Part shown: positions 1 through 35,803 of the stretch, piece after piece | How positions within the stretch are numbered: the first letter of the stretch is position 1 | How the letters are laid out: each line of letters opens with the position of its first letter | Source of the DNA: Acidobacteriota bacterium | Lineage (GTDB): Bacteria > Acidobacteriota > Thermoanaerobaculia > Multivoradales > JAHEKO01 | DNA: 35,803 nt | Assembly (NCBI GenBank): GCA_029862975.1 | Contig: JAOTWP010000031.1 | Coordinates: 1 to 35,803, forward strand | Direction of reading: 5' to 3' | Position numbers and translations under genes: made by a program | Notes under the pieces: generated by a model | Databases searched by the model: none | What the model was told of the DNA's origin: nothing | Seen by the model: only the letters and a program-made list of their open reading frames with translations

Positions 1-907
1 CCCGGGCCGCGGCGGCCGACGCGAAGCCGACCTCGAGACCCGTCTCGCGCGCCACCCAGTCGAGGAAGGCGGTCAGGGTCGCCCCCTCGATGTCGAGGCT
101 GGGAGCGGCCTCCTGCACCCAGTTCCACAGCTCCCCGGCCCGCGGCACGGAGCCGCGGGTGAGCGCGCCGCCGGCCGCCAGCCGCAGCTCCTCGCCCGCC
201 GTCGCCTCGTGGGTGCCGCCGTTCGACAGCGAGACGGCGCCTTCGCGGACCCGCACCCGCAGCTCGGCGGTCTCGCCGCCGGCGACCTGGACCTCGAACT
301 GCGTCCCGACGTCGCGGACGACGCCCACGCTGGTGACGACCTCCACCGCCCCCGCCGCGGCGCCGCCGGAATCGACGTAGAGCGTGCCACGCGCGAGCTC
401 GACGCGACCCGCGGCCGCGAGCCGGACGCGAGTGGCGGCGGCGAGGCGCACCGAGTGGCCGCTCGCCAGCCGCAGCGCCGCCCGCGAGCCCGCGCCGAGC
501 GTCTCGACGCGCGCCCCGACCGGCAGATCCTGGCCCGGCGCCGGCCCGGCCGCCTCCGAGCTCTCCGCCCCGGCGAGCCGCACTTCGCCGCGGACCAGCT
601 CCAGGCTGGCGGCGTGCCGCGCCGCCGCCGCGGGAGTCCTGCCGCGCCACCACCAGGCGGCGCCCAGGGCGAGGAGCAAGCTGGCGGCCAGGGCCAGCGC
701 CAGGGGCGCGCGGGCGCGGCGGCGTGCCGCCCGCCGGGCCGTGACGACGCGGCGCCACTCCTCCCGCGCCGCGGCGGCGATCGCCGCGAGATCGTCCGCC
801 GGCACGGGCGGCCGCGGGCCGGCCGCCCGCAGGAGCGCCCGCAGGTCCTCTTCGCTCTCCGGAGCCTTCGAGAGCCGCGGATTGCCTTGGTTTCCGTAGT
901 CGCTCAT
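1..907 (-). CDS. FecR-domain regulatory protein (partial, C-terminus beyond window)
   Basis: The ATG at 907 overlaps the stop of the upstream sigma factor gene (ATGA), so the two are translationally coupled. The product begins MSDYGNQGNPRLSK. It has an Ala/Arg-rich cytoplasmic segment of about 70 residues, then one membrane helix (roughly residues 72-90, ending in WWWRGR). After that comes a periplasmic beta-rich FecR region with the typical pattern GARVETLGAGSRAALRLASG and DVGTQFEVQV. Near the window edge the segment LTAFLDWVARETGLEVGF resembles the short secretin/TonB-like domain that follows FecR in many such proteins. In this family the protein acts as a membrane-bound sensor or anti-sigma factor for its adjacent ECF sigma. 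No TonB receptor gene is visible in the window. The last residues are missing because the frame is still open at base 1. Confidence 0.85.
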   Translation of the reverse strand, partial: MSDYGNQGNPRLSKAPESEEDLRALLRAAGPRPPVPADDLAAIAAAAREEWRRVVTARRAARRRARAPLALALAASLLLALGAAWWWRGRTPAAAARHAASLELVRGEVRLAGAESSEAAGPAPGQDLPVGARVETLGAGSRAALRLASGHSVRLAAATRVRLAAAGRVELARGTLYVDSGGAAAGAVEVVTSVGVVRDVGTQFEVQVAGGETAELRVRVREGAVSLSNGGTHEATAGEELRLAAGGALTRGSVPRAGELWNWVQEAAPSLDIEGATLTAFLDWVARETGLEVGFASAAAAR

Positions 908-1539
908 CGGTTCCCTTCCATTCTGAAGACCGCCCCGCCGGCTTCGCCGCCCGGCGGCGGCGAGGACGCGGCCCGCCGGCCGTACTCCTCGCGGAAGGCG
1001 CCGCGGGCGCGCGTGAGCAGGGACTCCGCGGCCTTGAGTCCGAGGCCGAGCCGGCTCGCGATCTCCTGCACCGGCAGGCACTCGATGTACTTCCACTCGA
1101 GCGCCGTGCCGTAGTGCGGCGGCAGCGCGTCGAGGGCCCGGTGCACTGCCGCGGCCGCCTCCTTGCGCAAGAGGTCGCCCTCGGGTCCGGCGGCGCGGAC
1201 GCCGTCGAGCTCGGCAGCGGCGGTCTCCTCGACCTCCTGAACGTCGACCTCCCGCGGCGTCCACTGGCGGCGCCTGAAGTGGGCGGCGATCTCGTTGCGG
1301 CAGCAGGCGCACAGCCAGGTCGTCAGCGCGGCCTCGCCGCGGAAGCTCGCGAGCTTGGCGATCGCCTTGCACAGCGTGCTCTGGACGATGTCGCGGGTCA
1401 GCTCGCGGTCGCCGGCGAGCCGGCGCGACGCGTAGCGGTAGAGGGCGGGGATGTGGTGGCCCGAGAACTCCGCGAAGGCCCCCTCGTCGCCCGCCAGCAT
1501 GCCGCGCACGAGCACCCGGTCTCTCGTCTGTCGATTCAT
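904..1539 (-). CDS. ECF-type RNA polymerase sigma factor
   Basis: About 211 residues from the ATG at 1539. Region 2 is seen in DEGAFAEF and IVQSTLCKAIAKLASFRGE followed by ALTTWLCACCRNEIAAHFRR. Region 4 is ALDALPPHYGTALEWKYIE followed by the helix-turn-helix EIASRLGLGLKAAESLLTRA. Regions 1 and 3 are absent, as in the extracytoplasmic-function group. It should direct RNA polymerase to a small regulon under control of the FecR-like partner encoded immediately downstream, with which it shares a 4-nt ATGA overlap. The start is uncertain: in-frame ATGs exist at 1548 and 1608, none has a good ribosome site, and the extra 20 residues from 1608 are low-complexity Arg/Ala/Pro that do not look like a domain. 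Confidence 0.9.
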   Translation of the reverse strand: MNRQTRDRVLVRGMLAGDEGAFAEFSGHHIPALYRYASRRLAGDRELTRDIVQSTLCKAIAKLASFRGEAALTTWLCACCRNEIAAHFRRRQWTPREVDVQEVEETAAAELDGVRAAGPEGDLLRKEAAAAVHRALDALPPHYGTALEWKYIECLPVQEIASRLGLGLKAAESLLTRARGAFREEYGRRAASSPPPGGEAGGAVFRMEGNR

Positions 1540-1692
1540 CTCTTGCATCGGCCGCGCGGTCCGCCGAGCGGGAGTGCCGCGCGCCCGAGCCGGCCGCGGC
1601 CTCGCCACGGAGACCTGTCGCGCTCCCTTAGACGCGAGCGTAGCGCCAATCCTTCGCGCCGGGGGCGCCGTGGGCCGCCGGCCGGCGCGCCC

Positions 1693-2430
1693 TCAGCTCT
1701 GCGCGGTCGGCATCACCAGCACCTCGGCGACGTCGACGTGGGCCGGCTGGCTGACCGCGTAGAGCACCGCGCGGGCGACGTCTTCGGCCGCGAGCGCCCG
1801 GAACGAGCGGGCGCCGAGCATCTCGCGCACCGCCGGATCCGTGATCGTGGAGAGCAGCTCGGTCGCCACCGCGCCGGGCTCGATGGCCGTCACCCGGATC
1901 CCGTCGCTGGCGCTGAGCTCGGCCCGCAGCCCCTCCGAGATCGCGTTGACCGCGAACTTGGTGCCGCAGTACACCGCTCCGGAAGGAAAGACCCGGCGCC
2001 CGGCGACGCTCGAGACGTTGACGATGTGGCCGCCGCCACGCTCGCGCATGTGCGTCAACACCGCGGCGATCCCGTAGAGCACGCCCTTGACGTTGACGTC
2101 GACCATCCGCTCCCACTCCTCGACGTGGAGGTTCTTCATGAAGGACAGCGGCATGATGCCCGCGTTGTTGACGAGGACGTCGATGCCCCCGTAAGCCGCC
2201 GTGGTAGCCGCGGCCAGGGCCTCGACGTCGGCGCGGCGGGTGACGTCGGTGGCGACCGCCAGCGCCTCGCCGCCGGCCGCCGTCAGCTCGTCGCGCAGCG
2301 CCGCCAGCCGGTCCACGCGGCGCGCCGCCAGCGCCACCCGCACGCCCGCCGCCGCCAGCGCCCGCGCCGTCGCGGCGCCGATGCCGCTCGAGGCTCCCGT
2401 CACGATCGCGCTCTTGCCCTCGAGGTCCAT
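1693..2430 (-). CDS. Short-chain dehydrogenase/reductase (SDR family)
   Basis: A 245-residue classical SDR. It has the nucleotide-binding motif TGASSGIG near residue 12, the NNAG motif (VLVNNAGIMP) near residue 90, the catalytic Ser in VNVSSVAG and the YxxxK pair in YCGTKFAVN. ARR after the second strand suggests NADP preference, which is inference. The family reduces or oxidises small alcohols and ketones in the cytoplasm; the closest-looking type is the YdfG/3-hydroxy acid dehydrogenase-like group, but the substrate cannot be read from sequence. The start MDLEGKSAIVTG places the Rossmann fold at the usual distance from the N-terminus. The gene is divergent from the glycosyltransferase at 2581 and is not obviously linked to its neighbours. 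Confidence 0.9.
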   Translation of the reverse strand: MDLEGKSAIVTGASSGIGAATARALAAAGVRVALAARRVDRLAALRDELTAAGGEALAVATDVTRRADVEALAAATTAAYGGIDVLVNNAGIMPLSFMKNLHVEEWERMVDVNVKGVLYGIAAVLTHMRERGGGHIVNVSSVAGRRVFPSGAVYCGTKFAVNAISEGLRAELSASDGIRVTAIEPGAVATELLSTITDPAVREMLGARSFRALAAEDVARAVLYAVSQPAHVDVAEVLVMPTAQS

Positions 2431-2580
2431 GCCTTCGCCCTCCGTCGCGGTCCGCGCGGGGCTGCGGGCCCCGCCGCTCGCGGACGGCGACTCTAGCAGC
2501 CGGCGCGCGCCCTGTTCTGCCAGAATCGACGCTCGCGCCGCTGCGCCCGGCTCCGGCTCCCGAACGCTCTCCCGAACGCC

Positions 2581-3216
2581 ATGCGCCACGTCATCGTCTC
2601 GCGCTTCTCCGTCCCGCGACCGGGAGCCGGGACGGCGATGCGCCACTGCGACGGCGCGTGGCTGGACTCGCGGTTGGCGCTCTTCCACCGCTACTTCGTG
2701 CCGAGCGTCGGCCGGCTTGGGGTCCCGACCGTTCTTCTCTGCTCGACCGCCAGCGCCGAGCGGGTGGCCGCGGCCACCGCCGGCCTGGCCTGGTGCACGG
2801 TGGAGGAGCAGGACGACTGGCGGGGCGGCTGGTCCGGCGCCCCGGACCAGATGGTGACGCGCCTCGACTCGGACGACGCCTTGCACGACGGCTGGTTCGC
2901 GGCGCTCGAGGCCGCCGCCGGAGGCTTCGAGGCCTACTGCACGCGCTCCTTCCTGCGCTTCCATCCCGCCACGAGGTCGCTCTACGCGCGCTCCCGGCGC
3001 CTCCCCTCGCCGCTCGCCGCTTTCCCCGGCGGGCGCAATCCCTACGCCTTCGACCACACCGAGCTGGGCGGCCGCTACCGGACCCTGATGATCCCCGGGT
3101 GCTACCTGCTCCAGGTCGTCCACGGCGGCAACCTGAGCAACCGCGCGCCGAGCTGGCGCCACTTCCCTCTCCGGACCTCGCTCGCCCGCCTGGCGCCCTT
3201 CGGCGTCGAGCCCTGA
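2581..3216 (+). CDS. Putative rhamnosyltransferase-like glycosyltransferase
   Basis: A 211-residue cytoplasmic protein starting MRHVIVSRFSVPRPG. The pattern VIVSRFSVP, WLDSRLALFHRYFVPSV, the DxD-like RLDSDDALH and the late WRHFP segment matches the 'putative rhamnosyl transferase' family (PF11316 type), which tends to occur in polysaccharide gene clusters. The DSDD stretch is the likely nucleotide-sugar/metal site. No clear Shine-Dalgarno precedes the ATG, but the N-terminal strand begins right after it. It precedes the ArnT-like and GT2 genes on the same strand, supporting a role in envelope glycan assembly. The actual sugar is not determinable; rhamnose rests on the family name only. Confidence 0.75.
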   Translation: MRHVIVSRFSVPRPGAGTAMRHCDGAWLDSRLALFHRYFVPSVGRLGVPTVLLCSTASAERVAAATAGLAWCTVEEQDDWRGGWSGAPDQMVTRLDSDDALHDGWFAALEAAAGGFEAYCTRSFLRFHPATRSLYARSRRLPSPLAAFPGGRNPYAFDHTELGGRYRTLMIPGCYLLQVVHGGNLSNRAPSWRHFPLRTSLARLAPFGVEP

Positions 3217-3247
3217 CGCCGCCGCCTGCCGGGGTCGCCCGATCGAG

Positions 3248-3253
3248 TACTAT
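3248..3253 (+). promoter_or_regulatory. Possible -10 element (TACTAT) upstream of the ArnT-like gene
   Basis: TACTAT lies in a short AT-richer island in otherwise GC-rich DNA, 109 nt before the ATG at 3362. No convincing -35 box is seen at 16-18 nt spacing, so this is a weak call. Confidence 0.25.
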
Positions 3254-3361
3254 CGAAGCGATGACCGGGCGAGCGCCACGGGCCGCCACGCAGGCCGAGA
3301 TCTCGAAGCGCGCCAGAGGCGCCATGGCGCGCCCCGAGCTCCCTTCGACGAGCCGGCCCGG

Positions 3362-5002
3362 ATGAGCGGCGCCACGGCCCGGGACCTCGTCGTCCTCGTC
3401 CTCGTCGCCGGCGCCTTCCTGGGCGCCGGGCTGGGGAGCCGCGACCTGTGGAACCCCAACGAGCCGAGCTACGGCCGGGTCGTCGTCGAGATGGTGGAAA
3501 GCGGTGACTGGCTCGTCCCGCGGCTCAACGGCGAGCCCTTCTTCGAGAAGCCGATCCTCTACTTCTGGCTGGCGGCGGTCGCGTCGAAGCTCATGGGCGG
3601 CGTCTCGGAGACCAGCCTCAGGGTCCCCGTCCTGCTGCTCAACACCGGAAGCGTCCTCCTGCTCTACCTGCTCGTGGCCGCCTACGACGGGCGGCGGCGA
3701 GCGCTGGTGGCGAGCGCTCTCTTCGCGACGATCTACGGGGTCTGGTTCACGGCCCGCAACGCGCAGATGGACAGCTTCGTCCTCTTCACGACGCTGGCGG
3801 TGGTGCTGGCGCTGGTCCGCCGTCTCGACCACGGGGCGGGCGGCCGGAGCTCGTGGCTCCTGGCCGGGCTCGCCGCCGGCTTCGGCTTCGCCGGCAAGGG
3901 TCCCGTGACGGTGATCGTCCCGGGACTGGTGCTCTTGGTCTACCTCGTCGTCGGGCGCCGCCCCTGGCGCCGCCTCCTCCCCGGCCTGCCCCTCGGCGTG
4001 CTGGGCTTCCTCGCTCTCGCCCTGCCCTGGTATGCCGCCCTCTACCTCGGCGGCCGGACGGACGCTCTCCACGAGCTGCTCGTCCGCCAGAACGTGGAGC
4101 GTTTCGTCGACGCCTGGGACCACCAGCAGGCCTGGTACTACTACCTGAAGTACTTCTGGCTGACCTTCGCGCCCTGGTCGTGGCTCGTGCCGATCGTGGC
4201 CCTGTCGGCCTGGCGCGGAGCGGCGGGCGGAGCGCGCGACGGGCGCCGGCTCGCCTGGGCGTGGCTCGCGGCGCCGCTCGTCTTCTTCTCGCTCTCCGAA
4301 AGCAAGCGCGAGCCCTACATGCTGCCCGTCGCGCCGGCCGTCGCCTGGCTGGCGGCCTGGCTTCTCGACGAGTCGGTGGCCGGCCGCCTGCGCCGCTGGC
4401 AGGCCGTCGCGGGCACCGCCGTCTGCGGCCTGCTCGGCGCGATCCTGCTCCTGGCCGGCGCCGGGGCGCTGTGGCCGGGCACGATCGAGGCGCCCGGGCT
4501 CGAGACCGCGCTCCTGCTCACGGGATCGCTGCTGGCCGTCGCCGGCGCCGCCGTCCTGGTCACGATCGCGCTGCGCCGGACCCGGCGCTGGGCACCCGCC
4601 GCCGCCTGGGCCGCGTACTCGCTCTTTCTCCTGTTCGTCGGCGTCTACCTCCATCGCGTGGCGAATCCCCTCAAGTCCCACCGCCCGCTCGCCGCCGAGC
4701 TCGAGCGGGCGCAGCCCGCCGACAGCGTTCTCTTCTCCTATTTCGGCCGCTACCGGACCGTCCGCGGCGGCTATCCGTACTACCTCGGCCGCAGCATTCC
4801 GGACCTCGCCGACGAAGAGCGCCTGCGCGCCGCCTGGGCGGCCACGGCGCGGCCCTGCGTGCTCTACGAGGAGGACAAGTACCGCGACCTCGTCGAGGGG
4901 CTGCCGGCCGCCGAGCTCGTCTACGAGAGCGGGGTCGGGAGCAAGGCCGTGCACCTGGTCTGCCGCGCGGCGCCGGCCGCCCGTCCCGCGGCCGGAGGCT
5001 AG
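3362..5002 (+). CDS. ArnT-like integral membrane glycosyltransferase (GT39/PMT family)
   Basis: A 546-residue polytopic protein. After the first membrane helix comes SRDLWNPNEPSYGRVVVEM, corresponding to the acidic first periplasmic loop of ArnT/PMT enzymes. It is followed by WLVPRLNGEPFFEKPILYFW, a highly characteristic ArnT-type segment. About ten hydrophobic helices follow, then a soluble C-terminal part (from about residue 440) containing SYFGRYRTVRGGYPYYLG. Family members move a sugar from a polyprenyl-phosphate donor to lipid A or another acceptor on the outer face of the cytoplasmic membrane. The GT2 gene begins 10 nt downstream in the same frame and could make the lipid-linked donor. 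The acceptor is unknown; L-Ara4N specificity should not be assumed because no other arn genes are present. Confidence 0.88.
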   Translation: MSGATARDLVVLVLVAGAFLGAGLGSRDLWNPNEPSYGRVVVEMVESGDWLVPRLNGEPFFEKPILYFWLAAVASKLMGGVSETSLRVPVLLLNTGSVLLLYLLVAAYDGRRRALVASALFATIYGVWFTARNAQMDSFVLFTTLAVVLALVRRLDHGAGGRSSWLLAGLAAGFGFAGKGPVTVIVPGLVLLVYLVVGRRPWRRLLPGLPLGVLGFLALALPWYAALYLGGRTDALHELLVRQNVERFVDAWDHQQAWYYYLKYFWLTFAPWSWLVPIVALSAWRGAAGGARDGRRLAWAWLAAPLVFFSLSESKREPYMLPVAPAVAWLAAWLLDESVAGRLRRWQAVAGTAVCGLLGAILLLAGAGALWPGTIEAPGLETALLLTGSLLAVAGAAVLVTIALRRTRRWAPAAAWAAYSLFLLFVGVYLHRVANPLKSHRPLAAELERAQPADSVLFSYFGRYRTVRGGYPYYLGRSIPDLADEERLRAAWAATARPCVLYEEDKYRDLVEGLPAAELVYESGVGSKAVHLVCRAAPAARPAAGG

Positions 5003-5011
5003 GAGGAGCGG

Positions 5012-5755
5012 CTGACCGGTCCTCGCGCAGACGCGTCCGTCTCGGTCGTCGTTCCGGCCTACAACGAGGCGGCGCGTATCGGCGAGACGCTCCATCGGAT
5101 CGCCGAGCATCTCGAGAGGCGGCGGACGCCGTTCGAGATCCTCGTCGTCGACGACGGCTCGACCGACGGGACGGCGGCCGCCGTCGAGGCTCATCCGGCC
5201 GCCGGGGTGCGCCTCCTGCGCCAGCCCGCCAACCGCGGCAAGGGGGCGGCCGTCAGGGCGGGGGTGCTCGCCTCGCGCCACGATCTCGTGCTGGTGTGCG
5301 ACGCCGATCTGTCGACGCCGATCGCCGAGCTCGACCGCCTGGCCACCTGGATCGAGGACTCCGCCATCGTCATCGCCAGCCGCCAGGCGCCCGGCGCCCG
5401 GGTCGCCAGAAGCTGGCTGCGGCGACTCGCCAGCCAGCTGTTCAACGCCGCCCTGCGGGTCCTCGGGCTGTGCCGCGGCATTCGCGACACGCAGTGCGGG
5501 TTCAAGCTCCTCCGCGGCGCGGAGGCTCGCTCCCTTTTCGGGCAGATGGAGGTCGACGGCTTCGCGTTCGACATCGAGCTTCTGGAGCTCGCCCGCTACC
5601 GGGGTCTGGGCGTCCGGGAGGTCGGCGTCACGTGGCTCGACACCGGCGAGTCGTCGGTCTCGCTGGTGCACCACGCGCCGGGCATGCTGCGCGACGCCAT
5701 GGCCCTGCGGCGCCGCCTGCGCGGGCTGCGGCGCCGCGACCGCGCCGCGCGCTGA
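5012..5755 (+). CDS. GT2 family glycosyltransferase (dolichyl/polyprenyl-phosphate glucosyltransferase type)
   Basis: A 247-residue GT-A fold enzyme: SVVVPAYNEAARIGET at the N-terminus, DDGSTDGT, NRGKGAAVRAG, the DxD motif in CDADLSTP, and DTQCGFKLLRG, a hallmark of the ALG5/dolichyl-phosphate glucosyltransferase-like subfamily. It probably charges a polyprenyl phosphate with a sugar from UDP- or GDP-sugar on the cytoplasmic side, for use by the ArnT-like enzyme upstream. It has no C-terminal membrane helices. Start choice: the frame opens after the TAG at 5000-5002, and there is no ATG, GTG or TTG before the conserved first strand. CTG at 5012 follows an ideal AGGAGG at 5001-5006 with 5-nt spacing, so CTG is taken as the initiator. 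A start at the GTG at 5207 would remove the nucleotide-sugar binding strand and is rejected. Confidence 0.85.
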   Translation: MTGPRADASVSVVVPAYNEAARIGETLHRIAEHLERRRTPFEILVVDDGSTDGTAAAVEAHPAAGVRLLRQPANRGKGAAVRAGVLASRHDLVLVCDADLSTPIAELDRLATWIEDSAIVIASRQAPGARVARSWLRRLASQLFNAALRVLGLCRGIRDTQCGFKLLRGAEARSLFGQMEVDGFAFDIELLELARYRGLGVREVGVTWLDTGESSVSLVHHAPGMLRDAMALRRRLRGLRRRDRAAR

Positions 5756-5780
5756 CCGCCGCGGCCGCGCCGGCGGCCCG

Positions 5781-7889
5781 TCAGGGCGCCGTCAGGCTCG
5801 AGAGCCGCGGGCCCCGCGGCGACTCCTCGATCGCGTAGATCGCCAGCTCGTTGGCTCCCGGCGCCAGGCTCGACTCGGCCAGCAGCGCCTGGAAGCGCAG
5901 GAACCGCGCCCGCGACCCCGGGTAGGTGTGCTGCACGGCGGCGATGCGGCCGTTGACGGCGAAGGCGAGATCGCAGCACTCCGCCTGGCCCGCGCCGCGG
6001 CGCAGGGTGCCCGCGATGAGGAGCGGTACGTCGCGGCCCGTCGGATCGTAGTCGAGCCGCGCGCCGGGCTCGAGGCGGCGCAGCTCGAGGCCGCGCGCCG
6101 GACTCACCGGCAGCGTGCTCACGAGGCGCCCGAGGAGGGCGGCGTGGCGGTTGGTCGCAAGCGGCGGCTCGAAGTCGAGGTCGTCGCCGAAGAGCGACGC
6201 CTTCCAGGCGCGGGCGGCGCTCGCATCCGGGAGCCGCGCGGCGCCGTCGGGCGCACGCAGCGCCGCCTTGCCGGCGACCGGCCAGGGCGCCTCGGCGCCC
6301 AGCAGGTCGAGGACCGTCGGCAGGACGTCCACGCTCGTCAGCGGCATCCGATGGACCGCGCCGCGGGTCTGGCCGGGCGCCTTGATCAGGAGCGGCACCC
6401 ACAGCGTCTCGGCCGGGTTGGCGCCGCTGCCGTCGCGCGGCGGCTCGCCCGGCCGGAAGCTCGCGCCGTGGTCCGCGGTGACGACCACGAGCGAGGCGTC
6501 GAAGCGGCCCGTCGCTGCCAGCCGGTCCAGCAGCTCGCCGAGCAGCCGGTCGGCGAAGCGCGCCTGCAGCAGGTGCCGCTGGTAGCCGAGGGCGACCATC
6601 TCCGACGCCTCCCGGCTCCAGGTCTCGCCACGGCCGGCGGCCCGGCTGCGCTCCGGGGTCGTGTACGCCTTGCCCGCGGGGTCGTAGAGCCACGGGCCGT
6701 GGGGCAGCATCGTGTGCAGGTAGTGGAGCGTCGGCGCCGGGCTCGTCCCGCGCGCGGGCTCGAGGCTCGCCACGAAGCGCCGGAACTCGGCCGCGCGGTC
6801 GGACGCCGGGCTGCGCGCCGCGCTGCGGAGCCGCTGGTAGCGCTCGCCGACGCCCTCCTCCCGCTTTCCCGCACCGGCGGCCGGCGCCGCGGCCCCTCCG
6901 AAGTCCCGCCAGGCGACGTCCACCGGCGGCAGCTCCGCGGCCCAGGGCAGCGGCGTCGACACCGTCCGCAGGAGGACCCCGAGGTCCGCGGCCAGAGCGC
7001 GCAGCGCGGTGCCGGCGGCCGGCGCGGCCGGGCGCAGCCGGTTCCGATCCTCGGGGCACAGCTCCGTGGCCTGCTCCACCACCGCGAGCTCGTGGCTGGC
7101 GGCGAAGAGGGTGAAGAGGTTGCGCGGGAAGTTCGCCCGGGTCGGCGGCACCCGGGCCGCCGGCAGCGAGCCGGTGAGGATCGCCGGGACGGCGACGAGC
7201 GTGCCGGCGTCGACGCTCTCGAGGTTCAGGAACGCGTGCGAGGTGGCGGCGAGGCGCCGGAAGCTCGGGAAGTTGCGGCCGTCCCAGCGCTCGCCGTCGG
7301 CCAGCAGGCTGACCATCGGCAGCTCGTCGAAAATGACGAAGACGACCGGCGCGGCGGTCTCGAGGCGCGGCGCCGGGACCTCGACGGCCTGGCCGGCGAG
7401 ACGCCGCTCGGCCGCCGCGGCGAGCAGCTGGAGCGGCGCCACGAGGGCGACGAGGGCAAGGAGCGTCGTGAACGCGCGCACCGCCCGCCAGCGCAGGTAG
7501 GCGGCCGCCCCGAGGGCGGCCAGCACCGCCGCTGCCACCACCGTGGGCCAGCCGCCCGCCCCCGCCCGCACCGCAGCCTGCAACGCCAGCAAGGAGAGCG
7601 GCGCGGCGATCGCCAGGCCGGCCAGGGCCGGGCCCGCCCGCCCGGCGCGGCGCGCCGCGACCAGGAGCAGGGCGGGCGGCAGCGGCGGCAGCAGCACGAG
7701 CGCGGCCACCAGGGCGGCGATCCCGCCGGGAGACAGCCCATGGGCCCAGAGAAACTCCGGGAACCGGCGCAGCAGATCGCACAGCGGCGTCGCCACGGCC
7801 AGCGCCGTCAGCACGACGGCGTGCCCCGGACGGCCGGCCGCCGCGAGCCCGGAGCCGGGCGCCGTCGGCGATCGCGTCGAGCGCGCCAT
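5781..7889 (-). CDS. Membrane-anchored sulfatase-fold hydrolase/transferase
   Basis: A 702-residue protein with about five N-terminal membrane helices (to about residue 165) and a large periplasmic alkaline-phosphatase-superfamily domain. Metal-site motifs are VIFDELPM (first Asp), VVVTADHGASF and the late TSVDVLPTVLDLLG. The sulfatase CxPSR formylglycine motif is absent. The nucleophile is likely the Thr in SVDAGTLVAVPAILTG, as in phosphoethanolamine and phosphoglycerol transferases (EptA/LtaS type). That points to transfer of a phospho-group to an envelope polymer rather than sulfate ester hydrolysis, but this is inference. The HTMLPHGPW segment also fits the superfamily. It lies 38 nt downstream of kbl on the same strand and converges on the glycosyltransferase group. 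The start ATG at 7889 has only a weak ribosome site. Confidence 0.82.
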   Translation of the reverse strand: MARSTRSPTAPGSGLAAAGRPGHAVVLTALAVATPLCDLLRRFPEFLWAHGLSPGGIAALVAALVLLPPLPPALLLVAARRAGRAGPALAGLAIAAPLSLLALQAAVRAGAGGWPTVVAAAVLAALGAAAYLRWRAVRAFTTLLALVALVAPLQLLAAAAERRLAGQAVEVPAPRLETAAPVVFVIFDELPMVSLLADGERWDGRNFPSFRRLAATSHAFLNLESVDAGTLVAVPAILTGSLPAARVPPTRANFPRNLFTLFAASHELAVVEQATELCPEDRNRLRPAAPAAGTALRALAADLGVLLRTVSTPLPWAAELPPVDVAWRDFGGAAAPAAGAGKREEGVGERYQRLRSAARSPASDRAAEFRRFVASLEPARGTSPAPTLHYLHTMLPHGPWLYDPAGKAYTTPERSRAAGRGETWSREASEMVALGYQRHLLQARFADRLLGELLDRLAATGRFDASLVVVTADHGASFRPGEPPRDGSGANPAETLWVPLLIKAPGQTRGAVHRMPLTSVDVLPTVLDLLGAEAPWPVAGKAALRAPDGAARLPDASAARAWKASLFGDDLDFEPPLATNRHAALLGRLVSTLPVSPARGLELRRLEPGARLDYDPTGRDVPLLIAGTLRRGAGQAECCDLAFAVNGRIAAVQHTYPGSRARFLRFQALLAESSLAPGANELAIYAIEESPRGPRLSSLTAP

Positions 7890-7927
7890 GATCCCGGCTC
7901 GCGGCGCCGGCTCGCCGCCGGCCGCCC

Positions 7928-9172
7928 TCAGCCCCGGTCAGCCCCCCGCTCGGGGAAGCTCGCGAGCACGCCGAGCGCGAAGTCGATGTCCGCCGGGGTG
8001 TGATCGGCCGAGATCTGGAACCGGATCTCCTCGTCGCCGCGCGGCACCACCGGGTAGTTGAGCCCCGTGGCCAGCACGCCGTGGGCTCGCAGATGGCGTA
8101 CGAGCGCCGAGGTGCGCGCCGTGTCGCGCACCATGAGCGGCACGACGGGGTGCGCTCCCGGAATCGTCTCGTAGCCGAGGGCGACGAGTCCGCTCTCGAA
8201 TCGGCGGGTCATCGCCGAGAGGTGCGCCAGCAGCTCGCGCCCCCTCGCGCTGTCGAGGATCTCGAGCGCCGCGAGCGCCGCCGCCGCCTCGCCCACGGTG
8301 ATCGGGTTGGAGTAGATGTACAGCGCGGCCGTCTCGCGCAGGTAGTCGACGAGGGTGCGGCTGCCCACCACGTAGCCGCCGTTGACCCCGATCGCCTTGC
8401 CCAGGGTAGCGACGAGGACGTCGGACGGGGGGGCGGCCGCGTGCTCCTCGGTGCCCCGCCCGGTGGCCCCGAAAGCGCCGACTCCGTGCGAATCGTCGAC
8501 CATGACGAGGACGTTCTCGGGAAAGAGAGGGTCGTAGCGGGCCACCGTCGCGTGCAGCGCCGCGAGGTCCGCGTGGTCGCCCCGCATGCTGAAGATGCCG
8601 TCGGTGACGACGATCGCCCGCCGGCAGGCGCCGGCCGCCAGCTCGAGCTTCTCGCCGAGCGCCGCGAAGTCGAGATGCCGGTAGACGTGCTTTTCCCGCG
8701 GCCGGGCCATCCGCACGGCGTTGATGATGCAGTTGTGGTTGAGCTCGTCGCTCACCACCGCCGTCTCGGCCGTGATCAAGGAGCCCAGGACGGCGAGGGT
8801 GGTGGCGTACGCGGAGCTGAAGATCATCCCCGCCTCGCGGCCGTGGAAGCGGGCCAGCCGCCGCTCGAGCTCGACGTGCGGCGAGTAGGTGCCGCTGATG
8901 AACCGCACCGCGCCCGGACCGACGCCGTAGTCTCGCGACGCCTCCTCCTCGGCCCGGATCACCTCCGGCGCGAGCGACAGGCCGAGGTAGCTGTTCGAGT
9001 TCATTCGCAGGAACTCCCGATCGCCCGCGCCGCGCACGAGGAAGCGCGGCCCGCGGTCGCCGGCGGCGGGCAGGACGGCCCGGAACTCGGTCTCTTCCCC
9101 CTTGCGGGTCCCCAGCGCCCCCAGCCGGGCGAGCTCGGCCGCGAGGACTTCCTGCGCTCGATCCATCGGCAT
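7928..9172 (-). CDS. kbl: 2-amino-3-ketobutyrate CoA ligase-type PLP enzyme (alpha-oxoamine synthase family)
   Basis: A 414-residue fold-type I PLP enzyme. Family marks are NSYLGLS near residue 60, GPGAVRFISGTYSPHVELE near residue 85, SDELNHNCII, the PLP-binding DDSHGVGAFG near residue 227 and the Schiff-base lysine K259 in ATLGKAIGVNGGY. The alpha-oxoamine synthases include Kbl, BioF, HemA and SPT. The choice of Kbl rests on the FISGT pattern and on tdh 16 nt upstream. The reaction would be 2-amino-3-ketobutyrate plus CoA to glycine plus acetyl-CoA, completing cytoplasmic threonine degradation. The ATG at 9172 has a GGGAGGAG ribosome site 5 nt upstream, which decides it over the ATG at 9166. 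A BioF-like role is the main alternative. Confidence 0.87.
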   Translation of the reverse strand: MPMDRAQEVLAAELARLGALGTRKGEETEFRAVLPAAGDRGPRFLVRGAGDREFLRMNSNSYLGLSLAPEVIRAEEEASRDYGVGPGAVRFISGTYSPHVELERRLARFHGREAGMIFSSAYATTLAVLGSLITAETAVVSDELNHNCIINAVRMARPREKHVYRHLDFAALGEKLELAAGACRRAIVVTDGIFSMRGDHADLAALHATVARYDPLFPENVLVMVDDSHGVGAFGATGRGTEEHAAAPPSDVLVATLGKAIGVNGGYVVGSRTLVDYLRETAALYIYSNPITVGEAAAALAALEILDSARGRELLAHLSAMTRRFESGLVALGYETIPGAHPVVPLMVRDTARTSALVRHLRAHGVLATGLNYPVVPRGDEEIRFQISADHTPADIDFALGVLASFPERGADRG

Positions 9173-9188
9173 CGCGTCTCCTCCCGTT

Positions 9189-10148
9189 TCAGCGGTCGGC
9201 GCCGAGTCGCGGGCCGAGCTTCGCGAGCATGTCGGCGGTCATCTCCGCCAGGTCGAAGGTGGCCGCCCAGCCCCATTCCTCGGCGGCGGCCCGGTCGTCG
9301 ATCGCGTCGGGCCAGGAATCGGCGATCGCCTGGCGGACCGGGTCGACGTCGTAGTCGATGGCGAACCCGGGCAGATGGCGCCGGATCTCGGCCGCGATCT
9401 CCTCCGGGGTGACGCTCATCGCGGTGACGTTGAACGAGTTGCGATGGACGAGGCGCCCGGGGTCGGCCTCCATCAGGCCGACCACGGCGCGCAGCGCATC
9501 CGGCATGTACATCATGTCGAGCCGGGTGTCGGGACCCAGGAAGCAGGTGTAGCGGCCGTGGCGCAGCGCGGCGTAGAAGATCTCCACGGCGTAGTCCGTG
9601 GTGCCGCCGCCGGGCGGCGCCTGGTAGGAGATGAGCCCCGGAAAGCGCACCCCCCGGGTGTCGATCCCGAAGCGCTGGAAGTAGTAGTCGCACAGCAGCT
9701 CGCCGGCGGCCTTGGTGACGCCGTACATGGTCGTCGGCCGCTGCAGGGTGTCCTGGGGCGTCCCACGCTTCGGGGTGGTGGGCCCGAACGCCCCGATCGA
9801 GCTGGGGAAAAACACCGCGCAGCCGCTCTCGCGCGCCACCTCGAGCACCCGGTAGAGCCCCCCCATGTTGACGTCCCAGGCGACGTGCGGCTTCTCCTCG
9901 GCCACCGCCGAGAGCAGCGCCGCCAGGTGGAAGATGGTGTCGATCTCGTGCTTGTGGACGACGGACCGCAAGGGGCTCTGGCGGGTACAGTCGATGAACT
10001 CGAAGGCCGGCTCCTCACGCCCGGCGTCGGCCGGCGGCATCCGGATGTCCGAGGCGATGACCTGCGCGTCGCCGTAGCGCTGCCGCAGGGCCGGCACCAG
10101 CTCGCTGCCGATCTGGCCGAGCGCGCCTGTCACGAGGATCTTCTTCAT
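9189..10148 (-). CDS. tdh: L-threonine 3-dehydrogenase, SDR (UDP-galactose epimerase-like) type
   Basis: A 319-residue extended-SDR protein. It has the NAD motif VTGALGQIGSELVPAL at the N-terminus, HLAALLSAVAEEKPHVAWDV, PSSIGAFGP with the catalytic Ser, and the YxxxK pair in MYGVTKAAGELL. RGVRFPGLISY followed by GGTTDYAVEIFYAAL is typical of the epimerase-like threonine dehydrogenases known from Flavobacterium, archaea and animals. These differ from the zinc-dependent E. coli Tdh. It oxidises threonine to 2-amino-3-ketobutyrate with NAD+. The product is unstable, which explains the tight pairing with kbl 16 nt downstream. The start MKKILVTG is standard for the fold. The gene is divergent from the lipoprotein gene at 10290, with a 141-nt shared upstream region. 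Confidence 0.92.
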   Translation of the reverse strand: MKKILVTGALGQIGSELVPALRQRYGDAQVIASDIRMPPADAGREEPAFEFIDCTRQSPLRSVVHKHEIDTIFHLAALLSAVAEEKPHVAWDVNMGGLYRVLEVARESGCAVFFPSSIGAFGPTTPKRGTPQDTLQRPTTMYGVTKAAGELLCDYYFQRFGIDTRGVRFPGLISYQAPPGGGTTDYAVEIFYAALRHGRYTCFLGPDTRLDMMYMPDALRAVVGLMEADPGRLVHRNSFNVTAMSVTPEEIAAEIRRHLPGFAIDYDVDPVRQAIADSWPDAIDDRAAAEEWGWAATFDLAEMTADMLAKLGPRLGADR

Positions 10149-10182
10149 CGATTCGGCCCTGGTGCCGCGCCGCGAGGCGGCT

Positions 10183-10188
10183 ATCGTA
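10183..10188 (-). promoter_or_regulatory. Possible -10 element (TACGAT, minus strand) upstream of tdh
   Basis: On the minus strand TACGAT lies 35 nt before the tdh start codon. No clear -35 partner is visible. The same hexamer occurs upstream of the lipoprotein gene at 21471. Confidence 0.25.
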
Positions 10189-10289
10189 CCGGGGCGCCGG
10201 AGCGCCGGCAACGCGGCCGCCCCGCCACCTCTCGGCGCCGCGGGAGGATAGGCTCGGCCCGCGGGAAGAAACCGCAGGAGGCCGATGCC

Positions 10290-11186
10290 GTGAACCGAAT
10301 CCCCGGAGCTCTCCGCTGGCTGGCGCTCGCGGTGCTCGCGGGCTGCGCCGCCGGCGCCCCGGGCCCGGACTCCGGCTCCGCGCCCGCGCCCCGGGCCGGC
10401 GCCGCGGCCGGCGCGGCCCTCGAGGTGCGCTATCTGGCGAACGAGGGCTTCCTCGTCGACGGCGCGGGCCGGCGGGTGCTCGTCGACGCGCTCTTCGGCG
10501 CCGGGATCCCGGGCTACGCGGCGGTGGCGGCGCAGCTGCGCCCGGCCCTCGAAGGGGGCGAGGGCGACTGGGGCGGGGTGGGGCTGGCGCTGGCGACGCA
10601 CGACCACCCCGACCACTTCGACCCCGGCGCCGCGATCCGCTTCCTCGAGGCCAACCCCGAGGCGGTGTTCGTGTCGACCCCCCAGGCCCGCGCCCGGCTG
10701 GGGGCCGGCCGGCCGGAGCTCGCCGCCCGCTTCCGGGCCGTGCTGCCCGCCGCCGGCGAGGTCGAGCGGCTCTCGATCGGCGGGGTCGAGATCGCCGTCT
10801 TGAACCTCCATCACGGCCACCGCGAGCCGCCGGTCGAGAACCTGGGGTTCGTCGTCACCCTCGGCGGCCTGCGCTTCCTCCACTTCGGCGATACCGAGGC
10901 GACGCTCGAGGATTTCGAGCCCTATCTCCCGCTGCTTGCCGACCCCGAGCTGGCGCTCCTGCCCTTCTGGTTCCTGGCGAGCGAGTGGCGCGCGGCGATG
11001 GTGCGCGACCGCATCCGGCCGCGCTGGATCGTCGCCGCCCACACCCCGCTGCCGACCGCGCCCGCCACGTACTTCGCCCGCTGGAGCAGCTACGAGAACC
11101 TCCTGCGGGTGATGACCGCGGCCTTCCCCGACGCGATCCTGCCCCCCGCCGCGGGCGAGTCCTGGACCTTCAGGGCCGGGGAGTAG
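10290..11186 (+). CDS. Lipoprotein with metallo-beta-lactamase fold
   Basis: A 298-residue product. GTG at 10290 is used because AGGAGG lies 8 nt upstream and the nearby ATG at 10285 is out of frame. The N-terminus is a lipoprotein signal ending in the lipobox LAGC (Cys19), followed by a disordered Pro/Ala/Gly linker. The MBL domain shows RYLANEGFLVDGAGRRVLVD, the metal motif HxHxDH in ATHDHPDHFDPG, LHHGHREPP, HFGDTEAT as the distal metal Asp, and a late AAHTPLP His. This is the UlaG/YtnP-like general MBL layout rather than a clear antibiotic beta-lactamase. The substrate is unknown; a periplasmic hydrolase or lactonase role is inference. Its 3' end overlaps panE tail to tail by 17 nt. Confidence 0.85.
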   Translation: MNRIPGALRWLALAVLAGCAAGAPGPDSGSAPAPRAGAAAGAALEVRYLANEGFLVDGAGRRVLVDALFGAGIPGYAAVAAQLRPALEGGEGDWGGVGLALATHDHPDHFDPGAAIRFLEANPEAVFVSTPQARARLGAGRPELAARFRAVLPAAGEVERLSIGGVEIAVLNLHHGHREPPVENLGFVVTLGGLRFLHFGDTEATLEDFEPYLPLLADPELALLPFWFLASEWRAAMVRDRIRPRWIVAAHTPLPTAPATYFARWSSYENLLRVMTAAFPDAILPPAAGESWTFRAGE

Positions 11187-12144
11187 GGGCCCTGCGGCCC
11201 CCGGGGCCGGCAGCTTCGGCGGCGGCCCGGGCGCGCCGCTCGGCCGGCACGAGCGCGGCGTAGAGAACCCGGTTCACGGGCACCGCGACGCCGCTCTCCG
11301 CGGCCAGCCGGACGACGGCGCCGCCCTGCGCTTCGAGCTCCGAGGGGCGGCCGGCAACGAGGTCGCGATGCATCGAGGCGGTGGCCTCGGGCGGCAGCCC
11401 GTCGACGAACGCCAGGGTGCGCTCCACGGCGTCGTCGGCCACCGGGACGCCGCGCGCGCGGGCGAGGCGCCAGATCTCCCGCGTGGCCTCCACGAGCAGC
11501 GCCCGGCTCTCGGGCAGCTCGCGCACCTCGCCGAGGGGCGAGCGGGTGACGGCGCCGACGGCGCTCGTCGGGACGATGAAGAGGAACTTCTCCCACATCG
11601 CCGCGAGGATGCTCGCGGGCACCCGGGCTCTCACTCCGGCCTGCTCGAGAGCCCGGCGCAGGCGCTCCACCCGCGGGCTGCCGCCGCCAGCGAGCTCGCC
11701 GAGCTCGATGGCCGGCGCCACCCCCAGGTGGCGGACGTGCCCGGGCCCCGCCGCCTGTGCGTAGATCTTGCACAGCCCGCCGAGCGTGCGCTCGCTGCCC
11801 ACGGCCCGGGCCAGCGCGGCCGGCGCTTCCACGCCGTTCTGCAGCGGCAGGGCGCAGGTCTCGGGACCGAAGAGCGCGAGGCTGCGGTGCGCCGCATCTT
11901 CGACCTGCCAGGCCTTGACCCCGAAGATCACGGCGTCCACCGGCCCGACGGCCGCCGCATCGTCCGTCGCCAGCACGGGGTCGATCGCGAAGTCGCCGTC
12001 GACGCTGTCGACGACGAGTCCGCGGCGGCGCAGCGCGTCGAGCGTCGCCCCGCGGGCGAGGAACGCCACGTCCTGGCCGGCGGCGGCGAGCCGGCCGCCG
12101 AAATACCCGCCGACGGCTCCCACGCCGACCACCGCGATCTTCAC
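11170..12144 (-). CDS. panE: 2-dehydropantoate 2-reductase (ketopantoate reductase)
   Basis: A 324-residue NADPH-dependent enzyme for the ketopantoate to pantoate step of coenzyme A synthesis. The N-terminal Rossmann motif is MKIAVVGVGAVGGYFGGRLA, followed by the NADP-side AFLARG. The family segments VDAVIFGVKAWQ and LPLQNGVEAP are present, and the catalytic Lys-containing helix is AMWEKFLFIVPTSAVGAVT around residue 185. The late MHRDLVAGRPSELE segment is strongly diagnostic. The ATG has GGGAGAG 6 nt upstream. It follows the hybrid kinase gene by 22 nt on the same strand and may be co-transcribed with it, with no evident functional link. Other pan genes are absent from the window. The last dozen residues (GGRRAPTPRP) lie in the overlap with the MBL gene and look non-conserved. 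Confidence 0.92.
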   Translation of the reverse strand: MKIAVVGVGAVGGYFGGRLAAAGQDVAFLARGATLDALRRRGLVVDSVDGDFAIDPVLATDDAAAVGPVDAVIFGVKAWQVEDAAHRSLALFGPETCALPLQNGVEAPAALARAVGSERTLGGLCKIYAQAAGPGHVRHLGVAPAIELGELAGGGSPRVERLRRALEQAGVRARVPASILAAMWEKFLFIVPTSAVGAVTRSPLGEVRELPESRALLVEATREIWRLARARGVPVADDAVERTLAFVDGLPPEATASMHRDLVAGRPSELEAQGGAVVRLAAESGVAVPVNRVLYAALVPAERRARAAAEAAGPGGRRAPTPRP

Positions 12145-12166
12145 GCCGGCTCTCCCATGGGCCGGG

Positions 12167-15100
12167 CTAGCTTACCGAGCGCAGGCGACGCCGGTTCTCG
12201 TCGAGCGCCTGCCGCACGGCGGAGGCGAGATCGCCGAGGGTGAAGGGCTTCTGCAGCCACACGCCGCCGATCTCGGCGCATTCGCCGCGGTAGCGCCGGC
12301 CGCTCGTGAGCACCGTCGGCTGCTCCGAGCGCAGCCGGCGCGCCTCCCGGATCAGCTCCAGGCCGTCGATGTCGGGCATGCTCTGGTCCGTCACGATGAG
12401 GTCGAAGTGCCGCGGCCGGCCGCGATAGGCGGCGAGCGCCTCCACGCCGTCCACGTACGGCTCGACGGCGTAGCCGAGGCCTTCGAGCCAGGTCCTGGCG
12501 AGCTCGAGGATGGGCCGCTCGTCGTCGATGAGGAGGATCCGCTCGCTGCCGCCGGGGGCGGGCCGGGTCTCCGCGGGCGCGGCGACCTGCGGCTCGACGC
12601 AGCACGGCAGGAGCACGGTCACGGTCGTGCCCTCCTGCGGGCGGCTGGCGATGGCGATCTCGCCGTCGTGGCTCGTCACGATCCCGTGCGCGACCGACAG
12701 CCCCAGTCCCGTCCCGCGGCCGACCTTCTTCGTCGTGAAGAACGGATCGAACACGCGCTCCAGGGTGGCCCTGTCCATGCCGTGTCCCGTGTCGCGCACC
12801 GTGATCCTGACGCAGGGGCCGGAGGGCGGAGCGCTCGCCGCCACGTCGGCGCGCCCCTCCAAGACCATCTCGACCGAGATCTCGATCGTCCCGCCGTCGG
12901 GCATCGCGTGGATGGAATTGGTCGCGAGGTTCATCACGACCTGGTGGATCTGGGTCGGATCGGCGCTCACGGGGAGGCAATCGGGATCGATCGACGTTCG
13001 CAGCTCGACCGTCGGCGGCAGCGAGGATCGCAGGAGCTCGCACGCCTCCTCGACCGCCCCTCCGATCGCGATCGGCTTCTTGTCGGCGTCGCCGCCGCGG
13101 CTGAAGGTCAGGATCCGCGCCACCATGTCGCGAGCCCGCTCGCAGGCCTTGACGACCTGCCGCATGTAGCCCGACTCCTCGCTCGCCGCCGGCAGCTGGC
13201 TCAAGGTCAGGGAGGAGTAGCCCAGGATCGCCGTCAGGATGTTGTTGAAGTCGTGGGCGATGCCGCCGGCCAGGGTGCCGAGGGCATCCATCTTCTGGCG
13301 CGTGCGGACCTGCTTCTCGAGCCTCCGCACCTCGGTGTTGTCCGTCCCCGAGCTCAGGATCGCCGTGGACTCTCCGGCTGCCGAGGGCAGGCGCGTCGAG
13401 TGCCAGGCGACGACCCGCTCCTCGCCGGCCCGCGTCAGGAGCGGGTACTCGCAGTACGGCAGCGCATCGGGGGTCGCGAGCAGGCGGCGGACCTCCTCGC
13501 GGCGCTCGGCGGGGACGAATCTCTCGACCCAGTCGGTGCCGACGATCTCCTTCTCCGGGTAGCCGAGGACCGCGCAGCCTTTCTGATTGACGAGCAGCAC
13601 CTTGCCGTCCTCGCCGAGCGCCACCATCACCACCTCGGCCACGTCGAGGTACTCGCGGGCCTTGCGCCTCTCGGCCTCGAGGGCCCGCTCGTTGGCCTTC
13701 CGCGCCTGGATCTCGTTCTCCAGCGAGGTGTTGATCCGCTCGAGCTGCTCGGCCCGGCGTTTGCGGCGGGCCAGCACCTGAAGGGTCGAGAGCACCAGGC
13801 CCACGGCCGCCAGGGCGTAGAGCAGGAGCGCCCACCCGCTGCGCCACGGTGGCGCCTTCTGGACGACGCGGAACGCCAGGCCCTCTTCGTTCCACAGCCC
13901 GTCGTTGTTCGCAGCCTGGACCCGGAACGTGTAGCGCCCGGGAGCGAGGTTGGTGTAGGTCACGTAGTGCTTGGTGCCCGCGTCGACCCAGCCGCGATCC
14001 AGACCTTCCAGCGTGTAGCGATAGCGGTTCTTCTCGGGAGCCGTGAAGTCGAGTGCCGCGAACTCGAAGCCGATGACGGAATCGCGGTGACCGAGAACGA
14101 TCTCCCCGCTCTCGAGGGCGGGCGCAAGATCGACCGGCTGGTTGAACTTGAGGAAGTTCGTCAGGACGACGGGGGGCCGATGCCGGTTGGTCTCGATGGT
14201 CTCGGGCGCGAACTCGTTGAATCCGTTGATGCCGCCGAAGAAGAGACGGCCGCCGATGCGGGCGGCCGCCGCGAAGTTGAACTCGCTGCTCTGCAGGCCG
14301 CGTGCCGCGTCGAAGTTGCTGAAGGTCGACGTGGCGAGGTCGAGCCGCGACAGGCCGGCATTCGTGCTCAACCACAGCCCCCCGAGGCCGTCTTCGACGA
14401 TGGCATTGACCACGTTGCCGGGCAGCCCGTCTTCCGTCGTGTACCTCTGGAAGATCGCGCGGCTCCGGCGCCGGTCCCCGGCGCTCCACCGGTTGAGGCC
14501 AGCCGTCCTCGTGCCGATCCAGAGATCGCCATCCCGGTCGGCCGTCACCATCCAGGTGTCGTCGCCGCTCAGGCTCGCCGGATCGTCGGGATCGTGCCGG
14601 AAGTGGGCGAACGATCCCGCAGCGCGATCGAAGCGGTTGAGCCCGCCGTCATCCGTGCCCACCCAGATGGCGCCGTCGACGTCCTCGAAGACGGACGTCA
14701 CCCGATCGCTGCTCAGGCTCGCCGGAACTCCGGAATCGTGTCGATAGCGCTCGAATCTCTCGGTGCGCGGATCGAAGCGATTCAGTCCGCCGCGATAGAC
14801 GCCGATCCACAGGAAGCCCTGACGATCCTCGATCATCGCCGTGATCCCGTTACCGCTGAGGGTCGCCGGGTCGTCCGGATCGCTCACGAAGTGCGCGAAG
14901 CCGGCCCGGCCCGGATCCAGCCGGTTGAGGCCGCCTTTGAAGGTCCCGACCCACAGCGCGCCGCGGCGATCGACCAGCAGCGACCCGACCGTATCGTCGC
15001 TGAGGCTCGACGGATCATCCGGCGTCTTCAAGAACTGCTCGAACCGGCCGGTGGCGCGGTCGAGGCGGTTGAGTCCGCCGAACGTGCCGACCCAGACATG

Positions 15101-16348
15101 CCCTTCAGGCCCTTCCACGAAGCTGGTCACGAAATCATCGCTGAGCTGCGACGTGTCCTCCGCGCGACGGAAGTAGTGCAAGAAGCTCCCGATCGAGGGA
15201 TTCCAGGTCGAGACGCCGGACAGAGTGCCCACCCACAGGACGCCGCCGGTGTCCTCGAACAGCGACCGCAAGCTGTCCTGGATCAGACTGTAGGGATCGG
15301 CGCTGTCGTGGCGATGGTGCTTGAAGGTCTCGCTCTCCGGCAGCCACTCATCGAGCCCTCCCTCGGTGCCGATCCAGAGCGTTCCTCGGCTGTCCTCGAG
15401 AATCGCCGTAACGGTCTCGTCTGCCAGGCTGCCCGGCTCGCTGCGGTTGGGCTGGAAGCGATCGAACCGGCCGCCGCCGTGAGTGAGCCGATTGAGGCCG
15501 GCATCGTCGGTTCCCACCCAGAGAGTCCCGCTGGCGTCCCGGTGGAGGCTGCGCACTCGATCGCTGCTGAGGCTCTCGAGGTCCGTCGCATCGTGCTGAA
15601 GTCGAGAGGCCTGGCCGGTCGCGGGATCGAGGATGCTGAGACCGCCGTCGGCGGTGGCCACCCAAAGCATGCCCGAGTCGTCCTGGAGAACCTGCCGGAT
15701 GCGCTCGCTGCCGAGAGTCGTCGGATCGTCCGGGTCGGTCCGGAAGCGACGGAAGGTGCCACTCTCCGCCTCGAAACGGTTGAGGCCCCCGCCGTCGGTA
15801 CCGACCCACAACAGCCCGTCTCGATCCTCGAAGAGGCAGCGGACGCGGTCGGCGCTCAGGCTCGACGGATCCGCCGGCACATGGTGGAAGCGATCGAACC
15901 TCCGCCGGGTCGGATCCAATCGGCCCAGGCCGCCGCCGTCGGTACCCACCCACAGCCGGCCCTGCCGATCCTCCAGGATCGCTCGCACGTCGTTGTGCGG
16001 CAGCGAGGTCGGGTCGTCCGGGACGCTGCGGTAGGTGACGAAGTCGTGCCCGTCGTAGCGGCTGAGACCTTCCTGGGTAGCCAGCCAGATGAACCCCGTG
16101 CGGCTCTGGGTCACCTGGTGGACGGCGCCCGCCGGCAGCCCGTCTTCGAGCGAGAGGCGCCGGAAGCGGACGTCCCGGGGCTGGCCGAGCGCGGCCTGCG
16201 CGACGCACAGCACCAGGAGCCCCGCGGCCCAGGGGCGGGCGCAGCCACGCGCCTTTCCGGCCTGCCCGGCCCGCGCTCGTCCCGGCCTCGCCAAGGCGGC
16301 CCGCCCGGGCATGATCGTCAGGCCATACCTATCCATGGGCCCGAGCAT
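12167..16348 (-). CDS. Propeller-type hybrid sensor histidine kinase/response regulator
   Basis: A 1393-residue one-protein signalling system. After an export signal (around residues 40-56, ALG|QPRDV) come 14 'regulator propeller' repeats of the type LWVGTDGGGLNRLDP (residues about 60-750), enough for two seven-bladed propellers. A Y_Y_Y domain follows (YRYTLEGLDRGWVDAG, about 770-830), then a membrane helix (about 840-865), coiled coil and PAS domain (about 900-1010). The HisKA His is in LAGGIAHDFNN (about 1035), the N box is VVMNLATNSIHAMP, and the G boxes are DTGHGMD and GRGTGLGLS. A C-terminal receiver domain carries the phospho-acceptor Asp in VTDQSMPDIDG (about 1317) and the Lys in LQKPF. 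The periplasmic propellers probably bind a glycan or other extracellular ligand. There is no DNA-binding output domain. The start is uncertain between ATGs at 16348, 16336 and 16312. Confidence 0.93.
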   Translation of the reverse strand: MLGPMDRYGLTIMPGRAALARPGRARAGQAGKARGCARPWAAGLLVLCVAQAALGQPRDVRFRRLSLEDGLPAGAVHQVTQSRTGFIWLATQEGLSRYDGHDFVTYRSVPDDPTSLPHNDVRAILEDRQGRLWVGTDGGGLGRLDPTRRRFDRFHHVPADPSSLSADRVRCLFEDRDGLLWVGTDGGGLNRFEAESGTFRRFRTDPDDPTTLGSERIRQVLQDDSGMLWVATADGGLSILDPATGQASRLQHDATDLESLSSDRVRSLHRDASGTLWVGTDDAGLNRLTHGGGRFDRFQPNRSEPGSLADETVTAILEDSRGTLWIGTEGGLDEWLPESETFKHHRHDSADPYSLIQDSLRSLFEDTGGVLWVGTLSGVSTWNPSIGSFLHYFRRAEDTSQLSDDFVTSFVEGPEGHVWVGTFGGLNRLDRATGRFEQFLKTPDDPSSLSDDTVGSLLVDRRGALWVGTFKGGLNRLDPGRAGFAHFVSDPDDPATLSGNGITAMIEDRQGFLWIGVYRGGLNRFDPRTERFERYRHDSGVPASLSSDRVTSVFEDVDGAIWVGTDDGGLNRFDRAAGSFAHFRHDPDDPASLSGDDTWMVTADRDGDLWIGTRTAGLNRWSAGDRRRSRAIFQRYTTEDGLPGNVVNAIVEDGLGGLWLSTNAGLSRLDLATSTFSNFDAARGLQSSEFNFAAAARIGGRLFFGGINGFNEFAPETIETNRHRPPVVLTNFLKFNQPVDLAPALESGEIVLGHRDSVIGFEFAALDFTAPEKNRYRYTLEGLDRGWVDAGTKHYVTYTNLAPGRYTFRVQAANNDGLWNEEGLAFRVVQKAPPWRSGWALLLYALAAVGLVLSTLQVLARRKRRAEQLERINTSLENEIQARKANERALEAERRKAREYLDVAEVVMVALGEDGKVLLVNQKGCAVLGYPEKEIVGTDWVERFVPAERREEVRRLLATPDALPYCEYPLLTRAGEERVVAWHSTRLPSAAGESTAILSSGTDNTEVRRLEKQVRTRQKMDALGTLAGGIAHDFNNILTAILGYSSLTLSQLPAASEESGYMRQVVKACERARDMVARILTFSRGGDADKKPIAIGGAVEEACELLRSSLPPTVELRTSIDPDCLPVSADPTQIHQVVMNLATNSIHAMPDGGTIEISVEMVLEGRADVAASAPPSGPCVRITVRDTGHGMDRATLERVFDPFFTTKKVGRGTGLGLSVAHGIVTSHDGEIAIASRPQEGTTVTVLLPCCVEPQVAAPAETRPAPGGSERILLIDDERPILELARTWLEGLGYAVEPYVDGVEALAAYRGRPRHFDLIVTDQSMPDIDGLELIREARRLRSEQPTVLTSGRRYRGECAEIGGVWLQKPFTLGDLASAVRQALDENRRRLRSVS

Positions 16349-16391
16349 ATCCGCCTGGCAGGAGAACGAGCATATCCGCCTGGCAGGAGAA
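16342..16391. repeat. Perfect tandem duplication, 2 x 25 bp
   Basis: Two adjacent identical 25-bp units (16342-16366 and 16367-16391) begin CGAGCATATCC and end GGCAGGAGAA. The first unit contains the upstream candidate start codon of the hybrid kinase on the minus strand (16346-16348). The second carries the same ATG shifted by 25 nt, which is out of frame. The rest of the 16349-16527 gap shows no gene. Confidence 0.95.
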
Positions 16392-16527
16392 ACGGTGTCC
16401 GGCCGCCGGCATGCATCCGTCGCCTCGACGTCCGATCACCACCTCGAAACGGCCGGGGCCCGCACCGTGCGTGCGGACCCCGACTGCCCGTCCCGACTGC
16501 GGAGAAGACGCCGCGTGCGGCTCCCGC

Positions 16528-18156
16528 CTACTCCTGCTCCACCCAGTTGTCGACGGACATCACGTTCGTCAGGCCGTCGGGCCAGATGTAGCCGTCGGGC
16601 CAGATGTAGCCGTCGGGCCAGATGTAGCCGTCCGGCCAGATGTAACCGTCCGGCCAGATGTAACCGTCGGGCCAGATGTAGCCGTCGGGCCAGATGTAGC
16701 CGTCCGGCCAGATGTAGCCGTCGGCGCCGATGTAGCCGCCGTCCCAGAGGTAGCTCTCCCAGCCCTCGACGTAGTAGGTCCCGTCCTCGGCCTGGTGCGC
16801 GCGGCCGCCGAAGTGGTCCGGCCCCGCGAGGTCCGCCGCGACGTCGAGCCCGCGGTTGCCGCAGTCGTCGAGCCCGCCGTACACCGCGGCGTAGGCGTCG
16901 ACGAGCCCGGCGCCCTGCTGGAAGACGCTGTAGGCGAGGTTGCCTTCCGCGTCCCGCGCCGGCCGCGCCGTCGACATCAGGCGGCACTTGACCTCGTCCG
17001 GAGTCAGCCCGGGCTCGGCCTGGAGCAGAAGCGCCGCGGCCCCGGAGACGACGGCGGCGGCCTGCGAGGTGCCGGACATCGTGAAGTACTTGCCGCCGTC
17101 GTGGTACTCGGGGTGCTCCAGGGCGATCTGCGAGTGCTTGTCCATCAGCGCCGCCAGATGCCCGCCCGGCGCCACGACTTCGGGCTTGACGAAGCCCTCG
17201 TAGGTCGGGCCCGCCGCCGAGAAGGAGGCCAGGAAGTCGTCCCCGCCGTCGGTGGTCAGGGCGTCGGACATCGCTCCGACCGTGATCACGTAGGGGACGT
17301 TCCCGGGCACGCCGATGGTCATCGGATCGGGTCCCGTGTTGCCGGCCGAGGCCACGACCACGATGCCCTCCTGCCAGGCCGCCATGACCGCCTGGTTGAG
17401 CGGATCGTCCCAGTAGTGGGAGACCGGCTCGGCCCCGAACGACAGGTTGAGGACGCGGATCCCGTACTCGGCGCGATGGCTCACGATCCAGTCGAGCCCG
17501 CGGATGACGTCGGCGTAGCTGCCGGCGCCGTCGTCCGCGAAGGCCTTCACGGCCACCAGGTCGGCCTCGGGGGCCATGCCGTTCGGCGTGGTCCCCGAGC
17601 CGGCCACCTGGTCGTTGAGGATGATGCTCTGCACGTGGCTGCCGTGACCGAAGCCGTCGCTGTCGGCGTTCGTCGGCAGCTCTTGGTCGGCGACGGCGTC
17701 GTAGTGGGCCAGCAACCGGTCCTCGTCGCCCGCCTTCTTGTCGAATCCGGTGTCGAGCACGGCGACGGTCACGCCGTAGCCCGTGATGCCTTCCTCGAAC
17801 AGGCGATCGGCGCCGGCGACCGCCGGATAGGCCGTCGCGGGCGCGCTGCCGTTACCGTTGCTTTCGTCGTCGAGACTCACGGCGCGGTTGTCATGGACGC
17901 GGCCGATTCCCGCGTGGCCGCGCACCGCCGCGAGCTGGCGCTCGGTCAGGCGCGCGCCGACCGCGCGGATGATGCCGAGCTCGTGGGTGACCTCGCCGCC
18001 GGCCGCGAGGACCGCCGCCGCGGCCGTCTCGAGGCTGTCGCCCTGGACGAGAACGTGCCGGGTGGGCGCCGCCGGCCGGAGGTCTACGGGGCCGGCCACC
18101 AGGGCGAGAATCGGGAAACTCAGGATCAGCAAAGAACTCTTCGGAAGACAGCGCAT
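16528..18156 (-). CDS. Secreted subtilisin-family (S8) serine protease with tandem DGYIWP tail
   Basis: A 542-residue protein with a signal peptide (residues 1 to about 22), an I9-like pro-region (about 30-95) and a peptidase S8 domain (about 115-440). The triad is complete: D135 in VAVLDTGFD, H171 in DGFGHGSHV and S364 in MSGTSQAAAVVSGAAAL. N273 (VASAGNTGP) forms the oxyanion hole. The C-terminal extension (about 441-542) contains EDGTYYVEGWESYLW, then ten six-residue repeats (about 469-528) of which eight are exactly YIWPDG, ending SVDNWVEQE. The aromatic repeats resemble in style the WGD-type tails seen in other subtilases of environmental bacteria and may mediate surface attachment, ligand binding or secretion; that is inference. 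The ATG at 18156 has AAGGAG 8 nt upstream. Confidence 0.93.
   Translation of the reverse strand: MRCLPKSSLLILSFPILALVAGPVDLRPAAPTRHVLVQGDSLETAAAAVLAAGGEVTHELGIIRAVGARLTERQLAAVRGHAGIGRVHDNRAVSLDDESNGNGSAPATAYPAVAGADRLFEEGITGYGVTVAVLDTGFDKKAGDEDRLLAHYDAVADQELPTNADSDGFGHGSHVQSIILNDQVAGSGTTPNGMAPEADLVAVKAFADDGAGSYADVIRGLDWIVSHRAEYGIRVLNLSFGAEPVSHYWDDPLNQAVMAAWQEGIVVVASAGNTGPDPMTIGVPGNVPYVITVGAMSDALTTDGGDDFLASFSAAGPTYEGFVKPEVVAPGGHLAALMDKHSQIALEHPEYHDGGKYFTMSGTSQAAAVVSGAAALLLQAEPGLTPDEVKCRLMSTARPARDAEGNLAYSVFQQGAGLVDAYAAVYGGLDDCGNRGLDVAADLAGPDHFGGRAHQAEDGTYYVEGWESYLWDGGYIGADGYIWPDGYIWPDGYIWPDGYIWPDGYIWPDGYIWPDGYIWPDGYIWPDGLTNVMSVDNWVEQE
16573..16752 (-). repeat. 18-bp coding tandem repeat (10 units) in the subtilase tail
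   Basis: Plus-strand unit gccgtcgggccagatgta, 18 bp. Units 1-8 (16573-16716) encode the same hexapeptide and differ only at silent positions (tcg/tcc and gcc/acc). Unit 9 (16717-16734) and unit 10 (16735-16752) are diverged, encoding YIGADG and YLWDGG. The gradient from diverged to near-identical units toward the C-terminus suggests expansion from the N-terminal side by slippage or unequal recombination. Confidence 0.95.
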
Positions 18157-18340
18157 GGGATGACTCCTTCACGATTGCCGGCGCGCCATCGCGCACCGAG
18201 TGTCGGCGAGCCCCTGCGACCGGACGCAGGGCCGCCCTTGCCACGTGCCTGCTCTACGGCTCTTTGGCGCTTCCAGGGTTCAACTGTCTTTCCTCTACCC
18301 TTGTAAGGAGCCGCGGCAGGGATCTTTTTCCCACGCCCGA

Positions 18341-18346
18341 TATGAT
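18341..18346 (+). promoter_or_regulatory. Possible -10 element (TATGAT) upstream of the secreted-protein genes
   Basis: TATGAT lies 87 nt before the ATG at 18433, in the 276-nt divergent region shared with the subtilase gene. The upstream ATCTTTTTC stretch is the only AT-rich part of that region. No good -35 box is seen at standard spacing. I see no gene in this gap. Confidence 0.28.
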
Positions 18347-18432
18347 GGCGGGACTCGGCGCCATCTCCCGAGCGATGGCGTCGAGGCCGCGAGCCGCCGC
18401 CCATGCACCGACGACCTGCAAGGAGAGCTCCG

Positions 18433-18924
18433 ATGTCCCGCCAAATCGCCCTAGCCTTCGGCTGCTGGCTGCTGTTCGCCGGCGCCGCCATCTCCCAGCT
18501 CTACCCGCCCGTGGAGGCGTTCACGCCCGCGGGCTCGGAGGAGACCTCGATCGCGCTCCTGCCCGCCGGCACGCCGGGCGGCGCCAGCGAGCTCGCGTAC
18601 GCCTCGCACTGCCTCGACACGAGCCCGCGCCAGGGCCTCGTCGCCCTCGAATGGAGCCCCGGCGAGCGGCTCGGCACGGCCCGGCGGATCGACGTCACGA
18701 AGCTCCACGAAGGCTTCGCGACCGGCCGCTTCGATGCGACGCGCAAGCTCGCGGCGGACGTCCGGGCCGTGAGCCTTCAGGATCCCGAGCCGGGCATCTA
18801 CTACTACTGGCGCGTTCTCGAAGAGACCCCCGCGGGCTGGATCTCGAGTCCGGTGGCGCGCTTCGAGGCTCCGGTCTGCCCTTCCGACGGCCCCGTCTTC
18901 GATCGCTCGGAAACCGAGGAGTAG
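18433..18924 (+). CDS. Secreted hypothetical protein, 163 aa
   Basis: Start chosen at 18433 because AGGAG lies 7 nt upstream and the product then begins with a clean signal peptide, MSRQIALAFGCWLLFAGAAIS. An in-frame ATG at 18403 would add an Arg-rich prefix and is less likely. The mature part is beta-strand-like. The closing segment GIYYYWRVLEETPAGWISSP resembles a fibronectin-III-like or sugar-binding strand pattern, but I do not recognise a family. Two cysteines (CLDT and PVCPSDG) may form a disulfide. Its stop is 4 nt before the next gene, whose ribosome site lies inside this gene's last codons, so both are probably made together. Confidence 0.8.
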   Translation: MSRQIALAFGCWLLFAGAAISQLYPPVEAFTPAGSEETSIALLPAGTPGGASELAYASHCLDTSPRQGLVALEWSPGERLGTARRIDVTKLHEGFATGRFDATRKLAADVRAVSLQDPEPGIYYYWRVLEETPAGWISSPVARFEAPVCPSDGPVFDRSETEE

Positions 18925-18928
18925 GACC

Positions 18929-21322
18929 ATGCCGACACCCATCCACCGCCGGATCCAGAGTCTCTCTCTCTTCCTCCTCGCGCTCGCCGTGATCGCCGCC
19001 CCGGCGCCCGGCGCGGCGAGCCCGATCGACGTCACGTTCGAGGACGTCAACCCCGACCAGTCCGACACCGACCCCAGCGACCCCGACGGGGCGACCGGCG
19101 GCCGCGTCAACGGGCTGGCGATCCATCCCACGGACAACCAGATCCTCTACGCCGCCAGCGAGTGGGGCGGCATCTACAGCTCCGCCGACGGCGGCCTCAA
19201 CTGGGCTCGCCTCGACGGCCACCTGCCGGCGGTCACCTGGGACGTGGAGATCGACCCCAGCTCCCCCAGCCGGGTCTACGCCACCTCCTTCTTCGACGGC
19301 AAGATCGCGTCGCTGGCCGGCATCAACGTCAGCACCGACAGCGGCGCCACCTGGACGAAGCCCGCCACCGCGGCGCCGCCCGGCGGGTTCTGCAGCAACC
19401 CCCTCGACGAGACCGAGCCCAGCGCCTTCGGCATCTCGATCGACCCGGCCAACAGCGCCAACGTCTTCATCGGCACGAGCTGCGGACTTGCGACCAGCAC
19501 GAACTCGGGCGTCACCTGGACCTACCGCGACCCGACGGGGCCGGCGGGCTCGGCGACCCGGATCTGGGACGTGCTGGCGCTCGGCGGCGGCGTCGTCCAC
19601 GTCTGCGGCGACGACGGCAGCCTGCGCTCCGACGATGGCGGCGTCACCTGGGTGGCCGGCACGGGCCTGCCCTCGGGACGTTGCTCCCTGGCCGTGTCTC
19701 CGGACGAGTCGTACGTCCTGCTGGCGGTCGTCGGCACGACGATCTACGAAACGCAGAACGGCGGCGCCGTGGGCGGCCCCACCTGGGGCCAGACGCGGAC
19801 CAATCCCACCCCCCAGGGGCGCATTCCCTTCGTGGCGACGAATCAGCGCTCCGCCGCCAACGCCTGGGACCTCTGGTTCGGGGACGTCTCGCTCTTCCGC
19901 GTCGGCTGCACCACGCCGACGCCGCCGCTGCCCGGGGGACCGCCGCGCTGCGGCACCGGCAACAGCCCGCCCTGGGCCGGGGGGTTCACCCGCGCCGTCG
20001 GCGGCCACGACGACACGGGCGCCATCCTCTTCGATTCCGAGGCCGCCACCGACGCCTGCCCGGTGCTCTTCTCGTCCGACGGCGGCGTCTACTACAACAC
20101 CGACGCGACGGCCGACTGCCACAACCCCAACTGGGAGCAGCCGGACGTCACGCCGCACGGCCTGTGGCCGTGGACGATGAGCGGCGCCGATCAGCCGGGA
20201 GCGGTCGACGAGGACCTCTACTTCGGCAACCAGGACAACGGCGTCTTCGGCACCGTCGACGCCGGCTCGGCGATGCCGACCTGGCACAACGAGATCTGCT
20301 GCGACGGCTTCGACACGGCGGCCGAGCCGGCGGGGATCGTCTACACGGTCTGCTGCTTCGGCGGCGGCGGCCGCGCGACGCGGGCCTTCCGCGGCGGCCC
20401 CGGCTTTTCCGCCGTCTCCGAGATCGACTACCCGCCCAGCGGCCTCTTGCCCGGCTTCGAGTACCCAGATTCCTTCGTCTCCTGGGCGCCGCTTTCCTAC
20501 GTCACCATCAGCATCAACTGCAGCCCCCCGAACGGCGGCTGCCAGAGCGCCGACGGCGGGGTCTTCATCACCACGAACATCGACGCCAACCCGGTCGTCT
20601 GGACCGAGCTCGGCAACGCCACGGAACCGCCGACGAACAACATCTGCGGGGTCTACGCCGGCGTGAACGGAGCGGGGACTCCCACGTTCTACGCGCAGAG
20701 CGGGGTCTGCAGCAGCAGCGGCACGGGCGACCGGATCTTCCGCTTCACGGGCACCAATCCCGGCGGGTCCTGGACCGAGATCTTTCTCCCGGCGGGTGGC
20801 TTCGGGGTGTTCGCGGTGGACGCGAGCGACCCGAGCCTCCTGCTCGCGTCCGGCCTGACGAGCGCCGGCGGCGGCATGTACCGCTCCACCGACGCCGGCG
20901 CCACCTGGACCTCGCTGCCCGATCTGGACGCTTTCATGACCCACTTCGGTGCGTTCCAGTTCCGCAACACGCGCGGCCCCAGCGACTTCACCGGGTTTTT
21001 CGGCTACTGGCAGCCGAGTCTCGTCGGCATCGACCCCAACAGCAACGCCATGGTGGCGGGAGGGCAGGACTCCGGCATCTTCCTGAGCCTCGACGACGGG
21101 GCGAACTGGGAGCTCATCACCGACCCGTTGTCCTCGAACACCTCGGGCATTCCCCACCTTCCGCGGCCGCGCTACGCCTATTTCGATTCGGACGGCGCCG
21201 GCACCACGGCGCTCTACGTCGCTTCGCAGGGACGCGGCATCTGGCGCGTCAACCTGCCGCTGATCTTCGCCGACGGCTTCGAGAGCGGCGACACCTCGGC
21301 CTGGTCGAACACGGTGCCCTAG
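18929..21322 (+). CDS. Secreted BNR/sortilin-like repeat protein with GFESGDTSAWS C-terminus
   Basis: A 797-residue exported protein (signal peptide to about residue 30, PGAAS|PID). The repeated Asp-box pattern SxDxGxxW appears many times: SSADGGLNWARL, STDSGATWTKP, STNSGVTWTY, RSDDGGVTWVAG, RSTDAGATWTSL and SLDDGANWELI. This indicates a multi-bladed propeller like sortilin/VPS10 or photosystem-stability-factor-type proteins. A Cys-rich insertion (EICCDGF and YTVCCFGGGG) sits near residues 455-480. The end, PLIFADGFESGDTSAWSNTVP, is a recurrent C-terminal signature I associate with exported proteins of Acidobacteriota and some Gammaproteobacteria; its role is not established to my knowledge. 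GAGGAG overlapping the previous stop serves as ribosome site. The function is unknown; glycan or protein binding is the usual propeller role. Confidence 0.85.
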   Translation: MPTPIHRRIQSLSLFLLALAVIAAPAPGAASPIDVTFEDVNPDQSDTDPSDPDGATGGRVNGLAIHPTDNQILYAASEWGGIYSSADGGLNWARLDGHLPAVTWDVEIDPSSPSRVYATSFFDGKIASLAGINVSTDSGATWTKPATAAPPGGFCSNPLDETEPSAFGISIDPANSANVFIGTSCGLATSTNSGVTWTYRDPTGPAGSATRIWDVLALGGGVVHVCGDDGSLRSDDGGVTWVAGTGLPSGRCSLAVSPDESYVLLAVVGTTIYETQNGGAVGGPTWGQTRTNPTPQGRIPFVATNQRSAANAWDLWFGDVSLFRVGCTTPTPPLPGGPPRCGTGNSPPWAGGFTRAVGGHDDTGAILFDSEAATDACPVLFSSDGGVYYNTDATADCHNPNWEQPDVTPHGLWPWTMSGADQPGAVDEDLYFGNQDNGVFGTVDAGSAMPTWHNEICCDGFDTAAEPAGIVYTVCCFGGGGRATRAFRGGPGFSAVSEIDYPPSGLLPGFEYPDSFVSWAPLSYVTISINCSPPNGGCQSADGGVFITTNIDANPVVWTELGNATEPPTNNICGVYAGVNGAGTPTFYAQSGVCSSSGTGDRIFRFTGTNPGGSWTEIFLPAGGFGVFAVDASDPSLLLASGLTSAGGGMYRSTDAGATWTSLPDLDAFMTHFGAFQFRNTRGPSDFTGFFGYWQPSLVGIDPNSNAMVAGGQDSGIFLSLDDGANWELITDPLSSNTSGIPHLPRPRYAYFDSDGAGTTALYVASQGRGIWRVNLPLIFADGFESGDTSAWSNTVP

Positions 21323-21405
21323 CTGCCCTTCGGTAGAGCCTCCCGGGCCGGTTCCCCCGACCGGTCCGGCGCGGCGGCCGGCTCGCCATCGCCCGCGCCA
21401 CGCGC

Positions 21406-21411
21406 TACGAT
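21406..21411 (+). promoter_or_regulatory. Possible -10 element (TACGAT) upstream of the small lipoprotein gene
   Basis: TACGAT lies 60 nt before the ATG at 21471, in a 148-nt gap that otherwise shows nothing. The -35 region is not recognisable. Confidence 0.25.
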
Positions 21412-21470
21412 CGGCGGGCCGACGCCGGCCCCGAGGCCGGCTGGCCGGCGACGGAAAGCGACGGCACGTC

Positions 21471-21905
21471 ATGCGGAGGCGGTGGAAGAAGAGCGCGCGC
21501 GGGGTCCTCCTCCTGGGGATCGCTCTCCTCGTCCTGCCTGGATGCGACACCTCGCCGACGGGGCTCGAGGGCGGCACCCAGGTCTTCCAGGGCACGGTCG
21601 CCGTCGGCGGCCGGTCGTCGCACGACTTCACGGTCACCAGCGCCGGGGGGATCCGGGTCGAGGTGGAGAGCCTCGTGGCCGACCCGCCGCTGCCCGAGGG
21701 CATCACCCCCTCGCTGGGCTTCGGCCTCGGACAGCGCGCTGAGAACGGCGACTGCGCGGCGACCTTCCGGACCTCGATCCGGGAGGGCACGAACCTCGCC
21801 TTCGGCCTCCAGGAAGGCGCGTACTGCATCGTCCTCGCCGACAACGGCACGCTCGAGGAGGAATCGACCCGCACCTACTCGGTCCTCGTGCGGATCAGCG
21901 AGTAG
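21471..21905 (+). CDS. Small lipoprotein, 144 aa, function unknown
   Basis: A positively charged N-terminus (MRRRWKKSARG), a hydrophobic stretch and the lipobox LPGC (Cys25) mark it as an outer- or inner-membrane lipoprotein. The mature domain (about 110 residues) is a likely beta-sandwich: FQGTVAVGGRSSHDFTVTS followed by GGIRVEVESL, ending YCIVLADNG and TRTYSVLVRISE. This layout resembles pre-peptidase C-terminal-like or emp24-style small beta domains, but I do not assign a family. Two cysteines (DCAA and YCIV) may pair. It follows the secreted cluster and precedes the NuoEF-type gene by 82 nt, with no evident functional link to either. Confidence 0.78.
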   Translation: MRRRWKKSARGVLLLGIALLVLPGCDTSPTGLEGGTQVFQGTVAVGGRSSHDFTVTSAGGIRVEVESLVADPPLPEGITPSLGFGLGQRAENGDCAATFRTSIREGTNLAFGLQEGAYCIVLADNGTLEEESTRTYSVLVRISE

Positions 21906-21987
21906 GAGCCCGGGAGCCCCCAGGCTCGAACCGCGGGGCGGGCACGCGTTCGCGTGGTAGCCTTTTCGCACCTGCCCTCGCCCGTCC

Positions 21988-23505
21988 ATGCTGCCCAAGA
22001 ACGCCAGCCGCGAAGCGATCCTCGAGATCCTCGAAGACGAGGGCGGCCTGCGGGCCGGCGTCGCGGCACGGGTGGAGCGCCGGACCGGCGTGCCCGCGGC
22101 CGACGTCTACGGGGTGGCGACCTTCTACCACCTGCTCAACGACCCCGACGCCGGGGTCCGGGTCTGCCAGGGCCTCTCCTGCAAGATCGCCGGCTGCGAC
22201 GCGGAGATGGCACGGCTCGAGGCGGCGGGCACGAAGGCGGTCTACACCGCCTGTCTGGGGCGCTGCGACGTGGCCCCGGCGCTGTGGGACCCGCAAGTCG
22301 AGGCGGCGACGCCGGCGCCTCACTTCTCGCCGAGCGATCCGGACTTCGCGATCGATCTGCTGCGCCCCGACTGCCGCGAGTACCAGGCGTTCGCGGCGGC
22401 GCGCGAGCGCGGCGCCGAGTGGGTGCTCGCCGAGCTCGAGGCCTCGGGGCTGACCGGCCGCGGCGGCGCCGGCTTCCCGGCCCACATCAAGTGGCGCGGC
22501 GTGCGCGGCCAGCCGGTCGCGGAGCGCTACGTCGTGCTCAACGCCGACGAGGGCGAGCCCGGGACCTTCAAGGACCGCGAGGTGATCCTGCGCCGGCCGC
22601 ACCTGGTGGTCGAAGGCCTGGCGATCGCCGCCTACGCGCTGGCGGCCGGGGACGTCTACTGCTACGTCCGCGGCGAGTTCGGACACGTCAAGGCGGCGCT
22701 CGTCGCCGCGGTCGACGAGGCCCGGGCCGTGGGCGTCCTCGACCCGGCCGTCCGCTGGCACTTCGTCGACGGCCATGGGGCCTACATCTGCGGCGAGGAG
22801 ACGGCGCTGCTCGAGGCGCTCGAGGGCAAGCGCGGCATGCCGCGGATGAAGCCGCCCTTCCCGGTCGAGGTGGGCTTCCGCGGCAAGCCCACCCTGATCC
22901 AGAACGTCGAGACGATCGCCTGCCTGCCGGCGATCCTCGGTCGCGGCGGCGAGTGGTTCAGAAGCTCCGGCCGCACCCAACCGGGCTCCAAGCTCTACTG
23001 CCTCTCCGGCCACGTGGCGCGGCCCGGCGTCTACGAGGCGCCGATGGGCGTCTCGATGCGCGAGCTCCTCGCGCTCGCCGGCGGCGTCGTGGGCGAGCTC
23101 AAGGCCTTCTCGCCGGGCGGCGCCTCGAGCGGCTTCCTGCCCGCCGGCAAGATCGACGTGGCGATGGACTTCCAGGCGCTGGCCGCGGAGGGCAGCATGC
23201 TGGGCTCGGCCGGCGTCGTCGTGCTCAACGACACCGCCGACATGGTCGACGCGGCGCTCACCCAGGCCGTGTTCTTCGAGGACGAGTCGTGCGGCCAGTG
23301 CGCCCCCTGCCGCATCGGCACCCAGATCCTGCGCCAGGCGCTCGAGCGCTACCGCGACGAGGGCCGCGACCCGGAGACCCTCTCCTACGTCGCGGACGTA
23401 GCCTGGGGAATGCGCGAGGCTTCGATCTGCGGCCTCGGCCAGGCCGCCTCACTGCCGCTCGAGAGCGCCATGAAGTACTTCCCGGAAGAGTTCGGGCTCC
23501 CGTGA
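21988..23505 (+). CDS. nuoF: NuoE-NuoF fusion: NAD-linked diaphorase subunit, probably of formate dehydrogenase
   Basis: A 505-residue fusion. Residues 1 to about 125 are a NuoE-like thioredoxin-fold [2Fe-2S] domain with C60/C65 (VCQGLSC) and C89/C93 (CLGRC); its N-terminal helical part is complete enough to include the VYGVATFYHLL motif. Residues about 126-505 are NuoF: GRGGAGFPAHIKW for NADH, NADEGEPGTFKDRE for FMN, DGHGAYICGEETALLEALEG, and a [4Fe-4S] site formed by C435/C438/C441 (SCGQCAPCRIGT) and C481 (SICGLGQ). It passes electrons between NAD(H) and iron-sulfur clusters. No other complex I genes are nearby, whereas a NuoG-type formate dehydrogenase subunit lies at 29566. It is therefore best read as the diaphorase of an NAD-dependent formate dehydrogenase (FdsB-like); a hydrogenase diaphorase is the alternative. 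The ATG at 21988 has no clear ribosome site. Confidence 0.9.
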   Translation: MLPKNASREAILEILEDEGGLRAGVAARVERRTGVPAADVYGVATFYHLLNDPDAGVRVCQGLSCKIAGCDAEMARLEAAGTKAVYTACLGRCDVAPALWDPQVEAATPAPHFSPSDPDFAIDLLRPDCREYQAFAAARERGAEWVLAELEASGLTGRGGAGFPAHIKWRGVRGQPVAERYVVLNADEGEPGTFKDREVILRRPHLVVEGLAIAAYALAAGDVYCYVRGEFGHVKAALVAAVDEARAVGVLDPAVRWHFVDGHGAYICGEETALLEALEGKRGMPRMKPPFPVEVGFRGKPTLIQNVETIACLPAILGRGGEWFRSSGRTQPGSKLYCLSGHVARPGVYEAPMGVSMRELLALAGGVVGELKAFSPGGASSGFLPAGKIDVAMDFQALAAEGSMLGSAGVVVLNDTADMVDAALTQAVFFEDESCGQCAPCRIGTQILRQALERYRDEGRDPETLSYVADVAWGMREASICGLGQAASLPLESAMKYFPEEFGLP

Positions 23506-23530
23506 GCAAGGTGTGGATTCGGCTCGCGAA

Positions 23531-23547
23531 CGTCGTGCATCACGACG
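23531..23547. terminator. Short perfect hairpin between convergent genes
   Basis: CGTCGTG, loop CAT, CACGACG: a 7-bp perfect stem 25 nt after the NuoEF stop and before the end of the minus-strand hypothetical gene. There is no T-run on either side, so an intrinsic terminator role is only a guess from position. Confidence 0.3.
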
Positions 23548-23597
23548 AGATGTGAGCCCGGCGGGGATGCTTCGACTGCGGCCCCGCACCCGCGGCG

Positions 23598-24173
23598 TCA
23601 ATCGGAGTGCTCGCGAATCGCCGTGATGACTTCGTGACCCAGGTGGAACAACTTCGAGAACGGGTGACGGTCGTTGCCCAGCTCCTCTTCCGCACCTTCG
23701 GCGGTGAAGGTACCCTGCGGCGTCACGAAGTAGAAGACCACCCGCCCGTTGCCGGGCAGGGGAGTGCCCTCGGTCCGCGACGCCTGGCTCAGATACCCCT
23801 CGGCCGCGGCCGCGAGCTCCTTGGAGGCCTGAGCCACGGCCGACGTGGCGCCCGCGCCGATCACCCCTCCGCCGTTGCTGAAGTACAGGCTGGTCGTGCC
23901 GTCGACGATCGCCACGAGAGAGACGACCGCCCGCGGGTAGCCGGTCTCCATCAGGACGGCGAGGACCTCCGAATCACCGGCATTCGGCCTGCCGGCGTCA
24001 CGCGGCGTCAGGCTCAGAGCCATTCCGCGAAGACCGGAATAGGCGTCCGCGACCTCGTACTCGGGCGCCGAGGACGCACTCCCCGCATGCCCCGATGCAC
24101 CCGACAGAAGCGCACTGGCCAGGACGATCAAGCGACGGATCACCGTCAGACGAGACTTCAATCGAGAGGCCAC
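23598..24173 (-). CDS. Exported hypothetical protein, 191 aa
   Basis: GTG at 24173, 7 nt after the porB stop, gives a basic N-terminus (MASRLKSRLTVIRR) and a hydrophobic signal segment LIVLASALLSGASG. A second GTG at 24143 would also keep the signal peptide. The mature part has DGTTSLYFSNGGGVIGAG, a helical segment AVAQASKELAAAAEGYLSQA, and a strand-rich end VVFYFVTPQGTFTAEGAEEE. I do not recognise a family. Its base composition looks somewhat less GC-extreme than its neighbours. The tight spacing suggests it may be transcribed from the por operon, but an exported protein has no obvious role there. Confidence 0.7.
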   Translation of the reverse strand: MASRLKSRLTVIRRLIVLASALLSGASGHAGSASSAPEYEVADAYSGLRGMALSLTPRDAGRPNAGDSEVLAVLMETGYPRAVVSLVAIVDGTTSLYFSNGGGVIGAGATSAVAQASKELAAAAEGYLSQASRTEGTPLPGNGRVVFYFVTPQGTFTAEGAEEELGNDRHPFSKLFHLGHEVITAIREHSD

Positions 24174-24180
24174 GGCTTGC

Positions 24181-25107
24181 CTAGCCGGACTGCATCGCGG
24201 CGAGCGCCCTCAGCCGCTCGAAGCGCGCGGCGCCGACGCGCCTGGCCTCCTGGGGGTCGACCTCGCCCGGGGCGAAGCGCTTCTGCAACGTGAAGTACTC
24301 GGCCGGGTCGGTGCCGTCGGGCTCGGCGTTGAGGCGGTAGCGCACCCCGTCCCAGACCTCGTAGAGCGGGAAGAGGCCGCTCGCCACGGCCAGCCGGACG
24401 AGCTGGATCGAGTCGCCGGGCTCGGCCTTCCAGCCGGTCGGGCAGGGCGAGTGGAGGAGCAGGAACCTCGTGCCCCGGATCTCGAGCGCGGTGCGGATCT
24501 TGCGCTCGAAGTCCTCCGGATGGGCGATCGAGAGCGTCGCCGCGTAGGGCACGCCGTGGGCGGCCATGATCGCCATGATGTCCTTCTTCGCTTCGGCCTT
24601 GCCGCCCGGCGTCGTCGTCGTGAGCGCCCCGGCCGGGGTGGCCGAGGAGCGCTGGCCGCCGGTGTTGCCGTAGATCTCGTTGTCGTAGCAGACGTAGATC
24701 AGATCCTCGTCGCGCTCGGCGGCGGCCGACAGCGTGGCGATGCCGATGTCGTAGGTGCCGCCGTCGCCGGCCCAGCAGATCACCTCGTGCCGCTCGCCGT
24801 TGAGCGAGCGCACCCGCGCCATGCCGCTGGCGTAGGCCGGGGCCGAGGCGAACGTCGTGGCGACGACCGGCACGCCGTAGCTCGTCGTCGGGTAGCCGCC
24901 GGCCGTGACGATGCCGCAGCAGGCGGGGATGGCGAGCTGGCACTCGCGGCGCTCGGCCGCCAGGACGCGGCCGAGCAGGGTCAGGCCGACGCTCATGCCG
25001 CAGCCGCCGCAGTTGGTGTTGCCCGGCCGCAGCAGGCAGTCCTCGCTGCACGGCAGCCCGACCTGCTCGGCGGACGAGGCGTGGACGCTCGCGGTGTCGG
25101 TGCTCAT
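24181..25107 (-). CDS. porB: Pyruvate (2-oxoacid):ferredoxin oxidoreductase, beta (TPP) subunit
   Basis: A 308-residue subunit binding thiamine diphosphate and one [4Fe-4S] cluster. Cluster ligands are in NTNCGGCGM (near residue 34) and PACCGIVTAGG. The TPP motif is CWAGDGGTYDIGIATLS through CYDNEIYGNTGGQRSSATP, the form typical of pyruvate oxidoreductases. The FLLLHSPCPTGWK segment near residue 217 also matches PorB. With PorA and the PorG-containing fusion it decarboxylates a 2-oxoacid, most likely pyruvate, to the acyl-CoA and CO2 in an oxygen-sensitive reaction. The ATG at 25107 overlaps the porA stop (ATGA), so translation is coupled. It is the third gene of the operon. Confidence 0.94.
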   Translation of the reverse strand: MSTDTASVHASSAEQVGLPCSEDCLLRPGNTNCGGCGMSVGLTLLGRVLAAERRECQLAIPACCGIVTAGGYPTTSYGVPVVATTFASAPAYASGMARVRSLNGERHEVICWAGDGGTYDIGIATLSAAAERDEDLIYVCYDNEIYGNTGGQRSSATPAGALTTTTPGGKAEAKKDIMAIMAAHGVPYAATLSIAHPEDFERKIRTALEIRGTRFLLLHSPCPTGWKAEPGDSIQLVRLAVASGLFPLYEVWDGVRYRLNAEPDGTDPAEYFTLQKRFAPGEVDPQEARRVGAARFERLRALAAMQSG

Positions 25108-26297
25108 GCGCTGGCCTCCTCGGCGACCTCGAGGCCCGGCCACAGCGGCCGCTCCGCGACCCGCCGCCGCGTCAGATCGTCGAGGACCTGCGCGATCGTC
25201 TCGGGAGTGACGTCGCCGCCGCAGAGCCCGGTCAGGTAGCCCTGGACGAGCGGGCCGCGCGGCACCCCCTGGAACGCCGCGCGGGTGTCCTGCCAGAAGA
25301 CGCCGCCGACGCCGGCCGCGTAGTTGCGGTCGAGCACGCCGACCCGCCGGGCGCCCGCACAGGCCGCGCGCAGGGCGCGCTCGGGGAACGGCCGGAACAT
25401 CTTCACCCGGACGATCCCGACCTTCTCGCCCGCTTCGCGGCGCCGGCGCACGACCTCGCGGGCCGTCGTCGCCACGGTCGACGAGGCGACGAGGATCGTC
25501 GCCGCGTCCTCCGTCCCCCAGGTCTCGAGGGCATCGCCGACCGGGCGCCCGAAGACGTCCTCGAACGCCGCCCGGCACTCGGCGAGCACCTCCGGCACCC
25601 GCGCCATGGCGCGCTCGACGTCGGCCCGCTGGTAGGCCGCCTCGGCCGGCCACACGAGGCCGCCCAGCGTCACGGGATGGTCGCCGCGCAGGCGGTGGGG
25701 CAGGTCGAGCGGCGGCAGGTAGCGGTCGACCAGCTCCTGCTCCGGCAGCTCGGTCGCCGTCTGCGTGTGCGAGAGGATGAAGGCGTCCATGCACACCATC
25801 ACCGGCAGCAGGATCCGCGGGTCCTCGGCCAGCCGGAAGGCCAGGAGCGTCGTGTCGAGCACCTCCTGGTTGTCCTGGCAGTAGAGCTGGATCCACGGGA
25901 AGTCGCGCAGGAAGAGGGTGTCGCCCTGGTCGGCCCAGATGTTCCACGGCGGCCCCAGGGTCCGGTTGACCGCCACCATCACGATCGGCAGCCGGTAGAA
26001 GCCCGCCACCATGATGTTCTCGGTCATGTAGGCCAGCCCGTTCGAGGAGCTGGCCGTGAACGCCCGGGCGCCGGCGAGCGAGGCCCCGATCGACACCCCC
26101 ATGGCGCTGTGCTCGCTCTCGACCGGCACCACCTCTCCCTTGCTGAAGGGGAAGCTCGCCACGTACTCGACGATCTCGGTCTGCGGCGTGATCGGGTAGA
26201 TCCCGCACGCCGCCCCGCGGGCGAAGCGGTTCGCCTCCCCGGCCGCGCTCAAGGCGTAGCCCGCGGCGTGATTCCCGGTCACCAGCTCTGTGCCCAT
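25104..26297 (-). CDS. porA: Pyruvate (2-oxoacid):ferredoxin oxidoreductase, alpha subunit
   Basis: A 397-residue subunit. It opens MGTELVTGNHAAGYALSAAG and contains IYPITPQTEIVEYVAS (pyrimidine-binding domain), PVESEHSAMGVSIGASLAGA with the conserved Glu, and FTASSSNGLAYMTENI. Domain II (from about residue 260) begins ATILVASSTVATTAREVV and includes IVRVKMFRPFPERAL and LDRNYAAGVGGVFWQDT. The order of domains and the length match the separate alpha subunit of four-subunit enzymes. It forms the active site with PorB. The gene starts 10 nt after the fusion gene and ends overlapping porB, so all three are one transcription unit. Confidence 0.94.
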   Translation of the reverse strand: MGTELVTGNHAAGYALSAAGEANRFARGAACGIYPITPQTEIVEYVASFPFSKGEVVPVESEHSAMGVSIGASLAGARAFTASSSNGLAYMTENIMVAGFYRLPIVMVAVNRTLGPPWNIWADQGDTLFLRDFPWIQLYCQDNQEVLDTTLLAFRLAEDPRILLPVMVCMDAFILSHTQTATELPEQELVDRYLPPLDLPHRLRGDHPVTLGGLVWPAEAAYQRADVERAMARVPEVLAECRAAFEDVFGRPVGDALETWGTEDAATILVASSTVATTAREVVRRRREAGEKVGIVRVKMFRPFPERALRAACAGARRVGVLDRNYAAGVGGVFWQDTRAAFQGVPRGPLVQGYLTGLCGGDVTPETIAQVLDDLTRRRVAERPLWPGLEVAEEASA

Positions 26298-26307
26298 CGT
26301 CGGCCTC

Positions 26308-28548
26308 TCACATGTGGCTCATGAAGATGACGTTGCGCGGGCACTCGCTGGCGCACACCGCGCAACCCTTGCAGAACGAGTAGTCGAAGACGAACTCCTC
26401 GCCGACCCGCTTGAGCACCCCCTCGGGGCAGAAGGTGACGCAGGCGTCGCACTCGTTGCAGACCCCGCACGACAGGCAGCGGCGAGCCTCGCTCGCGTCG
26501 TCGAGCCCGCGGTGGACCTCGGCGAAGTTCCAGGTCCGCTCCCAGGGATCGAGGACCCCTCCCTCGCTGCGGCGCGCGCGCTCGAACAGATGCAGCTTCA
26601 TCGCCTCCGGGCGCACCACCTCGTCCCGCCAGACGTCGACGTGGCGCCGCGCGGCGGCGTGCTCGCCGCCCCCCAGCAGCTCGCCGGAGAGCGTCTCGTG
26701 GATGTGCAGGGCGCTGCGCCGGCCGCTGCCGATCGCCGACGCCACCGTGCCGTCGTGCGTCGCCAGGTCGCCGACCGCGAAGACCGGCGTCTCGATCATC
26801 CCGAGCAGGCGCTCGCCTTCCCGGATCTCGGTCCCCTCCGGGAAGACGCTCAGGTCGGGCGACTGGCCGAGGGCGAGAATCACCCGGTCGCAGGGCAGCT
26901 CGAAGTCCGAGCCGGCGATCTCGAGCGGCCGCCGGCGGCCGGAGGCGTCGGGCTCGCCGAGCTCCATCCAGCGGCAGGTCAGGACGCACCGCGCGCCGGT
27001 CCCGGCGCTCTCCCGGATGGCCACCGGCAGGGTGAGCGTCTCGAGCTCGACCCCCTCTTCGAGCGCCTGCTCGATCTCCTCGCGAATGGCCGGCATCTCG
27101 GCCGGGGAGCGCCGGTAGACGATGATCGCCCGCTCGGCCCCGACCCTGAGAGCGCTGCGGGCGGCGTCGACCGCCGTGTTGCCGCCGCCGACGACGACGA
27201 CCGTCTCGTTCTCGAGGCCGGCGGCGCCGCGGTGGACGCGCTCCAGGAAGTCGATCCCCTGGAGCACGGTCTCGCTGCCGGCGGTCACCATCTCCAGGCC
27301 GCGCAGCTCCTGCAGGCCGGTGGCGACGAGCACCGCGTCGTGGGCTCGCGCCAGATCGAGCAGGCGGGCGCGATCGACGGGCGCCCCGGTCACGAGCTCG
27401 ACGCCGAGATCCGTGATTCGCCCGATCTCGCGATCGACGACCGCGTCGGGCAGGCGGTAGCCGGGGATGCCGGTGCGCAGCAGCCCGCCGGTCTCGAGCC
27501 CGCCCTCGAGGACCGTCACCCGGTAGCCGAAGAGGGCCAGGTGATACGCCGCCGTGAGGCCGGCGGGGCCGGAGCCCACGATCGCCACCCGCTCGCCGCG
27601 CTCGGCGCCGGGTACCAGCGCCACCGTGCCGTGGTCGGCCGCGAAGCGCTCGAGCTCGCGGACGTTGACGGCGCCGTCGAGGTCGATCCGGTTACAGCTG
27701 TCCATGCAGGGCGCCGGGCAGACCCGGCCGCAGACGCCGGGAAACGGCGAGACCCGCAGCAGGATGGCGAGCGCCTCGTCGGTCTGGTCGCGGGCCAGGG
27801 CCTGGAGGAACCCCTGGACGTCGTTGCCGGCCGGACAGACGTGGTTGCAGGGCGGCACCATCTGCTGGCGCGCCGGCTGCTGGCTGGCCCACTGGCCGGT
27901 GCGGATCGTCGGCCACCCACCGCCGGCGCCGGTGATGAAGCTCGGGCTGCGCGCTGGGGGCGCCGCGGCCGCCGCCGGCCCGGCCGCGCCCTCAGCCGCC
28001 ACCGAGTCGAGCAGTCGCGTGGCTTCGTAGGCCTGGTCGGCGGCTGCGAGGTTGCCGCCGGCAAAGCCCAGGTGCTCGACGGCGGCCCGCACGTGCCCGA
28101 GCTCGAACCCCAGGACCCGGCCGACGGCCCCGGCCAGCGCCGTGTTGACGATCGGCACCGCCCTCGTGCCCAGGCCGTTGGCCAGCGCGATGGCGGTCGC
28201 GTCGACGGTCGCCAGCCGATGGGCGGGGAAGCTCTCGCGCAGGCTGTCCGGCGGCTGCGGCGTGTTGAGGACGATCCAGCCGCCGGGCTTCAAGCCGCCG
28301 GCGACCGCCGGCCCGATCAGCGTCGAATCGAGCACGACGACGTGATCGGGCTCGTAGATCAGGTTGCGGTTCTCGATCGGCTCCGCGTCGTAGCGGCAGA
28401 AGGCCTGCACCGGGGCGCCCGAGCGCTCGGCGGCGTAGAGCCCGAAGGCCTGCACGGAGTCGCCCTGCAGAAACCGCGTCGTGGCGATCAGCTTGGCGAG
28501 GGTGACTCCCCCCTGGCCGCCGCGGCCGTGCACCCTGATCTCGATCAT
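26308..28548 (-). CDS. porG: PorG - GltD-like NAD(P)/FAD oxidoreductase - PorD ferredoxin fusion
   Basis: A 746-residue three-part protein. Residues 1 to about 185 are PorG/gamma: EIRVHGRGGQGGVTLAKLI and FGLYAAERSGAPVQAFCRYD. After a Pro/Ala linker (about 186-230) comes a GltD/NfnB-type module. It has cysteines in CNHVCPAGNDVQGFL and CGRVCPAPCMDSCNR, the FAD site GSGPAGLTAAYHLALFGY, the NAD(P) site VVVGGGNTAVDAARSAL followed by YRRSPAEMPA, and the second FAD segment VFAVGDLATHDGT. The last about 70 residues are a two-[4Fe-4S] ferredoxin (CGVCNECDACVTFCPEG and CKGCAVCASECPRN). The start at 28548 has GGGAG 7 nt upstream and gives MIEIRVHGRGGQGG at the normal PorG N-terminus; a frame extended to 28656 adds non-conserved sequence. 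It probably lets 2-oxoacid oxidation exchange electrons directly with NADP(H). Confidence 0.92.
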   Translation of the reverse strand: MIEIRVHGRGGQGGVTLAKLIATTRFLQGDSVQAFGLYAAERSGAPVQAFCRYDAEPIENRNLIYEPDHVVVLDSTLIGPAVAGGLKPGGWIVLNTPQPPDSLRESFPAHRLATVDATAIALANGLGTRAVPIVNTALAGAVGRVLGFELGHVRAAVEHLGFAGGNLAAADQAYEATRLLDSVAAEGAAGPAAAAAPPARSPSFITGAGGGWPTIRTGQWASQQPARQQMVPPCNHVCPAGNDVQGFLQALARDQTDEALAILLRVSPFPGVCGRVCPAPCMDSCNRIDLDGAVNVRELERFAADHGTVALVPGAERGERVAIVGSGPAGLTAAYHLALFGYRVTVLEGGLETGGLLRTGIPGYRLPDAVVDREIGRITDLGVELVTGAPVDRARLLDLARAHDAVLVATGLQELRGLEMVTAGSETVLQGIDFLERVHRGAAGLENETVVVVGGGNTAVDAARSALRVGAERAIIVYRRSPAEMPAIREEIEQALEEGVELETLTLPVAIRESAGTGARCVLTCRWMELGEPDASGRRRPLEIAGSDFELPCDRVILALGQSPDLSVFPEGTEIREGERLLGMIETPVFAVGDLATHDGTVASAIGSGRRSALHIHETLSGELLGGGEHAAARRHVDVWRDEVVRPEAMKLHLFERARRSEGGVLDPWERTWNFAEVHRGLDDASEARRCLSCGVCNECDACVTFCPEGVLKRVGEEFVFDYSFCKGCAVCASECPRNVIFMSHM

Positions 28549-28717
28549 GCAGGTCTCCCGGTCTCGCCGCCGGCCGGAGCCCTGGACTCCGAGCACACCT
28601 TTGCCGGCGAGGTACGTCGACCCGATGATGTCGCGCGCCGGCCCGCGGCTGAACACCCGCCGAGGCGGCCCGCCGCCCCACCCCGTCAGTTGGTCTCGGC
28701 GCTTTGCCCGGCCGGCC

Positions 28718-29107
28718 CTACGCCAGGCGCAGCGGCGTGTGGCGGGCGATGCGTGCGAAGTCCGCGTCGGGGCTGAGCAGGGAGGCTCCGAGGTCGAGGC
28801 AGGTCTGGGCGATCAGGCAGTCGACGGCTCCGCGCACGGTGACGCCCTTCCCGCGGAGCAAGCGGTACAGGCTGGCCGCCTGCACATGAGCGTCGAGCGT
28901 CGGGTGGATCACCGGCAGCGAGCAAAGCAGCCGGCGGGCGCGGCGGAAGCCCGTGTCGGTCCGGAAGCCCTGTAGGACCTCGGTCACGATGATCGGCAGG
29001 ACGGCGAGGTCCTCCTCCCCCTCGAGGGCGCTGTCCAACCGCTCCACCTCTGGCGTTGGCACGCCGTTGAAGAAGTCCGCCCAGGCGTTCGAGTCGACGA
29101 CGATCAT
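28718..29107 (-). CDS. vapC: VapC-family PIN-domain toxin
   Basis: A 129-residue PIN-domain ribonuclease. The acidic metal-binding residues are D5 (MIVVDSNAW), E43 (VTEVLQGF), D96 (AVDCLIAQTC) and D114/D116 (SPDADF). VapC toxins cut tRNA or rRNA when freed from their antitoxin. The start at 29107 overlaps the stop of vapB (ATGA), giving the usual antitoxin-first coupled order; longer in-frame starts would run through vapB and are rejected. The pair sits between the por operon and fdhA. Its stop is 169 nt before the por operon start. Confidence 0.92.
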   Translation of the reverse strand: MIVVDSNAWADFFNGVPTPEVERLDSALEGEEDLAVLPIIVTEVLQGFRTDTGFRRARRLLCSLPVIHPTLDAHVQAASLYRLLRGKGVTVRGAVDCLIAQTCLDLGASLLSPDADFARIARHTPLRLA

Positions 29108-29316
29108 CGGCGCGCGGCGCGGGAAGACCGCCAGGCATCGACGTCGCCCTGCCAGGGAAGCTCGCCGCGAAGGCGGCGCAGCGCCCGATAGAGGGTCCCC
29201 TTCTCCACCAGTCTCCGCAGGGCGATGTCCACGACCTCGCGTTTCGTCCGCGAGCCCGTCAGGCGCATGGCCTCCTCGACGAGGGCGTCGTCGAGCTCGA
29301 TGTTGGTGCGTCCCAT
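29104..29316 (-). CDS. vapB: VapB-family antitoxin
   Basis: A 70-residue protein. The N-terminal MGRTNIELDDALVEEAMRLT plus TKREVVDIALRRLVE forms the ribbon-helix-helix DNA-binding domain of the DUF2191/VapB type. The C-terminal tail LRGELPWQGDVDAWRSSR is the toxin-wrapping region, matching the Trp/Gly/Asp pattern usual in this family. AAGGAGA lies 6 nt before the ATG. It neutralises VapC and should repress its own operon by binding the palindrome 19 nt upstream. Confidence 0.92.
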   Translation of the reverse strand: MGRTNIELDDALVEEAMRLTGSRTKREVVDIALRRLVEKGTLYRALRRLRGELPWQGDVDAWRSSRAARR

Positions 29317-29334
29317 CCCGGTCTCCTTGAAGCC

Positions 29335-29365
29335 GATACACCAATATAGTGATTCTTGGTGTATC
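29335..29365. promoter_or_regulatory. Perfect inverted repeat, likely VapB operator/promoter
   Basis: Arms GATACACCAA (29335-29344) and TTGGTGTATC (29356-29365) are perfect complements around an 11-bp AT-rich spacer. They lie 19-49 nt upstream of the vapB start codon. Minus-strand TATATT in the spacer and TTGATA at the distal edge are promoter-like but not at standard spacing. Position and symmetry fit an autoregulatory RHH operator. Confidence 0.75.
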
Positions 29366-29395
29366 AAGCAAGCCGTAGCCGCTCCTGTCCAAAGA

Positions 29396-29452
29396 CGCGA
29401 TCGGCCGGGGCGATCTCGCAGCCGCCGGAGTGCCTCCGGTCTGCCGATCGCG
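29396..29452. other. Nested inverted repeat upstream of fdhA (possible structured leader)
   Basis: Outer arms CGCGATCGGC (29396-29405) and GCCGATCGCG (29443-29452) are perfect 10-bp complements. They enclose an inner hairpin CCGGAG/CTCCGG (29425-29430 and 29434-29439, loop TGC). It lies in the 249-nt gap between divergent vapB and fdhA, 114 nt before the fdhA ATG. It could be a leader RNA structure, a large protein-binding palindrome or a terminator. I could not match it to a known riboswitch. Confidence 0.5.
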
Positions 29453-29565
29453 CCGCTGGGGTCGCAGAGCGCCGAGGCTGGCTGGCGTGACGAGCGGTCC
29501 CGCGCAGCGTCGTCGCCGGGCGCCATGGCATACTTGCGCCCAGGTTTTCGAGGAGCCCGGGACGG

Positions 29566-32328
29566 ATGGCCGAGAGCAGGTACGTGATCATCGACGGCAA
29601 CGAGCTCGAGTACCGGGCCGGGGAGACGATCCTCGGGGCGGCGCGGCGGGCCGAGATCGAGATCCCGGTGCTGTGCCACGACGACCGGCTCACCCCGGCC
29701 GGGGCGTGCCGGATCTGCCTCGTCGAGGTGGACGGAGCGCGGCTCATGCAGCCGGCCTGCCACACGAGAACGGCGGCCGGCATGGTCGTGCGGACCGCGA
29801 CCCCGAAGGTCGAGCGCAACCGGCGGTTCATCACCTCGCTGCATCTCGCCGACACCATCGCCGACCGCGCCGCGGCCGAGGACAACAACCCCTCGAAGCT
29901 CCACGACCTGGCGCGGCGTTACGGCACGCTGGGCGAGTGGGCGCACGTCGCCTCGCCGCGCGCCGGGCGGCCGCACGACGACAATCCCTTCGTCGGCTTC
30001 CGGCCCGACCGCTGCATCGCCTGCTCCCTGTGCACCCGCTACTGCGACGAGATCGAGGCCGTCTCCGCCATCACGCTCGCCTTCCGCGGCGCCCACACGA
30101 CGATCTCGACGGCCGACCGGCTGGCGCTCACCGACACCACCTGCGAGCTCTGCGGCGGCTGCATCGACGTCTGCCCGACGGGGGCGATGACGGAGAAGCC
30201 GGCGCTCGCCTGGGGCAAACCGGAGCGCGAGCTCGAGAAGGTCCGCACGACCTGCAACTTCTGCGGCGTCGGCTGCCAGCTCGACCTGAACGTCGACCGC
30301 GCCGCCAACCGGGTCGTCAAGGCCACGAGCCCGCCGCCGGGGACGACGGTCAACGACGGCAACCTGTGCGTCAAGGGCCGCTTTGCCAACGACTTCATCC
30401 AGCATCCCGACCGCCTCGACACGCCGTTGGTGCGGGGCGACGACGGGCAGCTTCATCCCGCAACCTGGGACGAGGCGCTCGACCGCGTGGTCGCCGGGCT
30501 CCAGGGGGTGGCGGCGCGCCATGGCGACGACGCCCTGTGCTTCATCAGCTCGAGCCGCTGCACCGTCGAAGAGAACTACCTCATGCAGAAGATGGCCCGC
30601 GCAGCCTTCAGGACGCACAACGTCCATCAATGCGCGGCCACGTGACACGCCCCCACGGTCGCCGGTCTGGTGACCACCTACGGGGCCGGGGCGATGACGA
30701 ACTCGATCCCCGAGATTCGTGACGCCGACTTCCTCTTCGTCATCGGCTCCAACACCTCCGAGGCCCATCCCATCATCGCGATGGAGATGAAGCAGGCCGT
30801 GCGCCGCGGCGCGCGGCTCGCCGTGGCCGACCCGCGCGCCATCTGGATGACGCGGATCGCCGACTGGCACCTGCAGCTCGCCGGCGGTACCGACGTCTGG
30901 CTCTTGAACGCGATGGCCCACGTCATCGTCAGCGAGGGGCTGGAGGACAAGGAGTTCATCGCCGCCAACACCGAGAACTTCGAGTCCGTCAGGGAGACGG
31001 TGCTGCGCTACCCCCCGGAGGAGGCCGAGAAGGTCACCGGGGTGCCGGCGGAGACGATCCGCGAGGTCGCCCGCGCCTACGCCACCACCGAGAAGGCGGG
31101 CATCTACTACACGCTGGGCATCACCGAGCACACGACCGGTACCGACAACGTCTACGCCCTCTCGAACCTGGTGCTCCTGACCGGCCACCTCGGCAAGCGC
31201 TCGGCCGGAATGAACCCGCTGCGCGGCCAGAACAACGTCCAGGGGGCCAACGACGCGGGCGCGACGCCGGTCTTCCTGCCCGGCTACCAGCGGGTCGCGG
31301 ACCCCGAGGTGTGCGCCAAGTTCTCGGCGGCCTGGGGGGTCGAGCAGCGACCCGAGCCGGGCCTCAACCTGAACGAGATGATGAAGGCGATGTCCAAGGG
31401 CGAGCTGCGCGGCATGTACCTCATGGGCGAGGACATCGTCATCTCCGAGCCCAACGTCTCTCGGGTCGAGGAGGCGATGAACGAGATGGAGTTCGTCGTC
31501 GTCCAGGACATCTTCTTCAACGAGTCCTGCCGCTACGCCGACGTCGTGCTGCCGGCGGCCTGCTTCGCCGAGAAGGACGGCGTCTTCGCCAACTCCGACC
31601 GCCGGGTGCAGCGGGTGCGCAAGGCCGTCGAGCCGCCGGGCGAGGCGCGCGCGGACTGGGCCATCCTCGCCGAGGTGATGCGCCGCGCCGGCTACCCGCA
31701 GCCGGCGGACCACGGGCCGGCCGAGATCTACGCCGAGATGGCGTCGCTGGCGCCCAAGTTCGCCGGCATCTCGCACGCGCGGATCGAGCGCGAGGGCGGG
31801 CTCCAGTGGCCGGTCACCTCGCCCACGGCGCCCAGCACCGAGTACCTGCACAAGGACGGCATCCTGCGCGGCAAGGGCCTGTTCCAGGCCGTGGAGTACC
31901 GGCCGCCCTTCGAGTGCGCCGACGCCGAGTACCCGCTCGTCCTCTCGACGGGCCGCACCCTCTACCACTACAACGCCGGCACCCAGACCCGGCGCTCCGG
32001 CGGCCTGACGGCCAAGCAGCCCGAGGGCTTCGTCGAGATCCACCCCAAGACCGCCCGCCACCTGGGAGTCGCGGACGGCCAGCTGGTCGACGTCGTCAGC
32101 CGCCGCGGCCGGGTGCGATGCCGCGCCATGGTCAGCCGCCAGGTGCGGCGCAACTCGATCTGGATGCCCTTCCATTTCCCGGAGGCCCAGACCAACCTGC
32201 TGACCACCGACGCCGGCGACGCCGTCACCGGCACCGGCGAGTACAAGGTCTGCGCCGCGCGCATCGAGCCGGTCGCCGAGAGCGAGGCGGAGCGCCTCTT
32301 CCCGGGCTCCTACGCCGCCGCCGGCTGA
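29566..32328 (+). CDS. fdhA: Selenocysteine-containing formate dehydrogenase, NuoG-type catalytic subunit
   Basis: A 920-residue molybdenum or tungsten bis-MGD enzyme for formate/CO2 interconversion, read through TGA 30643-30645 as Sec360. The N-terminal [2Fe-2S] domain is PVLCHDDRLTPAGACRICL. Two [4Fe-4S] clusters follow (CIACSLCTRYC and CELCGGCIDVCPTGA, about residues 147-210), then the molybdopterin domain with CNFCGVGC and its cluster (about 228-268). The site HNVHQCAAT-U-HAPTVAGL aligns with the family's DHCAR-(C/U)-HSPTVAGL. The His after the TGA and all following family motifs (NPLRGQNNVQGANDAG, VLPAACFAEKDGVFANSDRR, MPFHFPEAQTNLLTTDAGD) are intact, so the TGA is recoding, not decay. 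GAGGAG lies 10 nt before the ATG. Electrons likely go to the NuoEF fusion at 21988. selABD genes must lie elsewhere in the genome. Confidence 0.93.
30646..30685 (+). ncRNA. Bacterial SECIS element within fdhA
   Basis: Immediately after the UGA, GGUCGCC (30657-30663) pairs with GGUGACC (30669-30675; seven pairs, one G-U) and closes the five-base loop GGUCU (30664-30668). CCCC (30651-30654) can pair with GGGG (30682-30685) as a lower stem. The loop begins 18 nt after the UGA. Loop sequence and distance match the E. coli fdhF SECIS as I recall it, which recruits SelB with Sec-tRNA. Confidence 0.85.
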
Positions 32329-32369
32329 TTGGCCCCCGTCCTCCGGGCCCGAGCGGAGTCGCTGCCGCG

Positions 32370-32394
32370 CGTCACCCGGCGGCCGGGGATGACG
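32370..32394. terminator. Stem-loop downstream of fdhA, possible terminator
   Basis: CGTCACCCGG (32370-32379), loop CGG, then CCGGGGATGACG (32383-32394): ten pairs with a two-base bulge, 41 nt after the fdhA stop and between convergent genes. There is no T-tract, so Rho-independent termination is uncertain. Confidence 0.4.
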
Positions 32395-32422
32395 GCGGAT
32401 CGGGAAGGCGCGCCGCGGCTCT

Positions 32423-33085
32423 TCACCCGCCGCGCCGCGCGACGAAGATCGCATGCCGGGCGCCGCGCTCGCCGCGGGCGCGCACGGCGTGGCTCGTGGC
32501 GTCGAAGCCGCACTTGCGCAGCAACCTGACGAACCGCGGGTCCGAGCTCGCCGACCAGAACGCGACGGTCCCCCCGGGCGCCAGGGCGGCCTGGATCTGG
32601 AGCAGGCCCGACCGGTCGTAGAGCCGGCGGTTCGACTCCAGGCACCAGGCGACGGGGCCGTTGTCGACGTCGAGCAGGATCGCGTCCCACGGCGCCTCGC
32701 GGACGATGAGGCTCCACACGTCGCCCTCGACGATTCGCGTGCGGCGGTCGGTGAGCGCGCCGGCCTGGAGGTCGGGCAGGTAGGCGCGGTTCCAGTCGAT
32801 GACGCGCGCGAAAACCTCGGCCACGACGACCTCGGCGCCGGGCGGCAGGACGTCGAGCGCCGCCCGCAGGGTGAAGCCGAGCCCCAGCCCGCCGATGAGC
32901 ACCCGCGGCCGGCCCCGGAGACCGCCGCAGGCCAGCCGCGCGAGCTCCCGCTCCGAGCCCGGCGCCCGGCTCGACATCAGCTCGTCGCCGTCGAGATGGA
33001 CGAAGTAGTCGCCGTCGCGGCGGTGGAGCGTCAGCTCCTGCCCGGCCGGCGTCGTGAACCGGTCGAGCGTCTCGAAGACCTTCAC
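32423..33085 (-). CDS. Spermidine synthase-like methyltransferase-fold protein
   Basis: About 220 residues with the Rossmann-type fold of spermidine synthases. Motifs are [20 protein letters not shown] (motif I), [19 protein letters not shown] with the acidic residue after strand 2, [12 protein letters not shown], and [12 protein letters not shown]. The C-terminal strand is [14 protein letters not shown]. The N-terminal part ([20 protein letters not shown]) is a short beta region as in SpeE but smaller, and the protein is shorter than SpeE (about 280). No polyamine genes are near. It may be a generic methyl- or aminopropyltransferase of unknown substrate. GTG at 33085 ([10 protein letters not shown]) is taken as start, though its ribosome site is weak. 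The gene is divergent from typA. Confidence 0.75.
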
Positions 33086-33202
33086 GGGCTCGAGGCTAGC
33101 ACCCGTCCCGATAGCCGCGGCCTTGCGGATCGTGTATGGTCCGCAGCCCCGGTCGGGCTGCCGCCCGCGCCGGTTTCCCGACAGCCTGCTCCGGAGAGAC
33201 CC

Positions 33203-35011
<1,809 letters not shown>

Positions 35012-35021
35012 CGGCGCGCCT

Positions 35022-35630
35022 TCACTCGCCCGCGGCGACGCGGTTGTAGACCCGCTCGAAGGAGAAGGGCCACTTGCTGCCGGCGACCTTGAGCTCCACC
35101 GTGACGAAGAGCTGGTCGCCGCGCCCGCCGAGCTCGTAGATCTCGAGCCGGCGGCCGGCCGGATCGCCCTCGGTCGCCACCACCAGCCGGTCGCTGCCCT
35201 TCCAGCTCGCCGTCACCCGGACCGGGCCGCGGGGGCCTTCCTCGTCGACCTTGCGGCCGACGACGAGGGTCCGCTCGCGGTCGTCCCAGGTGGTGATCGT
35301 CAGGCGGGGGTCGTTCCAGGCGATGACGAGGACGTTGGCCCCCGCGACCACCTCCGTCACCCGCTCCGCGAGCTGCTCCGCCCCCGGCTCCGGGCGGCCC
35401 CCTTCCGCGCGACCTCGCTCCGAGCGCCCGGGCGCCGGCCGCCGCGACTCCGCCGAGCGCACCATCCGCAACGGGTCGTCGCTGACCCTGGCGTCGAGCT
35501 GCCACACTCCCGCGAGCCGCGCCAGGCCCGCGCCGCGGTCGGCCGCCGGGGCGGGCGAGGCGGCGAGACCCATCGCCAGCAGGGTCCAGGCGATCGGCGC
35601 GCGCGCGGCTGCAGGCACCTTCCCGTTCAC
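35022..35630 (-). CDS. Secreted lipocalin-like hypothetical protein, about 202 aa
   Basis: GTG at 35630 yields MNGKVPAAARAPIAWTLLAMGLAASPAPA, a good signal peptide. In-frame starts further upstream would translate a 13-14 bp repeat array and are rejected. The mature protein has LAGVWQLDARVSDDPLRMV, a charged, low-complexity linker (about residues 63-90), then strands NVLVIAWNDPRLTITTWDD, RVTASWKGSDRLVVATEGD, QLFVTVELKV and FSFERVYNRV. This repeated-strand layout ('GxWxLDxxxSDDP ... VYxR') resembles the small beta-barrel exported proteins often seen in Acidobacteriota, but I do not assign a family or function. Confidence 0.72.
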   Translation of the reverse strand: MNGKVPAAARAPIAWTLLAMGLAASPAPAADRGAGLARLAGVWQLDARVSDDPLRMVRSAESRRPAPGRSERGRAEGGRPEPGAEQLAERVTEVVAGANVLVIAWNDPRLTITTWDDRERTLVVGRKVDEEGPRGPVRVTASWKGSDRLVVATEGDPAGRRLEIYELGGRGDQLFVTVELKVAGSKWPFSFERVYNRVAAGE

Positions 35631-35660
35631 GACCCCGGCACTGTCGCGCGGTGGCCGCCC

Positions 35661-35754
35661 GACTGTCAAGCCCGACTGGCAGGCCCGACTGGCAAGCCCC
35701 GACTGGCAAGCCCCAACTGGCAAGCCCCGACTGGCGAGACCCGACCGTCAGGCT
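35661..35754. repeat. Array of seven 13-14 bp direct repeats
   Basis: Consensus GACTGGCAAGCCC(C). Units start at 35661, 35674, 35687, 35701, 35715, 35729 and 35743. Units 1-2 are 13 bp and 3-6 are 14 bp; unit 7 (GACCGTCAGGCT) is degenerate. The array lies 31 nt upstream of the start of the minus-strand secreted protein gene and just before the window end. It may be a multi-site operator or a simple slippage array. Confidence 0.85.
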
Positions 35755-35803
35755 AAGATCCGGGCGTCGCCGGAGGTGAGCCCTGGATCCGATCCCCAGA
35801 CCC

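Follow-up and report, generated by a model that had tools for sequence, protein, structure and literature searches.

We have analyzed a 35,803-nt stretch of DNA, referred to here as the window, which corresponds to contig C265 in a draft assembly of 309 contigs that totals 4.49 Mb and is 93% complete. Positions 29566-32328 of the window almost certainly form a single gene for the alpha subunit of a formate dehydrogenase (FDH), in which the codon for residue 360 is a TGA that, with the aid of a downstream hairpin, would be decoded as the catalytic selenocysteine (Sec). This TGA is the only one inside the frame, which is otherwise open over 29566-30642 and 30646-32328; the product has 920 residues and the terminal stop, at 32326-32328, is also TGA. 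An earlier note on this DNA had described one continuous FDH gene with the motif QCAAT-U-HAPTVAGL around the TGA, and both its coordinates and the motif proved to be exact. It had also expected automated callers to split the gene in two. That is what a mechanical ORF list does, giving 29566-30645 (359 aa) and 30670-32328 (552 aa, with a GTG start); the expectation is thus borne out for a list of this mechanical kind. A summary of the features is presented in Table 1.

Table 1. Features of the FDH gene and its likely partner in the window.
Feature	Position	Strand	Basis
NuoE-NuoF fusion, 505 aa, likely diaphorase partner	21988..23505	+	PF01257, PF01512, PF10531, PF10589
FDH alpha subunit, NuoG-type	29566..32328	+	920-codon frame through one TGA; TIGR01591 796 bits
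Fer2_4 [2Fe-2S] domain, NuoG-like N-terminus, codons 9-79	29590..29802	+	PF13510
Place of His-Cys3 cluster A4, codons 97-110	29854..29895	+	ligands replaced by T97, R101, A104, S110 (6tg9_A alignment)
In-frame TGA, residue 360, predicted Sec codon	30643..30645	+	aligned with family catalytic Cys/Sec
Predicted bacterial SECIS hairpin, GGTCGCC - loop GGTCT (30664-30668) - GGTGACC	30657..30675	+	covariation; Rfam SECIS_3 match 30640-30698
Codon of Arg553 in NPLRGQNN, likely active-site arginine	31222..31224	+	invariant in alignment; role inferred from family

The joined protein passes the NCBI model for FDH alpha subunits, TIGR01591, matching it over residues 228-900 with 796 bits (cut-off 666.25 bits), while the halves alone score 133.5 and 636.5 bits and both fall below the cut-off. 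Pfam identifies Fer2_4, Fer4_Nqo3, Fe4S4, molybdopterin and dinucleotide-binding domains; the NuoG-like N-terminal [2Fe-2S] and [4Fe-4S] domains are represented by PF13510, PF22117 and PF04879, and the molybdopterin domain PF00384 occupies residues 283-706 and thus spans the TGA. By sequence the best solved relatives are 9wxb_B, an FDH alpha subunit (708.8 bits), and 6tg9_A, the FdsA subunit of Rhodobacter capsulatus (691.8 bits). Both align over about 900 residues, both are single chains and both have Cys at position 360. Residues 360 (with Sec shown as C), 361 and 553 are invariant among 14 aligned sequences; His361 and Arg553 are presumably the active-site pair, by the roles that they have in E. 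coli FdhF. An AlphaFold model with C placed at residue 360 has a mean pLDDT of 76.1 and a pTM of 0.74, and its four best PDB matches are all FDHs, from Methylorubrum extorquens (two), Rhodobacter aestuarii and R. capsulatus; these match with an rmsd of about 8 A and confidence is low at residues 152-196 and 553-562, so that no active-site geometry is claimed from the model. The two ORFs of the mechanical list, the second with a possible start of its own at the GTG at 30670, might be taken as two separate proteins, each folded and used alone. Such a division would however fall inside PF00384 and at the expected metal ligand, and the two best solved relatives, which have Cys at the site, are single full-length chains; we consider separate proteins highly improbable.

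The composition of the gene is uniform on either side of the TGA, with a third-position G+C of 0.91-1.00 over nine 100-codon blocks. Long frames on the opposite strand of this 73% G+C DNA were also considered as coding and were rejected. One of them, an antisense frame of 1116 aa (29104-32454, minus strand), has a composition that does not look coding: G+C at its three codon positions is 0.93/0.51/0.68, versus 0.66-0.67/0.47-0.52/0.95-0.98 in the FDH halves.

Homologues of the gene were located at 141 places in a scan of named genomes, and the best 80 of these 141 were examined at the codon for residue 360. The site is occupied by TGA in 23 of them, by TGC in 41 and by TGT in 16 (57 Cys codons in all). 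Together with the Cys found in the best solved relatives, this confirms the column identity that the earlier note had proposed as a check. All 18 homologues at 60-89% identity among these best 80 have TGA. Fourteen of the 18 are labelled Acidobacteria, Acidobacteriota or Thermoanaerobaculia (78-89% identity), and the other four come from Deltaproteobacteria, an uncultured bacterium, Verrucomicrobia and Neomarinimicrobiota. Five more distant homologues (L039, L040, L042, L053 and L086) also have TGA, and the 57 with a Cys codon are L038 and loci with Bacteroidota-type names. A second set consisted of 40 genomes of the same order, including the present one, and contains partly the same organisms as the first. 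FDH matches at E <= 1e-100 were found in 27 of these genomes, at 32 places, of which 30 were examined as loci. Among the 29 loci long enough to include the site, TGA is present in 25 and TGC in four (33-37% identity); locus L151 ends short of it, and for the remaining two places the search listing gives no internal stop. A tblastn search of plasmids with the C-terminal half of the FDH matched 1470 records, each at less than 60% identity, and these were left out of the comparison. A more distant FDH-like gene that also contains a TGA occurs in seven genomes of the same order (L152-L158, 44-47% identity); its motif is DSCNRT-U-HAPS and its stem CGTCG(C/T)C-GGTCT-GGCG(A/G)CG.

Only one base distinguishes TGA from TGC or TGT, and the draft assembly is split into 309 contigs, so a Cys codon might have been misread as TGA during sequencing, or have mutated to a stop recently, and the gene would then be an artefact or a pseudogene. 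Against this, all 18 close homologues, which come from assemblies named separately, share the TGA; elsewhere the frame is unbroken and its composition is that of normal coding DNA; and a covarying hairpin accompanies the TGA genes and not the Cys genes, as described below. An error or mutation of this kind is extremely improbable.

The predicted SECIS hairpin has a stem of 7 bp that starts 11 bases 3' of the TGA, and its GGTCT loop lies 21 bases from the first base of the TGA. Bacterial SECIS elements follow general rules, and the hairpin was considered in their light. GGTCT occurs 82 times on the two strands of the window, and only the copy at the FDH TGA is flanked by the seven pairs. Conservation of the hairpin was assessed in a TGA set comprising the window and the 23 TGA homologues (24 sequences, 23 distinct) and in a Cys set of 57 sequences (56 distinct). 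The loop GGTCT is invariant in all 24 sequences of the TGA set, 98.1% of the stem cells are paired, and in four of the seven pairs both partners have changed; the highest value among the slid controls is 65.8% paired. None of 500 shuffles attained the covariation score or the paired percentage, and six attained the number of double-changed pairs. In the same columns of the Cys set 38.8% of cells are paired, and slid versions do equally well or better, up to 57.4%. Three of 500 shuffles of the Cys set reached its paired percentage and 11 its covariation score; the Cys set thus also beats most shuffles, which makes shuffling a weak control among related sequences. The most telling evidence for the hairpin comes from distant TGA genes with wholly different stems, for example L053 and L039. 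Among the 40 genomes of the order all seven pairs are formed at 25 of 25 TGA loci, and the four TGC loci form between one and four of the seven. Rfam SECIS_3 matches positions 30640-30698 with 38.1 bits (E 3.1e-7) in a permissive search of 401 bases, which is below the curated 63 bits, and a search of the whole window with Rfam at gathering scores gave no match.

The earlier note had proposed a search for selA, selB, selC and selD elsewhere in the genome, and each of them was found in the assembly. The tRNA-Sec gene (selC), with anticodon TCA, is on contig C188 (71.3 bits); C290 has another match above the cut-off of the tRNA-Sec model, which ARAGORN identifies as a tRNA-Ser. SelA is encoded on C81 (527.9 bits), the main copy of SelB on C47 (357.3 bits) and SelD on C110 (345.1 bits). 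The selD gene has one in-frame TGA of its own, in the context CAG-U-ASK; about 30 bases past that TGA a hairpin containing GGTC begins. Since the four sel genes lie on separate contigs of a 309-contig assembly, their origin from a single organism rests on binning. Across the order, selB is over the cut-off in 36 of the 40 genomes. These genes also bear on whether TGA is a sense codon throughout the organism, for example for Trp or Gly, which a TGA inside the frame of a conserved gene might also signal. The tRNA-Sec with its TCA anticodon and the accompanying selA, selB and selD speak against such a change of code, as do the use of TGA as terminal stop of both the FDH and NuoE-NuoF genes, its single occurrence within 920 FDH codons, and the presence of Cys, rather than Trp or Gly, in homologues that lack it. 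We assign next to no probability to a reassigned TGA, and Sec remains the preferred reading.

Additional copies of two of these genes were encountered. A second SelD is part of a fusion on C14 (locus L017, 1393-3624, minus strand; 245.4 bits) and has the Cys form CGGCAAK; it makes up the end of a 743-aa frame, the first part of which resembles, by eye, a flavoprotein of the NADH-dehydrogenase type. A second full-length selB is found on C171, a contig of 3,542 bp (loci L011 and L131; 280.1 bits, 659 aa, 39% identical to the main copy), where it directly follows a second serS whose product is 38% identical to the main SerRS. The best non-self match of the C171 SelB among 199 genomes of the phylum, its own included, is 50% identical, and the main SelB is 48-61% identical to 29 SelB loci from the order. 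The idea that two SelB proteins serve two classes of SECIS was dropped in view of the 50% best match in the phylum for the C171 protein versus 48-61% for the main one. C171 is thus probably either a foreign contig or a horizontal gain. A foreign contig seems the likelier reading, tempered by the finding of two selB genes over the cut-off in a further genome of the order (G035).

What the sequence itself shows is an open frame with a conserved TGA, a hairpin that covaries, the set of sel genes and the domains of the protein; these point to an incorporation of Sec that would proceed by the usual bacterial steps. SerRS and SelA would charge tRNA-Sec, with its anticodon TCA, using selenophosphate from SelD; SelB would bring the Sec-tRNA to the ribosome and bind the GGTCT-loop hairpin, so that TGA is decoded as Sec and not as a stop. 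These steps are also set out in a 2006 survey (PMC1794560). In the finished enzyme Sec360, beside His361 and Arg553, would ligate Mo or W in a bis-MGD cofactor, and the enzyme would oxidise formate (or reduce CO2). Electrons would then pass by way of the N-terminal Fe-S clusters to a diaphorase of the NuoE-NuoF type and on to NAD. Incorporation of Sec, the identity of the metal, the diaphorase as partner and which way the reaction runs are all inferred.

The likely diaphorase gene lies 6 kb upstream of the FDH gene in the window, with oppositely oriented genes between them. A NuoE-NuoF gene precedes the FDH gene by at most 0.7 kb in 13 of 24 relatives' loci (in L038 with only 32% identity); in one it is 5.4 kb upstream and in one just downstream. 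Nine of the 24 have none nearby, and among these the upstream sequence is cut short only in L034 and L039; L021, the nearest relative, has no NuoE-NuoF in the 8 kb upstream of its FDH gene. Coupling to NAD is thus suggested by the domains and by a gene order seen in roughly half of the searched relatives. Between the NuoE-NuoF and FDH genes is a set resembling a 2-oxoacid:ferredoxin oxidoreductase (26308-28656 and 25104-26297, both on the minus strand); in the first of these a single 782-aa frame joins a POR domain, a GltD-like part of the pyridine-nucleotide-disulphide-oxidoreductase kind and a ferredoxin domain. Beside the FDH gene, 28718-29392 on the minus strand encodes a PIN domain (PF01850), perhaps of a VapC-like protein.

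Several features of the gene are familiar from known FDHs. E. coli fdhF also has an in-frame TGA (codon 140), with a GGTCT likewise 21 bases on, although its stem forms none of the seven pairs in the register of the window, the apical stem being shorter and differently paired. The catalytic part of E. coli FDH-H (1aa6_A) matches residues 224-909 of the window protein; unlike the window FDH, this match omits the NuoG-like N-terminal Fe-S domains. The NAD-dependent FDH of R. capsulatus aligns over residues 6-901 of the window protein (6tg9, FdsA, 691.8 bits); it has Cys in place of Sec, and an A4 cluster at the dimer interface whose four ligands are absent from the window FDH. Precedent for Sec in a pyridine-nucleotide-linked FDH comes from Moorella thermoacetica, whose enzyme is given in a table of PMC10779653 as W/SeCys, cytoplasmic and NADP-dependent; the likeness drawn here is one of these listed properties.

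The A4 cluster of R. capsulatus is bound by His117, Cys121, Cys124 and Cys130 at the dimer interface, outside the direct electron path, and its role was left open by the authors of that structure (PMC7171172), the only paper to come up when the literature was searched on this feature. The window FDH lacks the His-Cys3 set of the R. capsulatus type. Of the 77 homologues that cover the place (three of the 80 do not), 16 have the complete motif H-x3-C-x2-C-x5-C and 61 lack it; the 17 close homologues, of 18, with coverage there all lack it. So do 43 of the 57 genes of the Cys type, and L040 and L086, both distant TGA genes, have it; loss of the motif is therefore not tied to Sec. An acidobacterial clade of Sec-containing, diaphorase-coupled FDHs may have shed A4, which would leave the halves electrically separate and make these enzymes a natural A4 knock-out; we put this forward tentatively, as slightly less probable than its opposite. 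The missing ligands offer a simple comparison for the function of A4 in NAD-dependent FDHs.

FDH belongs to the earliest enzymes in which selenium and a Sec codon were demonstrated (PMC10779653). In the 2006 survey FdhA heads the portion of the selenoprotein table consulted, with 103 proteins, and Acidobacteria are listed among phyla 'some of which have selenoproteins' (PMC1794560). Three known selenoprotein genes are given for the acidobacterium Occallatibacter riparius in a 2025 report (PMC12013277), so the use of Sec in Acidobacteriota is already on record. The nearest named relatives of the window FDH are from Thermoanaerobaculia/Acidobacteriota. Ca. Sulfomarinibacter also belongs to Thermoanaerobaculia. 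MAGs of Ca. Sulfomarinibacter and of Ca. Polarisedimenticola are reported to encode FDHs, in a paper whose main text does not contain 'seleno-' (PMC8528874). Within a partial library, papers on Sec together with FDH in Acidobacteriota, and papers on FDH in Thermoanaerobaculia, had no title or abstract opening on this gene. Both Sec-type FDHs and acidobacterial use of Sec being known, the window FDH is an ordinary case of a predicted Sec-type FDH. The analysis gives the right model of a gene in formate metabolism whose product a plain ORF list cuts at the active site, and it displays a conserved predicted Sec codon with a SECIS-like hairpin in Acidobacteriota of the Thermoanaerobaculia type.
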